From Bacteroidia bacterium (GTDB taxonomy: Bacteria; Bacteroidota; Ignavibacteria; SZUA-365): a stretch of DNA of 64,000 bases. Below, in pieces: positions 1 to 64,000 of the stretch. Where the stretch lies: assembly GCA_027493955.1 (NCBI GenBank), contig JAOSJT010000001.1:2157131-2221130 (forward strand), read 5' to 3'. The position numbers were made by a program, and so were the translations under genes. Each line of letters starts with the position of its first letter. Position 1 is the stretch's first letter. The notes below the pieces were generated by a model. It saw only the letters and a list, made by a program, of their open reading frames with translations. It did no database searches and was not told the DNA's origin.

Positions 1-1
1 G

Positions 2-898
2 AATCAGTTCGCGCGTGAAATGCTCCTCCATCTCGCAGCCGACCTCGGCGAGTCACTCGTTCGCGACCTGCTGGATGCGGATCAAACAACCGAAATCGGC
101 ATCAGCGAACAGCGCAAGCGTGTCGCCGCACTGAAGGACAAGCTGAACGGCATCAGCACTCCCATGGCAAAGCGTCTTCTCTCTGTGGCCGACTTCCTTA
201 TCCGCCGCAGCGTGTGGATCATGGGCGGCGATGGTTGGGCGTATGACATCGGCTACGGCGGTCTCGATCACGTGTTGGCATCAGGCAAGAACGTGAACGT
301 GCTCGTCCTCGACACCGAGGTATACTCCAACACCGGCGGCCAGATGTCCAAAGCCACTCCGCTCGGCGCTGTCGCGAAGTTTGCTGCCGGTGGCAAACCC
401 ATCGGGAAAAAAGACCTCGGTCTGATGGCTATGAGCTACGGAAATGTCTATGTTGCATCCATTGCCATGGGCGCCAATGATACGCAGACCTTGCGTGCCA
501 TTCTCGAAGCAGAAGCGTACGATGGTCCCTCCCTGGTTATCGCGTACAGTCATTGCATCGCGCACGGTATCGACATGTCGAAGGGCATGGATCATCAGAA
601 GGCCTTGGTGGAAAGCGGCATGTGGCCTCTGTACCGCTTCAATCCGGATCTGATCAGGGAAGGAAAAAACCCCTTCAAGCTCGACTCCAAGCAGCCGAAA
701 ATCCTCGTGAAGGATTTCGTGATGTCGGAAACACGTTTCAGCATGCTGTTCAAGAGCAAACCCGACGAAGCAAAGCGCTTCCTGGATCTCGCACAGGACC
801 AGGTCAAGATGCGCTTCAAATATTACGAGCATCTTGAAAAGCTGTACGAAACGATCAATGCTCCGGCGGCAGCGACGGAACAGACGGCACAAGTGTAA
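2..898 (+). CDS. nifJ: Pyruvate:ferredoxin (flavodoxin) oxidoreductase, C-terminal part
   Basis: The reading frame is open to the left window edge, so only the last ~298 residues are present. This is the thiamine-diphosphate-binding end of the homodimeric PFOR, which oxidatively decarboxylates pyruvate to acetyl-CoA and reduces ferredoxin or flavodoxin in the cytoplasm. Visible landmarks are GGDGWAYDIGYGG, the TPP/Mg-binding loop, followed by DTEVYSNTGGQ and then SHCIAHGID, all typical of domain VI of the large single-chain enzyme. The family normally runs to about 1170-1200 residues, so roughly three quarters lies outside the window. A DHOD-like gene follows 86 bases downstream on the same strand. 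Identification is secure from the TPP motif and surrounding sequence; the upstream iron-sulfur domains cannot be checked here. Confidence 0.95.
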   Translation, partial: NQFAREMLLHLAADLGESLVRDLLDADQTTEIGISEQRKRVAALKDKLNGISTPMAKRLLSVADFLIRRSVWIMGGDGWAYDIGYGGLDHVLASGKNVNVLVLDTEVYSNTGGQMSKATPLGAVAKFAAGGKPIGKKDLGLMAMSYGNVYVASIAMGANDTQTLRAILEAEAYDGPSLVIAYSHCIAHGIDMSKGMDHQKALVESGMWPLYRFNPDLIREGKNPFKLDSKQPKILVKDFVMSETRFSMLFKSKPDEAKRFLDLAQDQVKMRFKYYEHLEKLYETINAPAAATEQTAQV

Positions 899-905
899 AG
901 GACTC

Positions 906-933
906 GGCGGGAGGCCGACGGTCTCCCGCCTTT
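906..933 (+). terminator. Hairpin after nifJ, possible weak terminator or attenuator
   Basis: GGCGGGAG (906-913) pairs perfectly with CTCCCGCC (923-930) around a 9-base loop. Only three T residues follow, so termination would be partial. It sits between nifJ and the next same-strand gene and could set their ratio within one transcript. Confidence 0.45.
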
Positions 934-984
934 CCCGGTCACTCACGATAACGATTGCAACAGAAATTACACGAGGATAGACGT

Positions 985-1983
985 ATGGATCTCACCACCA
1001 CCTACATGGGACTGACGCTCAAGAACCCGATCGTTCCGTCAGCATCCCCGATGTCGAAGGATCTCGGCATCATCAAACGCATGGAAGACGCCGGCGCATC
1101 CGCCATCGTCATGTATTCGCTGTTCGAAGAACAACTGATGCACGAACAGAAGGAACTCGATCACTTCCTGACCCAGGGCGCGGAAAGCTATCAGGAAGCC
1201 ATGAGCTACTTCCCCGAGGTCGAAGATTTCAATCTCGGTCCCGACGAGTATCTCGAACACATTCGTCAGGCCAAAGAAGCCACCTCCATCCCCATCATCG
1301 GCAGCCTCAACGGCGTGTCGGCCGGCGGCTGGTTGGAATATGCCACGAAAATCGAGCAGGCGGGCGCCGACGGTCTCGAACTCAACGTGTACTACATTCC
1401 CACTGACGGACGCTACAGCGCCGAGGAAATCGAAGCGATTTACGTCGAGGATTTGACCCGCGTGAAAAGTGCGGTGAAAATTCCAGTCGCCATGAAGCTG
1501 AGCCCCTACTTCAGTTCCATGTCCAACATGGCCCGCAAGCTCGACGGCGCCGGCGCTGACGCGCTGGTATTGTTCAACCGCTTCTATCAACCCGATTTCG
1601 ATCTGGAAGAATTGTCTGTCGTCCCCACCGTCAATCTCAGCAGCTCCGGCGAAGGCCGTCTCCCGCTGCGCTGGATCGCCATCCTCTACGGTCACCTCAA
1701 AGCAAGCATGGCCGCCACCACAGGCGTGCACACTGCGCAGGACGCTCTGAAAATGCTCATGGCCGGTGCCGACGTCACCATGCTGTGCTCCGCGCTTCTG
1801 GAAAAGGGTCCCGACCACATTACCACCGTGCTCACCGACATGCAGCGCTGGATGGAAGAAAAGGAATACGAATCCGTCACGCAGCTGAAAGGCAGCATGA
1901 GCCAGCGCTCCGTGGCCGAGCCCGCCGCCTTCGAACGCGCCAATTACATGAAAGCCCTCAATAGCTGGCGCCTGACGGTCTGA
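985..1983 (+). CDS. Dihydroorotate dehydrogenase-like flavoprotein next to PFOR
   Basis: A 332-residue TIM-barrel protein of the dihydroorotate dehydrogenase-like family (COG0167). The ATG at 985 is chosen over one at 955 because GAGGA at 973-977 lies seven bases upstream and the homologous N-terminus begins [10 protein letters not shown]. The flavin-barrel landmarks are present: [10 protein letters not shown] near residue 14, ELNVYYIP near 132, and VAMKLSP near 168 with the FMN-contacting lysine. Genuine class 1 or 2 DHODs have an N-x-S-x-P-N type loop with a catalytic Cys or Ser after the ELN strand; here that loop reads VYYIPTDG. Dihydroorotate may therefore not be the substrate. Its position directly behind nifJ suggests a role tied to pyruvate or ferredoxin metabolism, which is inference. 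No other pyrimidine gene is nearby. Confidence 0.85.
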
Positions 1984-2004
1984 TCCGAATTCCACCTGGA
2001 TTTT

Positions 2005-2037
2005 AAAAACGGCGTCCTTCCCCAGGGCGCCGTTTTT
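2005..2037 (+). terminator. Rho-independent terminator of the nifJ/DHOD-like unit
   Basis: AAAAACGGCGTCCT pairs with AGGGCGCCGTTTTT (one G-T wobble) around a short TCCCC loop, ending in a T run, 22 bases after the stop codon. The A-rich left arm could also let it work in the opposite direction. Confidence 0.85.
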
Positions 2038-2072
2038 GATTTATGATTTTGGATTTACGATTTACGATTTGT
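2038..2072. repeat. Heptameric tandem repeat, GATTTAC type
   Basis: Five back-to-back 7-base units, all starting GATTT (two exact GATTTAC copies at 2052-2065), begin on the base after the terminator stem. A related array lies at 4760-4794. The units are not coding. Confidence 0.7.
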
Positions 2073-3230
2073 CCAACCTCGTCATCCTGAGTGCGCCCAC
2101 CAGTCAGCCTCAGGATGACACCGGTCCATTTCGTGGATGACATCAGCTTTTTCGGGCATTCACAAGTACCGTCACCCTGAGTCATGTAACCAGTCCGCCC
2201 GGCGGACACCGGCTTATATTGAGTGTGACATTTGAAAAAATGTTAAAAAGTACCGTCATGCTGAGCGCAGCGCCGCAGGATGGGTGTAGGTTGAAAAACT
2301 ATGCTAACCCGGCGCGAAGTCGAAGCACGGCGTCCGTCCTATTCGGTGTTTACAAGTCCAGATCCAAAGTTGTCATGAGCAGCGTAGCACCCGCGGCAAA
2401 ATCTTGGTTTGAGGTACTCTCGTTTACGGGTGCGGAGTCGTCCTTCGACAGCCACCGGGCGATACTTGGTATGCGCAGCTAAATATTTCTGCGGTGGCTG
2501 CTCAGGAGGCCTGCGTCCGGTTTCTACGACTTTCGCAAGCACCGACTCCAAGATGTCATTAACAGTGCGCCCACCAGTCAGTCTCAGACTGATCAGCCTG
2601 AGGCTGACCTGGATGGCATGAGTATATGGCTCCGGGCTAACAAAGCTCGTCATGCTGAGGAGCCACCACGGCAGAATCTCAAGTAGATGCTCTGACGTAG
2701 TTCGGTGGCGTCTCGAAGCATGATTGGCTCCGTAACGCACGAGGAGACTAGGTACGTCCATGATATCATTAGAAGAGGCGAAGAATAAGAGGGGAATTTA
2801 ACGCAAAGGCGCAAAGGCGCAGAGTCGCAAAGAGGGAATTTGAATGGAATTAGCCAAATACCGTCGCCTCGCCGTGGCGTGGTGAGTTTACGAAATCAGG
2901 CGGATTAAACCGATTTCCAAAGATGTCATAAGAAGGAGCCGTCGCGAAATGAAGTCCGGTAATTGTGAAGTCTTTTATCGGCGGTATCTCGAAGGTCGAA
3001 GATAGAAGTTTCGCCGTGGCGGACTCGCCGCGGCGAGATGATTGGTTCCGCAACGCGCGAGGAGACTCGATTCCCTTCTTATTGGGATGAACAGCAATAT
3101 CGACCATCTGTATCCACTATATCCGCTTCTCTGGGTCTTCGCGTCTCTGCATTATTTTCTTCGACAACGCCCGTACAAACGCCAACCGCACACCACGAAT
3201 CCTCACCACCCCTTGAACCCATCCGCATCA
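2073..3230. repeat. Gene-free tract with REP-like inverted repeats
   Basis: No credible gene is seen in this ~1.2 kb. It is studded with variants of GTCATCCTGAG. The clearest is a perfect 11-bp inverted repeat, GTCATCCTGAG (2081-2091) against CTCAGGATGAC (2109-2119), separated by 17 bases. The string GTGCGCCCACCAGTCAG recurs near 2091 and near 2563, where it is followed by two mini-hairpins (CAGTC/GACTG and CAGCC/GGCTG). Further relatives lie near 2165, 2255 and 2648. An octameric stretch with units like CGCAAAGG occurs near 2800-2835. The small open frames here carry no recognisable domains. It looks like dispersed-repeat debris. Confidence 0.6.
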
Positions 3231-3463
3231 TAACCTTTCATTTGGTCGTAGTTTAACCTTTCATCTGGTGATAGCATATCCTTTCATTTGGCCGGAATTA
3301 GTATTCCTGCCGGATGAGGCTTTCTTTTCCAAAAAATAGGGAATACCGCTGGATTTTCAAGATTTTATGTTATTTCCCATGCAAATCCAACGCTGAAAAC
3401 GAGATTCTCGCCTGCGACATGAGCATAACCTTTCATTTGGCCGTACTATATCTTTTCATTTGG
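3231..3463. repeat. Iteron-like direct repeats with 23-bp phasing
   Basis: Five copies of a 15-base sequence close to TAACCTTTCATTTGG start at 3231, 3254, 3277, 3426 and 3449. Within each cluster the start-to-start distance is exactly 23 bases (15-base repeat plus 8-base variable spacer), so sites fall on nearly the same DNA face. The second cluster ends about 50 bases before the start of the downstream ATPase gene. They could be operator sites for that gene, or transposase-type binding sites from the end of a lost mobile element. No matching copies were seen downstream of the ATPase gene. Confidence 0.75.
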
Positions 3464-3513
3464 ACGAATTTTTCCTACCTTCTCACAGAACACAATTACC
3501 GGAGATGGTACGC

Positions 3514-4752
3514 ATGGTAGAGAAATATAGGCGCTTTGCAATGCACCGACTCGAGGAGGCGGCGAAGGATACTCCCGTCATCCTGATTCATGGTCCAAGG
3601 CAGTGCGGCAAGACCACTCTTGCTCAGCTTTTCGGAGAGGCGCCGTCTTACGAGTACATCACCTTCGACGACCTGGTACAACTCGATGGTGCAAGCAGCG
3701 ATCCTGTGGGCTTCGTTCGCAATCTGCCGGAACGCGTTATTCTCGACGAAATTCAGCGTGCCCCGCGGATTTTTCTGCCCCTGAAAGCTGCGGTGGATGC
3801 TGACCGAGGTCCCGGGAGGTTCATACTGACGGGATCCACCAACGTGCTGCTGCTCCCGAAACTCGCGGATTCTCTCGCGGGCAGACTGGAAATTTTGCGC
3901 TTGCATCCCCTGTCGCAGGAGGAGCTGGCGGGGAAGGAATCCGATTTTCTCGCGAAACTATTCTCCGCTTCTTTCCCTGGCGGACGCATCCCGCGCGCGG
4001 GATTGGACATTACAGAAAGGATCATCAGCGGAGGATACCCGGCGGCTCTGTCGCGTGAGAGTTTCCATCGGAAAGCCGCCTGGTATCATGAGTATATCGA
4101 AACGATCGTGCAACGGGACGTACGCGATCTTGCACGTATTGCTTCTCTGGATTCCCTGCCGCGCCTTTTGAGACTCGCCGCGAGTCAGACCTCGCGGATG
4201 GTGAATCTTGCAGATCTTGCTTCAGCGTTCCAATTCTCGCGACCAACACTCAAGGATTACATCCAGCTTCTCGAACGTGCATTTCTGATCGAGCAGCTTC
4301 CGCCATGGTCGAGCAACCGTATCAGCAGACTGATAAAATCATCGAAGCTCCACGTCACGGATACCGGCCTGGCGGCAGCATTGCTCGGAGCGGACGCCAA
4401 CACACTCCGCAAGGATCGGGCGCTTCTGGGACAGTTGCTCGAAACATTTGTCGTGCAGGAGTTGCGCAGACAGGCGAGTCGAGCCGACGGCAATGTGTCG
4501 TTCTATCACTTCAGGACCAAAGATGGCGTGGAGATCAATCTTGTCCTCGAAGCAGTCGGTTCCAATATCGCCGGCATCGAAATCAAGGCGTCGGCCACAG
4601 TAACCAAATCCGATTTCCGCGGCTTGACCAAACTCCGCAATGCGCACGGCGATCATTTCGCCTGCGGTGTTGTTCTCTACGACGGCGACAGCATCGTCAG
4701 CTTCGGCGACCGCCTCTTCGCCGTCCCTCTGCATGCCTTGTGGGAGCTGTAG
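3514..4752 (+). CDS. AAA ATPase with DUF4143 C-terminal domain
   Basis: A 412-residue P-loop protein of the ATP-binding/DUF4143 family. GGAGA at 3501-3505 lies eight bases before the ATG at 3514, which decides the start; ATG 3505 and a TTG at 3460 are weaker. The Walker A motif GPRQCGKT is at residues 27-34, a Walker B-like VILDEIQ near 75, and a TGST sensor-like motif near 110. The C-terminal half has the winged-helix-like segment seen in DUF4143 proteins and then FRTKDGVEINLVLE, resembling a nuclease-fold core. Proteins of this family are scattered among bacteria and archaea, often as isolated accessory genes, and their function is unsettled. The repeats directly upstream and the flanking debris suggest an acquired unit. 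Confidence 0.9.
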   Translation: MVEKYRRFAMHRLEEAAKDTPVILIHGPRQCGKTTLAQLFGEAPSYEYITFDDLVQLDGASSDPVGFVRNLPERVILDEIQRAPRIFLPLKAAVDADRGPGRFILTGSTNVLLLPKLADSLAGRLEILRLHPLSQEELAGKESDFLAKLFSASFPGGRIPRAGLDITERIISGGYPAALSRESFHRKAAWYHEYIETIVQRDVRDLARIASLDSLPRLLRLAASQTSRMVNLADLASAFQFSRPTLKDYIQLLERAFLIEQLPPWSSNRISRLIKSSKLHVTDTGLAAALLGADANTLRKDRALLGQLLETFVVQELRRQASRADGNVSFYHFRTKDGVEINLVLEAVGSNIAGIEIKASATVTKSDFRGLTKLRNAHGDHFACGVVLYDGDSIVSFGDRLFAVPLHALWEL

Positions 4753-4997
4753 GACTGGCGATTTACGAGGGACGATTTACGATTGACGATTTGTCTGTCT
4801 TTGCTGAACATGTGCGTCGACGCGGGATTCGGTCAGGGAGACGGAGCGCACTCTGTCTCGGGATACCCCTGAATCTGAACAGGATTCCGGGCAGAGTAAT
4901 CAGCGTCAGAAAGGACACCCTGATCGGTCGTAGTGCGCCGAGTCAGGCGCAGTCAAATTGGAAGTCGTAAATCGTCACTCGTACCTCGTAAATTCCC
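4753..4997. repeat. Intergenic region bounded by inverted heptamer arrays
   Basis: A heptamer array on the plus strand (4760-4794, units such as GATTTAC and GATTGAC) is mirrored near 4963-4996 by related units on the minus strand, so the ~240-base gap between the convergent genes has heptameric repeats as inverted ends. No gene is seen between them. Confidence 0.55.
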
Positions 4998-6200
4998 TTA
5001 TTCCGCCATCCTCCTCCGATACACCACGGCCAACCCCCCGGCCGAGGTCTCGCGATACATTGATGGCAGCGCGCGGCCGGTTTCCACCATGACGGAAACA
5101 ACATTATCGAAGCTGATCCAGTGCAATCCGTCCGTGAGCATGGAGAAGCTGCTGCAACTCAATGCACGGGCCGCTGCGTGCGCGTTGCGCTCAATGCAGG
5201 GAATTTGCACCAGTCCGCCTACCGGATCGCATGTGAGACCGAGATGATGCTCAAGCCCCATTTCCGCCGCATATTCGATTTGCGCGAGCGTGCCACCCTG
5301 AAGCTGCGTCACTGCCGCGGCGGCCATGGCGCAGGCGGTACCGATTTCACCCTGGCAACCGACAGCGGCACCTGATATCGAGCCATTGTGCTTGACCAGA
5401 TTCCCGACCAGTCCGGCAGTGGCGAGCGCGCGCAGGATGTCGTCGCGGCTGCAGTCGAGTTCCGTATTCAAATGATACAGCACCGAAGGCAGCACGCCGC
5501 TGGAGCCGCAGGTGGGCGCAGTCACGACAATTCCCCCCGCCGCATTTTCCTCGGCGGCGGCATGCGCGTATGCGGCCAGCAGCGCATCCGTTCGGAAATA
5601 GCCGTCCGCTATCGCCTGTCCGCGACGGTAAAAGGCACGCGCCCGGCGCTGAAGTCCGAGCTGTCCCGGGAGGCGACCTTCGGTGGCGAGACCGCGCTCG
5701 ACGCTCGCAACCATCGCCATCCACACCTCTTCCAAGAAGCGCCAGATGTCCTTGCCCTCATTCCGCTCGACATGTTCCCAGAAAGACTCCCCGCGTTCAC
5801 GGCAGCGCAAAAGGATTTCCGCCATGGATTCCTCGCGATACACATGTTCGGGCGAGGTATCGCTTAACAGCGTACCGCCACCTGTGCTGTATTCGATACG
5901 CCTGCCGATTTCCGATCCCCCGGCGTCCAGTGCGATGAACTCCATACCGTTCGGGTGCTCGGGCAACAGCACATCGGGTTTCCAAACGAACTCCACGGGG
6001 CGGGGCGCGAACACCTGCGTAATCCCGACATCGGTCATGTGTCCGACACCCGTCGACGCCAGGCTTCCATACAGCGTAACCCGGAACGACGCCGCCGAAG
6101 GGCATTCTTGTAAAAATGCCGCGGCGGCTCGCTGTGGACCGATGGTGTGACTGCTTGAGGGGCCGTTACCGAAGCGATAGAAATGTCGAAGAGAATGCAT
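4998..6200 (-). CDS. sdaA: L-serine dehydratase (iron-sulfur, single chain)
   Basis: A 400-residue enzyme converting L-serine to pyruvate and ammonia with a [4Fe-4S] cluster. The ATG at 6200 gives the expected N-terminus, with the GNGPSSSHTIGP substrate loop at residues 11-22; upstream codons reach into the minisatellite and are discarded. The alpha-chain domain has APTCGSSGVLPS, GEIGTACAMAA and GLTCDPVGGLVQIPCIERN, which supply the conserved cluster cysteines and the terminal signature. Both halves are fused, as in the single-chain type of Gram-negative bacteria. No clear Shine-Dalgarno sequence precedes it, as is common in Bacteroidota. Its pyruvate product could feed the PFOR at the window start. 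It lies alone, convergent with the ATPase gene. Confidence 0.95.
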   Translation of the reverse strand: MHSLRHFYRFGNGPSSSHTIGPQRAAAAFLQECPSAASFRVTLYGSLASTGVGHMTDVGITQVFAPRPVEFVWKPDVLLPEHPNGMEFIALDAGGSEIGRRIEYSTGGGTLLSDTSPEHVYREESMAEILLRCRERGESFWEHVERNEGKDIWRFLEEVWMAMVASVERGLATEGRLPGQLGLQRRARAFYRRGQAIADGYFRTDALLAAYAHAAAEENAAGGIVVTAPTCGSSGVLPSVLYHLNTELDCSRDDILRALATAGLVGNLVKHNGSISGAAVGCQGEIGTACAMAAAAVTQLQGGTLAQIEYAAEMGLEHHLGLTCDPVGGLVQIPCIERNAHAAARALSCSSFSMLTDGLHWISFDNVVSVMVETGRALPSMYRETSAGGLAVVYRRRMAE

Positions 6201-6336
6201 CTTGTAAGTTAACCCAGGCCCGGCAAAAGGTAAAGGGAACCCGGATTTACGGATTTCATCATCGGATATGTTGAACCGACGGCGGAGTGTATTTCCACCC
6301 CGAACCTCCATGCAGGGTTCACACCTCCAAAATAAA

Positions 6337-6824
6337 AGCCCGAAGGGCGACACTTGGAGAGGTAAAGGGTGAAGGGTGAAGGGTGAAGAGCCCGAAGGGC
6401 GACACTTGGAGAGGTAAAGGGTGAAGGGTGAAGAGCCCGAAGGGCGACACTTCCTCTAACCCCCAACGTCAGTTGGGGGGCCACGCGCACAGCACAGCCT
6501 GGAGCAAGCCCGAAGGGCGACACTTGGAGAGGTAAAGGGTGAAGGGTGAAGGGTGAAGGGTGAAGGGTGAAGGGTGAAGGGTGAAGAGCCCGAAGGGCGA
6601 CACTTGGAGAGGTAAAGGGTGAAGGGTGAAGGGTGAAGAGCCCGAAGGGCGACACTTGGAGAGGTAAAGGGTGAAGGGTGAAGGGTGAAGAGCCCGAAGG
6701 GCGACACTTGGAGAGGTAAAGGGTGAAGGGTGAAGGGTGAAGAGCCCGAAGGGCGACACTTGGAGAGGTAAAGGGTTAAGGATGAAGGATGAAGAGCCCG
6801 AAGGGCGACACTTCCTGTACCACG
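6337..6824. repeat. Compound minisatellite (31-base core plus variable heptamers)
   Basis: A ~31-base core containing AGCCCGAAGGGCGACACTT, a GCCC-GAA-GGGC mini-hairpin, alternates with runs of the heptamer GGGTGAA. The runs hold 3 and 2 copies in the first block (6337-6453) and then 7, 3, 3, 3 and 3 in the second (6506-6824); the last run has drifted to GGATGAA. A typical period is 52 bases. Both blocks end with the core running into CTTCCT. They are separated by ~50 unique bases with a strong hairpin, CCCCCAAC/GTTGGGGG (6460-6479). The tract fills the gap between the divergent sdaA and T9SS-cargo genes. It has no stops in some minus-strand frames but is not protein-coding. Confidence 0.9.
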
Positions 6825-6963
6825 TTGGACATTTCCCCATGTATCCAGGCGCACCCAAGGTGAACACAATCCTCACACTCCAACAGTTCCTTCTCAACGG
6901 GGATTTCCGTATTTTTCCACTTTAATATTGACACCAAATATGAACCATACAGAGGACCATTTT

Positions 6964-9900
6964 ATGAGACGCCATGCGACTTTGCTGTTCTTCGCGCTGC
7001 TGCTGTGCGCCGCCGCGATGCCCGCCGTTGCCCAAGCACCGTTCACCGCGCTCAACACGGCCTACACACAAAATTTCAACACGCTGAACACATCGGGGAG
7101 CGTCTCGTGGGTGAACAACAGCACCATCACCGCATGGCATCACGCGCGCACAGGTACCGGCGACCTGATCGTCGCCGGCAATGGCAGCAGCAACTCGGGT
7201 GCGCTGTACAGCTTCGGAACCGGCACCGATGCGGACCGCGCACTGGGGTCGGTGGGATCAGGCAATGCCGCTGTCGGAAACCTTTGGTGGGGTGTTCATT
7301 TCATCAATAACACCGGCACCACCATCACCGCACTGGACATCTCCTATTACGGAGAACAATGGCGCTACTCCGGAACGGCCGCCGCGCAGGTAGTGACGTT
7401 TTCGTATCAGACCGGCACGGGTCTCAACAGTCTGACCACAGGCACATGGACCAACGCCGCCTCCTTCGATTTTACCAGTCCGATTATCAGCGGAACGACC
7501 GGAGCACTGGACGGTAACGCGTCGGCCAACCGCGTCCTCATAAGCGGAACGCTCGCGGTGACGCTCGCACCGGGTCAGGAAATCATGCTGCGCTGGTACG
7601 ATCCCGATCACTCCGGCAGCGACCACGGTCTCGCAATCGACGATTTCAGCGCCACACCGCTCGGGTCATCCGGTCCCACCAGCGTCGCCTTCTTCCTCGG
7701 CAGTTCGACCGCGAGTGAAGGCGCAGGAGTGGTGAACGTGGAACTTCTCATCACAAACCCGGACGCAACGAACGCCACCCAAGCGACTGTGGCCCTGACA
7801 GGCGGAACTGCCGTCAACGGCTCGGATGTGCTCCCGGCGTACACGACGCAGACCGTGACCTTCCCCGCCGGTAGCAACGCCAATCAATCCATTTCCTTCA
7901 CACTGTTCGACGACACCAATTATGAGGGCAACGAGACGCTGGAATTCACCATCACCGGCGTAACAGGCGGCAACAGCGCTTCCGTCGGAGCCCAGGCGAT
8001 GCATACGCTGACGATTCTCGAGAATGATCCTCCCCCGATGCCTGCCGTCATTGTGAACGAGGCCTTCAATGCATACGGCCACATCGGCACCGACGAAGCG
8101 GTTGAACTTTACGTCGTACAGGATGGCGCAGATCTTCGCGGGTATAGTCTCGCGGATGCCACCAGCGGCGGCACTTATCCGTATGGCGTGCTGACCTTCT
8201 CCACTGACGCCCTGTGGAGCAATCTCCCGGCCGGTACGATCATCGTGATAGGCGGCATGTTCGCAGTGCCCATCCCTGACACGGATGTTTCGGACGGTCT
8301 ACTGCTGTTGCAGGCACCGGTGAATAATGCGAGCAATCAGTACTTCTCCTACAGCAGCAATCAGCTCTCCTTCGCCGGCTCTTCCGACGCGATCGCCATT
8401 CGTGACGCGGGCGGCAATTTCGTACATGGCCTGGCCTATGGTGCAAACAATCAGAACACGCTCCCCACGGGCCGCCACGGCTGGCGCTCCGGCTCTGTTG
8501 CGAGTGTTGAAAGTATCACCTTCTCACGGAGCGGTGCACCCATGGTGTACACCGATTTTCTGATCGACACGTACGTCGTAGCAGCGGCGCCCAGTCTCGG
8601 AAATCCCAGCGATGCCGACGGCAACCGCGCGTATCTCAGAACGTTGCGCAGCCGTACCATCACCGCAAACCGCTCGATCTCCGGTACATTTTTCTGGGAC
8701 GTGACGGTGAACAACAATGCCATTCTCACGCTTGCCGGTCCCACAAACGTCGGCAATATTCTGCTCATAGCCGATGGCCGCCTGAACGAAAGCGGACAGG
8801 GCCTCTCGACCAACGGAAACGGCAATGCGCAGAATGGCAGCGGCGCCGGCAATCTTACCGTAGGCGATGGCGTAAACATCGCGGCTGTTCTCGCCCTGCT
8901 CCAAAATCCGACTTTGATCAGCGGCACGTTCAACGCGACGGCCTCCGATGCCACCGTCGAATATCCAGGTACTGCAGCACAGAACATTTTCAACGCCGTC
9001 TACAACAATCTCAAGCTTTTAAACGGAGGACAGAGCACTCCGAAAACTGTGAGTGGCGCTGTGACCGTCAACGGCCAATTGAGCATCGGTACGGGTGTCT
9101 GGCTTGTCGTCAATACACCGAACATCATCACGCTCGGTCCTGTCGGGACCTTCACGAACCAGGGTCGTTTCATCGGGAAAATACGTTCGACACGGAATTT
9201 CCCGGGAGGAGTCGAAAACTTCGGCGGCATCGGCATCACGCTGTCCGGGACGCCTCCGCCAGCCGGTCCACAGACCTTCGCCGCTGTGCCGGGTACCGTG
9301 ACCGTGACCATGAGCAGCGGCTCGTACATCTGGGTCGACAACCGTCCTTCCATCCTCCGGCAGTACACCATCGAGGATAGCAATCCCAATTCCATGAACG
9401 TCACCATGACGGTGCACTACGCGCAGGATGATTTGAACGGTCAGGTCGAGCCCGCTCTCAATCTCTTCAAATCGACAAACAACGGCAGCAGCTGGAACAA
9501 TCGCAGCGCTACGCTCAACACTACCGCCAACACGCTCGTGCTCGATCTCGCGGATATAAACGGATTGTGGACCATGCATGCCAATCCACCGCAGGGCATG
9601 ATTGATGCAACACCGGCGACGCTCAGTTACGAAACGGAACAGGATGGCCCCCTCCCCGCTTCCCAGAACATTGCCGTCTCCAACGCCTACGGCAATGGTT
9701 CGATCATCGAGTGGACAGCGACATCATCCACCATTGAGGCCCCGACATGGCTCGCCATTATACCTTCTCCGGCAACGGGGGTCAACGCTGGTCAGTTCTC
9801 GGTGCAGGTCACACGCAGCAATCTCGTGCCGGGCACATACACGGGCACCATCACGATCACGGATATCCATGCGGTCAACAGTCCCGTAACCATACCGGTG

Positions 9901-11265
9901 TTTTACCGGGTGTACAAACCCCGCATGATCAGCATCGGTGTCGACACGCTTCGCATAAAACTGACCTATAAAAAACCAAAGGTGAGCACGAGTATTCCTG
10001 TCGTGAACGGTGGTGAAGCATTCGGTCCCGGCGTAATCGCCTGGAACGCGACGACAACGACACCATGGTTGCAGATCACGAGCGGGTCAGGACTTGAGGG
10101 CGACTGGCTGGGACTTACCATCGATGCACACCTCTTCCCGAGTGGTACATACACGGGTCTGCTCACGATCACGGGCGTCAATTCGGTCACGAATGATCCA
10201 ATCAAGAACTCCCCCCTCAACGTGGTCGTTGTGCTGGAAGTGGAGCCGTGGGACGCGGTAGTACACAGCAGGTCGAGTCTTCCGATGGGCAGTTCCACCA
10301 CTTTCTACAACAGCGAAGGCCATCGCGTCGCAAAAATCGATGTTACCTCGGGCAGCATTCAGTCGCTGACGATACGCATGAATCCCTTCTCACTCCCGCG
10401 CAACATTCAGCGACTCCGCTATGCTTTCCGTCACTACATCGTCGAAGCCACAGGTACCTATACCGCCAATATGACCATGTGGTACACACTCAGCGAACTC
10501 GTACAAACCGGCATCACCGAGCCATGGCGCTTGCGTCCCTGGCTCCAGAGACCCGCGCTGTTTACCTGGGTGCCGATCGCAGGCTCCGCCAACCATGTGG
10601 AGCAGAGCGTCACTACCGCTGCACTCATAGACCTGAACGGCATTTGGGGAATGGCGTATCCTTTCGTCATGCCCGAGATCATCAACGTCCACAGCGTGGA
10701 CGCGCGATGGATAGATCCTTCGACCGCCGGCATTGCATGGTCCACGGATGCGGACATAAGCGAACTCGGTTTCATCATCGAGCGCAGTCCGCTCGGGAAG
10801 GACGAGTGGTTGACCGCCGGTGTTGTGGACAGGAACGACAATGGCAGCTATCAGTTTATCGACAACTGCGGAAGCAGCACGAGTGGTTGGCAATATCGCC
10901 TCCTTGCCTTCGACGAGACGGGCAGCGCGCGCCAGTCCGATCCGGTGGAACTCCAACCGATGGGCATACTGACTGCGGAAGGACTTGCCGCGCAGGGCTT
11001 CAGTATGTCGCAGAACATTCCAAACCCGGTGTCATCGCGCAGCGGACACACGACGATTTCCTTCAACCTTCCACGTGCCTCGGAGATTTCCCTGCGCGTG
11101 TTCGACATGCTCGGTCGCGAAATTGAAACCGGCATCACCGGACGTTTCGATGCGGGTGTCCACAGCGTCACGCTGAATTTCGGCGTGCTTCAGCCCGGCA
11201 CCTACATGTATCAACTTCGAAGCGCCGAGGGTGTTATCACGAAGAAGATGCTCATCGTCAGATAA
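6964..11265 (+). CDS. Large secreted multidomain protein with Calx-beta, lamin-tail and T9SS sorting domain
   Basis: A 1433-residue exported protein. The ATG at 6964 has GAGGA at 6952-6956, seven bases upstream, and opens a signal peptide ending near AVAQA, residue 25. A beta-rich N-terminal domain is followed by a Calx-beta-like repeat (about residues 240-350, with the acidic DDTNYEGNETLEF). Next comes a lamin-tail-like domain starting VNEAFNAYG, then beta-sandwich stretches of BACON or choice-of-anchor type. The last ~85 residues are a type A T9SS sorting domain, with QNIPNPVS, LRVFDMLGREI and a final KKMLIVR. It should cross the outer membrane through the T9SS and be attached or released. 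The role is unknown; lamin-tail domains occur in surface proteins, sometimes beside nucleases, but no catalytic motif is evident. The gene stands alone behind the minisatellite. Confidence 0.9.
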   Translation: MRRHATLLFFALLLCAAAMPAVAQAPFTALNTAYTQNFNTLNTSGSVSWVNNSTITAWHHARTGTGDLIVAGNGSSNSGALYSFGTGTDADRALGSVGSGNAAVGNLWWGVHFINNTGTTITALDISYYGEQWRYSGTAAAQVVTFSYQTGTGLNSLTTGTWTNAASFDFTSPIISGTTGALDGNASANRVLISGTLAVTLAPGQEIMLRWYDPDHSGSDHGLAIDDFSATPLGSSGPTSVAFFLGSSTASEGAGVVNVELLITNPDATNATQATVALTGGTAVNGSDVLPAYTTQTVTFPAGSNANQSISFTLFDDTNYEGNETLEFTITGVTGGNSASVGAQAMHTLTILENDPPPMPAVIVNEAFNAYGHIGTDEAVELYVVQDGADLRGYSLADATSGGTYPYGVLTFSTDALWSNLPAGTIIVIGGMFAVPIPDTDVSDGLLLLQAPVNNASNQYFSYSSNQLSFAGSSDAIAIRDAGGNFVHGLAYGANNQNTLPTGRHGWRSGSVASVESITFSRSGAPMVYTDFLIDTYVVAAAPSLGNPSDADGNRAYLRTLRSRTITANRSISGTFFWDVTVNNNAILTLAGPTNVGNILLIADGRLNESGQGLSTNGNGNAQNGSGAGNLTVGDGVNIAAVLALLQNPTLISGTFNATASDATVEYPGTAAQNIFNAVYNNLKLLNGGQSTPKTVSGAVTVNGQLSIGTGVWLVVNTPNIITLGPVGTFTNQGRFIGKIRSTRNFPGGVENFGGIGITLSGTPPPAGPQTFAAVPGTVTVTMSSGSYIWVDNRPSILRQYTIEDSNPNSMNVTMTVHYAQDDLNGQVEPALNLFKSTNNGSSWNNRSATLNTTANTLVLDLADINGLWTMHANPPQGMIDATPATLSYETEQDGPLPASQNIAVSNAYGNGSIIEWTATSSTIEAPTWLAIIPSPATGVNAGQFSVQVTRSNLVPGTYTGTITITDIHAVNSPVTIPVFYRVYKPRMISIGVDTLRIKLTYKKPKVSTSIPVVNGGEAFGPGVIAWNATTTTPWLQITSGSGLEGDWLGLTIDAHLFPSGTYTGLLTITGVNSVTNDPIKNSPLNVVVVLEVEPWDAVVHSRSSLPMGSSTTFYNSEGHRVAKIDVTSGSIQSLTIRMNPFSLPRNIQRLRYAFRHYIVEATGTYTANMTMWYTLSELVQTGITEPWRLRPWLQRPALFTWVPIAGSANHVEQSVTTAALIDLNGIWGMAYPFVMPEIINVHSVDARWIDPSTAGIAWSTDADISELGFIIERSPLGKDEWLTAGVVDRNDNGSYQFIDNCGSSTSGWQYRLLAFDETGSARQSDPVELQPMGILTAEGLAAQGFSMSQNIPNPVSSRSGHTTISFNLPRASEISLRVFDMLGREIETGITGRFDAGVHSVTLNFGVLQPGTYMYQLRSAEGVITKKMLIVR

Positions 11266-11481
11266 AACCACAGAAAAAACAGAAAAAATCAGAAAAAACA
11301 GAAAAAAACAGAAAACAAAGAAAGCCAGACCGCGAACATAGCAGACACGTTAAACAGATACGAGACGAGCAGCACATACTATCCGCTGCTCGTCTCTTTT
11401 ACTGGTTGCCCATCCCGCACGGCGGTGCTTTCAGCTCTTTGCACGCGCTTATCGAATAGTCTTTCTAGTTGTTCTGTGTTA

Positions 11482-11696
11482 TGCGTGTTCTGTCTTGTCT
11501 GCGTGTTCTGTCTTGTCTGCGTGTTCTGTGTTGAGCGTTCATGGTTTTCTGTTTGGATGACCAAATGCTATCTTGAACGATAGTCTCCATCTTGGGGATA
11601 CTTCATTCCGAATGCTCTACTGACGCTTCCCGTTGTACGCGCGTATCCATAGAGTCCTTCTGCGTGTTCTGTCTTTTCTGTGTGTTCTGCGTTCCG
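11482..11696. repeat. 18-base direct repeats abutting the mntP start
   Basis: Units of TGCGTGTTCTGTCTTGTC occur at 11482-11499 and 11500-11517 with a degenerate third at 11518-11535. Two further units lie at 11661-11678 and 11679-11696, ending on the base before the mntP ATG. Just upstream, 11269-11320 is an A-rich CAGAAAAAA-type repeat. No gene, and no yybP-ykoY riboswitch-like fold, was recognised in 11266-11696. Confidence 0.7.
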
Positions 11697-12260
11697 ATGG
11701 ATATTCTGACGCTGCTTTTTATCGCTTTCGCACTCGCGATGGACGCCTTCGCGGTATCCGTTTCCGCCGGAGCGTATCTTGTCAAGGCGAATGCGCGTCA
11801 GACCTTCCGCCTCGCTTTTCATTTCGGACTATTCCAGTTTCTTATGCCGGTGCTCGGCTGGTTGGCAGGTACGAGCTTCGCGGGACTGATCGCGAGCGTG
11901 GACCATTGGATCGCTTTCGGTTTGCTCGCCGTGGTCGGAGGAAAGATGATTCTTGAATCATTCGGCAGCGATCATGACGCAGTGCGCAAGGACGTTACAA
12001 AGGGTTTGTCGCTTATCAGTCTCTCAATCGCCACAAGTATTGACGCACTGGCGGTGGGTCTCAGTCTCTCGATGCTCAACGTCGAGATTGTTGCGCCTTC
12101 CCTCGTTATCGGTGTTGTTGCGGGGGGGATGTCGTTTCTTGGCATTCGGATTGGCGAGAAAGCTTCCCATCACCTCGGCAGGCACATGGAATTCATCGGC
12201 GGTGTCATACTCATTGTGATCGGCGTGCGCATCCTCGCCGAGCATCTGCTGGGATCATAG
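11697..12260 (+). CDS. mntP: Manganese efflux pump MntP
   Basis: A 187-residue, six-helix inner-membrane protein of the MntP (YebN, DUF204) family, which exports Mn2+ and protects against manganese toxicity. The two signature membrane motifs with acidic residues are seen: AMDAFAVSVSAG at about residues 15-26 and SIDALAVGLSLS in the second half. This reflects the family's internal two-fold repeat. The ATG at 11697 is the family start; upstream in-frame codons only encode the 18-base repeat (a Cys/Phe/Val string) and are excluded. The repeat runs right up to the start codon, so no Shine-Dalgarno sequence is present. The length matches the usual ~185-190 residues. There is no operon partner. Confidence 0.95.
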   Translation: MDILTLLFIAFALAMDAFAVSVSAGAYLVKANARQTFRLAFHFGLFQFLMPVLGWLAGTSFAGLIASVDHWIAFGLLAVVGGKMILESFGSDHDAVRKDVTKGLSLISLSIATSIDALAVGLSLSMLNVEIVAPSLVIGVVAGGMSFLGIRIGEKASHHLGRHMEFIGGVILIVIGVRILAEHLLGS

Positions 12261-12504
12261 AGGTGGAAGGTGTAGCGCAGAGGGCGCAGCGTCGGCTTTT
12301 CGGATGTGCATATGTTATTTACTGAATTACATCTGTCCTGTTGGAGGATGCGGAGAGCAGCAGCTGCTCGCAAGTTCGTGCCTGAATGGCTGCGTCAGGT
12401 CGGACCTGCCGGAGGCTGAGCGCACAGGGCAAGGGGCGCAGTGCCTCATCCTCGCATGAACGGAAATAGTCGGATCTTCCGGGATGCTGGCGCTACGCTC
12501 TTCT

Positions 12505-13188
12505 CTAAGGTACAGGAACTCCACCCATTCTTCCCATGACCCACTGCGTGCGTCGCTGAATATAGCGTGTGGGTGAAGCGGGCGACCAGCGTCGGGGATT
12601 GGGGAGGACGGCAGCGATGAGAGCGGCTTCTTTTCGCGTGAGTTCCGCGGCGGATTTGTCGAAATATTTTCGCGATGCGGCCTCGATGCCGTAGATGCCG
12701 GAACCCATTTCGATCACGTTCACATACACTTCCAGGATGCGACGTTTTCCCCACAGTGTTTCAATGAGAAACGTGAACCACGCCTCCATTCCTTTCCGAA
12801 CGTACGTCCTCCCATGCCACAGAAAAGCATTCTTCGCTGTTTGCATGGTGATGGTACTCGCTCCGCGAACCTTCCGGCCTTTATGCGCGCGGTTATAGCG
12901 CATGGCATTTTCCATGGCCCTCCAGTCTATACCATTGTGCCGCATGAAGCGGGCATCCTCCGCTGCGACGACAGCCCGGAACACATTGGGCGAGATCTGC
13001 TCGTACGGCATCCAGATACGATGCGCACCCACGAACTCTCCTTCGAGCACTCCTTCGAAGACGCGAAGATGCATCAGAGGTGTGGAAGGCAGGGGAAACA
13101 CCCGGAACAAAGCCACGCTCATGACCGCCGCAAAGGCGACGAGACCCGCACCGCGTAAAATCCACCGAATAGCCCTGAAAAATGCCAT
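12505..13188 (-). CDS. mtgA: Monofunctional biosynthetic peptidoglycan transglycosylase
   Basis: A 227-residue GT51 enzyme that polymerises lipid II into glycan strands at the periplasmic face. A single N-terminal membrane helix (residues ~10-32) anchors it. The GT51 motifs are in order: the catalytic-glutamate region AAEDARFMRHNGIDW, then GASTITMQTAKNAF, and KRRILEVYVNVIEMGSGIYG. No transpeptidase domain follows, which separates it from class A PBPs. Length fits MtgA. It stands alone, divergent from the lipoprotein gene at 13351. Confidence 0.95.
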   Translation of the reverse strand: MAFFRAIRWILRGAGLVAFAAVMSVALFRVFPLPSTPLMHLRVFEGVLEGEFVGAHRIWMPYEQISPNVFRAVVAAEDARFMRHNGIDWRAMENAMRYNRAHKGRKVRGASTITMQTAKNAFLWHGRTYVRKGMEAWFTFLIETLWGKRRILEVYVNVIEMGSGIYGIEAASRKYFDKSAAELTRKEAALIAAVLPNPRRWSPASPTRYIQRRTQWVMGRMGGVPVP

Positions 13189-13350
13189 GGCATCACTCCA
13201 ATACTCTCCGGAAATATAGTGATTTGCCGCGGACTTTCTTTTTCCGACAACGATGTGTAACTTTTCGGGTTACTTGACGGTCTCTCTTTCATCCGCTTGC
13301 CGCGGATATTCAGCATCGCAATCAACACACTCAACCACCAGGTGAAACAT

Positions 13351-14745
13351 ATGAAGAACACCTTGTTCCTCGCCCTTCTCGCTGTCGCGTTTCTGGCCAC
13401 AGCCTGCGGCGACGATCCCGGAGCATCCAATTCGCTCACCAGTCCCGGGAATGGCTTGCAGAAAGCGCCGGAAATGTACTTGAACCTCGACGCGGGACAG
13501 GCTACGCTGATTTCCGAGATGACCTACCTGCAGGAGGATATGTCCATTCTCCTCAATCCGTCCCAACTCACCACCTTCAATTCTCTCGTCACGACCCTCG
13601 CGGACGACAGACGCGATCCCCGTCGCATGGCGGTGGACATGGAAGCGGTGGTCTGGTTCAATCTGATTTACAAGGCAAATCCTAATCTCGACCCGACGGT
13701 TCTCGCACAGATTCGTCAGCTCATCGCCGAATCCGCCGCCCGTCGCGCGGAAATCCTGAAAAGCGGTGCCTCGCGTGAGGAAATCGCTGCCCAGCTCAAA
13801 GCAGAGCATGACGCCCTCATGGCAGCTATCAATGCCGCAGCTGGTCGTGAAGCCGTCGCCAACGCCGAGAAACTGAAAGCCGACATCGAAGCCCGTCGCA
13901 AGGAACTGCAGGACAAGATGGTGGAACTCCGCATCGCCGCCGAAGTCGCCCGCATGAAAGCCGCCCTTGGCCTCACTGACGAGCAGGCTGCCGCTGTCGC
14001 CATCGTGCTCAAATATCAGCACGACAAGCTCAAAGAATTGCGTGAGCAGTACAAGGACAATCCTGAAGGCCTCCGTCTGGCGCTTCAGGAACTCCTCGCC
14101 GACATCGATGCCCGCATGGGCGGAGCGATCACCCCGGAACTCTGGGAGCGCTGGAAGGAAATCCGCAGCGGAAGAATCAAACCGGTGGACCCCGTCGATC
14201 CCATCCAGAAGCAGGTGGATGAGCTCACGAAACTGCTGGGGCTCAATAACGAACAGGCTGCGCAATTGAAGGAACTTCTGACCAAGCAGCAAGCCGAGAT
14301 AAACGCCCTCATGAAAGATCCCACAACGGATCGCCGCCTGCTGGCCGAGAAAATCGAGCAGATCAAGAAGCAGTACGACGCAATGATTATCAGGCAACTC
14401 GGCCTCACCGACGCTCAGATCGCTCAGTATAACCGCTGGCGCGGCATTCGCGACATCAAGCCCGTCGATCCGGTCGATCCCATCCAGCAGCAGGTGGATA
14501 TGCTGACGAAGCTGCTGGGCCTCAATCCCGAGCAGGCAGCCGAACTGGCCAAAATCCTTCAGAGCGAAAAAGCCCAGATCGACGAGCTGATGAAAAACGC
14601 CACGGATCGCAACAGCCTCGCGGAAAAAATTGCCGAGATCAAGAAGGCGACCGAGACCGCCATTCTCGGCATCGCCGGACTTACAGAAGAGCAGAAAGCC
14701 TTGTATCTCAAGTGGAAGACCGGAAGCATCAGGCCCCGAGGCTGA
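13351..14745 (+). CDS. Lipoprotein with three Spy/CpxP-like (LTxxQ) helical modules
   Basis: A 464-residue predicted lipoprotein. The ATG at 13351 has AGGTG seven bases upstream, and the lipobox LATAC puts the acylated Cys at residue 19. After a ~170-residue N-terminal part, a helical module with LGLTDEQAA, LGLNNEQAA or LGLNPEQAA recurs three times. The second and third copies are separated by exactly 279 bases (93 residues) and each is introduced by a KPVDPVDPIQ linker. The LTxxQ-type motif and long charged helices resemble the periplasmic chaperones Spy and CpxP, but here several units are strung together on one lipid anchor. Chaperone or metal-stress roles are inference only. A strong terminator follows directly. 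Confidence 0.8.
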   Translation: MKNTLFLALLAVAFLATACGDDPGASNSLTSPGNGLQKAPEMYLNLDAGQATLISEMTYLQEDMSILLNPSQLTTFNSLVTTLADDRRDPRRMAVDMEAVVWFNLIYKANPNLDPTVLAQIRQLIAESAARRAEILKSGASREEIAAQLKAEHDALMAAINAAAGREAVANAEKLKADIEARRKELQDKMVELRIAAEVARMKAALGLTDEQAAAVAIVLKYQHDKLKELREQYKDNPEGLRLALQELLADIDARMGGAITPELWERWKEIRSGRIKPVDPVDPIQKQVDELTKLLGLNNEQAAQLKELLTKQQAEINALMKDPTTDRRLLAEKIEQIKKQYDAMIIRQLGLTDAQIAQYNRWRGIRDIKPVDPVDPIQQQVDMLTKLLGLNPEQAAELAKILQSEKAQIDELMKNATDRNSLAEKIAEIKKATETAILGIAGLTEEQKALYLKWKTGSIRPRG

Positions 14746-14772
14746 TTCTTCCACTTCCCCGCAACAGACCAT

Positions 14773-14799
14773 CCCCGGCACCCGCCGGGGAATTTTTTT
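14773..14799 (+). terminator. Rho-independent terminator of the LTxxQ-repeat lipoprotein gene
   Basis: CCCCGGC (14773-14779) pairs with GCCGGGG (14784-14790) around ACCC, followed by AA and seven T residues. Confidence 0.9.
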
Positions 14800-15056
14800 C
14801 GATTGTTGCACCATACAGCACCGGTCATCAGCCATTGTCGGACATTCCGCCTTTGCTGCTCAAGGACTGAAGCTGTGTGTACCAGTGATCATTGAGATGT
14901 CGGAGAACAACTGACACCAGGATGATGGACGAAAGGTTCAGGTGCTGTGCCTGATTTTTCGCATTCCCGCAGCGTGATGCCAGGGATTGCACTCCCAATT
15001 CCCTCCCCTCCCGCGAATAGATAACCGATGAACGCTTCACTCCGCCGCAGACAAAC

Positions 15057-15237
15057 CGATTCCCGATGAACGATCCACGATGAACGATTTTCGATTGCCG
15101 ATCAGCGCCAGAGGCGTCGTCGCAGAGACGATGGATCGAGTCGTCGTTGTAATGCCGGATTCATCGTGCAACCTCTCTACAAATGCGATGTCTCTCCTGA
15201 ACATTGTCCATTATCCATTGTCCATTATCCATTGTAC
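15057..15237. repeat. Two heptameric tandem arrays upstream of icd
   Basis: 15057-15105 holds seven 7-base units all beginning CGAT (for example CGATGAA, CGATCCA). 15203-15237 holds five units alternating ATTGTCC and ATTATCC. The rest of the 14800-15377 gap shows no gene. Confidence 0.75.
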
Positions 15238-15377
15238 AGCTTCCTTGAACTTTTCTCATCTTTTCGTACCTTATCTGTTACCTGAATCCTGAACAGGAAT
15301 CGCTGCATCAAGTGATTATCGGCCCCCTAAAGGGACCTGACAAGCAACCGCATATCTTTTTTATACCGGAGACTGGA

Positions 15378-16622
15378 ATGTCGTATCAAAAACTCGTACC
15401 TCCCGCTGCAGGAAACAAAATCCGTATCGAAAACGGCACGCTCGTCGTTCCGGACGATCCCATCATCCCCTTTATCGAGGGCGACGGGACAGGTCCCGAT
15501 ATCTGGGCCGCCTCGGTGCGCGTCCTGGATGCCGCCGTCCAGAAAGCGTATGGCGGAGCGAAAAAAATTCATTGGTTCGAAATCTATGCCGGCGAGAAAT
15601 CTGTTGCGACGTACGGCGACAATGTCTGGCTGCCGGACGACACCCTTGAAGCGATCAAGGAATACGTTGTCGGCATAAAAGGCCCGCTGACGACACCGGT
15701 CGGAGGCGGCATCCGCTCGCTCAATGTCGCGTTGCGGCAAATGCTCGATCTCTACGTCTGCCTGCGTCCCGTGCGCTACTTTGCGGGCGTCCCCTCGCCG
15801 GTGAGACATCCTGAGCATATCGACATGGTCATTTTCCGGGAGAACAGCGAAGATATTTACGCGGGCATCGAATGGCAGGCCGGCACCCCCGAGGCGGAGA
15901 AAGTCGTTGCCTGGCTGCAATCCGAGATGGGCGTGAAAAAAATCCGCTTCCCCGAGAGCAGCAGCATCGGCATCAAACCCGTGTCCAAGGAAGGTACCGA
16001 GCGCCTGGTGGACGCGGCCATCCGCTACGCTATCAACAAAAACCGCAAGTCGGTGACGCTGGTACACAAGGGTAATATCATGAAGTTCACCGAGGGTGGT
16101 TTCCGCGACTGGGGCTATGCCTACGCCGCGAAAGAATTCGGCGCGACCCTGCTCGACGGCGGTCCGTGGATGCAGCTCCCCAACGGCATCGTGATCAAGG
16201 ATGTAATCGCCGACGCCTTCCTGCAGCAGATCCTCACACGTCCGGCCGAGTACGACGTCATCGCCACACTCAACCTGAACGGCGACTACATCTCGGATGC
16301 GCTCGCGGCGCAGGTGGGCGGCATCGGAATTGCGCCCGGTGCGAATATCAACTATCAGAACGGCTACGCGGTATTCGAAGCGACGCATGGCACCGCACCG
16401 AAATACGCCGGCCTCGACAAGGTCAATCCGGGGTCGGTCATACTCAGCGGTGAAATGATGTTCCGCTATCTTGGCTGGGACGAAGCCGCCGACCTCATCA
16501 TCAGCGCGATGGACAAAACCATCACGCAGAAAACCGTCACCTACGACTTCGCCCGCCTCATGGACTGTGCAACGGAAGTGGCGTGCTCCGCCTTCGGCGA
16601 CGCATTGATCAGCAATATGTAA
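15378..16622 (+). CDS. icd: Isocitrate dehydrogenase, NADP-dependent
   Basis: A 414-residue homodimeric TCA-cycle enzyme converting isocitrate to 2-oxoglutarate, CO2 and NADPH. The ATG at 15378 has GGAG at 15368-15371. The sequence is close to the Escherichia coli type: [20 protein letters not shown] contains the substrate-binding serine (residue 114, equivalent to E. coli Ser113, the AceK phosphorylation site), then [14 protein letters not shown], the lysine motif [13 protein letters not shown], and the NADP-pocket region [11 protein letters not shown]. It is full length. No aceK-like gene is visible here. A perfect 14-bp hairpin separates it from the following dioxygenase gene. Confidence 0.97.
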
Positions 16623-16628
16623 CCCGGA

Positions 16629-16660
16629 CGGCATGCGTCTGTTCACACAGACGCATGCCG
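16629..16660 (+). terminator. Perfect 14-bp hairpin between icd and the dioxygenase gene
   Basis: CGGCATGCGTCTGT (16629-16642) pairs perfectly with ACAGACGCATGCCG (16647-16660) over a TCAC loop, seven bases after the icd stop. No T run follows, so it may stabilise the icd mRNA 3' end or act as a binding site rather than terminate. Confidence 0.5.
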
Positions 16661-16701
16661 CTCACACCATTTTCACCTCTCATTCCCGCGGAAGGACCGC
16701 C

Positions 16702-17817
16702 ATGTATCTGTATCATCAAGGAAAACATACACGTCAGGCGCACGTCGCCCTCCCTGAAGGCACATTCGAAGAAGAGCACGGCCGTGAAGGCTTCTTCGGC
16801 CCGGTCTCGCATCTCTACCGGGTCCATCCGCCCACGGACTGGAACAATTTCGAGGGACCACTGCGCCCGCAAGCCTTCGATTTCACCCAGATAGAACCAT
16901 CGGATCTTGCCGATCCGGTTGGAGGCAGAACGCGCCTGCTGTACAATAACGATGTCGCGGTTTCCGTGTCCCGCCGCAGCGCCGACATGCCCTTCTATTT
17001 CCGCAATGCGGATGGTGACGAACTGTACTTCGTCCACGAGGGCGAGGGCTTCATGGAAACCGATTACGGGACGCTGCATTTCGAGAAGGGCGATTACATC
17101 GTCATTCCCCGAGTGACGACCTACAGAATACACCTCACGTCGCCGTCCTCTTTTTTCCTCATCATCGAGGCCTTCCCGAAGCTCACTATCCCGAACGCCA
17201 CGCAGAAAGGGCTCATCGGCGTACATGCGCTGTTCGATCTGTCGGCCATAACCGTACCGAAACTGCCCGAGCAGTACGACGAACGCGCGGGCCAACAGCA
17301 TGAAATCCGCGTGTTGCGCGAAGGTGTCATTTCGAGCGTCAGCTATCCTTTCAATCCGCTCGACGCGGTGGGCTGGAAGGGCGACCTCTTCCCGTGGAAA
17401 ATCAACGTGCGCGACATTCGTCCGGTGATGAGCCATCGCGTTCATCTCCCGCCGCCGGCCCACACGACCTTCCTGATGAACAACGCCGTCGTCTGCACCT
17501 TCCTCCCCCGTCCGCTCGAAGAAGATGCCGACGCACTGAAAATTCCGTTTTACCATCGCAACACCGATTACGACGAAGTGCTGTTCTATCACGAAGGCAA
17601 TTTCTTCAGCCGCGACAACATCAAGCCGGGCATGGTGACGCTGCATCCCACCGGCGTGCATCACGGACCGCATCCGAAGGCCCTGGCCAACATGCACAAC
17701 CTCAAACGCACCGACGAAATCGCCGTCATGCTCGACACCGCCAACACGCTGTACGTCACGTCCGAAGCCGAGCAGGTGGAATGGAAGGAGTACTGGCAGA
17801 GCTGGATGAAGAAATAG
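16702..17817 (+). CDS. hmgA: Homogentisate 1,2-dioxygenase family protein
   Basis: A 371-residue cupin-type dioxygenase. Homogentisate dioxygenase opens the aromatic ring in tyrosine and phenylalanine breakdown using non-heme Fe(II). The start at 16702 follows AAGGA at 16692-16696. The family N-terminus (YHQGKHTRQAH) and the C-terminal iron-site regions are visible: YHRNTDYDEVLFYHEGNF, then GMVTLHPTGVHHGPHP with candidate His ligands. It is shorter than the proteobacterial and human enzymes (~430-445 residues) and matches the compact form seen in many Bacteroidota. No fumarylacetoacetase or HPPD gene is next to it, so the substrate is not confirmed by context. Confidence 0.85.
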   Translation: MYLYHQGKHTRQAHVALPEGTFEEEHGREGFFGPVSHLYRVHPPTDWNNFEGPLRPQAFDFTQIEPSDLADPVGGRTRLLYNNDVAVSVSRRSADMPFYFRNADGDELYFVHEGEGFMETDYGTLHFEKGDYIVIPRVTTYRIHLTSPSSFFLIIEAFPKLTIPNATQKGLIGVHALFDLSAITVPKLPEQYDERAGQQHEIRVLREGVISSVSYPFNPLDAVGWKGDLFPWKINVRDIRPVMSHRVHLPPPAHTTFLMNNAVVCTFLPRPLEEDADALKIPFYHRNTDYDEVLFYHEGNFFSRDNIKPGMVTLHPTGVHHGPHPKALANMHNLKRTDEIAVMLDTANTLYVTSEAEQVEWKEYWQSWMKK

Positions 17818-17827
17818 TCTCGTGCGG

Positions 17828-18000
17828 TTTAAGGTGAAGGATGGGGAAGGTGAAAGGGTAAAAAGGTGAAAAGGTGAAAAGGTACAAGACCTCATCACCT
17901 TTTTTATTCTTCGAGTTTATACAGATACACAAGACCACAGCACGAATCTGGAGCAAGCAGCGTCTTACCTTTTTTCCTTTTCACCTTTTTTCCTTTTCAC
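17828..18000. repeat. Octameric repeats flanking the hmgA 3' region
   Basis: AAGGTGAA-type octamers run from 17828 to about 17885. A complementary set (CCTTTTTTCCTTTTCA, period 16) lies near 17968-18001, so the two could pair. No gene is present between hmgA and the ricT terminator. Confidence 0.6.
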
Positions 18001-18030
18001 CTTCTCACGATCCCCTGCAATCCGCAAAAA

Positions 18031-18061
18031 AAAAAAGCCCCTATCGCACAGGGGCTTTTTT
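18031..18061 (-). terminator. Bidirectional terminator between hmgA and ricT
   Basis: AAAAAAGCCCCT (18031-18042) pairs with AGGGGCTTTTTT (18050-18061). A on one side and T on the other allow termination from both directions. The ricT stop codon (18041-18043) lies inside the stem. Confidence 0.9.
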
Positions 18062-19096
18062 CTTTGCTTCCTCACTGGCTTCCATAAGCACATGCAGCTC
18101 GTCGAGCGTCATACGGTCCCATGAGTTCTCACCGGGATAGTGCACGTATATGGCGTCCTGGAAAATGTCGATTTTTTCGATGGTCCCCTCGCCTTTTTTC
18201 GTGCAGACACGATAGTCCATCGGGGGAAAGCGCTTGAGCAGTTCCTCGTACAATTGCGCTTCGTAGCTGAGGCAGCATTTGAGGCGGCCGCACTGCCCGG
18301 CCAGTTTGAAGGGGTTGAGTGAGAGATTCTGAAGGCGGGCCATTTCGGTGGAGATGGGTTCGAATACCCCCAACCAGGAACTGCAGCATAATTCGCGTCC
18401 GCAAACGCCAAAGCCGCCCATGCGTTTGGCTTCGTCGCGTGGTCCGATCTGCCGGAGTTCGATACGCGTACGGTATTCCGCCGCTAATTCGCGAACCAGT
18501 TCCCGAAAATCCACACGCCCGTCGGCCGTGAAGTAAAATGTTATCCGATTCCTGTCGAATTGATATTCCACATCAACCAGCTTCATCGGCAAGTCCAGCA
18601 TGTGGATTTTCTCGATACAGATATCGTATGCGAGCATTTCCTGATCACGGTGGAACGCGACGATGCGCAGGTCTTCGTCCGTCGCACGGCGAAGCACCTT
18701 GCGCGGTGTCTCCTGGCAGGGTCGCATACGCAGCCGGCTTTTCATGAAGGCGGTGGATCCAAGACTGCCGACCTCTCCGAGATCCACACCCTTCTCCGCT
18801 TCGACGATGACGGCGTCACCGGGTTCGAATTGCTCGCCGGTTTCATTGATATAATACCCGCGACGCTCACCTTTGAAAACTAATTCGATGTACGTCGCAG
18901 TGTTTTCCTCGGAAGCGCCGCGCTCATGACAGCAGGAATCATGGGCGGCCTGGGTACCGGCCGAAGGATGGGCGGCCCCGACTTCACCTTCGTCGCTGGT
19001 GAACACCAGGACGGCATCGTCGAGCTTGCGGAGCTCCAGCGGAACCTCCGGGTCTCTGTCGGTATTGCTCTGAGAATCTATCTGCGGGGAAGTCAT
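18041..19096 (-). CDS. ricT: PSP1-domain protein, RicT/YaaT family
   Basis: A 351-residue cytoplasmic protein of the PSP1 (stage 0 sporulation YaaT/RicT) family. In Bacillus subtilis RicT works with RicA and RicF in an Fe-S complex that affects RNase Y processing. The PSP1 region spans about residues 70-300 and contains the conserved cysteines: GVCGRELCC (C232, C237, C238) and QCGRLKCC (C269, C274, C275). The ATG at 19096 has GAAAGGA just upstream. It starts 12 bases after the holB stop, so the two are probably one transcript, and holB-yaaT adjacency is also known in Firmicutes. This organism shows no sign of sporulation, so a general RNA or Fe-S role is more likely. An N-terminal ~65-residue acidic extension is poorly conserved in type. 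Confidence 0.9.
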   Translation of the reverse strand: MTSPQIDSQSNTDRDPEVPLELRKLDDAVLVFTSDEGEVGAAHPSAGTQAAHDSCCHERGASEENTATYIELVFKGERRGYYINETGEQFEPGDAVIVEAEKGVDLGEVGSLGSTAFMKSRLRMRPCQETPRKVLRRATDEDLRIVAFHRDQEMLAYDICIEKIHMLDLPMKLVDVEYQFDRNRITFYFTADGRVDFRELVRELAAEYRTRIELRQIGPRDEAKRMGGFGVCGRELCCSSWLGVFEPISTEMARLQNLSLNPFKLAGQCGRLKCCLSYEAQLYEELLKRFPPMDYRVCTKKGEGTIEKIDIFQDAIYVHYPGENSWDRMTLDELHVLMEASEEAKKKAPVR

Positions 19097-19108
19097 CGAT
19101 GGTCCTTT

Positions 19109-20233
19109 CTACGGGCCGGGAAGAGGGTTGACGATACATTTCCGGAGTCGTTGCGACAGGACGATCATCATGTTCACAAGATGCACATTTTTCCTGATCA
19201 TTTCAATGACTCGCTCGATCTCCGCAATTGCATCGGAACAGCGCACATCGGGATAATGTGCGGCAAAACGCTCGATGGGATCTTTGAGGTCGGTGTTGAT
19301 CATGCGGTCGCCGGCATGTTCGATAACGGCAATCACATCACGAAACCAACTGGCTACAGACACGAGAAAGCGGATAGCCGCGAGCCGGTCGTCTTTGCCG
19401 ATCACGGTTTGTATGCAGGTGTGCAATTTCACCGGATGCATCAGCACCACGGCGCGTATGTACTCGAGGAGTACATCGCGACCGAGCGTATTGCCGCTCG
19501 CCGCCAGATCCAGAGCGGCGGCATAGCTTCCGTTGGCCAGACGCGCCGCATTTTCCGCGACATCCGGGGCTATTCCGGCCCTGCTGATCAAGGCGTTCCG
19601 GACGTCTTCCATACGCAGCGGATCGAAGCGTATGCTCTGACAGCGCGACACGATGGTAGGCAGCAACGCTTCCTTGCGGGCGGTGGTCAGAATGAGCAGG
19701 AGATCACCACCGGGCTCCTCGAGCGTTTTCAGCAGCGCATTGGCGGCACTGGGATTCATACGCTCCGCTTCGGTGATGAGCACCACGGTCCGTCCGCGTC
19801 CTTCGGCGCGAAACGCCGCCTCTTTCCGTATGTCGCGGATGCTGCTGATCTTGATACCGGAAGCTTTCGGTACGGAAAAGTGGTGATAGTGATTTGCGGC
19901 TTTTTCGTCTATTTGCGCATTCACCTCCTCCAGTTCGTCAGCCGTCAGTTTGTCCAACGCACCTGCTTCGTCATCTTTGGAAGGGAGCGCGAACACCAGC
20001 CGAAGATGTGGATGACGCAGGGTATCCATGGACTGACAGCTGGCGCACACGCCGCATGCATCAGGCAGCCCGGAGGCGCAATTGAGCACACGGGCCAGCT
20101 CGATAGCCATGGCGTCCTTCCCCGTGCCGTCCGGCCCGAAAAACAACAGGGCGTGCGGCAGGCGCTGCTGTTCGACCATGCGGCGTAAAAGATTCTTTAC
20201 CCGTTGTTGACTTATGATGCTATCCCAGGACAT
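19109..20233 (-). CDS. holB: DNA polymerase III delta-prime subunit
   Basis: A 374-residue clamp-loader subunit of the AAA+ class. The ATG at 20233 is taken as the start (MSWDSIISQQ); a GTG at 20245 would add four residues and neither has a clear ribosome site. GPDGTGKD at residues 33-40 occupies the Walker A place. C52, C60, C63 and C66 form the zinc site typical of delta-prime/gamma, and ALLKTLEEP and SRCQSIRF match sensor and arginine-finger regions. It is part of the loader that opens the beta clamp at replication forks. ricT follows after 12 bases. Confidence 0.93.
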   Translation of the reverse strand: MSWDSIISQQRVKNLLRRMVEQQRLPHALLFFGPDGTGKDAMAIELARVLNCASGLPDACGVCASCQSMDTLRHPHLRLVFALPSKDDEAGALDKLTADELEEVNAQIDEKAANHYHHFSVPKASGIKISSIRDIRKEAAFRAEGRGRTVVLITEAERMNPSAANALLKTLEEPGGDLLLILTTARKEALLPTIVSRCQSIRFDPLRMEDVRNALISRAGIAPDVAENAARLANGSYAAALDLAASGNTLGRDVLLEYIRAVVLMHPVKLHTCIQTVIGKDDRLAAIRFLVSVASWFRDVIAVIEHAGDRMINTDLKDPIERFAAHYPDVRCSDAIAEIERVIEMIRKNVHLVNMMIVLSQRLRKCIVNPLPGP

Positions 20234-20396
20234 GGACGGTCTCACGGATTAGAGGTGAAGCAGAGAGCAGACGGAGAGCACAGAGAGCGGAGAGCGGAGA
20301 GCACGTATGTGCAGTACGAAAGGGGATGCGACGATCTGTATTTCATATTTCTAAGTCCGGAAACACTATAATATCGAGGGATCTTTTACGAACGTG

Positions 20397-20464
20397 CTCT
20401 TCACTCTTCACTCTTCACTCTTCACTCTTCACTCTTTACTCTTCACTCTTTACTCTTCACTCTA
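20397..20464. repeat. Heptameric CTCTTCA array
   Basis: About nine tandem 7-base units of CTCTTCA, some drifted to CTCTTTA, lie just beyond the 3' end of the Omp85 gene. A second heptamer set, GAGAGCG-type, lies near 20265-20304 upstream of holB. The 20246-20483 gap contains nothing else recognised. Confidence 0.8.
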
Positions 20465-20483
20465 AACTGCCCTCCGCTCTTCG

Positions 20484-22715
20484 CTAAAAGGCATGTCCGA
20501 TACTGAACTGAAACACCCCTTTGCGTATCACCTCGCTCCACAGCCGTTTTTCGAAGAACCATCTATGGTGCTCAGAAGTCGGATTATAGGCCTTCAGGCC
20601 GAAGTCTACGCGTATCGGTCCGAAGAACAAATTATAGCGAACACCGAAACCCATTGCAAGCGCCGTTTGCTCCACCGCGATTTTGTCGAACTCTTCCCAG
20701 AGATTCCCTGCGTCTACAAAGCCGACAAACCAGAGACCATCCAGCCAGTTTCTGGCTCGGGGGAAAAGATGCCAGCGAAGTTCAGCGCTGATTTCCACCA
20801 AGGCGTTGCTCCCGAAGAACGCGATGCTGGTGTCGGCCGCGAGTTCGCGTGCTGTCCAGCCGCGCACGCTGCTGGCACCGCCTGCATAATACCGACGGTT
20901 GGGGGGCACGGGTAAGTTATCTTCCCTGCTTTGACCGTAACGGAAAATACCGCCGACTCTCGCCCGCCATCCAAAAATCGTCGTACGATTCGATGACAGA
21001 TCGGCGAAATACTTTGCCGTCCCTTCCAACTTCAGGTATTCCGTAGAGCGGATTCCCTTGGCCTCATTGGCCTGCGGCAGAGGACTCACACCAATGCCTT
21101 CGAGGAATCCCGCTTCTTCGGCCAGGAGCTTGTAGGCTGTCCCTGCGCTTGGATTGAAGAGATCGTCCGTCAAATCGTACTCCAGGTTCACCGCGCGAAT
21201 CGAGTTCCTGAAGTTGATCGTCTCCGTCGTATCTATGGCGATGAGCCTGCTCCCGAGCAGCGCCTTCGCGTCGCCGCTGAATTCGGATATTTCGTACGTC
21301 CAGCTCAGCTGCCCGACAAGACGGGTGGAAAAGAATCGCTTGGCACCTATGGCGATTTGAAGGATCGCACCTTCTGCAAGGTCCTGCTCCGCCACAAGAG
21401 TATAGGCGCCGCTGACGAAACCGGAATTCGTGTTGGAAAACAGATAGGGTTGATCGAACAGCAGCTGCAGACCGGCCTGATAGGTACCGGTGAAATTCGG
21501 CAGACGTCCGAGCAGATTGAATTTCGTGGAAACCGTCTGCGCCCCCCCGAAGGCATTTCTCATGCTGAAGGAAATTTCCCCGCCCGTGGTCAGTCCGCGC
21601 ATTTGATTGTTGAGCACATACGCGGGAGCGAGCTCGAAGCGTTGTCGCGGTGTGAGCTCGAGCGTGATGGGTACAAGAGAATCGTTCTCCGCCGTAATCG
21701 GCGGAAACATCGGGGAGAGCTGCACGGAGGAGAATACATCCAGACGGTTCAGATTGATTTCGCCATTGATCTGTCGTGTCCGAGAATACGTCTCGCCCTT
21801 TTCGAAATCCAGCCGATCATAGATGATCCGCCGCGCAAGATTGAGTTCATCTTCGCCACGTATGATCTCCGTCACCTCGCCGAAGAACAGCCGACGGCCA
21901 TGACTGAAGGACAGCTTGACGATGACGTTGTTATTCGAAAGCTTCCGCTCAACGCGTACGCTGTCGGATGATCCTCGCGGAAAGCCGTTGTCCGCCATAA
22001 TGCCGAGAATACGCTGCCGTTCGGCTTCCACATCGTCGGCACGATAGGGCTGTCCCACACGAAGTAAGGGAGCGCGCGCGATCAGTTCCTGAACCGGCTC
22101 GGGAAGCCGATGGAGATTCCGGTATGCAACGGAATCAATGCGCGATTCCCTGCCCTCGTGGATACGAATGCGTACATTCACGCCGCCGTTTTCTATCGCA
22201 TAATCCCCTTCCACACGCGCTTCAAAAAAACCGTTGTTCTTATAGAACTGGCGGATGATGTCCAAATCATCCTGGAACAACGGCTCGTCGAAAAAGCGTG
22301 GTTCTTTGGCGAACGGAAATCTGTCACCAAAAGCCCGATACAACCAGGATGCAATGGCACCAGGAGTTTCCTGCGTCTGAATACGCAAGAGAAACTCCTG
22401 GTCGCTGACAGCGCTGTTCCCGGTAAATTGGACGGAAGAAATCGCGAGGGAGTCGAAAACAGTGATCTTGAGTTGTGCCCCGGCGTCCTGCGACGGCAAT
22501 AAAAGAACGAGAACCGCGCTGATGCAGAACAACAGCACACGTCCTCTCCACAACCGTGGCCGGAGAAGCGGCGGTATAATGCCTGCGCTGCCTGTATCGC
22601 ATCGTCCGGATTGTTGTGTCACGGAATCACCCCGCGGTAATGAGTTGGGATTCCCCTTCGGCAGTTCGGCCGGCAACCTGTAATGATCGAACCGGAGCAC
22701 CCGGACGAAGTGCAT
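20484..22715 (-). CDS. Omp85-family outer-membrane protein (BamA/TamA type)
   Basis: Up to 743 residues: a signal sequence, POTRA repeats and a 16-strand-type beta barrel. The hydrophobic signal (LLFCISAVLVLLL, ending near AGAQ) begins only at about residue 60 from the ATG at 22715. Translation may really start at a TTG or GTG near 22553-22538, the latter preceded by GGAG with good spacing. POTRA-like segments cover about residues 88-330 (ISSVQFTGN, FYKNNGFFEARV, IDSVAYRNL). The barrel contains the conserved SSVRGW motif that plugs the pore and ends in FQFSIGHAF with a terminal Phe beta-signal. It is shorter than typical BamA, so either BamA or TamA function is possible. The preceding gene ends 11 bases upstream. 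Confidence 0.9.
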   Translation of the reverse strand: MHFVRVLRFDHYRLPAELPKGNPNSLPRGDSVTQQSGRCDTGSAGIIPPLLRPRLWRGRVLLFCISAVLVLLLPSQDAGAQLKITVFDSLAISSVQFTGNSAVSDQEFLLRIQTQETPGAIASWLYRAFGDRFPFAKEPRFFDEPLFQDDLDIIRQFYKNNGFFEARVEGDYAIENGGVNVRIRIHEGRESRIDSVAYRNLHRLPEPVQELIARAPLLRVGQPYRADDVEAERQRILGIMADNGFPRGSSDSVRVERKLSNNNVIVKLSFSHGRRLFFGEVTEIIRGEDELNLARRIIYDRLDFEKGETYSRTRQINGEINLNRLDVFSSVQLSPMFPPITAENDSLVPITLELTPRQRFELAPAYVLNNQMRGLTTGGEISFSMRNAFGGAQTVSTKFNLLGRLPNFTGTYQAGLQLLFDQPYLFSNTNSGFVSGAYTLVAEQDLAEGAILQIAIGAKRFFSTRLVGQLSWTYEISEFSGDAKALLGSRLIAIDTTETINFRNSIRAVNLEYDLTDDLFNPSAGTAYKLLAEEAGFLEGIGVSPLPQANEAKGIRSTEYLKLEGTAKYFADLSSNRTTIFGWRARVGGIFRYGQSREDNLPVPPNRRYYAGGASSVRGWTARELAADTSIAFFGSNALVEISAELRWHLFPRARNWLDGLWFVGFVDAGNLWEEFDKIAVEQTALAMGFGVRYNLFFGPIRVDFGLKAYNPTSEHHRWFFEKRLWSEVIRKGVFQFSIGHAF

Positions 22716-22726
22716 TCCAAACCGGA

Positions 22727-22957
22727 TCAGTAGTCTTCGCCCTCTTCGTCGCCGTAGAAAAAGTCCTCGTCTACCGGATAATCCTGCCAGATGTCTTCGA
22801 TGGATTCGTAGGTTTCATCGGGATCCTCGAGTTCCTGAAGATTCTCGATCACCTGAAGCGGTGCCCCGATGCGCGATGCATAATCGACCAACTCGTCACG
22901 CGTCGCGGGGAACGGTGCATCGTCGAGCCATGAGGCCAATTCCATTGTCCAGATCAT
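22727..22957 (-). CDS. Small acidic DUF2795-like protein
   Basis: A 76-residue, strongly acidic cytoplasmic protein, with CGGAGAAA upstream of the ATG at 22957. The core (ATRDELVDYASRIGAP, then VIENLQELED and YESIEDIWQDYP) matches a small family I recall as DUF2795, common in Bacteroidota and Chlorobiota. Function is unknown. It is 11 bases upstream of the Omp85 reading frame and on the same strand, so cotranscription is likely. Confidence 0.75.
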   Translation of the reverse strand: MIWTMELASWLDDAPFPATRDELVDYASRIGAPLQVIENLQELEDPDETYESIEDIWQDYPVDEDFFYGDEEGEDY

Positions 22958-23076
22958 ACGTTGTTTCTCCGAATAAGTGCTTGAATCGCGTTCTATGGTT
23001 TTTTCGTTTCAGTCCACGTCCGCGCCCATTATAGCAAATGAGACGCGATTTTTCAAGTGAATTCAGACTGCTCTTG

Positions 23077-23334
23077 TCATGTTTTTTGTGACGCTTCGTC
23101 GGCGCGGCGATCAATGCCGCTACCCGCACCTTCCGTCGTGCTTGCGAACGAAGGGTTCTGCGTGTCTGACCGAAGCAGACAGCGCGCATGTTTCGTATGG
23201 TATCGTCGGGCGGCGTTGCACCACACGCCTACATCGCGCCGACAGGCACCCACGGCACAGGGATCGCTGAACGACGCATGCTCGCAGCTGAAATCACAGT
23301 ACAGGGGTATGCCGGCTGAGGTTCTGTTTTTCAT
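23077..23334 (-). CDS. Small cysteine-rich protein coupled to the O-antigen ligase gene
   Basis: An 85-residue reading frame whose ATG overlaps the O-antigen ligase stop as ATGA (23331-23334), the same arrangement used twice more in this operon. Seven cysteines sit in a pattern starting PLYCDFSCEHA, then GACRRDVGVWC and HARCL, suggesting a metal-binding or redox knuckle rather than random translation. There is no signal peptide or membrane helix. I recall similar short proteins with CD-x-x-CE motifs in other genomes but can assign no function. The coupling and patterned cysteines argue that it is real; the C-terminal ~30 residues look unstructured. Confidence 0.6.
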   Translation of the reverse strand: MKNRTSAGIPLYCDFSCEHASFSDPCAVGACRRDVGVWCNAARRYHTKHARCLLRSDTQNPSFASTTEGAGSGIDRRADEASQKT

Positions 23335-24572
23335 AGCACTGCCTTGAGAGGAGGTGATGCGTCCGTTCTCGCTGCAGCGACTGTCACACCGACAATCATC
23401 CACAGCATAAGGACGATTTCATGGTCGCCAACATTGTATTCGGCGAGACCATTCACCAGAAAACCGATGAATGCGGCCATGGCGCCCAGCGCGATGGTTC
23501 CCGGCATGGACTCTCGATGCCTGACGTAGGTGCGGAAAAAACACCGTCCAAGACCGAAGAACAGCAGCAGCAAGGCCACCCCGCCGACAACACCATGCGT
23601 GGCCAGAACGTGAATATACGTATTGTGCAAATGACCTCCTTCATCCTTGATCGCGTCCGGCACATACTCGCGGTAGAGTGCATGCATCTCTCCGTCTCCG
23701 ACGCCCGTGATCGGATGGTCAAGAAACATACGCCACCCCGTTTCCAGCATGCGCAGCCGACTGCGGTTGCTCCCGACTACGGCTTCGGTGTCTCCCGCCG
23801 CTCCCTCTACCAGTTTGCTGTCTGTGGTGAACATATGCGTGATGCGGTTCTGATACTGCGCCGGTGCGGCAAACCAGAAAACCAGTGCCAGCACAGCCAA
23901 TCCGAGTAATAGTGTGCGATACCGTATCACTCCGAGAAAAACCGCGCCCGCACCGAAGGCCAGCCAACTGCTGCGGGTTTGTGTCAGGACCAGTGCAAAA
24001 AGGATGAAGAGCATCGCGATGGCGGTCACAATGCGTTGCGTCCGCGGCGTATTCCGGTCGAGCGCGACCGGAAGCAGAAGCAACAACAACAGCATCCGTA
24101 TACCCCCGCCCGTCATGTAATGCTGAAATATGCCCAGACGCGCCGCATCACCGATAACGAAAAGAACGATGCTCAGCAGTGAGTGCAGGCCGGCTATGCC
24201 TGCAAGAAGGAGCAGGAAGCGCCGTACATCGGCCTGACTGCCGAACATGGCGGGTAGCATATACACCAGACTGATCAGGAGGGCGCGCTTGGCGCTGCCC
24301 AGCGCCGACCCGGGGTAGCGCGCAAACACCACCATCAGTAGCACGGCTGCGATCCACGCCAGAATGTACCACTCCATGCCATTCGGCCGGAGCAGGGATG
24401 CTCCGTGTCCTCCGCGCCATGCCATGATAATCATCACGAGAAAGATGATAACGGACACACCGAATGCGATCGAGGACAGCGCCATGGAAAACAGTATGCC
24501 GCCGGTGGTCGCCAGCACCGCCCAGAAGAGCAGGTGACGCCAGGCACTATCCATGGAGCGGGCGGGGGTCAT
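23331..24572 (-). CDS. O-antigen ligase / Wzy-family membrane protein
   Basis: A 413-residue inner-membrane protein with about a dozen hydrophobic helices and a large periplasmic loop, of the Wzy_C (O-antigen ligase RfaL/polymerase) family. Typical features are TQTRSSWLAF before the loop, DHPITGVGDGE in it, and HLHNTYIHVLATHG where the conserved His is expected, followed by the final helices. It would transfer a lipid-linked glycan onto lipid A-core or a related acceptor. Its ATG overlaps the ABC-transporter stop (ATGA at 24569-24572), indicating translational coupling. Polymerase rather than ligase activity cannot be excluded from sequence alone. Confidence 0.85.
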   Translation of the reverse strand: MTPARSMDSAWRHLLFWAVLATTGGILFSMALSSIAFGVSVIIFLVMIIMAWRGGHGASLLRPNGMEWYILAWIAAVLLMVVFARYPGSALGSAKRALLISLVYMLPAMFGSQADVRRFLLLLAGIAGLHSLLSIVLFVIGDAARLGIFQHYMTGGGIRMLLLLLLLPVALDRNTPRTQRIVTAIAMLFILFALVLTQTRSSWLAFGAGAVFLGVIRYRTLLLGLAVLALVFWFAAPAQYQNRITHMFTTDSKLVEGAAGDTEAVVGSNRSRLRMLETGWRMFLDHPITGVGDGEMHALYREYVPDAIKDEGGHLHNTYIHVLATHGVVGGVALLLLFFGLGRCFFRTYVRHRESMPGTIALGAMAAFIGFLVNGLAEYNVGDHEIVLMLWMIVGVTVAAARTDASPPLKAVL

Positions 24573-26389
24573 AATTGAAACTGTAACTGATAGAGTTTGT
24601 GGTAAAGACCGCCGCGGGACAGCAACTCCTCGTGCGTTCCCACTTCTGCTACGCCATTCGTGTCAAGTACATAGATACGGTCTGCACGCTTGATGGTGGA
24701 GAGGCGATGGGCAATGACAATAGACGTCCGGCCTTGCATGAGGTTCTCGATGGCATTCTGCACGAGCACCTCGGATTCCGTGTCCAGCGAGCTTGTGGCT
24801 TCGTCGAGAATCAATATCGGAGGATTCTTGTATATCGCCCGCGCTATCGAGAGGCGCTGCCGCTGACCGCCCGACAGCTTGACACCGCGATCGCCGATAA
24901 TTGTTTCATACCCCTGCGGTGTTTCGGAAATGAATTCATGCGCATTCGCCGCTTTCGCCGCGGCGATGATGCGATCCATCGGCGCATTGTCCTCCCCGTA
25001 GGCGATATTCTCCCGTATGCTGGTATTAAAGAGAAATGTCTCCTGTGTGACGATTCCCATCAGCCGCCGCAGGGATTGCACGCTGATGTCGCGCACGTCG
25101 GTGCCGTCGATGAGCATCCGTCCACCAGTGACGTCATAGAAACGCGGTACCAGGTCGACCATCGTGCTTTTTCCGACACCACTGGGCCCGACGATGGCGA
25201 TCACTTCTCCGGCACGGATTTCCGCATCGATTCCGGAAAGCACCTCCTCTCCCGTATCGTAGCGAAAATGCACGCGTTCGTACACGATGCGGTCTTTGAA
25301 GCCAGCGATATGGAGGGCGCCCGGTTTATCCGTGATGCGTGGCTCGATATCGAGCACCTGGAACACCCGCTGTGCTCCGGCCATCCCCTGGGCAATCTGG
25401 TTGATGGTCTGCCCGAAATATTTCAGCGGCTGCATCATTTGCAGCATGGCGAAGATGTATGCCACAAACACCCCGCTGCTCATGGTACTGCGGCCGGTGA
25501 GAATGCTGTCACCCATGAACCACAGGATGAGGACGACGACCAACACACTGAGTATCTCGGTGATCGGCGATGCGATCTCTCTCCTGCGTTTGATATTGAC
25601 GAAGGTTCTGAAGTACTGCTCGTTTTCCCTCCTGAAGCGTCCTGTTTCATACGCCTCGGTACGGAACGCCTTGATGATACGCATGCTCGACAGCCCTTCG
25701 TCCAGCACCGAGGTGATGCGCGCGATGGATTCCTGGAGCTTCCCGCTTTCGCGTTTCACCCAATTCCCGAGCCGCGTGAGAATAAAACCCGTGGTCGGAA
25801 TCAACAGCAACACCAGCAGGGTAAGCTCCCAGTCGATCACAAACAACAGGATGGTGTACACCAGAATTTGCGGAGGATCACGAAACAGACTGTTCACCAC
25901 CGCGATCGCGGAATCGTTGACCAATTGCACATCGCTTATAATGCGCGACATGAGCAGGCCCTTTTTCTCCTCCGTGAAATAACTCAACGACAGACGATTC
26001 ATGTGCTCATAGAGATTCTGCCGCAAATCACGGATAATCCCCTGTTCCGCGGGTGCCATGAACCAGCTCTGTACATAGTGGAAAACGTTTTTCAGTACAA
26101 ACGCCCCGATGATAAGCAGGCAGAGTGTTCGGAGCGCAGTGACAGGATCCGTCGACGCCATGAGGTTGTTCATCTGCGTGAAGGACCATGTCTTCAGGTT
26201 CTCCAGGGAAAATGCGGGCACCGCCTGCAGCGTGGGTCTCGTTTTGTCGAACAGGATATTGATGAACGGGATAATGAGTATCACGGTCACCATATTGAAT
26301 ATCACGGAAAAAAACATCGCCACCGACGACAACGCGAGATTTCGCTTGTAGGGGAGGACGTACCGAAGGATACGGATGACTGTTTTCAC
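24569..26389 (-). CDS. MsbA-like ABC exporter (fused membrane and ATPase domains)
   Basis: A 606-residue half-transporter: six membrane helices in the first ~320 residues, then a nucleotide-binding domain. Walker A GPSGVGKST is near residue 400, the signature LSGGQRQRLSIARAI near 500, and Walker B ILILDEATSSLD near 525, with the H-loop IAHRLSTI. The start is a GTG at 26389 (MKTVIRILRY). Homodimers of this class flip lipid A-core or other lipid-linked sugars across the inner membrane, and the neighbours (glycosyltransferases upstream, ligase coupled downstream) fit that. It could equally export another lipid. Confidence 0.9.
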   Translation of the reverse strand: MKTVIRILRYVLPYKRNLALSSVAMFFSVIFNMVTVILIIPFINILFDKTRPTLQAVPAFSLENLKTWSFTQMNNLMASTDPVTALRTLCLLIIGAFVLKNVFHYVQSWFMAPAEQGIIRDLRQNLYEHMNRLSLSYFTEEKKGLLMSRIISDVQLVNDSAIAVVNSLFRDPPQILVYTILLFVIDWELTLLVLLLIPTTGFILTRLGNWVKRESGKLQESIARITSVLDEGLSSMRIIKAFRTEAYETGRFRRENEQYFRTFVNIKRRREIASPITEILSVLVVVLILWFMGDSILTGRSTMSSGVFVAYIFAMLQMMQPLKYFGQTINQIAQGMAGAQRVFQVLDIEPRITDKPGALHIAGFKDRIVYERVHFRYDTGEEVLSGIDAEIRAGEVIAIVGPSGVGKSTMVDLVPRFYDVTGGRMLIDGTDVRDISVQSLRRLMGIVTQETFLFNTSIRENIAYGEDNAPMDRIIAAAKAANAHEFISETPQGYETIIGDRGVKLSGGQRQRLSIARAIYKNPPILILDEATSSLDTESEVLVQNAIENLMQGRTSIVIAHRLSTIKRADRIYVLDTNGVAEVGTHEELLSRGGLYHKLYQLQFQL

Positions 26390-26410
26390 GTGTTTCTTGC
26401 GTTCGGAATA

Positions 26411-27235
26411 TTATGGCTCATGAAGCAATCCGAGCCTGCAGCGCAGGCGGCCATCTGCACGTCTGCGTTCAAACAGCTCCACGCTCCGACGGGGTATGGC
26501 TGTGAGCGGATGGTGCATGTGATACTGTATCGCCAAATGTCTGAGCGACACGCAACGAAGACCCAGTATTTCCAGCCTGAACTGAAGATCGCTGTCTTCG
26601 CCAAAACCGGGTCCATCGTACTCTTCGTCAAAGCCGTTTACCGCAAACAGGTGCTGGCGTGCCACGGAGAAATTGCTCCCGAGCACACCTCGGACCGATG
26701 AGTGCAATATGTTTCTGATCACCGGACTTTCAAAGCGAAACGCTTCCTCGATACGCACACATCTCCCGCGCACGCCCTCCCACAGCTCCCGCAGCCCAAG
26801 ACGTTCGAAGCGACCGCTGCGCACGCGCTCCTCCGTCAGCGCCGCGGACCAACGCGCGCTCATCTCCGCTCTGCGTCCGCACAAAATGGCGTCTTCGCTG
26901 CGATGCCGGGCATGATCCTCGAGAAAACGGTGATGCGGAAGACAATCGCCGTCGATGAACACCAGCCACTCTCCCGAAGAGCTGCGTATCGCCGCATTCA
27001 ATATTCTGTTCTTTCTCCATCCATTATCTTCATGGCGGACGTGCTCCACGGAAAAGGGCAGTGCAGGACGCATTTCCGCGATGACAGAGGCTATCTCAGG
27101 TCCCGAACCATCGTCGGCAACGATCAGTTCGAAGTCCGTCCACGTCTGCCGCGCTACGGCCTGAAGAAGCAGGCGCAGTTCTCGCGGTTTGTTGTAGACC
27201 GCGACAATCAGGGATACTGCCGGTGCTTGCTTCAT
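26411..27235 (-). CDS. Family 2 glycosyltransferase
   Basis: A 274-residue GT-A-fold enzyme. The ATG at 27235 overlaps the upstream GT9 stop as ATGA, fixing the start (MKQAPAVSLIVAVYNKP). The nucleotide-sugar motifs are seen: VADDGS, and a DxD-type FIDGDC near residue 105. The C-terminal GFDEEYDGPGFGEDSDLQFRL resembles the galactosyltransferase C-terminal domain used by chondroitin- or galactan-type synthases. It probably adds a sugar to the core or O-chain; the sugar cannot be named. It sits between the heptosyltransferase-family gene and the ABC exporter. Confidence 0.9.
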   Translation of the reverse strand: MKQAPAVSLIVAVYNKPRELRLLLQAVARQTWTDFELIVADDGSGPEIASVIAEMRPALPFSVEHVRHEDNGWRKNRILNAAIRSSSGEWLVFIDGDCLPHHRFLEDHARHRSEDAILCGRRAEMSARWSAALTEERVRSGRFERLGLRELWEGVRGRCVRIEEAFRFESPVIRNILHSSVRGVLGSNFSVARQHLFAVNGFDEEYDGPGFGEDSDLQFRLEILGLRCVSLRHLAIQYHMHHPLTAIPRRSVELFERRRADGRLRCRLGLLHEP

Positions 27236-28254
27236 GCGCTCTCCGCGGACGCGAGCTCCGCGAGCAACGCTTGTGCGACGCGCGCCGGGGCGATGCCCTT
27301 CATGCAGACAGGATCGGGGCAATCCACACGACGACAGCACACAGCGTCTACGTCGTCCGCCTGCAACACCACAGCACGTTCACCCCATGGCCCCTGACTC
27401 TCCGGACGCGATGGCCCGTACAGTGCAACGACCGGGAGTTGCAGCGCGGTGGCGATGTGCAAAGGACCGCTGTCGTTACCGACAATGCCGCGGCAACGCT
27501 GCATGAGCGCCGCCGACTGTCGGAGAGTAGATGCGGGCGCGACACAGACACGAGCGGAGGAGACTGATGCGATACGCTGCGCATCAGCATGCTCTGTGTC
27601 GTTTCCCCAGAATATCAGAAATTGAAGATCCTGAAGCGATTGAAGCCCGACCAATTCCTGCCAGTATTCGAGCGGCCACTTTTTCGAAGCATACCCGCCC
27701 GTCGGTATGATCCCCACGACCGGAGCTTCGCGCGGGAATCCGATACTGCGCCAAGTCACCTCCGATTGTTCCTCCTCACGCGCGGAGACCTTCCACACCA
27801 GCGACCGTGTGGTCACGGGAATCCCCATGTACTGCAACGGAAACAGATTGAACTCCACCTCATGACCATGGTTTGCCGCGCGTGCGGACAGGCGATGATT
27901 GTACAGGTATTTCCTCCCCCGGAAATCAAATCCGATGCGGGTCTGTGCCCCGCTCACGACGGACTGAATAGCGGTGGCCGGAGAGCAGATGAGATCGATG
28001 CTCAAATCGAAACGCCGTTTGCGCAGACGTGCGAGGAAACCGAGCTGCCAGACCAGATCCTCGCTCTCGAAAAGGATGACTTCGTCGATATGGGGATTGT
28101 TTTCCAGTACGAGAGCGCTCGCTGTACGCACAACGTAGGCGATATGCGCTGCGGGATAGGCCCTACGCAGATTGGCCAGCAATGGCGTGGTCCAGAGGAC
28201 GTCGCCGATGCCGCTCATGCGAATGACAAGTATGGATGATGCTGGAAATTTCAT
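27232..28254 (-). CDS. Family 9 glycosyltransferase (ADP-heptose:LPS heptosyltransferase family)
   Basis: A 340-residue GT-B enzyme of family 9. The ATG at 28254 gives the usual N-terminus ILVIRMSGIGDVLWTTPLL. The C-terminal domain has GIIPTGGYASKKWP, the nucleotide-binding GNDSGPLHIA and LYGPSRPESQGPWG, as in WaaC, WaaF and WaaQ-type enzymes. It is the first gene of a four- to five-gene glycan operon, all on the minus strand and mostly overlapping by four bases. The donor is probably ADP-heptose, but members of the family can use other sugars. Confidence 0.92.
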   Translation of the reverse strand: MKFPASSILVIRMSGIGDVLWTTPLLANLRRAYPAAHIAYVVRTASALVLENNPHIDEVILFESEDLVWQLGFLARLRKRRFDLSIDLICSPATAIQSVVSGAQTRIGFDFRGRKYLYNHRLSARAANHGHEVEFNLFPLQYMGIPVTTRSLVWKVSAREEEQSEVTWRSIGFPREAPVVGIIPTGGYASKKWPLEYWQELVGLQSLQDLQFLIFWGNDTEHADAQRIASVSSARVCVAPASTLRQSAALMQRCRGIVGNDSGPLHIATALQLPVVALYGPSRPESQGPWGERAVVLQADDVDAVCCRRVDCPDPVCMKGIAPARVAQALLAELASAESA

Positions 28255-28326
28255 ACACCTGATGCCAGTCCGAAAGCTAGCATTTTCCTGCTCATCCGGC
28301 AACCATGCGCCGAGGGGAGACGTGTC

Positions 28327-28809
28327 TCAGAATTTGTAGCCAATGGCCCGCAGAAAATGCTTGCGATCCGCGGCGTCATTCTCATTCTCGATGCCAAGCG
28401 ATTTCATGCCGTCCACCACACCGAGTATCGCGCGGCCCTGCCCGGTTTCCGCGAGGATCACCTGTGTCGGATTCGCCGTCGCACAGAAAATGCGCGTCAC
28501 CTCCGGAACCATTTTCACGGTGTTCAAAATATTGATGGGGAAGCCCTCCCGCAGCATGATGATGAAACTGTGACCGGCTGACAGGGCCCATGCATTTTTC
28601 ACCGCGAGGTCCGTCAGATCTGCGTCATTCCCCGCGTGCCGGATCAGGGCTTTTCCCGATGCCTCGCAGAAAGCGATACCAAATTTCATTGCGGGGGCCG
28701 TTTGCACGATGGCCTCGTACAGATCCTCCACGGTTTTGATGAAATGCGAATGCCCGAGAATGAAATTCATATCCTCGGGTTTTTCGATGGGGACGATGGT
28801 AAGTTCCAT
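28327..28809 (-). CDS. Adenosine-specific kinase (COG1839 family)
   Basis: A 160-residue single-domain protein starting at ATG 28809 ([20 protein letters not shown]). The family hallmarks are the [26 protein letters not shown] region and the C-terminal [26 protein letters not shown]. This family is best known from archaea and thermophiles and is annotated as adenosine-specific kinase on the basis of structure and ligand work rather than genetics. Length is typical. It stands alone downstream of the T9SS cargo gene and has no obvious partner. Confidence 0.85.
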
Positions 28810-29023
28810 GTTCAATTCCGACGTGTATGTTCAAACAGGATTCGACATAAGTAGGGTCTGCACCGTGCATCGATGTGCATACGCGAAGCGGCGTCCTGCT
28901 GCACTGCATCGCAGCTATGGGAAAGTACTGCATTCGCAGAGTATGGTATGCGATCACCGCAGTCTACGCCGGTCTACGGAAACACTGCAGGGCGCGAAGG
29001 CGCGGGTGCGCGTCGCACAGCCG

Positions 29024-30892
29024 TCAGCGCACGATGAGCGCTGTTCCGGTGGAGCGTCCACCCTGCACCGCAAGTACCTGATAGCGACCCCGGGCCCAGC
29101 CGTTTGTATTCACCCGCATGGATTGCCCCGGCGACACGACGTGTTGCTGTACGCGTCTGCCCGCACCGTCGTAGATGTGCAGGAGAATGGAAGAACGCTG
29201 GTCATCCGCATGGACCGTCAACAACGGAGCATCGCCGCTGCGTGAAGGATTGGGGGCCGGGCCCGATACTCGCAGCCCGTTTGCGACGGCGACCGCTTCC
29301 ACCGTGGTATTCACGGTGAGACGCACCGCCCAGGGAACGACGATGGTATCGCCACTACTGAGCCGCATGTGCACACGCAGCGCGTGATCCCCAGGCAGCA
29401 GCCCGGCGGTATTCCAGATGCACAATGTATCGCGATACCGCTGTCGTATACTTGGCGGAGAAACAGGGAAAGGCGCATCGGGATCCTCGACGCGAATACC
29501 GTCCAGCCAGAACGAGACAAAGGAGAGCGGCACGTCCGCGCCAGGGATAAAGCGCACGGTACCGTACACCGGCACCAGGGCGTTGACGGGCGCCTGCGAC
29601 GGATCGTCAATTCCGACCACCGCCGCGACAGCGCCGGCATCCACGCTCGGCAGAGCAGTGAACCCGCTGTGCAGCAATGCGAGAACACTATTGTCCGCCG
29701 CATGCGCCACGTTTCCCTGCAGGGTGGTAAGAATGGTGAGCAACTGACTTCGATGACGCGAAATCACAGGCGCGCGCACAGAGGACTGCACCACCTGCAT
29801 ACGGGAATCATCCATGCTCCCGATGTAGCCGCCGCTGCCGTCGCAGATGCTGTTGTTGACCACGACACTGCTGTTTTCGAAAGAGATGACCTCGCCGAAT
29901 ACCGAGTTGTTGATCGTCAATTCCCCTGATCCGAAGGTGTAGAGATTCCATGCGCCGACACGCGTCCGATCGAGTCGCACCGAGCGATCCACGGTCGGGA
30001 ACGGGTAACTCGTATGCGTCACACCGTTCACCAGACCGCTGATCTCACTGTTTCCGCTTCCGCTGAATATCGCTCCCATGGCCAGAAGGTCACTATCCTC
30101 GATCACGGCGTCGCATCCTTGCATAGTCATCATCGCCCAGGCGAGATCAACACAATTCTCATAGCGTACCCGGGCCCCGATACCTGACGCGGTGCGCATG
30201 GCATCGGGAAACACCCATGCATCATTCACAATACGGCCGGGAAGCGAACCGCGTAGCAGAGATGCCGGTGGAAGCACAAACCAGCTGAGCAACAAGGAAC
30301 AATTATTGAACGAGCCGCGGCTGGAATCGAAGAACAGCATCTCCCCCAGCGGCTGGCTCCCTGCTGCATCAACCATCGCACGGGCGCGCAGCGTGGTGGT
30401 CATCACTCCCGAGGCGAGCGACGAAGCGTCGAAACGCAGAGCCGCGGAGTCCGTCGCCAGACAGCCGGCATTGTAGCCTCCCATATCCAGCGTACTGTTG
30501 GCGAGCCAGAGAGACGATGTGTTGAAAAGCGCGACAGAGCGATGATACAAATAATCCTGACGGAGCTCCAATCTGCCGTCAATCACCTCGAGTTTCCCGT
30601 TGTTCAGCAGTTGGATGTTTCCGGACAGACGCACAGTCGTATTTCTGATGCTCAGACGTCCGTTATTGAGCACGATAATATTTCCTTCCACAGCGAGCTC
30701 AGAGGAAATTTCCCGCACTTCGTTCGGATTCGGAAATCCCACGATCAGATCGCCCGGCGCAGGGGATACCGCAGACACGAAGCCCGCATGTGGCAAGGAA
30801 GAAGAAGGCCACAGCTGCGGGAAGGGCCGCGGTTGCGCCGATAGACATTGTATGAAAAAGAGCACGAATGCAGCTACACTTGCAGTTTTCAT
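29024..30892 (-). CDS. Secreted right-handed beta-helix-like protein with T9SS sorting domain
   Basis: A 622-residue exported protein with a signal peptide ending near LSAQ, residue 20. Residues ~60-420 are rich in short repeats of the form NNGRLSIRNTTV and NNGKLEVIDGRL, with many N, S and D residues at turns, as in parallel beta-helix proteins. The C-terminus (VSGPAPNPSRSG, LLHIYDGAGRRVQ, GTALIVR) is a T9SS type A-like sorting domain. No catalytic motif is apparent, so an adhesin or structural surface role is as likely as polysaccharide binding. Monocistronic by context. Confidence 0.8.
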   Translation of the reverse strand: MKTASVAAFVLFFIQCLSAQPRPFPQLWPSSSLPHAGFVSAVSPAPGDLIVGFPNPNEVREISSELAVEGNIIVLNNGRLSIRNTTVRLSGNIQLLNNGKLEVIDGRLELRQDYLYHRSVALFNTSSLWLANSTLDMGGYNAGCLATDSAALRFDASSLASGVMTTTLRARAMVDAAGSQPLGEMLFFDSSRGSFNNCSLLLSWFVLPPASLLRGSLPGRIVNDAWVFPDAMRTASGIGARVRYENCVDLAWAMMTMQGCDAVIEDSDLLAMGAIFSGSGNSEISGLVNGVTHTSYPFPTVDRSVRLDRTRVGAWNLYTFGSGELTINNSVFGEVISFENSSVVVNNSICDGSGGYIGSMDDSRMQVVQSSVRAPVISRHRSQLLTILTTLQGNVAHAADNSVLALLHSGFTALPSVDAGAVAAVVGIDDPSQAPVNALVPVYGTVRFIPGADVPLSFVSFWLDGIRVEDPDAPFPVSPPSIRQRYRDTLCIWNTAGLLPGDHALRVHMRLSSGDTIVVPWAVRLTVNTTVEAVAVANGLRVSGPAPNPSRSGDAPLLTVHADDQRSSILLHIYDGAGRRVQQHVVSPGQSMRVNTNGWARGRYQVLAVQGGRSTGTALIVR

Positions 30893-31046
30893 CTGGTCTC
30901 GCTATACTTGAGTCTGATATGTCGCTCTCAAGATACTAGTAGCAAACACGTTGCACAAACAGGCTTGACGAAGGAACAAACGTCTTCGTGCCGCCGTTAC
31001 ACTTGAATCTGTTCGAGTTATCCACAATTATCATTTTGAGGTTGTC

Positions 31047-31961
31047 ATGAAATCATTCGCATTTCTCAAAACTATTGCACTGGCGCTGCTGGTGAGCGTC
31101 TCTTTCGTCGCCTGCGATGAAGAGAGCGATCCCATCGGTTCCGATCCCGACGTTCTCGCTCCCACAAATCTGAAAGCCGGCTCGGCCGACGGCGCCGTGT
31201 TCCTCAACTGGACGGCTTCCGCCAGCGCTTCCGCCAGCAATTTCAATGGCTACGAAATCGCCATTCTCAACAAAGCCACCAACACCGCGCTCACACCGAT
31301 TTCCGCCGGTGCCGGCGTGACCAGTGTTCGTATTGACGGCCTGACCAACGGTACGCGGTATGAGTTCACCATTCGTTCCCTGACCACCGGTGGCAAGAAA
31401 AGCACCGACTTTGCGATGATCGAATGGTCCCCGGCCCCCCGGCAGGCGCTCGATCTCAATGGTGCGCTGATCAAAGTGTACGCCACTACTTCTACCACAT
31501 TCAACAGCGCGATCGACATCTTCAACGCCGCCGGCAAGGCCGAGGTGATTCCGCAGTCGGGTGCTGAGTTCCGCGATCGCGGCGACCTCTATGTGACCGC
31601 CGCCAGCACAACGGCGCCGCTCAGCATCAAGAGCCCGGATCAGGCGAACAACAAGGGTATGGAGACGCAGTTCTCCACCGTCGCCGGCATTGCGACAGAC
31701 GACCTCAACACGCAGCTCGCCAGCGCCCCCCCGGCAAGCAGTTCCTACTCGCTGAAGGAGATCACTCTCGGTGATGCGACCGTCGCCGCCGGCATGGTGT
31801 ACTTCGGACGCCTGGTTCGCGGAACCGATCAATACTACTTCCGTATGCTCGTCAAGCGCGGCGCCAACGGCAAGCTGGTGCAGGGCAGCGGTGCCGACCG
31901 CTACGTGGAGGTGGCATTCAGCTTCCAGAACGCCCCGAACAATCCGTTCGCGAAGAAATAA
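31047..31961 (+). CDS. FN3-containing lipoprotein, first of a tandem pair
   Basis: A 304-residue lipoprotein with VSFVAC placing the lipidated Cys at residue 23. A fibronectin type III domain (residues ~38-130, APTNLKAGSADGAVFLNWT to TIRSL) is followed by a ~165-residue domain I cannot name. The domain opens VYATTSTTFNSAIDIFN and carries KAEVIPQSGAEFRDRGDLY. The downstream gene at 32255 has the same architecture and the same signature strings, so the pair arose by duplication. Lipid anchoring suggests a periplasmic or surface location. A GAGG sequence precedes the ATG. Confidence 0.8.
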   Translation: MKSFAFLKTIALALLVSVSFVACDEESDPIGSDPDVLAPTNLKAGSADGAVFLNWTASASASASNFNGYEIAILNKATNTALTPISAGAGVTSVRIDGLTNGTRYEFTIRSLTTGGKKSTDFAMIEWSPAPRQALDLNGALIKVYATTSTTFNSAIDIFNAAGKAEVIPQSGAEFRDRGDLYVTAASTTAPLSIKSPDQANNKGMETQFSTVAGIATDDLNTQLASAPPASSSYSLKEITLGDATVAAGMVYFGRLVRGTDQYYFRMLVKRGANGKLVQGSGADRYVEVAFSFQNAPNNPFAKK

Positions 31962-31981
31962 TCTGTCAACGCTTTTATCTC

Positions 31982-32006
31982 AAGCCGCCTTCGGGCGGCT
32001 TTTTTA
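31982..32006 (+). terminator. Rho-independent terminator between the lipoprotein paralogs
   Basis: AAGCCGCC and GGCGGCTT form an 8-bp stem around a TTCG tetraloop, followed by a T run. It shows the two paralogs can be transcribed separately. Confidence 0.92.
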
Positions 32007-32254
32007 TTATCGCATCGCTACGGACGGGCGAACGCGTTGCAGCCAGCCTGGCATGGCGTTCGCGTTGTTCCCCGCGATCCAACAATGAAACGGACGAACA
32101 GGCGGACAGATGCGTACGAAGAAAATTTTCCTTCGGCGTACAGCGGTTCCGCGTAATTCTGTGCTTCTTTCTGCCGGTTTCCCTATCTTTCACGGTTACG
32201 AAAATTCGATGGACGCAGCCGCGTTCTTCTTCCGTTCAACGTATCGAGGAAAGT

Positions 32255-33151
32255 ATGAAGCAAATCATCACCTCCCTTCTCGTACTGACGCTGCTTATTG
32301 GTTTCAGCGCCTGCGACGAGGAAAGCACCGGCCCTGTGGATCCGGATGTTCTGGCTCCGACCAGTCTCCGGGCTTCCTCCGCCGATCAGGCACTGAATCT
32401 CACCTGGACGCCTTCCACAAGCGAATCCCAGGAAAATTTTGACGGCTATCAGGTCCGTGTGCTGAATAAAAGCACGAATCAATTTTTCATCGAAACCGCC
32501 CCCAAAGGCACGGGGTACAAAGTCTCCAATCTTGACAATGGGACCTTGTATGTTATCACCGTCCGGGCTGTGACCAAAAATGGCAAGGAAAGTGGGGATT
32601 TCGCGCAAATCGAATGGGCCCCTGCCATCCGCCGGAGTGTGGACGTCGCGGGTCAGCCGATACGCGTCTACGCGACGACATCCACCACTTTCAACAGCGC
32701 CGTCGATCTGTTCAACCCGGACGGGAAGGCGGAAGTCATCCCTCAATCCGGTGCTGAGTTTCGGGACAGAGGTGATCTTTTCGTGTATGCCGACAGTCCC
32801 ACCAGCGGCGCACTAGTGCTCAGAACGCCGAGCGCCGCCAACAACAAGGGCATGGAGACGCAATTCTCCACCGTGGATTACGATGCGGACGACCTGGATG
32901 CACAGACGCAGACCACCGCACCGCTCACGTCGACCTACACGCGCAATGATGTTTCCATCACTGCGGCGGCAACGCAAAAAGGAAAAGTGGTGTACGGGCG
33001 TCTCAAACGCGGTACGGATAACATCTACTTCCGCTTGCTGATCACTCGTGACCCAAGCGGAAGAATGGTTCGCGGTTCAGGTGCGGATCGTTATCTTGAG
33101 ATGGTCGTGTCCTATCAGCATATCCCGAACGTCCCGTTCGCCAAACAGTAG
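32255..33151 (+). CDS. FN3-containing lipoprotein, second of a tandem pair
   Basis: A 298-residue paralog of the preceding lipoprotein, with lipobox GFSAC (Cys20) and GAGGAAAG upstream of the ATG. An FN3 domain (residues ~35-125) is followed by the same unnamed C-terminal domain with VYATTSTTFNSAVDLFN and GKAEVIPQSGAEFRDRGDLF. Both proteins end in the same style (PNNPFAKK / PNVPFAKQ). The N-terminal FN3 halves have diverged more than the C-terminal core, suggesting the core carries the function. A perfect 11-bp hairpin follows the gene. Confidence 0.8.
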   Translation: MKQIITSLLVLTLLIGFSACDEESTGPVDPDVLAPTSLRASSADQALNLTWTPSTSESQENFDGYQVRVLNKSTNQFFIETAPKGTGYKVSNLDNGTLYVITVRAVTKNGKESGDFAQIEWAPAIRRSVDVAGQPIRVYATTSTTFNSAVDLFNPDGKAEVIPQSGAEFRDRGDLFVYADSPTSGALVLRTPSAANNKGMETQFSTVDYDADDLDAQTQTTAPLTSTYTRNDVSITAAATQKGKVVYGRLKRGTDNIYFRLLITRDPSGRMVRGSGADRYLEMVVSYQHIPNVPFAKQ

Positions 33152-33164
33152 TGTATTCCGCTTT

Positions 33165-33192
33165 CCGGCGGCAGATGCCATTCTGCCGCCGG
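33165..33192 (+). terminator. Hairpin after the second FN3 lipoprotein
   Basis: CCGGCGGCAGA (33165-33175) pairs perfectly with TCTGCCGCCGG (33182-33192) over a TGCCAT loop. The T run is missing. It lies 27 bases before the hydrolase start, so it may terminate weakly or modulate read-through. Confidence 0.5.
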
Positions 33193-33218
33193 GAACGTAC
33201 CTTGATTCAGGAGGACGC

Positions 33219-33992
33219 ATGCTGCCCGCTTTCTACACCGATGATGATGCCGGCATCCCGCTTCTGCTCTGTCACGCATTTCCGCTGAACGCGGCAATGT
33301 GGGAAGCGCAACGACACTCGCTTGCGGAATACTGCCGCATGATCACCTTTGATCTTCCCGGCTTCGGCAGGGGCGGCCCGGCCGTGCCCTCCATGAGCAT
33401 GCGCGATTGTGCGGATATGGCAGTGGCCCTGCTGGATCACCTCGGCATCGAGAAGGCGATTATTGGTGGCTGCTCCATGGGCGGTTACATAGCCTTGGCG
33501 GTCCTGCGGCATCATCCCGGGCGCGTCCTCGGTCTGCTGCTGGCCAACACCCGCGCCTCCGCAGACAGCGACGAGGGAAAAAGCGGAAGAATGGAACAGA
33601 TCGCGCGCATTGGAGACGGCGGACTTGCATTGGTACTGGACGGCTTGCTTCCGCGACTTGTAGGCGAGAGCACGAAAGAGGTAGCCCCCGAGGTGGTGAC
33701 GCTCGTGCGGGAGCTATCGCGCACTGCGACCGCGGAGGGCTGCATGGCCATGCTGCGGGCCATGGCTGAGCGTGAGGACTCCCGTGCACTCCTGTCCTCA
33801 TGCCGCATGCCGGTCTGTTCCATCGGTGGTGCCGAAGACATGCTCATACCAGCCGCGGAGGCGGAGCAAATCGCCGCGCTCGCACCGGAATCGGAGCTCC
33901 ATGTGATCCCCAACGCCGGCCATTTGAGTAACCTCGAGCGACCCGTGCGTTTCGCCATTGCCGTGCGTCATTTTCTTTCGCGCTTCTCCTGA
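33219..33992 (+). CDS. Alpha/beta hydrolase
   Basis: A 257-residue alpha/beta-hydrolase-fold protein. AGGAGG at 33209-33214 precedes the ATG at 33219, and upstream in-frame codons run back into the lipoprotein gene. LLCHAFPLN supplies the oxyanion region and GGCSMGGY the nucleophile elbow with the catalytic Ser. The acid is likely the Asp in GAEDMLIP, and the His is in NAGHLSNLERP. The family resembles carboxylesterases and BioH- or 3-oxoadipate-enol-lactonase-like enzymes; the substrate cannot be inferred. Cytoplasmic, with no signal peptide. Confidence 0.88.
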   Translation: MLPAFYTDDDAGIPLLLCHAFPLNAAMWEAQRHSLAEYCRMITFDLPGFGRGGPAVPSMSMRDCADMAVALLDHLGIEKAIIGGCSMGGYIALAVLRHHPGRVLGLLLANTRASADSDEGKSGRMEQIARIGDGGLALVLDGLLPRLVGESTKEVAPEVVTLVRELSRTATAEGCMAMLRAMAEREDSRALLSSCRMPVCSIGGAEDMLIPAAEAEQIAALAPESELHVIPNAGHLSNLERPVRFAIAVRHFLSRFS

Positions 33993-34094
33993 GGCCCCTG
34001 GCGATGCATCGGGCTCCGGACACGTTTTTCCCGCGCACCCGGTATCGCTCAACAATGGCTATTTCTCAACATCGTTGTTTCCGGGTACGGACGT

Positions 34095-35621
34095 ATGAGT
34101 AAAGGGAACGCTATTCAAACCCCTTCCATGATGCGGCGGCTCGGCCTGCTTCTTGGCGCGGTCGCGTTTCTCGCAATCGCTCTCCTGCCGGAGCCGGCAG
34201 GACTCGGGCGCGAGGGGAAAATGGCCCTTGCTTCCGCTGCACTCCTCGCGCTCTGGTGGATGACAGAGGCCCTGCCCATACCGGTCACCTCCCTGCTGCC
34301 GTTACTGCTCTTCCCTCTCCTCGGTGTTCTGGATATGCAAAGCGCCGCCGCACCGTATTCGGATCAGCTTGTCTTCCTATTTCTGGGTGGCTTCATACTC
34401 GCTCTGGGTGTCGAGCGCAGCGGATTGCACAGACGTATCGCGCTGCACGTCATCGGGCGCATCGGCGCGAGCGAATCCCGTCTGGTGCTCGGTTTCATGC
34501 TGGCGACGGCCGCGCTGTCCATGTGGATATCGAATACCGCCACCGTCATGCTCATGCTTCCCATCGCTATGGCAGTGCTCTCGAACACCGGCTCTCGCCA
34601 TTCGCCTTCCGCACGTGGCTTTTCCCCTGCGCTGTTGCTTGGTATCGCCTACGCCGCCAGTATCGGTGGCACGGCCACACTCATCGGCACTCCGCCGAAC
34701 ATCGTCCTTGCAGGCGTGATGCGCAAGCTCTATCCGAACGGACCGGAAATCAGCTTCGTCCAGTGGATGCTGTTCGGTGTCCCCCTGGCCGCGCTGTTCC
34801 TTCCGCTGGTCTGGATTCTGCTGGTACGCATTCTGCCGGGCACGCGTGTGCACAGCGCGGTCGCCTCTCGAGAGACGCATTCATCCGTGCGACGGGAGCT
34901 GGAAACACTCGGGCCCATGCACCCCGCGGAAAAAAAGGTGCTGCTGCTATTCCTGTTCACCGCATTGGGCTGGGTATTCCGTTCTCCGATTGACCTCGGA
35001 TCGTTCCGCCTCCCTGGTATCAGTGATATGCTCCCACAGGTGACGGACGCAACCATCGCTGTCACATCCGCGGTAGTACTGTTTTTCCTCAATGGTGACC
35101 GGGACCAGCGACTGCTGACATGGAAGGACGTGCAGTCTGGCGTACCCTGGGGAATACTGTTGCTGTTTGGCGGAGGATTCTCGCTCGCGGAGGCCATGCG
35201 CAGCAGCGGGGTCACGTTATATCTCGGTGGCTTGATACAGGGCATGCACACGGTTCCGACGTTCGTGGTGGTTCTCTCCGTCTGCCTGCTTCTCACCTTC
35301 CTCACCGAATTGACGTCCAATACCGCGACAGCCAGTATACTGGTCCCCGTCATGGCGGCAGCGGCTGTTGCACTCGGCGAGCATCCGTTGCTGCTGGCAC
35401 TTCCGGCCGCGCTGAACGCGTCCTTCGCCTTCATGCTGCCGGTGGCGACACCGCCGAATGCCATAGTGTTCTCCACCTCCCTTGTGAGTATTCGGACCAT
35501 GGCACTGACGGGTTTTGTCTTTAATCTGCTGGGTGTCGTGCTCGTCGCCTTGCTGTTGTACGCGCTGGGTTTCGAGGTATTCGGCATCGTTCCCGATACC
35601 GTCCCGGTATGGGCGCGGTAA
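34095..35621 (+). CDS. DASS-family sodium/dicarboxylate or sulfate symporter
   Basis: A 508-residue inner-membrane carrier of the divalent anion:sodium symporter (SLC13) family. The two SNT substrate/sodium motifs are seen as ISNTATVML near residue 155 and TSNTATASIL near 410, in the inverted repeats. The second is followed by the PVATPPNAIVFS signature near residue 450. It probably imports C4- or C6-dicarboxylates such as succinate, fumarate or malate; sulfate is less likely but possible. No regulator or partner gene is adjacent. Confidence 0.9.
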   Translation: MSKGNAIQTPSMMRRLGLLLGAVAFLAIALLPEPAGLGREGKMALASAALLALWWMTEALPIPVTSLLPLLLFPLLGVLDMQSAAAPYSDQLVFLFLGGFILALGVERSGLHRRIALHVIGRIGASESRLVLGFMLATAALSMWISNTATVMLMLPIAMAVLSNTGSRHSPSARGFSPALLLGIAYAASIGGTATLIGTPPNIVLAGVMRKLYPNGPEISFVQWMLFGVPLAALFLPLVWILLVRILPGTRVHSAVASRETHSSVRRELETLGPMHPAEKKVLLLFLFTALGWVFRSPIDLGSFRLPGISDMLPQVTDATIAVTSAVVLFFLNGDRDQRLLTWKDVQSGVPWGILLLFGGGFSLAEAMRSSGVTLYLGGLIQGMHTVPTFVVVLSVCLLLTFLTELTSNTATASILVPVMAAAAVALGEHPLLLALPAALNASFAFMLPVATPPNAIVFSTSLVSIRTMALTGFVFNLLGVVLVALLLYALGFEVFGIVPDTVPVWAR

Positions 35622-35717
35622 GGAAGCGCTGGAATTCCCGGGGTGCCGCGCACACCGGATAAATTTTTCCACCATGCTGAAGTTGGAAATCGTCGCGTAA
35701 GAAGGGAAATTAGAAAT

Positions 35718-36431
35718 ATGAAAACGAATGTTCTTTCTCGACCCGCGCGAACTGTCTCAAGCCTCCGGACACTGCTTTTTCCGCTGCTCGCAACAGCGTT
35801 TTTCTACGGCCTCTGCACCACCTCTGTCGAGGCACAAGGGCGCTTTCAGCTCAGACGCACAAAATCGGAAGGTGTACCGATCAAAGCGAGCATTCTCGCC
35901 GGGTATAACGGTATGAACGACCCCTCGAATCTGATTCAGGACGGCTTTGATCATACGGTGCTGAGTTCGTCCGGCGGTGTGATGATAGGGCTGCAGGGGA
36001 TAATACGAATCGACACAACGCTGCTGCCCGTTTGGGTTGGTACGGAAGCCTATTATCACCGCATCGCGAAGCGATGGACGATGGACAAGCCCGAGGTGCG
36101 CTTTCCGGACGAGGAGGGCCGGGTTGACGCCGTCGAGACTATGGGGGCATACGGTGGTCATGTCATCATCATGCTCGGGCCCGTGTCGAGCATTTCCCTG
36201 ATCCTCGGCGGCGGGATGCAATATCTCAACGCGACACTGGACAAGGACCTCGCCGTGCTCGGATTGTTTGGCTCACACTGGGTGCCGACAGCGCTTGCGG
36301 GAATCGATCTCAACCTCCTGACCTACGAACACGGCAGCATCGACTTGCAGATTCGCGGGATGAAGGGATTCAAGGAGTACGGCAGCTTTCAGGTGCAGTC
36401 CCTGCTGGGCTTCACCTTCGAATTCAATTAA
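35718..36431 (+). CDS. Exported protein, probable small outer-membrane beta barrel
   Basis: A 237-residue protein with a signal peptide ending near VEAQG (residue ~40). The rest alternates hydrophobic and polar residues (IKASILAGYNG, GTEAYYHRIAKRW, ISLILGGGMQYLN) and ends in an aromatic-rich strand, LLGFTFEFN, as expected of an eight- or ten-stranded barrel. No family was recognised. The stop codon abuts that of the convergent heme lipoprotein gene with no base between. The start at 35718 is chosen for the signal peptide. Confidence 0.6.
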   Translation: MKTNVLSRPARTVSSLRTLLFPLLATAFFYGLCTTSVEAQGRFQLRRTKSEGVPIKASILAGYNGMNDPSNLIQDGFDHTVLSSSGGVMIGLQGIIRIDTTLLPVWVGTEAYYHRIAKRWTMDKPEVRFPDEEGRVDAVETMGAYGGHVIIMLGPVSSISLILGGGMQYLNATLDKDLAVLGLFGSHWVPTALAGIDLNLLTYEHGSIDLQIRGMKGFKEYGSFQVQSLLGFTFEFN

Positions 36432-37025
36432 TCAGTTGTCGAGAGGGACGATGACGCTGACAGCGCCGCGAAAATCTCCGACCACATAACCGGTTGCCTG
36501 ATCCTCCGGATAGCGTGTTTTCAGAAGCTGTTCGACGTCCCCCGGTATATCCCGTCCCGTACCATGACACATCAAACAGGGTTGTTTGATCAGGATGGGT
36601 TTCATGGACCGCATGACCAGGCGTCCATCCATTTTCATGATCTCGTCCTCATGAATATCCGCTTTGAGCAGACCCTGGCGCGCGGCAGTGTCAAAGCGTT
36701 CGAGTATCCCGCGTTCCCATTCATCCGGCACATCGAGCGGATTTCGCGGTTTGATCGTGACACGCCGCACAGACACACCCATCTCCTTGCCGATGGCATT
36801 GGTAAGATTCTGCGCATTTTCGGAACAATACTGGATTGCCCGGATCGGTCCCCCCTCCTTCATTGCGGCAGTCAGCTCGCCCAGCAGGGCACCCGTAAGA
36901 CGATCGGCCGTTTGTTGGGCCTTCCGTGACGCGGCCGCTTGTTCTTCCACGCCGGGATGGCTACCGCTGCACGCGGCGAGGCCAACGATCAGTACGCTTG
37001 ACAAGAAGAGTGATGTGCGTTTCAT
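36432..37025 (-). CDS. DUF3365 (Tll0287-like) heme c lipoprotein
   Basis: A 197-residue predicted lipoprotein (lipobox GLAAC, Cys19). The body matches the DUF3365 / Tll0287-like fold, a PAS-related periplasmic heme c module. AIQYCSENA, the VTIKPRNPLDVPDEWE strand and a single CLMCHG heme-attachment motif (residues ~155-159) are all typical. Such domains occur alone or on sensor kinases and are proposed to sense redox state or bind gases. It may therefore relate to the cytochrome genes at 37.8-41.7 kb, although it lies on the other strand with one gene between. Confidence 0.85.
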   Translation of the reverse strand: MKRTSLFLSSVLIVGLAACSGSHPGVEEQAAASRKAQQTADRLTGALLGELTAAMKEGGPIRAIQYCSENAQNLTNAIGKEMGVSVRRVTIKPRNPLDVPDEWERGILERFDTAARQGLLKADIHEDEIMKMDGRLVMRSMKPILIKQPCLMCHGTGRDIPGDVEQLLKTRYPEDQATGYVVGDFRGAVSVIVPLDN

Positions 37026-37027
37026 GG

Positions 37028-37498
37028 CTACCTCGGTTCTTGTGATCGGAGATACTGTTGAAAGAGCCGTCGGAGGAATTCCCGGGCCTCCGCTCCTATA
37101 CCCGGCTCACTGCTTTCACGCGGCCCTGCGATATTGAGTACCTTCACACCTGTCTCCTCTATCCATGTCAGCACCATTTCGGGCGAGGTTGCTCCCAGCA
37201 GCCCCGTGAATACCGGACGCTGAAGCCAGACGGCGAGGTCGTTCGTCAGCAGCGTGCCACCCCGGAGCGGCAGGGAACGGATGAGGATAAGGGTCGCGTC
37301 GGAGTCGCGGACATTCCATGTGGTGCGTTGCCGATATCGGTGCGAAGGCGTTTCACGCAGCAGGTATTGCGTGGGGATGGTGCCGTCTTCCGCGATTCTG
37401 CTCCTCGGACACCATCCGCCGCTTTGCAGGCCGCATTCCACGGCGGCATCGAGCGCCGCGCGGTCGACGCCTGTCTGCCCTCCGGACACGATGTGCAT
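37028..37498 (-). CDS. SLOG-fold 'putative molybdenum carrier' family protein
   Basis: A 156-residue Rossmann-like protein. GGAG at five to six bases upstream selects the ATG at 37498; a GTG at 37519 is an alternative. HIVSGGQTGVDRAALDAA at the N-terminus is the phosphate-binding loop of the family named after a molybdenum-carrier candidate and now grouped with the SLOG/LOG-like nucleotide-binding proteins. WNVRDSDATLIL and the basic GGTLLT patch follow as in relatives. The molybdenum link was never strong, and nucleotide or nucleotide-derivative binding is more likely. It ends two bases from the DUF3365 gene start, so the two are probably cotranscribed. Confidence 0.8.
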   Translation of the reverse strand: MHIVSGGQTGVDRAALDAAVECGLQSGGWCPRSRIAEDGTIPTQYLLRETPSHRYRQRTTWNVRDSDATLILIRSLPLRGGTLLTNDLAVWLQRPVFTGLLGATSPEMVLTWIEETGVKVLNIAGPRESSEPGIGAEAREFLRRLFQQYLRSQEPR

Positions 37499-37772
37499 GG
37501 GCACTCCAACATGTTCCACACCCGATTGTACGAAATCCTGCGTGAGGAATCAACTGTCCATCCGTCGTACCGAGAGGAAGCGGCTGCCCCTGCGTGGACT
37601 TGCGTTTGTTGTGGTTTGCTCGAACGAATATCTCTCCCTGCGGAAACGCGGAGGAAACCTCCCATCAGATGTAGATGCGGAATTTCGAACCCCGGGATTC
37701 GGATAGCCGAGGTCTTGAAACATCGCGTTTCATGATGTACCTTATGAAGCCACTATCACAGGAGACTTCCGC

Positions 37773-39263
37773 ATGCGAAAACTTCCGGACAGCGTGTACA
37801 ATCCAATCAGTCTCATCGGCGCGACCATCGCGTTGGTGATGCTCGGCAGTATTCTCGTGTTTTTTCTGATGGACGTCATGGGATACACGCAATCGCCGTA
37901 TCTCGGGATCTTCACCTACATGCTCCTCCCGGGGGTGATGGTCATGGGATTATTGCTCATCCCCGCAGGCATCTGGCTTGAAAAACGGCGCCAGCGAAAA
38001 CACAAGGGCGAAGCTCGAAGATACATGGTGCTCGACCTGAACCAGAATCGGCACCGCACCGCTGTCATGGTGTTCACTGTCGGCACCATGCTCCTGGTCG
38101 TCATCTCCGCAGCCGGGACATATCAAGCCTATACGTATTCGGAATCCGTGGAATTTTGCGGCGAGATTTGTCATGTGGTCATGGCACCAGAGTACATCGC
38201 ATATCAGCACTCTCCGCATGCGCGTGTCGCCTGCGCGAGTTGCCACATCGGTGAGGGAGCGGATTGGTTCGTCAAAGCCAAGATCAGCGGCTCCTATCAG
38301 GTGTACTCTGTTCTCTTTGAGAAATACCACCGTCCCATAGCGACGCCTCTGGAGAATCTGCGACCCGCAAGAGAAACCTGCGAGAAATGCCACTGGCCGA
38401 GCAAATTCTCGAGCGACAAGAAGCTGGAGAAGGTGTATTACCCGATCGACACCACTGATGCCGAGCCGTGGATGATTCAGATGGATCTGAAAATCGGCGG
38501 CGGCCAGAGCGAATTGGGCCCCACGGAAGGAATTCACTGGCACATGAATACCGCCAACAAGGTCTCCTATATCACCACGGATAAAAAGCGCGAGACGATT
38601 CCCTGGATCAAGAGTACCGATCTCAACGGCGTCACACGGATTTTCCGCGCGATCGGCTTCGACATGACCGACGATGAGCTTCGGAAATTCGAAGAGCGGA
38701 AAATGGATTGCATAGACTGTCACAACCGTCCTTCGCACATTTACTACCCGCCCTTCCGCACCATTAACGATGCCATGCGCGCCGGCACCATCAATGCGTC
38801 GCTGCCCGGTATCCGCGGCATTGCATCGTACGCTATGACGCGGGAATTCGCTTCGTCGGCGGAGGCGAAACGCAGAATACCGGAGTTGATTCGCGCCGAA
38901 TATCGTGCATCGAATCCGAACATCCTGACAGAGCGCAAGAGCGATATTGATAAAAGCATCAAGCAAATCGTCAGCATCTATTCGCGCAACTTCTTCCCTG
39001 AAATGAAAGTCAACTGGAAGGCCTACCCCAATCATATCGGTCACATGTACGATCTCGGATGTTTCCGCTGTCACGATAACAAGCACGTGTCCGACGACGG
39101 GAGGGTGCTGACAAACGACTGCTCCCTCTGCCATACCATTATTAAGCAGGGGCCGATTTCCAATCCCGTTTCCAACATTGCAGGAATGGAATTCCAGCAC
39201 CCCACCGACATCGACGGTGCGTGGAAAGACGTCAACTGTTCCGATTGTCATCTCGGAAATTGA
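37773..39263 (+). CDS. NapC/NirT-type inner-membrane multiheme cytochrome c (ImcH-like)
   Basis: A 496-residue protein with three N-terminal membrane helices (about residues 12-34, 44-68, 97-116) and a long periplasmic part. Seven heme sites are present: one CX3CH (C129-H134, in FCGEICHVVMAPE) and six CXXCH (CASCH, CEKCH, CIDCH, CFRCH, CSLCH, CSDCH). The NapC/NirT core, with SPHARVACASCH following the first heme, oxidises menaquinol and passes electrons to periplasmic carriers. Heme number and three-helix topology match Geobacter ImcH. GGAGA precedes the ATG by seven bases. The CbcL-like gene follows on the same strand after ~310 bases. Confidence 0.88.
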   Translation: MRKLPDSVYNPISLIGATIALVMLGSILVFFLMDVMGYTQSPYLGIFTYMLLPGVMVMGLLLIPAGIWLEKRRQRKHKGEARRYMVLDLNQNRHRTAVMVFTVGTMLLVVISAAGTYQAYTYSESVEFCGEICHVVMAPEYIAYQHSPHARVACASCHIGEGADWFVKAKISGSYQVYSVLFEKYHRPIATPLENLRPARETCEKCHWPSKFSSDKKLEKVYYPIDTTDAEPWMIQMDLKIGGGQSELGPTEGIHWHMNTANKVSYITTDKKRETIPWIKSTDLNGVTRIFRAIGFDMTDDELRKFEERKMDCIDCHNRPSHIYYPPFRTINDAMRAGTINASLPGIRGIASYAMTREFASSAEAKRRIPELIRAEYRASNPNILTERKSDIDKSIKQIVSIYSRNFFPEMKVNWKAYPNHIGHMYDLGCFRCHDNKHVSDDGRVLTNDCSLCHTIIKQGPISNPVSNIAGMEFQHPTDIDGAWKDVNCSDCHLGN

Positions 39264-39469
39264 ATCAGCGGCGGTGAATGCAGCAGGCTTTGCCCGGAAA
39301 GACGCACCATGCCACACACCTATCCGTCATCCCGCACCGGGACACCGGATCATGGCTGGCGCTTTCCGTTGCCGCGGTGATGCGGCACGGACGCCAGGCA
39401 ATCTGGAGCTTCAGTTCCATGTGTCGGAATATTTGCATTCTTTGCGGAAAAATTGGAACTTACGGGAAC

Positions 39470-39502
39470 AACAGTTAGCAACTGTTTGCATCCCAAACTG
39501 TT
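39470..39502. promoter_or_regulatory. Palindromic operator-like site before the 13-heme cytochrome gene
   Basis: AACAGTTAGCAACTGTT (39470-39486) is a perfect 7-3-7 palindrome, and a third half-site AACTGTT begins at 39496. It ends ~86 bases upstream of the cytochrome start. The 39264-39572 gap is otherwise without a recognised feature, so this is the likely promoter region. Confidence 0.5.
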
Positions 39503-39572
39503 GACACTATCACATAATATGACGCACCACCAGCCCGCATTCAGCGCGCGGGATATCCGAAAGGATCACTTT

Positions 39573-41723
39573 ATGCTGAGAAAAAAGACTTTTTTATCCT
39601 TGGTAATAGCGGGGATGTTCCTTGCGGTCAGCGGCAACCTAAACGCGCAAACGTCCGAGGATTGCATGGCCTGCCACAGCGATACCGAGCTTTCCATGGA
39701 GCGCCGTGGCAAACCCGTATCGCTGTACACAAACGCCAGGGTCTTGCAGGCATCGCCGCATGCGAAGCTCGCCTGCGTTGCCTGTCACGTGGGCTTCAGC
39801 GCCGAGGACATTCCACACAAGGAACGCATCACTCCTGTGCAGTGCACCAACTGTCACAAGGATGCGGTGCGCAGTCACAAATTCCACTCTTCCATGCTCC
39901 TCGCCGCGCGTGCGAAGGGGACGCTGGAATCGAGCTGCAAGGATTGTCACGGGACGCACAATGTGCAATCCACAAAGAATCCTTCCTCTCCCTTTCATGC
40001 TTCGAATCAGATGCAGACCTGCGGGAAATGCCATGAGGATGCTGTGCGTCTTTACACGGCCTCCGATCACGGCAAGGCCTACGCCAACAAGGTCAAGGGC
40101 GCTCCGACCTGCATCACCTGCCATTCCAGCGATATAACGGCATCCACGGGCATGAATCCGACGGATCTGAAGGTTGTGCAGGAAAAACTCTGTCTCTCCT
40201 GCCATCTCGACAATGAAGATATTCGCTCCCGCACCTCCGTCAGCGCAGGTTTTATCAAGGCCTACGACCATAGCGTACACGGCATCGCGCTGCACAAGGG
40301 CAACGGTGAAGCCGCGAATTGTGTGGACTGCCACGGTGCTCATGAGGTGGCGCGCGGTGGCGATCCCATCTCTCTCGTAAGCAAAAGGAACATTCCGACC
40401 ACATGCGGCGCCTGCCACGACACCATCGCCGAGGAATTCGCGACGAGTTCGCACGGCACCGCGCTTGCCCGCGGCGTGAAGGACGCTCCGTCCTGTACGG
40501 ATTGTCATGGTGAGCACACCATCCTTTCCCCGTCGAATCCGCTGTCGCCCGTGGCGCCCCGCAACGTGTCCGGCAAGGTCTGTACGCCCTGCCATAGCTC
40601 GATGCAGCTCTCCGAGAAGTATGGTATCGCGCGCAACCGCATCAATACTTTCGAAGACAGCTATCACGGCCTGGCACTCAAAGGCGGTTCATTGCAGGTA
40701 GCGAACTGCGCATCATGCCACGGTGTCCACAATATCCTTCCCTCGACCGATCCCCGGTCACTGGTCCATAAGGATAATCTGGTCGAAACCTGCGGTTCCT
40801 GCCATCCCGGAGCGAATGAACGCTTCTCGCAGGGCACGGTACATGTGCAGCTCGACTCGGCGGAAGAAGAACCCCTTCTGTATTGGATCTCCACGCTGTA
40901 CCTGATCCTGATTTTCGTCATCATCGGCGGCATGCTTCTGCACAACGCGCTGGATTTTTACAGAAAATCCAAAAACAACCTCAAGATCCGACGCGGCCTC
41001 ATGCCCTCGCACCATGTGCAGTCGCACCGGCTCTACGTGCGCATGACGCTCAGCGAACGCATGCAGCATCTCGCCCTGATGTTGTCGTTCTGGGTGCTGG
41101 TGCTGACCGGCTTCATGCTCCGCTTCCCGGATGCCTGGTGGGTCAGACTTATCAACGACTTCTGGGCGCCGGCCTTCGATCTCCGGGGTGTGATTCACCG
41201 CTATGCCGCCGTGGTCATGGTTGCCGCGAGTCTCTATCACACCTACTATCTGGCGTTCACTCAGCGCGGCCGGCAGTTGTTTATGGATCTGTTGCCGAAG
41301 ATCAGCGATGCGACTGACGCCTGGGCGGTACTCAAGTACAACCTTGGATTCACAACCGAAAAACCGAAGTTCGGTCGCTTCTCGTATATCGAGAAAAGCG
41401 AATACTGGGCACTTGTGTGGGGTACCATCGTGATGGCGGCGACGGGCTTCTTCATGTGGTTCGACAATTACTTCATGGGCATTTTCGGCAAGCTCGGCTA
41501 CGATATCGCCCGCGTCATCCACTATTACGAAGCCTGGCTCGCCACGCTGGCCATCATCGTCTGGCACATTTACTTCGTCATGTTCAATCCTGACGTCTAT
41601 CCGATGAATCTGGCCTGGATCAAGGGCACGCTCACGGAAGAGGAAATGCAGCACGAACATGCTCTCGAGCTGGAGCAAATCAAGAAGAAGGAACAATCCG
41701 ACGAAGAAGAAGTCGAAGTGTAA
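39573..41723 (+). CDS. Thirteen-heme cytochrome c fused to membrane cytochrome b (CbcL-like)
   Basis: A 716-residue fusion. AAGGA lies eight bases before the ATG at 39573, and the signal peptide ends near LNAQ, residue 26. Residues ~28-430 hold thirteen CXXCH motifs, in order CMACH, CVACH, CTNCH, CKDCH, CGKCH, CITCH, CLSCH, CVDCH, CGACH, CTDCH, CTPCH, CASCH and CGSCH. A membrane helix at ~430-455 leads into a HydC/FdnI-type cytochrome b domain of four helices with candidate b-heme histidines (MQHLAL, VIHRYA, LYHTYY, VIHYYE, VWHIYF). The tail is acidic and cytoplasmic. Geobacter CbcL has the same order with fewer c hemes and oxidises menaquinol for low-potential iron reduction. Quinol oxidation with electron delivery to the periplasm is the likely role. 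Confidence 0.88.
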   Translation: MLRKKTFLSLVIAGMFLAVSGNLNAQTSEDCMACHSDTELSMERRGKPVSLYTNARVLQASPHAKLACVACHVGFSAEDIPHKERITPVQCTNCHKDAVRSHKFHSSMLLAARAKGTLESSCKDCHGTHNVQSTKNPSSPFHASNQMQTCGKCHEDAVRLYTASDHGKAYANKVKGAPTCITCHSSDITASTGMNPTDLKVVQEKLCLSCHLDNEDIRSRTSVSAGFIKAYDHSVHGIALHKGNGEAANCVDCHGAHEVARGGDPISLVSKRNIPTTCGACHDTIAEEFATSSHGTALARGVKDAPSCTDCHGEHTILSPSNPLSPVAPRNVSGKVCTPCHSSMQLSEKYGIARNRINTFEDSYHGLALKGGSLQVANCASCHGVHNILPSTDPRSLVHKDNLVETCGSCHPGANERFSQGTVHVQLDSAEEEPLLYWISTLYLILIFVIIGGMLLHNALDFYRKSKNNLKIRRGLMPSHHVQSHRLYVRMTLSERMQHLALMLSFWVLVLTGFMLRFPDAWWVRLINDFWAPAFDLRGVIHRYAAVVMVAASLYHTYYLAFTQRGRQLFMDLLPKISDATDAWAVLKYNLGFTTEKPKFGRFSYIEKSEYWALVWGTIVMAATGFFMWFDNYFMGIFGKLGYDIARVIHYYEAWLATLAIIVWHIYFVMFNPDVYPMNLAWIKGTLTEEEMQHEHALELEQIKKKEQSDEEEVEV

Positions 41724-41739
41724 TCTTCGCAATGAGCAG

Positions 41740-41773
41740 AAAAAACGGCGTCCGAAAGGATGCCGTTTTTTTA
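41740..41773 (+). terminator. Terminator of the multiheme cytochrome locus
   Basis: AAAAAACGGCGTCC pairs with GGATGCCGTTTTTT (one G-T wobble) over GAAA, ending in a T run, 17 bases after the stop. It resembles the terminator at 2005-2037. Confidence 0.88.
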
Positions 41774-41997
41774 TCACCTACGAGGAACTCCACCGAATGC
41801 CATCTGCCCCTCACTGCGGTAATCGCTTCGCAAAGCCACCCGTGGAGTAGTACGCCGTACGAGGACGGGCATCCCGCATCGGCACGCCAAAGCTGCACCC
41901 TCTCTGCTTCGTCGTGAGACACAACCCGCCTCTTCGGACGCAGGTACAAGTAGCCGGCGCGCCTTGCTGACCTCACCCCTCTGTCAAGAAACCAGAC

Positions 41998-42372
41998 TCA
42001 GTGGGTAAAAAGCGAGAGAGCAATGCTCCCGAGCAACACGAAGAGGACGAGCAGCGAGATTGTTGTGTACCGGGAATCTCTCTCCCGCGCGAACATCCAA
42101 GCCGTCATCGCGACGCGTGCGATGGGCGTCAGCATCAGGAGAAAAAGGCCGAGGTAGAGATGGATGAACGGGTTGAGAGGTGAAACATCCTCCCCTTTCA
42201 GCAGCGAACGCCACATTGCCGCAGGATCCGCGACGGTGTACCAGCGCGGCTGCGCGGCATAGAGCACGAAGCCGAGCAGTAAAAACACACCGCTGGCGAT
42301 GATGCCGGCGCGCAGGAGCCGGCTGACGCTGTGCTCGCGGCGGTGGTCCATGTCATGATCATGCGGGGCCAT
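41998..42372 (-). CDS. DUF1634 membrane protein
   Basis: A 124-residue inner-membrane protein with three hydrophobic helices, a His/Asp-rich start (HDHDMDHRREH) and the DUF1634 pattern LLRAGIIASG...PFIHLYLGLFLLMLTPIARV. Its ATG overlaps the stop of the TSUP transporter gene as ATGA (position 42372), so the two are translated together. DUF1634 proteins are often encoded beside TauE/SafE-type exporters and may be accessory subunits; function is unproven. Confidence 0.85.
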   Translation of the reverse strand: MAPHDHDMDHRREHSVSRLLRAGIIASGVFLLLGFVLYAAQPRWYTVADPAAMWRSLLKGEDVSPLNPFIHLYLGLFLLMLTPIARVAMTAWMFARERDSRYTTISLLVLFVLLGSIALSLFTH

Positions 42373-43184
42373 CAGAACAACATCCGTATCGCTGTGGCGA
42401 GGAGAAGCAGGATAAAAAGCAGCATAATGTACACGGAACGGATTTTTGCGCCGAGACGCGTGCCCAACAGCGAGCCGCCGAGTACTCCCAGCACCGCCGC
42501 AGCCGTAAAAAGCGGATTGACATGTCCGTGCGAGAAATAGATAAATGCACTCGCCGCCGCTGTGACACCGATCATGAAATTACTTGTGGCCGTGGCGGCC
42601 TTCATCGGGACACCGGATACCATGTGCATTACAGGCACCTTGATCAAACCTCCTCCCACCCCGAGCAGCCCACTCAACTTTCCGGCAAGCAGGGAAACGA
42701 GCATGCTTGCCGGTAAGCGGCGCACACTGTATTCCACCATGCGGCCTTCCGCTTCGTCGCGATACCGGCCATGGATCGCAAGCGCCGGATCATAGTGCAC
42801 ATCCGCCTTTGCGCCGGTGCGCAACTTGCTGATCATCAATCCGGCGATGACGAACAAAAAGGTGCCGAAAATCCTGCGGAGCACGTCCCCGGGCAACACG
42901 TTTGCCACAAGTCCGCCAAGTACCGCGCCGACGGTCGTCATCACTTCCAGCGACATCCCAAGCCGGATATTGCTGATGCCTTTGTCCACATACACCGACG
43001 CGGAGGCGCTGGACGTTGCGATGATGGTGATCACACTCGCTGCAACGGCCTCATGCATGGGCAAACCGAAGCCGAGCACCAGAACCGGTATAAGGAAGAT
43101 GCCGCCGCCTATACCGAGTAAAGCACCAAGCAATCCGGTGATTACGCCGGCGAGCATCACGAGAAGAAAGGTGAGTGGAGACAT
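42372..43184 (-). CDS. TauE/SafE (TSUP) family anion permease
   Basis: A 270-residue inner-membrane protein with ~8 helices. The two GxxxGxGGG-type repeat motifs are present: LLGALLGIGGGIFLIPVLV near residue 20 and LSGLLGVGGGLIKVPVM near 175, reflecting the internal duplication. The family moves sulfite, sulfoacetate, taurine-derived or other small anions. The ATG at 43184 is chosen because upstream codons lack membrane character. Coupled to the DUF1634 gene downstream. The substrate cannot be deduced. Confidence 0.9.
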   Translation of the reverse strand: MSPLTFLLVMLAGVITGLLGALLGIGGGIFLIPVLVLGFGLPMHEAVAASVITIIATSSASASVYVDKGISNIRLGMSLEVMTTVGAVLGGLVANVLPGDVLRRIFGTFLFVIAGLMISKLRTGAKADVHYDPALAIHGRYRDEAEGRMVEYSVRRLPASMLVSLLAGKLSGLLGVGGGLIKVPVMHMVSGVPMKAATATSNFMIGVTAAASAFIYFSHGHVNPLFTAAAVLGVLGGSLLGTRLGAKIRSVYIMLLFILLLLATAIRMLF

Positions 43185-43442
43185 GGATACGGTTGTCTGA
43201 TTGCTCCGGCACATTCTGGAAAAAAATACGTTGCTGTGCCCGAATTGTAATATCACTCCAAAGGCTGTGAAATTCAATGCGCCCGACTCTGGGGACTGCA
43301 AACTACTATTTGTGAACACTTCCGGAAGACAGGAGATATCCCCGAGCATGTATCAATGTTATCACGAGCACACCATCACCCGGTAGCTGACTGAACAGCA
43401 GCGCACACCAGTTCCAATCAATCCGACTGTCCATCCCCTGAC

Positions 43443-44801
43443 CTAACGGACCAGCAGCTTCGTCCAGGCCCTCTCGCCAGCCATTGTCACCGACACGATG
43501 TACATGCCCGAAGTGTAGCCGCCGATTCCCAGATACACCGGATTGCTGCCTTCATCGATGCGGAAGCGTTCTTCGTGTACGCGTTTGCCGAGCACGTCTG
43601 TCACGTGCAGTGCCGCCTCTCCCGATGCGGGGGAGCTGATCCGGACGGTTGCGTGGCCATGCTCCGCGGAGGAAGGAGATGGAGATACTGACAGCGATAT
43701 GTGCGTAAGCGTGGGCTTTTCACCCGGCACCGAGACCGGTGTGCCCCAGCTTTCTCCGCAACCGGTGTAATACACCAGTGCGTCGTTCCAGGAATATTCC
43801 ATGTTGCCGCCAAAAGAACGCAACACCCCGACATTCTCCACAATGCTCACCTGCGCGTACACTCCATACGCATATCCGGATAGCGTTCCAGCCGTGAGTA
43901 CACGCTTCAGCCCTCCACCAAATTGCATCGAAGCGGTATCGGTGATAAAGTAGTCGTAGGCGATCAAGTCTCCGATACTCACCGTCGCAGGAATGATGAC
44001 TCCGCCACCAATAATGCTAACACCTCCCGGACCGGCCGTTACGTGAATTCCGTAGGGAAAAGGTTGTTGGGTGAGCGGAGACCGGAAAAGCGGATGCACG
44101 GCATAACGGATCCCGTTTTCAATACGATCACCGGAATGATAGTACGACCTGTACGAATAGCTTCCTCCTGAATACTGGACCCGGTATTGCATCATCCGGT
44201 CTCCACAGATGGAAACATAGGCACGTGCTACAGTCTCCCGATTGTAAGGTATGCCTCCGATCACCGCGCTGTTGAGTCGCAGCACCTCGCCCTTGTCACG
44301 GTCGTAGAGCAGGCCATAATACTCGCCGACAGTCCTGACCCTCTGCGCCAGCCCGAAGCCGCTTCGATACGTTATCGCGGAAATGCTCCGACCGAACACG
44401 GTGGTATCGAACGCGTGCCAGGTCCATTCCATACCGTCAAAACGGACAACCGCCGTTGCAGGCCTCCGCAGCGGACAGAATACGAGATCACGAAAGGATG
44501 GTCCATCGAGAAACACCACCCCGTTGCTGTCCGTAAGCATCGGTCCGACGTACGTGTATCCATCGAATCCCTTCCGCAGTTCCCTAAATGCAAACGATTG
44601 CCAGTGATCGCTGTAGCGGCAAAGCAGCCCCGTCGGAGTGCCTTCATCGTTTGCGTACACGAAGCGGTCTTTCTCACCCGGTATGGGGAAGTCGAAGTCC
44701 TGCTGTGCTACCGCATTCACGGACAATAGCGTTATGAGGAGCAGCGACAGACACCCCAATGAAACGTATGGCCTGTTTCGCTCGAACTGTTTGGCATTCA
44801 T
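43443..44801 (-). CDS. Secreted protein of unknown function with T9SS sorting domain
   Basis: A 452-residue exported protein with a signal peptide ending near VNAVAQ (residue ~33). The middle ~320 residues alternate short aromatic beta strands and turns (for example FDGMEWTWHAFDT, SYSYRSYYHSGDR), which could form a beta-propeller or sandwich, but no family was recognised. The last ~85 residues are a T9SS type A sorting domain (VRISSPASGEAALHVTDVLGK, then GGYTSGMYIVSV, ending WTKLLVR). Single gene with no close partner. Confidence 0.8.
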   Translation of the reverse strand: MNAKQFERNRPYVSLGCLSLLLITLLSVNAVAQQDFDFPIPGEKDRFVYANDEGTPTGLLCRYSDHWQSFAFRELRKGFDGYTYVGPMLTDSNGVVFLDGPSFRDLVFCPLRRPATAVVRFDGMEWTWHAFDTTVFGRSISAITYRSGFGLAQRVRTVGEYYGLLYDRDKGEVLRLNSAVIGGIPYNRETVARAYVSICGDRMMQYRVQYSGGSYSYRSYYHSGDRIENGIRYAVHPLFRSPLTQQPFPYGIHVTAGPGGVSIIGGGVIIPATVSIGDLIAYDYFITDTASMQFGGGLKRVLTAGTLSGYAYGVYAQVSIVENVGVLRSFGGNMEYSWNDALVYYTGCGESWGTPVSVPGEKPTLTHISLSVSPSPSSAEHGHATVRISSPASGEAALHVTDVLGKRVHEERFRIDEGSNPVYLGIGGYTSGMYIVSVTMAGERAWTKLLVR

Positions 44802-44980
44802 AGTTCAACCTTGTTTCCTTGGGCATGCACATGCGTGTCGCTTCCTGCAACACGACATCGTACGCTTGCCCGTGGCGGTGTTACGGTACGCGTGTTATGG
44901 GGTGAAGCGCGGCATCCGGAACATCGACAAGCAGACATACAGAGGAATGACACATCAGCGCCGAAAAAATTCCCTGTATC

Positions 44981-45010
44981 AAAAAAAAAACGCCGTGACA
45001 GCGACGGCGT
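44981..45010 (-). terminator. Terminator downstream of tRNA-Arg
   Basis: On the minus strand ACGCCGT pairs with ACGGCGT around a 7-base loop and is followed by a long T run (A run at 44981-44990 on the plus strand), six bases beyond the tRNA 3' end. Confidence 0.9.
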
Positions 45011-45015
45011 CTGTG

Positions 45016-45089
45016 TACTCCCGGCAGGACTCGAACCTGCGACCCTCTGCTTAGAAGGCAGATGCTCTATCCAGCTGAGCTACGGGAGC
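45016..45089 (-). tRNA. tRNA-Arg (anticodon TCT)
   Basis: A 74-base cloverleaf: acceptor GCTCCCG/CGGGAGT (with a G-T end pair), D arm with AGCTCAGCTGGATAGAGC, anticodon stem CTGCC/GGCAG-like with loop CTTCTAA giving anticodon TCT, and T arm GGTTCGAGTCC. CCA is not encoded. It reads AGA codons. Confidence 0.95.
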
Positions 45090-45276
45090 ATTGCAAATCA
45101 ACATATAATATCGTTAGAAAACCCCTGTGATTCAAGGATTCGACATACCCGACAAGCTAACATACCCGACAAGCGGAATTCGATCCCCACCGGGAGTAAT
45201 TTTTCTGATTCGTCAACAATCGGATGCCGCCCCTCGACGACGCTCAGAGGGCATGGGTCCGGGAATCGAAACGGCG

Positions 45277-46218
45277 TCAGTGCAAGGTACCTCCCAACTT
45301 TCGCGCACGCTCCTGCGCTTCGGCGATGCCGCCGGAGAGAGCGACGGCATCCTGATACAGCAGAAAACTCCGGAGCAATTCCCGTTCCAGGCTCTGTCTT
45401 GCTTCTGTGTGTGTGGCTCCACCCTTTGTCCATTGCAACACTCGTGAGCTCGCAGCGGCGAGTCTGGAGATCTGGGCGGTCCCGCTTTCCGTGCCATGTT
45501 TGCGCTTTTCGCCTGCTTGCGCGTCGGCGAGTATGAGCAACGGGGCGCTGCCCGCCGGGGCTCTGAACGAGGCGAAAAGTTCGGGCACCGAAGCGTCCGC
45601 GCCGCGAAGGATGACTCCGTCGTACACTTTTCTCATGCCGACATCACCCTCCGCGACATCCATACGCCGCCATCCCGCGAGCAACAGGGACAGTTCGAGG
45701 AATTCCGGCCCGCACACCGCTGTGAGCTGCGTTGCTTCGTTCCCGTTCTTGACGTCCTTGATCAGCGCGGAGAGACGCTCGCGGAGGAATATGCGGTCGG
45801 GCTCCACCTCCGGCCGTGATAAGACCAGAGTATGGACATCCGCGCCAAAGCCGGCAAGCTCGCGCGCAAACGCATCGGGTTCGGAAATATCCTCGCCGCA
45901 GTGGACCATGATGATCACTCTCCCCGGTCCCTCCCGCCGCGGATGCGGGAAGTGCATCAGATGGCGTACTCCTGTTCCGGCCGGTGCCGTGCTGCGAATC
46001 TCGATGCTGTCCACCCTCGGACTGTCTTCCTTCCTCATCCGCAGACCCGGCATGCGCTCGCTGGCATCCGGCTCACGGACGCGCACGGTGGTCCCGTTGC
46101 CGAAGCGAAGGGTCTCGTATTCAGGCACATGCTCCACGACGCGCCGCTCTCCGCGTTCGCGTGTATACACGAACAGAGCAATGAGGGCGAGAACAACAAG
46201 CAACAACCAGCGGGTCAT
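45277..46218 (-). CDS. Membrane-anchored protein of unknown function
   Basis: A 313-residue protein with one N-terminal hydrophobic helix (residues ~4-20, LLLVVLALIALFVY) and a soluble domain outside. Alternating strands and helices (VIIMVHCGEDISEPDAFARELAGFGADVHTL, spread over residues ~98-128) hint at an alpha/beta or Rossmann-like fold, and a divergent alpha/beta hydrolase is one possibility. No canonical nucleophile elbow is visible. No family is recognised. It is downstream of tRNA-Arg only by position and reads in the same direction. Confidence 0.65.
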   Translation of the reverse strand: MTRWLLLVVLALIALFVYTRERGERRVVEHVPEYETLRFGNGTTVRVREPDASERMPGLRMRKEDSPRVDSIEIRSTAPAGTGVRHLMHFPHPRREGPGRVIIMVHCGEDISEPDAFARELAGFGADVHTLVLSRPEVEPDRIFLRERLSALIKDVKNGNEATQLTAVCGPEFLELSLLLAGWRRMDVAEGDVGMRKVYDGVILRGADASVPELFASFRAPAGSAPLLILADAQAGEKRKHGTESGTAQISRLAAASSRVLQWTKGGATHTEARQSLERELLRSFLLYQDAVALSGGIAEAQERARKLGGTLH

Positions 46219-46445
46219 GGACGCTACCGTTTTTCTGTAAAGTGACGCGCCGGGAACTGAAATACAAACCCGGCGCGCCGCTATTCAATGACGATGAAGG
46301 GCGAAATGTTTTCTTCGCGACAGCTCATCGTGTCTGGACTCGAGGATACTGCTCCTATGCTATTTCTCGGGGATGATCGTATTCACGCCTCATCAGCTCT
46401 GCATTCACCGCCTCCGTTGCTGTATCCGCTCCCCCTCGCGCAGAA

Positions 46446-46468
46446 AGAGCCGGGTTCATCCCGGCTCT
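46446..46468 (-). terminator. Terminator-like hairpin after the propeller/T9SS gene
   Basis: AGAGCCGGG (46446-46454) pairs perfectly with CCCGGCTCT (46460-46468). On the minus strand it lies 22 bases after the stop at 46491 and is followed by a short TTTCT. Confidence 0.65.
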
Positions 46469-46490
46469 CTCTGCTCGACCACGCTCGCGA

Positions 46491-49112
46491 TTATCTCATG
46501 TACAACATCCGCTGACAGCGCACTTCCGTCCCGACACGCAGCACGAGAAAGTACACACCGGGCACGGCCTGCGCGGGTGACCATTGTGCGGAGTAGACGC
46601 CAGGACCCTTTGCTTCGTCCACCAACACCGCCGTGACCCGACCGAGGGCGTCATGCACAGTGAGGCGCACGGGAGCGAATATCCCCAACTCGTACGGAAT
46701 GCTTGTGACGGAAGTGAAGGGATTCGGCACATTCGGGTGCAGCGCGAACGCGCCCGGCAGCTCATGCGTCGGCCGTACCGACACGACCTCCTTACCGGTG
46801 CCCTGTACCACAATGCTGTCCGCGGCGGACACGGCATTGCTGGTCACGATGAATACGGAACTGACCGGGCCGATCATGTCGGGAGTGAACCGCAACGTAA
46901 AGTCCCTGGTAGCGGACGGTGCGATGTGCGCCAGAGGCGACTCGAGCGTAAAACGCGAATCGGAGCATGTGAACGCCGAGATGCGCAAGGTGTCGTTGCC
47001 TGTGTTCGTGATCGTGACTGTCGTATCTCTGTGCGAACCGAGATCAACATCGCCAAACGTGATCGCCCCGGGATCGATGGTCAGCGTCACGACGGTCGCT
47101 TCGCTCCCGGTCCCTGAAAGAGATACGAGTGTCGGAGATGTCGGCGCGTTGCTTGTCACTGTGAGCTCGCCGGAAGCGGGACCCGGCACCGTCGGCGAGA
47201 AATACACGGTGTCGCTGAACGCGGCGCCGGGCAGAAGTACATGTGACGCGATGGCGACGGTAAACACGGGATTGCTCGCGGTGATACTCGAAATGACAAG
47301 CGTATCGTTTCCAGGATTCGAGATATTCAATACTGTGGACTTGCGCGTTCCGATGGGCACGCTGCCGAAATTCCACGAACGCTTGTCCACTTCGATCGCC
47401 GGAGTTGCGGTCGCTTTCCCGGTGACGAAAATCGTATCCGGACTATGGATGGAATTGCTCTCGACAACGATGGCGCCGTTGAGAGTGCCCTTGGATGTTG
47501 GGACGAAGCGCAGCACTGCTTCGACATCCCCGTTCGGGGGAATGGTAGTGTTGTCCGGCGTCATCGTGAACTGTGGATGGCTCGATGTTATGGAAGCGAT
47601 GTTCAACGGAAGGTCGCCCGTGTTGGTGAGCGTGATGTTCCTGGTCGAGGAAAAACCAACGCTGACCGTACCGAAATCCACCATTCTGGAGGAAAGGGCG
47701 AGTGTCGGTGCCTCGAGCGGAAAGCTCCCGTCGGCGAGTATTCTGGAAGCGTAAATATCCGGATTCGAGAATGAGAGCCGGTAATCCTCCCACGCGATGA
47801 TAGCGCCGCCAGCGCCATCGCTGCACATCCACGGGTAAGTCTGCATGCGTCCAGCCGTGCCGACGGCCACACCTGCGTTGGACCAGAGCAACGCACCTGC
47901 CGACGAAATCCGCTGCGCGAAAATGTCGCTCTCAATGATGCTTGTGGTCTGGTCCTCCCATGAGACGATGATGCCACCGTTGCCGTCGGGGATAACGAAG
48001 GGCGTGGCATGGCTGCCCGCACGATTGGTAACGGCAACGCCATCGGCTGCCCAGGATTTCTTACCCGTGTTGTCGATGATCTGGGCATAGGCACGGGTTT
48101 TTCCCGACACACGCCCGTCTTCCCAGGCAATGCCCAACAATCCCGGACCAATATTCGAAAGCTGGGGGTTTGTCTGTCCGCCCGACGAGGACGTCACGCG
48201 CAGCGATGCCGCTTTCGTGCTATCGGGATTTACAACCGCGACATGCAGCGTTGGTCGTGATCCGGAATTCCAATCATAATAGGCCAGAAACGCTTTACCC
48301 GTGCCATCGGCGACGAGCATGGGGGAATCCTGCGGACCACCGTCGATCGCGATACCAACGCCACCGTTAGTCCACATTTGCGCACCACCGGAAGTTACCC
48401 GCTGCATGTACACGTCGTATGCCGCGTTATTGTAAAACACCCACGCGATGTACGCTCCACCGTTGCCGTCACTTGCGATGCTCGGTCTGCTCTCGAACTG
48501 GTCGGAAAAGCTGAGGGTCAGCTCCGGACTCCACAGCTGGTTACCGTTACTGTCTATCCTCTGTGCAAAGATGTGTCCGTCCTGCGCAGTATTGGTATGG
48601 GCGCTCCAGGTGACTATGGCGCCCTGCTGCCCATCGCTTGCGAGTTGAGGATCCATCTGCTCGCTGCTGCCGGTCGCCACAGGAACACCTTCTGCGGTCC
48701 ACAGGACATTCCCTGATGAATCGATTCGCTGAGCGAATATATCCGTGTTGATATTTCTGGTGTCTGTCCAGACGATGATCGCACCACCGGCGCCATCCGC
48801 GATGATTTCCGGCTTGAGTTGCTTGGAGAGGGCGGGACTTATGACAACTCCGTTCACTGGCCATCGCACGATGCCATCCTTGTCGATGCGTTGCGCGTAC
48901 ACCTTGATCACACCCGCCGCGGCCCGTTCATCGGCCCAGCAGATGATGGCTCCACCCTTCCCGTCGCTCACGAGCCGCGGTGATCGCTGATAATTCCCTT
49001 CCCTGCAAATCGCGTTGTTTGACGCTGCATCGGAAATCCATTGTCCGTACGCAGCCATATATGGGGCAAGAACGAGCAATGTTGCGAGCAGACCCATTCG
49101 CCGTGTGATCAT
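46491..49112 (-). CDS. Secreted repeat protein: propeller-like repeats, choice-of-anchor D domains, T9SS tail
   Basis: An 873-residue exported protein. The ATG at 49112 has AGGAG six bases upstream, and the signal peptide ends near AAYGQ. About eight ~55-residue repeats fill residues ~25-455, with the pattern DGxGGAIIxWxD, then DIFAQRIDxxGxxxW, suggesting a beta-propeller. Three choice-of-anchor D (Hydin-like) sandwiches follow at roughly 455-785 (VDFGTVSVG, WNFGSVPIG, ITFGDVDLG). The C-terminus is a T9SS type A sorting domain (PNVPNPFTSVTSIPYEL, LTVHDALGRV). It is presumably displayed on or released from the surface; binding partner unknown. Confidence 0.88.
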   Translation of the reverse strand: MITRRMGLLATLLVLAPYMAAYGQWISDAASNNAICREGNYQRSPRLVSDGKGGAIICWADERAAAGVIKVYAQRIDKDGIVRWPVNGVVISPALSKQLKPEIIADGAGGAIIVWTDTRNINTDIFAQRIDSSGNVLWTAEGVPVATGSSEQMDPQLASDGQQGAIVTWSAHTNTAQDGHIFAQRIDSNGNQLWSPELTLSFSDQFESRPSIASDGNGGAYIAWVFYNNAAYDVYMQRVTSGGAQMWTNGGVGIAIDGGPQDSPMLVADGTGKAFLAYYDWNSGSRPTLHVAVVNPDSTKAASLRVTSSSGGQTNPQLSNIGPGLLGIAWEDGRVSGKTRAYAQIIDNTGKKSWAADGVAVTNRAGSHATPFVIPDGNGGIIVSWEDQTTSIIESDIFAQRISSAGALLWSNAGVAVGTAGRMQTYPWMCSDGAGGAIIAWEDYRLSFSNPDIYASRILADGSFPLEAPTLALSSRMVDFGTVSVGFSSTRNITLTNTGDLPLNIASITSSHPQFTMTPDNTTIPPNGDVEAVLRFVPTSKGTLNGAIVVESNSIHSPDTIFVTGKATATPAIEVDKRSWNFGSVPIGTRKSTVLNISNPGNDTLVISSITASNPVFTVAIASHVLLPGAAFSDTVYFSPTVPGPASGELTVTSNAPTSPTLVSLSGTGSEATVVTLTIDPGAITFGDVDLGSHRDTTVTITNTGNDTLRISAFTCSDSRFTLESPLAHIAPSATRDFTLRFTPDMIGPVSSVFIVTSNAVSAADSIVVQGTGKEVVSVRPTHELPGAFALHPNVPNPFTSVTSIPYELGIFAPVRLTVHDALGRVTAVLVDEAKGPGVYSAQWSPAQAVPGVYFLVLRVGTEVRCQRMLYMR

Positions 49113-49414
49113 GATGACTCCTGTCTGATGTATCGTGAAACTATCAGGTATGGCATGATCAAAACACCTGGCCTCGTCCGATTTCGTATATCGGTGCGTT
49201 AGGCCTGCCATACCTTATGGCGGATAAAGCGATGTATCGTGGACGGGTACTTCAGTTCGTACGTGAAACTACGCATCATTGCGGCCAGAGTCAAGCTCTG
49301 GCAAGCACGCCGGTCAATTCGGATATCCGCACCTTACATTAAGGCTGGAGGAGTGGTATCGTGGATTACGGGTTCTACCTATGCATACCGGTGTCAGGCC
49401 TGCATGTTTAGAAA

Positions 49415-49480
49415 GGGCAGGAGTGCCGGTCCCCGAGCGAAGCCGAAGGGCAGGAGTGCCGGTCCCCGAGCGAAGCCGAA
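49415..49480. repeat. 33-base tandem duplication
   Basis: Two identical 33-base copies (49415-49447 and 49448-49480), each containing GGTCCCCGAGCGAAGCCGAA, and the start of a third. The rest of the 49113-49607 gap holds a small hairpin (GCCAGAG/CTCTGGC at 49284-49302) and no gene. Confidence 0.8.
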
Positions 49481-49607
49481 GGGCCGGCTTTCACAAGGAT
49501 GATTGATCCACATCCCCGACGGTATACACCGGGTAATCAGCTGCATCCCTTCCCATTGACATGGGTGCCATGATCAAGCTTCAGCAAAACGCTGCACGCG
49601 CTTGCGG

Positions 49608-51146
49608 TTACGGCGCGGTCTCTCCGAACGAAGGTACATAATGCAGCGGACCGTCCGGTCCCACGGGAATGCCGAAGAGCATCCATGCGATCAGCAGCAG
49701 CGCCCAGAAGATGCTGAACATGATCGAGTACGGCAACATGGTTGAAATGATGGTTCCCATGCCGTACTTGTCGTCGTACTTCTCCGCAAAGGCCACAATC
49801 AGAGCGAAATAGGACATCATGGGCGTAATCACATTCGTCACCGAATCGCCGATGCGGAATACCATTTGCGTCAGCGAGGGATGGTAGCCGAGCAGCATGA
49901 ACATCGGAACGAACACCGGCGCCATAATGGCCCACTTCGCCGATGCCGAGCCCATGAACAGATTGATGAATCCGCTGAGCAGGATGAACATCAGCATGAG
50001 CGGAATGCCGCTCAGACCTATGCCGCGCAGCAATTCGGCGCCGTCGATGGCCACGATGAGACCCAAGTTGGTGTATTGGAAATAATACACGAATTGCGCC
50101 GCGAAAAACACGAGAACGATATACGTCGCGAGATGACTCATGGATTTGATCATCTCTTTTATCCCCTGTTTGTCGTTGCGTATGCTCTTCGTCACCCATC
50201 CATACACTATGCCGGGGATGAGGAAGAAAATCATGATCGCCGTGATCATGCCGTTGAAAAAAGCGGATTGCAGCACCGTCTTACCGGGATGACGCAGCAA
50301 GCCGTTTTCCGGCACGACCGCGACAAGAAAGAGTCCCACCACCACAAGCACACTGATGCCGGCCCACAGCAGCCCGTCCTTCTCGACGCGCGTAAGCTGC
50401 TCCATCTCGATTGCGGTCTCTTTGCCCGCGTATTTCCCCAGCCGCGGCTCGACGAACTTGTCCGTGACCACAGTGCCCACGACGATGATCATCAGGGCGG
50501 ACGCCCACATGAAATAGATATTGGTCGCCGGCGTGATATGAATGTTCGGATCAATGATTTGCGCGGCACTTTGCGTCAGACCAGCGAGAACGGGGTCCAC
50601 GCTTCCTATCAGTATGTTTGCTCCGAATCCGCCACTGACGCCAGCGAACGCCGCCGCGAGCCCCGCCATCGGATGACGGCCCAGAGCGAGAAAAATCACA
50701 GCACCGAGAGGTATCAACACCACATAGCCCGCTTCCGACGCAAGATGCGACATGACGCCCGCCGCCACCAGCGATGCTGTGATGAGTCGCTTCGGTGCCT
50801 TGAGAACAAGTGCCCGAATGAGCACGGTCAGCAGGCCCGATCCCTCCGCTACGCCGATTCCGATCATCGCAACCAGTACGAGACCCAGTGGAGGAAATTT
50901 CACGAAATTATGTTCTATGTTCTCGAACATCCATCGCACGCCCTCGGCAGTCAGTAAACTTTTCGCCGTGAGGGTCTCGCCTGTGCCGGGATGTATTGCC
51001 GTCAGCCCGAGCCAGGTGGAGATAGCCGAGAGTACGACGACCAGCCCCGCGAGAATTGCGAAGATCGTGGCCGGATGCGGTAATGCGTTGCCGATAAGCT
51101 CAATACGGTCCAATGAGCGTTGAAAGAAGGTGCGTCTCTCTGCCAT
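49608..51146 (-). CDS. AbgT-family transporter
   Basis: A 512-residue inner-membrane protein of the AbgT (p-aminobenzoyl-glutamate transporter) family. GGAGG lies four to five bases before the ATG at 51146. The conserved stretches are LDRIELIGNALPHPATIFAIL at the start, SHLASEAGYVVLIPLGA near residue 150, GFGANILIGSVDP near 190, and SASAKWAIMAPVFVPMF in the second half. Members import p-aminobenzoyl-glutamate (E. coli AbgT), or export sulfonamides (MtrF and YdaH). No abgA or abgB hydrolase is adjacent, so direction and substrate are open. Confidence 0.92.
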   Translation of the reverse strand: MAERRTFFQRSLDRIELIGNALPHPATIFAILAGLVVVLSAISTWLGLTAIHPGTGETLTAKSLLTAEGVRWMFENIEHNFVKFPPLGLVLVAMIGIGVAEGSGLLTVLIRALVLKAPKRLITASLVAAGVMSHLASEAGYVVLIPLGAVIFLALGRHPMAGLAAAFAGVSGGFGANILIGSVDPVLAGLTQSAAQIIDPNIHITPATNIYFMWASALMIIVVGTVVTDKFVEPRLGKYAGKETAIEMEQLTRVEKDGLLWAGISVLVVVGLFLVAVVPENGLLRHPGKTVLQSAFFNGMITAIMIFFLIPGIVYGWVTKSIRNDKQGIKEMIKSMSHLATYIVLVFFAAQFVYYFQYTNLGLIVAIDGAELLRGIGLSGIPLMLMFILLSGFINLFMGSASAKWAIMAPVFVPMFMLLGYHPSLTQMVFRIGDSVTNVITPMMSYFALIVAFAEKYDDKYGMGTIISTMLPYSIMFSIFWALLLIAWMLFGIPVGPDGPLHYVPSFGETAP

Positions 51147-51445
51147 GGGGCCTCCGTTGCGTTGGTGAGGAGCTGCTTTGCAGCGGGGGTGATCATTGAA
51201 GATAGAACAGGAAAAGTAAAGCGGCAAGCAGTGGCTGGGGTTACGTGCGTGGGAGGGCGAAGCGGGTTCTTCCCGGAAAAGGATAGTGGGAAGCGTTCAT
51301 CGGGATGCGTTAATCGGGAAGCGGGAAGGGGCTTACAGATCGAGGGCAGCTTTGAATTTCTTGTTTCCGAAGGAACAACGATTTTTCGATATACTCCGCG
51401 CCCTGCTCTCGGCGCTCCGCAATCGCATCACGTACTCCTGATGAT

Positions 51446-51474
51446 AAAAAGTCCCGCCCCTTGCGGGGCGGGAC
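51446..51474 (-). terminator. Terminator of the first beta-helix gene
   Basis: GTCCCGCCCC and GGGGCGGGAC form a 10-bp stem around TTGC. On the minus strand it is followed by five T residues and lies 25 bases past the stop. Confidence 0.93.
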
Positions 51475-51498
51475 CGGTGTGAGGATTGGGCATGACGC

Positions 51499-54400
51499 TT
51501 ACTTGTTCAGCGTCATCTTGACAGTTTTGGAGAAGCTCAGACCGCTTTCATTGCCCGTCATGTTCACGATGGCCATGTACTGACCGCTCGGGAGATTCGT
51601 GGCGTCGAACGTGTACTGATGCACACCGCCTTCCACGACGCCGTCCACCGCGGTGGCCACAACGCGACCAAGCATATCCACCACGCGCAGATGCACGCGG
51701 CTCGGCTCGGGTACGCTGTACTGCAGTACTGTTGTCGGATTGAACGGATTCGGGAAGTTCTGGCTCATGTCGAACGTCGTCGGTGTGAAGCCGGCATCAT
51801 TGCGCGGAGCGACACCACCGTGCTGCTTCATCCAATTGAGCTTGATGGCGAGGTAGTCGAAATTGTTCACCACACCGTTGCCGTCCGCATCCATGTAGCA
51901 GCCCATGGCCGTGAACCACGGGGCACTCGCCTGCGGCTGCCACTGAATGTAGGTCAGCGGATTCTGTACGGCATCGGCGCGATAGCGGGCCGGGCCGTTC
52001 AGCCATTGCGTGCTCAGGTTCGCGTCATGGATGTACTCGTTGAGATCCTTGCGGTCCGTGTAGTTCACCACGCCATCGTTGTTTACGTCGCCGGGCCACA
52101 CTTCGCACGGCGTCGCGCCGAGGGGTACGAGCAGGAGCGACGACGGATACGGCATATAATTGCGGTAGTAGCCGCAGCTGTTCTTCGTGTTGAAGACCAC
52201 TTCTACCTTGTAGTAACCCGACGGCAACGAGGCCGGCAGATTGAAGTACGAGGTGCCGTTCAGATCCTGATTGGCCAGCTTGTTCGCGCTGAAGGTCTCG
52301 CTGTACATGAGCTGATTACCCGGGACGCTGTAAAAATTCGCCGTCATCGTAATCGTCGCTGCGAACGGCGGGAAAATCACACGGTAGCGTACACCTATCG
52401 TACCGGGGAGTTCGACATAGCCGATCGGATTGCCCGAGCCGTCCACGAAGTCGTAGGTCAGGCTGTTCGCGATCAAATAGCAGGCTTCGTCGGCACCCAT
52501 ATACGGACGCACGCGCGGCTCACGGTCAATGTCTTCGGATACCTCCGGTAACATCGTACCGATGAGATCATCGTCGTCATCGGAGGGAGCCACGAGATGA
52601 AGGTTCCCGTTGCTCACATCCGCGAAACTCACGGGCTTGCTCACGGAATTCGCATCCTTTGCCGATGCGGTCTGAAGGGCTGAAAGATTTGCGCGGTTTC
52701 CGCCCCAGTACGCGAGGTTCGCACCGGTGCTGTGCCAGTTGTTGTGATCGGATTCGACGACGTTGCTTCCCGGTGCAACGTACCAGGCAAAACCGGTTCC
52801 GCCATGCATCACGATGTTGTTCAGATAGCGGTTACTGGCGCCGTAGTAGGAGTAGAGGGCATAGCCGCTGGCATACGCGCTCTCGACACGAACTGTGTTG
52901 TGCGCGAAAAGCATGTTCTGATTGTAGTACTGATTGATGCCGTAATATGCCGTCGCTACGTTGCGTACCACGATTGTGTTGTTCACAAAGCGCGACGTAC
53001 CAGCCTGATAGTAGTTGTCGTAGTAGATGTACATGCCGTACGCGGAGCTCCCACCGGTGGAGAGGAAGGTATTCCGCTCCATCTGTGTGTTGAACCCGTA
53101 CATGAAGTAGCCGAGATACTTCGTGGCGTAGGCGGAATTGTTCACCACCCGATTGCCGATGAATTTGAGTTCGCCCAGATAGTAGAAGTACACCGGGAAG
53201 TAATACGCACCAGTGAGGTCGCAGTTCTCGACGCGCAGATTGTTCATCGTCGAGGTCGTGCTGCTGCCGTACAGGTACATACCGAAACTGCCGTTCCGTA
53301 TGGCGCTGTTCTTGATGGTCATGTTGTGCGTCAGGGTGCCGGTCGTTGAATACACGACGGCATTATTCGTACCCGTGGATGCCACGGCAACGCTGTTCAG
53401 ATCACAATTGTCTATGGTGCAGTCGGAGGAGCTTCCACTGAACTGTACCACAGTACTGTACGTGGTGTTGGTGGCGTTCATCGTCAGATTCTTGAACGTG
53501 ACGAATTTCGCGCCACCGAAATTCACGACAAAATTGTTCGTTGTCGTCGTTGCAGCATTCGTGAGTATGACGTCCGCCTTGTTGCCTGTCTCGGACTGGA
53601 AGGTGACGGTGTTCACCGTCGACGTCCCGGCGATGGCCGTAAGCAGAGCGCTTGTCGCGTAGGTGCCGGGACGAATATTGTACACCACCGGTCCGCAGAC
53701 GCCATTGGCCACAAGATCCGTGACCGCCGCAACGACGGTCGGATAATTCGGTGTCGCGCCTCCGATGGTAAACGTTCCCGCCATGGCGGCCTTGCGCGTG
53801 ACGGTCGTTGTGTCGTTCGCGTTGACGGTGTCCGCCACGTTGTTCGGCATACTTGTCCATGCTTTGATGGTGTATGGTACACCGTTGGCGAAGGTCTCCG
53901 TACCGAGAGTAAGCTGCGTCTGGCGCGTCGTGTTATTCAGTGTATCGAGCAGACCCGTCCAGTTGAACGAGGGCTTCGGTACGCCGTTGAGCGTCCAGTG
54001 CACGGTGGCGCTGGTCACGGGAAGCGTGCCGAAGTTCTTCATTGTCACCGTGACGGGAAGTGTGCCGGCGCAGAAATCCTTCGGTGAGTCGATAGATGCG
54101 ATGCCGATATCGTTCGGGGCCGACGGACGGTGGAAAATAATTTCCATGACTTGCGTCGGCGCACCGCAGGTAGCGGTGTTGAAGCCGCCCCAATTCAGAT
54201 TCGTGATACAGGCGCGGAAAATCCATCCGGGACTGGGACAGTTGGAGCCGTTACACAGTGACGGCGCGTCGATCCAGAGTTCACCGCCGTAGCGGTCGCA
54301 GAGATACCAGATGCGGCCGTTGCAGAGGGGTGATGTGTATTGTGTTCCGTTTGTCCCGGTCTTGATGGCGTTCGCGAGAGCATTCGCCATTGCGGGATCA

Positions 54401-54651
54401 CTGCAGGTGATACCCGTAAGCGCGGCGGCGTTTGCATTGCCGCGTATAGTCACCCCAAGGTACTGGCCCGGCGTCAAAGTTGCGCGCCAGGTGTTCCATG
54501 CCGTGCACTGCGTTGTCGGTGTCTGTCCGTTGACAAACTGCATGGAAAAAATATGGTCCTGTGCCTGAAGCGAGGGTGCGCCGAGAGCCAGGAGTATCGC
54601 AAGCAGAAGCGTTCGTCGCGATAGATGAACGCGGTGTATCGATGCTGACAT
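51499..54651 (-). CDS. Giant secreted beta-helix / dockerin-like / T9SS protein, copy 1
   Basis: A 1050-residue exported protein. GGAGG precedes the ATG at 54651, and the signal peptide ends near LQAQ. Residues ~35-185 form a Cys-rich domain (FVNGQTPTTQCTAW, GRIWYLCDRYGGELW) I cannot name. A CARDB-like sandwich starts PNDIGIASIDSPKDFCAG. Residues ~285-680 look like a right-handed parallel beta-helix (N-, Y- and S-rich repeats such as NNLRVENCDLTG). A beta domain follows, then two EF-hand-like loops (DVNNDGVVNYTD, DADGNGVVNNFD) as in dockerins, and a T9SS type A tail from SQNFPNPFNP to KMTLNK. Surface display is likely, and adhesion or glycan binding is inference. The C-terminal ~220 residues differ from copy 3 at about nine positions. 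Confidence 0.9.
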   Translation of the reverse strand: MSASIHRVHLSRRTLLLAILLALGAPSLQAQDHIFSMQFVNGQTPTTQCTAWNTWRATLTPGQYLGVTIRGNANAAALTGITCSDPAMANALANAIKTGTNGTQYTSPLCNGRIWYLCDRYGGELWIDAPSLCNGSNCPSPGWIFRACITNLNWGGFNTATCGAPTQVMEIIFHRPSAPNDIGIASIDSPKDFCAGTLPVTVTMKNFGTLPVTSATVHWTLNGVPKPSFNWTGLLDTLNNTTRQTQLTLGTETFANGVPYTIKAWTSMPNNVADTVNANDTTTVTRKAAMAGTFTIGGATPNYPTVVAAVTDLVANGVCGPVVYNIRPGTYATSALLTAIAGTSTVNTVTFQSETGNKADVILTNAATTTTNNFVVNFGGAKFVTFKNLTMNATNTTYSTVVQFSGSSSDCTIDNCDLNSVAVASTGTNNAVVYSTTGTLTHNMTIKNSAIRNGSFGMYLYGSSTTSTMNNLRVENCDLTGAYYFPVYFYYLGELKFIGNRVVNNSAYATKYLGYFMYGFNTQMERNTFLSTGGSSAYGMYIYYDNYYQAGTSRFVNNTIVVRNVATAYYGINQYYNQNMLFAHNTVRVESAYASGYALYSYYGASNRYLNNIVMHGGTGFAWYVAPGSNVVESDHNNWHSTGANLAYWGGNRANLSALQTASAKDANSVSKPVSFADVSNGNLHLVAPSDDDDDLIGTMLPEVSEDIDREPRVRPYMGADEACYLIANSLTYDFVDGSGNPIGYVELPGTIGVRYRVIFPPFAATITMTANFYSVPGNQLMYSETFSANKLANQDLNGTSYFNLPASLPSGYYKVEVVFNTKNSCGYYRNYMPYPSSLLLVPLGATPCEVWPGDVNNDGVVNYTDRKDLNEYIHDANLSTQWLNGPARYRADAVQNPLTYIQWQPQASAPWFTAMGCYMDADGNGVVNNFDYLAIKLNWMKQHGGVAPRNDAGFTPTTFDMSQNFPNPFNPTTVLQYSVPEPSRVHLRVVDMLGRVVATAVDGVVEGGVHQYTFDATNLPSGQYMAIVNMTGNESGLSFSKTVKMTLNK

Positions 54652-54919
54652 ACAGCCTCCGATTATAGTGGATGAGTAAGGGATCAACAGTGTAACGCAG
54701 GATACGAATGACGGCCCGCCTGTATGCCTCTGTGCCGGGCGCGGGTCAGCGAAAGGTACGTGATCTCTGGAGGTGCGATATCCGATTTACAACGAAACTT
54801 ACTTGAAAGAATATCGGAAAGCAAACGTGCTTTATCCCCCCTCCCGTCAGCTCTCTCATCCGCTCTCTCGCCTGTGACGCAGGCATCCTTCCCGCTGCCA
54901 GGCTTCAAAATGCGCAATA

Positions 54920-54947
54920 AAAACCCCGTCCCTCACGGGACGGGGTC
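54920..54947 (-). terminator. Terminator of the second beta-helix gene
   Basis: CCCCGTCCC pairs with GGGACGGGG over TCAC and is followed on the minus strand by five T residues, 25 bases past the stop. Confidence 0.93.
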
Positions 54948-54971
54948 CTCATCCACGAAATGATGGCGCTG

Positions 54972-57900
54972 TTACCTGGCCAGCGTCATCCTGATGGTTT
55001 TCGAGAAGCTGAGACCGCTCTCAAAACCGCTCATGGTGATCGTCGCGATGTACTGGCCCGAGGACAGCTTCGCGGCGTCAAATTGGAGAGTGTGTACGCC
55101 CGCATCGACAGAGCCGTTGACGGGCGAATCAATATGGCGCCCGAGCATGTCCGTGATGCGAAGATGGACGTGACTGCGTTCGGGCAGACTGTATTGAATT
55201 GTGGTCGAAGGATTGAAGGGATTCGGATAGTTCTGGCTCATGTCGAACGTGTGCGGTGTGAATCCGTCATCACTGCGGGGTGTAACACCGCCGTGCTGTT
55301 TCATCCAGTTGAGCTTGATGGCGAGGTAGTCGAAATTGTTCACCACACCGTTTCCATCTGCGTCCATGTAGCAGCCCATGGCCGTGAACCACGGTGCGCT
55401 GGCCTGCGGCTGCCACTGTACATAGGTCAGGGGATTCTGTGCGGCGTCGGCACGATAGCGCGCCGGACCGTTCAGCCACTGCGTACTCAGGTTTGCGTCA
55501 TGGATGTACACGTTCAGGTCTTTGCGATCCGTGTAATTGACAAGCCCGTCGTTGTTCACATCGCCCGGCCAGACCTCGCAGGGTGTGGCTCCGAGTGGGA
55601 CCAGCAGCAAGGACGAGGGATACGGCATGTAATCACGGTAGTACCCGCAGGAGTTTTTGGTATTGAACACCAGCTCGATGCGGTAGTACCCGGATGGCAG
55701 CGAGGCCGGAAGAGTGAAATAGGCCGTGCCATCGAGATCCTGATTCGCAAGTTTCGTGTCGCTGAATGATTCGCTGTACATCAGTTGATTCCCCGGCACG
55801 CTGTAGAAGTTTGCCGTCATCGTCACAGTAGCATCGAAAGGCGGGAAAATCACGCGGTAATGCACTCCCACTGTTCCGGGGAGTTCAACGTGACCGATGG
55901 GATTTCCACCGGCGTCCACGAAATCATAATTCAGACTGTTGGCGATCAAATAGCACGCTTCGTCCGCACCCATGTACGGCCGCACGCGCGGCTCCTCGTC
56001 AATGTCGTCACCGACCTCCTGAAGCAATACACCAATCAGATCGTCATCATCATCGGAAGGTGCGATCAGGTGAAGATCCCCCACCGACGGATCGGCGAAA
56101 GACACCGGTTTGCTCACGGAGTGCATGTCCTTGCCCGATGCGACTTGCAACGCGGCGAGATCGGATCGTGCTCCGGACCAGTACGCGAGATTGCTTCCGT
56201 TGCTCTTCAGGTTGTTGTAATCGGATTCGAGAATCGCTGAGGGTGTGGAGACGTACCACGCGTACCCCGAGCCCTCGTGCAGGATGATGTTGTTCATGTA
56301 ACGCTGGCTCGACCCCTGGTACGAATACAGCGCATACCCGGAAGTGTAATTCCCGCTGAGGGAAATCGTATTGTGCGCGACAAGCACGTCGTTGCAATAG
56401 TAGATACGTACCGCCGAGTAGGGATAGGTCGTCGCATTCCGGCCCACGACCATGTTGTTCACAAAGCGCGACTGACCGGTCTGATAGTAGTTGTCGTAGT
56501 ACAGGTACACGCCGTATTGATAGGCACCGCCATCGGCGACAAACACATTGCGCTCGATCTGTGAGTTGAACCCGTAGTACGAATAATAGACGTACTTATA
56601 GGTATATCCGTAATTCTGAACGACGGTGTTTCCGAGGAATTTCACCTCGCCGACATAGTAGAGACGAACGGGCATGTAGTATTGTCCGGTGAACTCACTT
56701 CCTTCAATACGGAGATTGTTTTCCGTAGATGTGGTACCGGCGCCATAGATATACATGCCGTAGCTGCCGTTGCGTATGCCGCAGTCACGGAACGTCATGT
56801 TGGGCTGATTGCCCGAACCGGACGGTGAGATGATTACCGCGTTGTTCGTCGAGGTGGAGCCGCTCGTCATGCTGACAAACTCACAGGCCTCGAAGGTGCA
56901 ATCGCTCGTCCCTCCCGCATACGTAAGCACCGTGCTGTAGCTGCTGTTCGTAGCCTGCATTGTCAGATTTCGGAAGATGATATATTGCGCGCCGTTGAGA
57001 CTGACGACATAATTCGTACCCGTCGATGTCCCGGCGTTTGTGAGCGTTACGTCGGTCGCATTCCCGGTTTCCGATTGGAAGGTGATGGTATTGATCGCCG
57101 AAGTCCCGGAAATGTTGCCGAATTCGACCCTCGTGGGATAACTGCCACTGCGGATGTTGAACACCACGGGACCGCATACACCATTCGCATTGAGGTCGCT
57201 CACCGCATCGGCGATGGTCGCGTAATCGGGTGTCGCACCACCGACAGTGTACGTACCGGAAATGGCGGCCTTGCGGGTGACGACAAGGGAGTCATTATTC
57301 GTCACCGTGTCCTGAACGCCGTTTGGCATCGTAGTCCAGATCTCGAAAGTGTAGGGAATCCCGGCGGCAAAACTCATAGAACCGAGCGTGACTGTCGTTT
57401 TCCGCGTGGCGGAATTGAGCGTGTCAAGGAGACCGGTCCAATTCACCGCAGTCTGGGGCACCCCATTGAGAGTCCAGTTAATTGTCGCGGACGTGATCTG
57501 GTTGATGCCGTAGTTCTGCAATGTCACCTTCACGTCGTGCGTCCCGGCGCAAAAATCCTTGGGCGATTCCAGCTCGGAGATACCAGCATCATTCGGGGCA
57601 GTCGCGCCCTCGTCATACAACACCGCTCCGGCGAACTGCCGAGGACAGAGACTGAAGTTGAAACTCGTAATCCCTGTAACGGGATCACCGGTTCCTGTAC
57701 CCGCGCAATGGCTGCCGGCCGATATCGTCATGCGCCCGTCGGTAAATGTGGGTGGACTGACGTTCGAGTTGTACTTGACAGAGATGGAGTGGTGCGAAAT
57801 GATGAACCCCCAGGTTTCGTTCGCCTGAATCAGAAAATCCAGGTTGATAGGGATTTCGGTATAGGTCGACGTCGTGGTGACGGTGACGTTGGATCGTCCG

Positions 57901-58214
57901 AGATGGATCCAGCCATTGTTCTGGTTCACGTAGCCATTCGGTCGCGCCCAGATATCGACGGTCGTCGTCCCGGTTCCCGAAAAGGTGTTCCGGAAACGGT
58001 ACAGCCGCACCGCTTCATGCGCGGTGATATCGAAAGAGATGAAGGAATTGGAAGAAGTCGAGGTTGTGGCTGTCGGCTTTGTCGAAAGCATGTACGCGCC
58101 CTGTGCTGCAGCTTGTTGATGTGGCTGCAGGAGAAGAAACGTACAAATCATCAGCATCACAGCGGCAGGCAAGCGTCTCGAGAGCCCTGCAATATTTGTG
58201 GCCATATGCTTCAT
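54972..58214 (-). CDS. Giant secreted beta-helix / dockerin-like / T9SS protein, copy 2 (different N-terminus)
   Basis: A 1080-residue paralog. GGAGA lies six bases before the ATG at 58214, giving a signal peptide ending near QAAAQ. Its first ~190 residues differ from copies 1 and 3: the Cys-rich domain is replaced by one with ISFDITAHEAVRLYRFRN and VDIWARPNGYVN, resembling a jelly-roll sandwich. From the CARDB-like domain (PNDAGISELESPKDFCAG) onward it follows the shared plan: beta-helix, beta domain, paired EF-hand loops and T9SS tail. Its tail (SQNYPNPFNPSTTIQYSLPERS, ending RMTLAR) is more divergent than those of copies 1, 3 and 4. Confidence 0.9.
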   Translation of the reverse strand: MKHMATNIAGLSRRLPAAVMLMICTFLLLQPHQQAAAQGAYMLSTKPTATTSTSSNSFISFDITAHEAVRLYRFRNTFSGTGTTTVDIWARPNGYVNQNNGWIHLGRSNVTVTTTSTYTEIPINLDFLIQANETWGFIISHHSISVKYNSNVSPPTFTDGRMTISAGSHCAGTGTGDPVTGITSFNFSLCPRQFAGAVLYDEGATAPNDAGISELESPKDFCAGTHDVKVTLQNYGINQITSATINWTLNGVPQTAVNWTGLLDTLNSATRKTTVTLGSMSFAAGIPYTFEIWTTMPNGVQDTVTNNDSLVVTRKAAISGTYTVGGATPDYATIADAVSDLNANGVCGPVVFNIRSGSYPTRVEFGNISGTSAINTITFQSETGNATDVTLTNAGTSTGTNYVVSLNGAQYIIFRNLTMQATNSSYSTVLTYAGGTSDCTFEACEFVSMTSGSTSTNNAVIISPSGSGNQPNMTFRDCGIRNGSYGMYIYGAGTTSTENNLRIEGSEFTGQYYMPVRLYYVGEVKFLGNTVVQNYGYTYKYVYYSYYGFNSQIERNVFVADGGAYQYGVYLYYDNYYQTGQSRFVNNMVVGRNATTYPYSAVRIYYCNDVLVAHNTISLSGNYTSGYALYSYQGSSQRYMNNIILHEGSGYAWYVSTPSAILESDYNNLKSNGSNLAYWSGARSDLAALQVASGKDMHSVSKPVSFADPSVGDLHLIAPSDDDDDLIGVLLQEVGDDIDEEPRVRPYMGADEACYLIANSLNYDFVDAGGNPIGHVELPGTVGVHYRVIFPPFDATVTMTANFYSVPGNQLMYSESFSDTKLANQDLDGTAYFTLPASLPSGYYRIELVFNTKNSCGYYRDYMPYPSSLLLVPLGATPCEVWPGDVNNDGLVNYTDRKDLNVYIHDANLSTQWLNGPARYRADAAQNPLTYVQWQPQASAPWFTAMGCYMDADGNGVVNNFDYLAIKLNWMKQHGGVTPRSDDGFTPHTFDMSQNYPNPFNPSTTIQYSLPERSHVHLRITDMLGRHIDSPVNGSVDAGVHTLQFDAAKLSSGQYIATITMSGFESGLSFSKTIRMTLAR

Positions 58215-58984
58215 GATGTCTCCGGATTGTGTAACGGTATCATTGATTCTGCGTCGCTTCGATTTCAGGTGCTTCATCATCAGATGGTGATGCGTCACGT
58301 GGGTCCGCATTTCCGCGTTATGGATTACACGCCCGTCATCACGCATGATGTGGCGTCCAGTGTGTTCGTGGTCACCTGGAATCACCGAGAGAGCACTATC
58401 GGATTCTCGCCTGCCGGACAATGCTACGGGAAGTGCGTACATCGGCACGACAAATACGTGGCTTTTTTTCACATCTGCTCATTGTGTGACTATTTGCCAC
58501 GTTTTTATGATACAACATTCGAATAGTAATTGCAAGAGAATAATCGAGTTCCTATACGTGTTGCCGGAGAATTATTCGGGATGTGAACATATGGCCAAAA
58601 ATGTTTGTATCCTCACATTTTTCGACACTCATGCAGCTAATCAAATCCGAGTAGCGTGATATTTTTTCACACTTCAAATTAGGATTGCAGAAGCTTCAAT
58701 TTCAGAGAACTTCGCACCTCCCCCGTTCCTACCCAGGATGACGCCGCATATCGTGTTCTTGCAGCGCGTAACCCGAACGGGGTTTTCAGAGCAGTTCATC
58801 CCCGGAAAATTGCGTATACCCTGTGGTCCGGTTACATGGATTGCGGGATCGAACTTGAGCGCTGGCCCTCCAGGTGGGTGTCGAGAACCTCCCATCAGAA
58901 ATGTTGGACATTGCAGTAGTGAAGTACTGTTTCCCCTGTTGTCGCGCAAGCCGGGCCCCGGATCACAGACGTGTATCGGCGCAC
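58215..58984. promoter_or_regulatory. Upstream region of copy 2 with GTGA-N7-TCAC motifs
   Basis: No gene is recognised in these ~770 bases. Two T-rich dyads lie here, GTGGCTTTTTTTCAC at 58458-58472 and GTGATATTTTTTCAC at 58656-58670, and a third version precedes copy 3. They resemble CRP/FNR-type half-sites with seven instead of six bases between arms. The central part (58480-58680) is AT-rich compared with the flanking coding DNA. Confidence 0.45.
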
Positions 58985-59019
58985 AAAAAATCCCGCCCCC
59001 GCTCAGGGCGGGGACGGGA
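58985..59019 (-). terminator. Terminator of the third beta-helix gene
   Basis: On the minus strand a 12-bp GC-rich stem, TCCCGTCCCCGC with GCGGGGGCGGGA (one T-G wobble), is followed by six T residues, 26 bases past the stop. Confidence 0.92.
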
Positions 59020-59044
59020 AGAAAATGATCGGATCGAGACGGAA

Positions 59045-62000
59045 CTACTTGTTCAGCGTCATCTTGATGGTTTTCGAGAAGCTCAGGCCGCTTTCGTTGC
59101 CCGTCATGTTCACGATGGCCATGTACTGACCGCTCGGGAGATTCGTGGCTTCGAATGTGTACTGATGAATGCCGGTTTCCACGATGCCGTCAACCGCTGT
59201 CGCAACAACGCGGCCCAACATGTCCACCACGCGCAGATGCACGCGGCTCGGCTCGGGGACGCTGTACTGAATGGTCGTCGTCGGATTGAACGGATTCGGG
59301 AAGTTCTGGCTCATGTCGAAGGTCGTCGGGGCAAAGCCGGCATCGTTGCGCGGGGTGACGCCTCCGTGCTGCTTCATCCAGTTGAGCTTGATGGCGAGGT
59401 AGTCGAAATTGTTCACCACACCGTTGCCGTCCGCATCCATGTAGCAGCCCATGGCCGTGAACCACGGAGCGCTCGCCTGCGGCTGCCACTGAATGTAGGT
59501 CAGCGGATTCTGCACGGCGTCGGCGCGGTAGCGGGCCGGGCCGTTCAGCCACTGCGTGCTCAAATTGGCGTCATGGATGTACTCGTTCAGATCCTTGCGG
59601 TCCGTGTAGTTCACCACGCCGTCGTTGTTCACGTCGCCCGGCCACACTTCGCAGGGCGTTGCGCCGAGGGGCACAAGCAGCAGCGAGGTGGGATACGGCA
59701 TGTAGTTGCGGTAATAGCCGCAGCTGTTCTTGGTGTTGAACACCAGCTCGATTTTGTAATACCCTGTCGGCAGGTTCGCCGGCAGATTGAAGTACGACGT
59801 GCCATCCAGCGGCTGGCCGGCCAGCTTGTTCGCGCTGAAGGTCTCGCTGTACACGAGCTGATTGCCCGGCACGCTGTAGAAATTCGCCGTCATCGTGATC
59901 GTCGCGTCGAAGTCCGGGAAAATCACGCGGTAATGGACACCTACCGTCCCGGGAAGTTCAATGTAACCGATCGGATTGCCGCTGCCGTCCACGAATTCGT
60001 AGTTCAGGCTGTTGGCGATCAGATAACAGGCCTCGTCGGCACCCATGTACGGACGCACGCGCGGTTCCTTGTCAATGTCGTCGGTCACCGACGGAAGCAG
60101 CATGCCGATCAGATCGTCATCGTCATCCGACGGCGCGACGAGATGCAGATTTCCTGTCGCGGGATCCGCAAAGCTCACGGGTTTGCTGACGGAGTTTCCA
60201 TCCTTGCCCGAGGCCACCTGGAGAGCTGCGAGATTCGCGCGGTTGCCGTTCCAGTATGCGAGATTGGCGCCATTGGACCGGATGTTGTTGTAGTCCGATT
60301 CAACGACATTCGTACCCGGAAGCACGTACCAGGCGTACCCCGCACCGGAGTGCAGCATCATATTGTTCAGATAGCGGCTGTTCGCACCGTAGTACGTATA
60401 CAATGCATAACCGGATGCATACGTCCCGTCCATGGTGATTGTGTTGTGCGCGAAGTACAAATCGTTGCAGTAGTACATGCGCGCCGCGGAGTAGGCGTAG
60501 GTCGTGGCGTTCCGGCCCACGATCATGTTGTTGACGAAACGGGAATTCCCCGCCTGATAATAGTTGTCGTAGTACAGATACACGCCATACTGATACGTCC
60601 CACCATCGGCGACGAACACGTTACGCTCCACCTGCGTGTTGAAACCGTAGTACGACATGAATACGTACTTATAGATGTAGCCGTAGTTCTGGATGACGCG
60701 GTTGTCGAAGAATTTCAGCTCGCCGACATAATAGAAATACGTCGGATAGTAGTACTGACCGGTAAATTCGCAGCCCTCGACGCGGAAGTTGTTCATGGTC
60801 GAGGTGGTGCTCGAACCAAACACGTACATTCCGAAGCTGCCATTGCGGATGCCGCAGCGAAGGAAGGTGTTGTCCGGCTTCATAGCCCCGGATGGCGAGT
60901 ACACCACCGCATTGTAGGTCGAGGTGGAGGTGCTCGGCAAGCTGACGAGTTCGCAATTCTCGACGAGGTTATTGGTAGAACTACCGGACAAATCCACCAC
61001 GGTGCTGTACGAAACATTCGTCGCGGTCATGGTGAGGTTCTTGAACGTCACCCATGAACACCCATTGAACTTCACGACGAAATTGTTCGTGGTCGACGTC
61101 GCCGCGTGCGTCAAGGTCACATCGCCCTTGTTGCCCGATTCGGACTGGAAGGTCACGGTGTTGACGGCAGACGTACCGGAAATGGTGCCGATATCCACAT
61201 TCGTCGGGTAGCTGCCGTTGCGGATGTTGTACACCACTGGTCCGCATACACCATTGGCTACAAGATCCGCGACTGCGGCATTAACGGACGGATAATCGGG
61301 AGAAGCGCCACCAATGGTGAAGGTACCGGTCATTGCGGCCTTGCGCGTTACGGTCACGGTGTCGTTGAGATTCACCGTGTCGGCCACGTTGTTCGGCATG
61401 CTCGTCCAGACCTTGAACGTGTACGGAATGCCGTTGGCAAAGGTCTCGGATCCGAGTGTCACCTGCGTCTCACGCGTGGTGGAATTCAGCGTATCGAGAA
61501 GTCCGGTCCAGTTGAACGACGGTTTCGGGACGCCGTTGAGCGTCCAGTGAATCGTGGCGCTCGTGACGGGAAGGGTGCCAAAGTTCTTCAGGGTGACCTG
61601 AATCGGATAGGTCCCGGCGCAGAAATCCTTTGGCGAGTCGATGGATGCGATGCCGATATCATTGGGAGCCGAAGGCCGGATGAATTCGATTTCCATAATC
61701 TGCGTCGGAGCACCGCAGGTAGCGGTGTTGAAACCACCCCAGTTGAGGTTGGTGATGCAGGCGCGGAAAATCCATCCCGGGCTTGGGCAGTTGGATCCGT
61801 TGCACAGCGATGGAGCATCGATCCACAGCTCGCCGCCATAGCGGTCGCAGAGATACCAGATGCGCCCGTTGCAGAGAGGCGAGGTGTATTGGGTGCCGTT
61901 CGCGCCGGTCTTGATGGCATTCGCGAGCGCATTCGCCATCGCGGGGTCGTTGCACGTGATGCCTGCCTGCGCGACGGCATTCGCGTTTCCACGTATGGTC

Positions 62001-62209
62001 ACACCGAGGTATTGACCCGGCATCAAGGTCGCGCGCCAGGTATTCCACGCGGTGCATTGCGTTGTCGGAGTCTGACCATTGACGAACTGCATGGAGAACT
62101 TGTGGTTCTGCGCGATCGCCGTAGCCCCTGCGAGGAGGAGCAAAGCGATGATGAGAAGCCCTCTCGATCGCAGTTCTGGAATGAATGATCGTGGTATCAT
62201 TGCGTTCAT
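59045..62209 (-). CDS. Giant secreted beta-helix / dockerin-like / T9SS protein, copy 3
   Basis: A 1054-residue protein, the closest relative of copy 1. GGAGG is five bases before the ATG at 62209, and the signal peptide ends near ATAIAQ. It shares the Cys-rich N-terminal domain (FSMQFVNGQTPTTQC), CARDB-like sandwich, beta-helix, beta domain, paired EF-hand-like loops and T9SS tail. Around 59390-59510 the DNA is almost identical to 51840-51960 in copy 1, far closer than the beta-helix regions, so the C-terminal half seems recently exchanged or converted. The beta-helix repeats differ most, as expected if they carry binding specificity. Confidence 0.9.
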   Translation of the reverse strand: MNAMIPRSFIPELRSRGLLIIALLLLAGATAIAQNHKFSMQFVNGQTPTTQCTAWNTWRATLMPGQYLGVTIRGNANAVAQAGITCNDPAMANALANAIKTGANGTQYTSPLCNGRIWYLCDRYGGELWIDAPSLCNGSNCPSPGWIFRACITNLNWGGFNTATCGAPTQIMEIEFIRPSAPNDIGIASIDSPKDFCAGTYPIQVTLKNFGTLPVTSATIHWTLNGVPKPSFNWTGLLDTLNSTTRETQVTLGSETFANGIPYTFKVWTSMPNNVADTVNLNDTVTVTRKAAMTGTFTIGGASPDYPSVNAAVADLVANGVCGPVVYNIRNGSYPTNVDIGTISGTSAVNTVTFQSESGNKGDVTLTHAATSTTNNFVVKFNGCSWVTFKNLTMTATNVSYSTVVDLSGSSTNNLVENCELVSLPSTSTSTYNAVVYSPSGAMKPDNTFLRCGIRNGSFGMYVFGSSTTSTMNNFRVEGCEFTGQYYYPTYFYYVGELKFFDNRVIQNYGYIYKYVFMSYYGFNTQVERNVFVADGGTYQYGVYLYYDNYYQAGNSRFVNNMIVGRNATTYAYSAARMYYCNDLYFAHNTITMDGTYASGYALYTYYGANSRYLNNMMLHSGAGYAWYVLPGTNVVESDYNNIRSNGANLAYWNGNRANLAALQVASGKDGNSVSKPVSFADPATGNLHLVAPSDDDDDLIGMLLPSVTDDIDKEPRVRPYMGADEACYLIANSLNYEFVDGSGNPIGYIELPGTVGVHYRVIFPDFDATITMTANFYSVPGNQLVYSETFSANKLAGQPLDGTSYFNLPANLPTGYYKIELVFNTKNSCGYYRNYMPYPTSLLLVPLGATPCEVWPGDVNNDGVVNYTDRKDLNEYIHDANLSTQWLNGPARYRADAVQNPLTYIQWQPQASAPWFTAMGCYMDADGNGVVNNFDYLAIKLNWMKQHGGVTPRNDAGFAPTTFDMSQNFPNPFNPTTTIQYSVPEPSRVHLRVVDMLGRVVATAVDGIVETGIHQYTFEATNLPSGQYMAIVNMTGNESGLSFSKTIKMTLNK

Positions 62210-63251
62210 TGAACCTCCAGGTAAAGTGGATGACAGTATTGCGGGATAAATATTTTCAAATCCATAGGCGGCTTTCACTGAACCCCGACATAATGGGTGC
62301 TGCATGTTTGAATATTAGATCAACATACTTCCACCACAGTCGGACCTCGAAGAGAACAGTCGTCGTGTCATTGGGAATCTAGCCCTTTCCCGGAACGAAA
62401 GCAACAGATTCGTGATTTTTTTTCACGATTCTCCCGTAGTGAATATTCGTAGTAGCATTTTTACCTACATATCGCCTGTTTCGGTCAGATTTTAATTGCT
62501 TTGGAGCTCTACCATTTCATCCCGGTCTCGGAGTTTCTCACAGCCGGCATATCTATTCACAATGTCGCAAGTTAGTGCCGTTTATGCACAGCAGAGCTCG
62601 CCAAGATCAGTGCAGCCCATTTCCGGGTGACGGCAAGAAATTGCTTCGACACGGGAATAGAACGCAATGCAGAACATTTGACTGATCGAAGCTATTCGGT
62701 CGCGTCTTCATTCACCCGAACCGGGGCTCCCGTCGCGCTGCGGCGGGTACTCCTTGCCGGCTATCCTTCCATCAGGCGATAGAGAGGATTTCAATCATAC
62801 ATGTTTGTTTTTTTTGCACACACTCCTTCAACATCGGTTTGCAGGCGACATCCTTTCTTAGCTCCCGACCTCGTCCCTGATATCTGACCCTGTGCTGAGA
62901 TGCTGATTCCCATCGGTTGATGTGATTTCTTTCTGCGGTTTGGGTGCTCCGATGCCGAAATCAGGGCGAAGATGCCTCCTTCACGAACGATAGTGATCGT
63001 GAAAATGGCCATTGTTGCGCCTTCGCATCATTGCGTCTTCGAGTTGAATTCCCCTCTTACCTCAGAAGAACGGAACGTAATGTTTCAAAGTGACTATACA
63101 GATGCTGTTGTCGGTCCGCGATTCAATGAGCCTTTTTCTGCGATGAGGGAAGTGTGATTCCTGCAGTGTCTTGGGTGCTGCAATGACGAACTCAGGAAAC
63201 ACCTTCCACGTAGGCTTCTCGTCTGCCGCCTCCCTTGGCAGCCTTCCAAAT
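62210..63251. promoter_or_regulatory. Long gene-free region upstream of copy 3
   Basis: About 1 kb with no recognised gene. GTGATTTTTTTTCAC (62412-62426), flanked by C and G to make a CGTGA-N7-TCACG dyad, lies 203 bases before the copy 3 start and matches the sites upstream of copy 2. Short open frames near 62791-63157 lack any domain or good ribosome site. Confidence 0.45.
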
Positions 63252-63280
63252 AAAAAAAACGCCCCGCATGCGCGGGGCGT
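63252..63280 (-). terminator. Terminator of the fourth beta-helix gene
   Basis: ACGCCCCGC pairs with GCGGGGCGT over ATGC, followed on the minus strand by a run of eight T residues, 29 bases past the stop. Confidence 0.93.
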
Positions 63281-63308
63281 TGATAGTCGTTCCTCGTTGG
63301 AGGATGAA

Positions 63309-64000
63309 CTATTTGTTCAGCGTCATCTTGATGGTTTTCGAGAAGCTCAGACCGCTTTCGTTGCCCGTCATGTTCACGATGGCCATGTACTGGCCGCTCG
63401 GAAGATTCGTGGCGTCGAAGGTGTACTGATGTACACCGGCTTCCACGATGCCGTCCACCGCGGTTGCCACAACGCGGCCCAGCATATCCACCACGCGCAG
63501 ATGCACGCGGCTCGGCTCGGGCACGCTGTACTGCAGCGTCGTCGTCGGGTTGAACGGATTCGGGAAGTTCTGGCTCATGTCAAAGGTCGTCGGCATGAAG
63601 CCGGCATCGCTACGCGGAGCGACACCGCCATGCTGACGCATCCAGTTGAGCTTGATGGCGAGGTAGTCGAAGTTGTTCACGACACCATTGCCGTCGGCAT
63701 CCATATAGCAACCCTTGGCCGTGAACCACGGGGCGCTCGCCTGCGGCATCCACTGAATGTAGGTCAGAGGATTCTGCACAGCGTCGGCACGGTAACGGGC
63801 CGGACCGTTCAGCCACTGCGTGTTCAGATTCGCGTCATGGATGTACTCGTTGAGATCCTTGCGGTCCGTGTAATTCACCACGCCATCGTTGTTCACGTCG
63901 CCCGGCCACACTTCGCAAGGGGTGGCGCCGAGGGGCACGAGCAGCAGCGACGAGGGATACGGCATGTAGTTGCGATAGTAACCGCAGCTGTTCTTGGTGT
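63309..64000 (-). CDS. Beta-helix / dockerin-like / T9SS protein, copy 4 (partial)
   Basis: Only the last ~230 codons are inside the window; the frame is open through the right edge (TKNSCGYYRNYM precedes the first internal Met), so the internal ATG at 63965 is not the start. It shows the paired EF-hand-like loops (DVNNDGVVNYTD, DADGNGVVNNFD) and the T9SS tail ending KMTLNK, nearly identical to copies 1 and 3, with a few substitutions such as WMPQAS and AKGCYM. This means the array continues beyond the window. Confidence 0.93.
   Translation of the reverse strand, partial: TKNSCGYYRNYMPYPSSLLLVPLGATPCEVWPGDVNNDGVVNYTDRKDLNEYIHDANLNTQWLNGPARYRADAVQNPLTYIQWMPQASAPWFTAKGCYMDADGNGVVNNFDYLAIKLNWMRQHGGVAPRSDAGFMPTTFDMSQNFPNPFNPTTTLQYSVPEPSRVHLRVVDMLGRVVATAVDGIVEAGVHQYTFDATNLPSGQYMAIVNMTGNESGLSFSKTIKMTLNK

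What the first reader, a model, noticed from the sequence alone, without database searches (positions are those of the whole stretch)
3231..3463. 23-bp-phased iterons in front of a DUF4143 ATPase
Five copies of a 15-base sequence fall into two clusters with exact 23-base periodicity. Regular phasing implies cooperative protein binding along one DNA face. Autoregulation of the ATPase gene, a remnant of a transposon end with multiple transposase sites, or a small replication origin are all possible. DUF4143 ATPases have no agreed function, so an associated DNA-binding array is a useful lead.
Basis: partly seen in the sequence, partly recalled or inferred. Interest (0 to 1): 0.55.

Follow-up and report, generated by a model that had tools for sequence, protein, structure and literature searches.

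The report
ATPase genes carry private repeat operators
A very common but never-studied bacterial ATPase–nuclease gene, tallied as an anti-virus gene, turns out to carry its own row of evenly spaced DNA tags just in front of it, and the protein parts that should touch DNA change in step with the tags, so the protein very probably reads its own address.

Summary
Confirmed: five same-strand copies of ACCTTTCATTTGG, in groups of three and two, exactly 23 bp apart, end 50 bp before an AAA_14–DUF4143 gene (ATG 3514) and form no array elsewhere in the 5.24-Mb genome.

It is one case of a family-wide rule. Of 226 homologue upstreams, 173 have their best self-match at lag 22, 23 or 44–46, against 18 of 155 upstreams of other genes in the same loci. 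Each homologue has its own motif, overlapping its promoter; array plus ORF often travel as one unit. Motif differences track the winged-helix recognition helix (5' half-site) and a hairpin of the C-terminal PD-(D/E)XK domain (3' half-site), not the ATPase domain: found in 65 loci, replicated in 25, but not cleanly in a wider, poorly registered set.

The protein is PADLOC PDC-S01, reported as the fourth most common prokaryotic 'defence system', function untested. AlphaFold gives a STAND/NLR-like core plus a McrC/Can2-like nuclease.

Best explanation: each ATPase binds and represses its own gene through a private phased operator. Transposon-end and origin readings are not supported. Binding and repression are inferred, not shown.

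The parts
3229..3251 (+). distal array, repeat unit 1 (core ACCTTTCATTTGG 3233-3245)
3252..3274 (+). distal array, repeat unit 2 (core 3256-3268)
3275..3297 (+). distal array, repeat unit 3 (core 3279-3291)
3292..3424 (.). segment between the two clusters (as searched; it overlaps the edges of units 3 and 4); single-copy in the genome, so no sign of a repeated insert
3424..3446 (+). proximal array, repeat unit 4 (core 3428-3440)
3447..3469 (+). proximal array, repeat unit 5 (core 3451-3463)
3514..4752 (+). AAA_14-DUF4143 ATPase (PADLOC PDC-S01), 412 aa; GGAG ribosome-binding-like site at 3501-3504; other in-frame starts ATG 3505 and TTG 3460
3514..4389 (+). aa 1-292: STAND/NB-ARC-like core (nucleotide-binding, helical and winged-helix domains)
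   Evidence: AlphaFold; VIA-align
4240..4278 (+). recognition helix aa 243-255; aa 242-244 (SRP) vary with the 5' half of the repeat
4402..4749 (+). aa 297-412: PD-(D/E)XK nuclease-fold domain, McrC/Can2-like; carries N342 where the homologues have the presumed metal-binding D
4498..4554 (+). aa 329-347 beta hairpin; varies with the 3' half of the repeat

Best explanation
The repeats are the private operator of the ATPase gene. The protein, a STAND-type ATPase whose winged-helix domain and C-terminal nuclease-fold domain both face DNA, binds each ~22/23-bp unit (recognition helix on the 5' half TTNCA, beta hairpin on the 3' half GNCG). Neighbouring copies assemble side by side over the promoter and start region and repress their own gene. 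Shown: the array, its family-wide conservation in place and period, its private sequence in each homologue, its co-variation with the two predicted DNA-reading parts, its overlap with the start region, its co-transfer with the ORF. Inferred: physical binding, repression, cooperative assembly, and control by ATP/ADP. The cellular role is presumably defence, as its PADLOC name says, but that is untested.
For: Lag spectrum: peaks only at 22, 23, 44 and 46 (82 of 104 upstreams against 119 of 1791 control segments). Later independent set: 67 of 78. All non-redundant upstreams: 173 of 226 against 18 of 155 upstreams of other ORFs; with the strict score >24/40, 135 of 226 against 1 of 155. Motif distance follows the wHTH (Mantel 0.469) more than the AAA domain (0.225); partial wHTH|AAA 0.43, AAA|wHTH -0.08 (65 loci). 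The 5' half peaks at aa 236-250, the 3' half at aa 320-342; replicated in 25 held-out loci. Residue rules fixed on the discovery set hold in 47 arrays outside it (identity >=40%): R/H243 with C5 25/26 against 2/21; P/V244 with T3 12/12 against 4/35; K244 with C4 5/5 against 5/42. Median distance from array end to start codon 21 bp, 162 arrays. TATAAT-like hexamers in the 15 bp after the array 28 of 162, against 8 and 7 in the next two 15-bp bins. Private operators inside one genome, G533: L126, L150 and L155 with three motifs. Shared unit runs from the array (median edge -71) to the stop codon (median -5) in 55 pairs.
Against: No binding or expression data exist. In the 97 arrays outside the discovery set, many with uncertain register, the window-by-window covariation was not clean (5' top window 272, 3' top window 188). 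Phylogenetically independent pairs are few; no single residue sign test reaches 0.05 in the median, although K244~C4, K244~C3, E244~G4 and Y332~T11 exceed all 207 ATPase-domain controls and three other rules do not. 53 of 226 upstreams lack the periodic signal, partly a distant clade with a single inverted repeat instead (17 of 45 above the 99th percentile of controls). Position alone does not tell a repressor from an activator.
Confidence: 0.77

Rival explanations
1. The array is the nuclease's own target or loading site: the ATPase assembles on it to nick or cut DNA that carries the array, for example competing copies of the same cassette, and transcriptional repression is secondary.
For: The PD-(D/E)XK residues D342, E356 and K358 are almost invariant (110/111, 107/111, 111/111); the domain resembles McrC, Can2, Card1, Cap4, Shedu and LmuA; array plus ORF moves as one unit between unrelated contexts.
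Against: A nuclease that cuts its own promoter would need restraint; the window protein has N342 yet keeps its array; the array sits on the promoter and start region, as expected of an operator.
Confidence: 0.12
2. The array is an operator read by a different host regulator, not by the ATPase.
For: No direct binding evidence exists; regulators of defence operons are often separate proteins (general knowledge, no call).
Against: The motif differs between paralogues of one genome and follows the ATPase's own wHTH and hairpin; array and ORF transfer without another gene.
Confidence: 0.08
3. The repeats are a remnant of a transposon end (IS21-, Tn7- or Mu-like).
For: Multiple short direct repeats beside an AAA ATPase look like such ends (recalled, no call).
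Against: No matching array downstream (1 of 142 same strand, 1 of 142 inverted); none of the three annotated plasmid neighbourhoods read shows a transposase gene; the fold is STAND-like with a nuclease domain.
Confidence: 0.02
4. Iterons of a small replication origin.
For: 22-23-bp direct repeats next to a wHTH/AAA protein resemble plasmid iterons (recalled, no call).
Against: Chromosomal, often several per genome; on plasmids found inside large replicons; array within about 20 bp of the start codon.
Confidence: 0.01

Closest known systems
PADLOC PDC-S01 (single-gene phage defence candidate; Pfam AAA_14 + DUF4143)
   Same: The window protein and the four other homologues tested hit PDLC04790 at E <= 1e-102. 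PMC12988326 (passages read) reports 29,494 bacterial and 9,986 archaeal copies, fourth most common across prokaryotes, ATPase fused to PD-(D/E)XK, experimental validation pending for most PDCs.
   Different: I saw no description of an upstream array or of DNA-reading parts: the one library paper that holds DUF4143 and the three that hold PDC-S01 were seen as listings, passages read for two of them.
STAND / NLR ATPases (CED-4, Apaf-1, RPP1, AVAST5; archaeal SSO1545 and PABY2304)
   Same: aa 1-292 superpose on the NBD-HD-WHD core: 2qen Z 15.4 (rmsd 4.7, 253 aligned), 2fna 14.3, RPP1 13.8, CED-4 12.6, AVAST5 filament 11.6.
   Different: Here the winged-helix domain still looks like a DNA reader: its recognition-helix residues vary with the operator. 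In the NLR and apoptosome proteins the WHD is not known to read DNA (recalled).
McrC / Can2 / Card1 defence nucleases (PD-(D/E)XK)
   Same: C-terminal domain alone: McrC Z 10.0 (109 aligned, rmsd 2.8), Can2 Z 10.0; conserved D342, E356, K358.
   Different: One hairpin of this domain also varies with the 3' half-site of the operator. Foldseek E-values for the domain alone are weak (best 1.4e-3).
Iteron operators of plasmid Rep proteins (recalled)
   Same: Short phased direct repeats in front of the gene of a wHTH protein that is presumed to bind them.
   Different: No replicon function seen; ATPase with a nuclease domain; spread over chromosomes of many phyla with a private motif in each homologue.

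Membership tests
PDC-S01 / DUF4143 ATPase | AAA_14 plus DUF4143 domains over the Pfam cut-offs and a PDC-S01 profile match | tested here: met
   Pfam 91.3 and 150.4 bits against cut-offs 27 and 28.1; PDLC04790 E 2.4e-161 over aa 3-411
PDC-S01 / DUF4143 ATPase | Anti-phage activity | not testable with these tools
   no experiment; the literature seen calls validation pending
STAND NTPase | NBD-HD-WHD core with Walker A and B | tested here: met
   K33, D78 and E79 invariant in 157 of 157; fold matches aa 1-292
STAND NTPase | Sensor domain and ligand-triggered oligomerisation | not testable with these tools
   no sensor repeat seen; the C-terminus is nuclease-like
PD-(D/E)XK nuclease | Core fold plus D, E-x-K residues | tested here: met
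   Family: D342 110/111, E356 107/111, K358 111/111 in the near set, fold. The window copy itself lacks D342 (it has N).
Autoregulated operator array | Phased repeats at the promoter of the gene, found only there in the genome | tested here: met
   own genome; family
Autoregulated operator array | Binding by the gene product and effect on transcription | not testable with these tools
   covariation only
IS21/Tn7/Mu-type transposon end | Matching terminal repeats at both ends | tested here: not met
   downstream pairs 1 of 142 same strand, 1 of 142 inverted
Iteron replication origin | Supports replication | not testable with these tools
   no replicon context; several chromosomal copies

The most novel reading that the evidence does not exclude
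One of the most widespread prokaryotic 'defence genes' is a self-addressed cassette: a minimal NLR-like ATPase-nuclease whose winged-helix domain and nuclease domain jointly read a private 22/23-bp tag array in front of its own gene by a simple residue-to-base code. The array is not just an operator but the platform on which the protein assembles as a phased filament and is held inactive, to be released or triggered when invading DNA or a rival cassette disturbs it, so that self-recognition is the sensing principle.
Probability: 0.17. Interest if true: 0.95.

Novelty: new variant of a known kind. Interest (0 to 1): 0.84.

Why it matters
PDC-S01/DUF4143 is among the most counted prokaryotic defence candidates, yet in the passages seen nothing is said about how it works. 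A conserved operator with a readable protein-DNA code gives an immediate experimental handle (which DNA to give the protein, which residues to swap). It suggests that these genes control themselves and spread as array-plus-ORF cassettes, and it hints that the winged-helix domain of STAND ATPases can still act as a DNA reader. It also supplies a sequence-only test for whether a DUF4143 gene is intact and self-regulated.

Tried and rejected
Searching the exact window motif pair in 395 genomes of the phylum found it only in the window's own genome (1 of 395); this looked like 'no relatives' until homologues were found by protein and each proved to have its own motif.

Replication origin and transposon end: see rivals. 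An inverted-repeat test showed that a distant DUF4143 clade uses single inverted repeats instead (17 of 45). In the window's own genome, of the other copies in that test (L038, L040, L041, L042, L043) only L040 passes the control threshold.

The idea that the two clusters are one array split by a mobile insert found no support: segment 3292-3424 is single-copy.

Empty-site search on Agrobacterium and Rhizobium plasmids gave unit borders but no record with both flanks and no insert among the rows listed. A tRNA-like 3' tail of the rhizobial units was not called by ARAGORN.

Independent-pair tests were underpowered, and the covariation in the 97 arrays outside the discovery set was not clean. 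PWM placement without refitting fitted only 13 of 25 held-out arrays, and residue tests on those 13 were mostly not significant.

Dropped rows: L031, L033 and L036 (matches begin mid-gene); from protein or covariation sets also L080, L100 and L118 (cut or broken); duplicates L127, L129, L131, L201 and L219; L037, L130, L148 and L153 (broken or no upstream). The 25 held-out loci were chosen by me from the 56 loci scanned, because they showed the periodic signal or belonged to the near clade. Of 226 upstreams, 162 were kept as aligned arrays at a fit above 3 bits.

Full report
Observation. The window holds five same-strand copies of ACCTTTCATTTGG at 3233, 3256, 3279, 3428 and 3451. Spacing within each cluster is exactly 23 bp; the lag-23 self-match of 31/40 is unique in the 64-kb window, and the paired motif with up to 3 mismatches is found nowhere else in the 5.24-Mb genome. 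The 149-bp step between clusters is not a multiple of 23; the segment between them is single-copy. The array stops 50 bp before ATG 3514 of a 412-aa protein with AAA_14 and DUF4143 domains. The neighbouring genes checked are a thiamine-pyrophosphate enzyme part, a dihydroorotate-dehydrogenase-like gene and a serine dehydratase.

The exact motif is private, the arrangement is not. The exact motif pair occurs in 1 of 395 genomes of the phylum, the window's own. Protein search found matches in 50 of 100 relatives, and a scan of named genome contigs gave 80 loci from many phyla. Reading upstream of them showed phased repeats with different sequences. A lag test made this objective. Over lags 12-60 the upstream regions peak only at 22, 23, 44 and 46; the best lag falls in {22,23,44-46} for 82 of 104 upstreams against 119 of 1791 control segments. 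A later set from gamma-proteobacterial and actinobacterial genomes gave 67 of 78. In all 226 non-redundant upstreams the count is 173, against 18 of 155 upstreams of other ORFs in the same loci; with a strict score, 135 of 226 against 1 of 155.

Anatomy of the array. A common motif A-Y-T-T-N-C-A-A-T-T-N-G-N-C-G fits 65 of 104 upstreams, 39 with period 22 and 26 with period 23. In the larger set 162 of 226 align (83 with period 23, 79 with period 22; most have 2-4 copies), with a median of 21 bp from array end to start codon. TATAAT-like hexamers follow the array within 15 bp in 28 of 162, against 8 and 7 in the next two 15-bp bins, so the array overlaps or abuts the core promoter. There is no matching array downstream (1 of 142 on the same strand, 1 of 142 inverted). 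A more distant DUF4143 clade has single inverted repeats in the same place: 17 of 45 loci of identity below 36% exceed the 99th percentile of controls.

Protein and array change together. In 65 loci, motif distance correlates with distance in the winged-helix region (0.469) and the C-terminal region (0.461) more than with the ATPase domain (0.225); none of 2000 permutations reached these values, and the partial correlations are 0.43 for wHTH given AAA and -0.08 the other way. Split by half-site, the 5' half follows aa 236-250, the N-terminus of the recognition helix, and the 3' half follows aa 320-342, a hairpin of the C-terminal domain. Twenty-five held-out loci repeat this (top windows 242-256 and 326-340; ATPase windows near 0). 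The table of helices and motifs reads like a code: S-R-P-T with TT[T/G]CA, D-x-K-T with TTCCG, S-H-K-T with TCCCA, R-R-E-T with GGCA. Rules fixed there hold in 47 arrays outside the discovery set with identity of 40% or more: R/H243 with C5 in 25/26 against 2/21; P/V244 with T3 in 12/12 against 4/35; K244 with C4 in 5/5 against 5/42.

Limits of that evidence. The covariation is not clean in the full set of 97 arrays outside the discovery set (top windows 272 and 188), where register is often uncertain. On trees built without the reading parts the residues changed only a few times. In the tree of 162 sequences the motif base follows the residue in about 3.8 of 8 pairs and never opposes it for K244~C4, and 3.7 of 6 for E244~G4; K244~C4, K244~C3, E244~G4 and Y332~T11 exceed all 207 ATPase-domain control tests (mean 0.008, sd 0.093, max 0.33), three other rules do not, and no sign test has a median p below 0.05. 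PWM placement without refitting fitted 13 of 25 held-out arrays. Paralogues in one genome are a further natural control: in G533 three copies with helices SHVT, SYKT and DSKT carry TTTCAATCGG-, ACTTCTAATGG- and ATTCCGAATTGG-type arrays.

What the protein is. AlphaFold gives a confident model (pLDDT 94.8). aa 1-292 match STAND/NLR cores: 2qen Z 15.4, 2fna 14.3, RPP1 13.8, CED-4 12.6, AVAST5 11.6. The C-terminal domain alone (pLDDT 94.7) matches McrC and Can2 at Z 10.0, although its Foldseek E-values are weak. Walker residues K33, D78 and E79 are invariant in 157 of 157; D342, E356 and K358 are nearly invariant in the near set, and the window protein alone of 111 has N at 342, so its own nuclease activity is doubtful. 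PADLOC calls the family PDC-S01 (E 2.4e-161). PMC12988326 (passages read) describes PDC-S01 as fourth most common across prokaryotes, an ATPase fused to PD-(D/E)XK, with validation pending for most PDCs; PMC13356809 (passages read) counts it as the most frequent individual locus in rumen genomes. Library searches for DUF4143 and PDC-S01 returned 1 and 3 papers; I saw no mention of an upstream array, but only passages of two of them were read.

A travelling unit. Nucleotide similarity between relatives in different places runs from the array to the stop codon: 55 pairs at 72-98% identity have a median 5' edge at -71 and 3' edge at -5. An Agrobacterium pAt plasmid and Rhizobium pTiAB2/73 share only a 1.36-kb stretch from -79 to +25 at 92.6% identity, with unrelated flanks. 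Two copies within G136 (L010, L166) share -84 to -8 at 87%. Rhizobial units also carry a conserved ~90-bp tail. I found no mechanism of transfer and no record with an empty site.

Mechanism. Best reading: the ATPase reads its own array with recognition helix and hairpin, copies line up every 22-23 bp over the promoter, and the gene is repressed until the protein lets go, plausibly through its nucleotide state. Array, conservation, privacy, covariation and promoter overlap are shown; binding, repression and switching are inferred. That the array is the nuclease's assembly or target site is the main rival. Transposon-end and origin readings lack support.

Noticed in passing
window 4537-4539 (codon of aa 342): The window ATPase has N342 where 110 of 111 near homologues have the presumed metal-binding D; its nuclease domain may be inactive although the array is kept.
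   Followed up: partly
own genome C1:2016593-2017818 (L037): A second, frame-broken DUF4143 copy related to the window gene.
   Followed up: no
window 2720-2757 and 3036-3073: Two diverged copies of a ~38-bp intergenic sequence (GATTGGYTCCGYAACGCRCGAGGAGACT), read by eye.
   Followed up: no
window 6531-6813: Tandem repeats: GGTGAAG heptamers and a 52-bp unit repeated about five times at 98%.
   Followed up: no
L177-L182, the ~90 bp after the stop codon: Rhizobial units end in a conserved tail with a tRNA T-arm-like GGTTCGATTCC; ARAGORN calls no tRNA.
   Followed up: partly
upstream of L023-L026, L028, L029, L158, L162, L165, L173: A distant DUF4143 clade has a single ~33-44-bp inverted repeat, in some over a -35-like box, in place of direct repeats.
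   Followed up: partly
phage records H31-H41: Eleven gut phage contigs encode DUF4143 ATPases of 25-33% identity; their upstream regions were not read.
   Followed up: no
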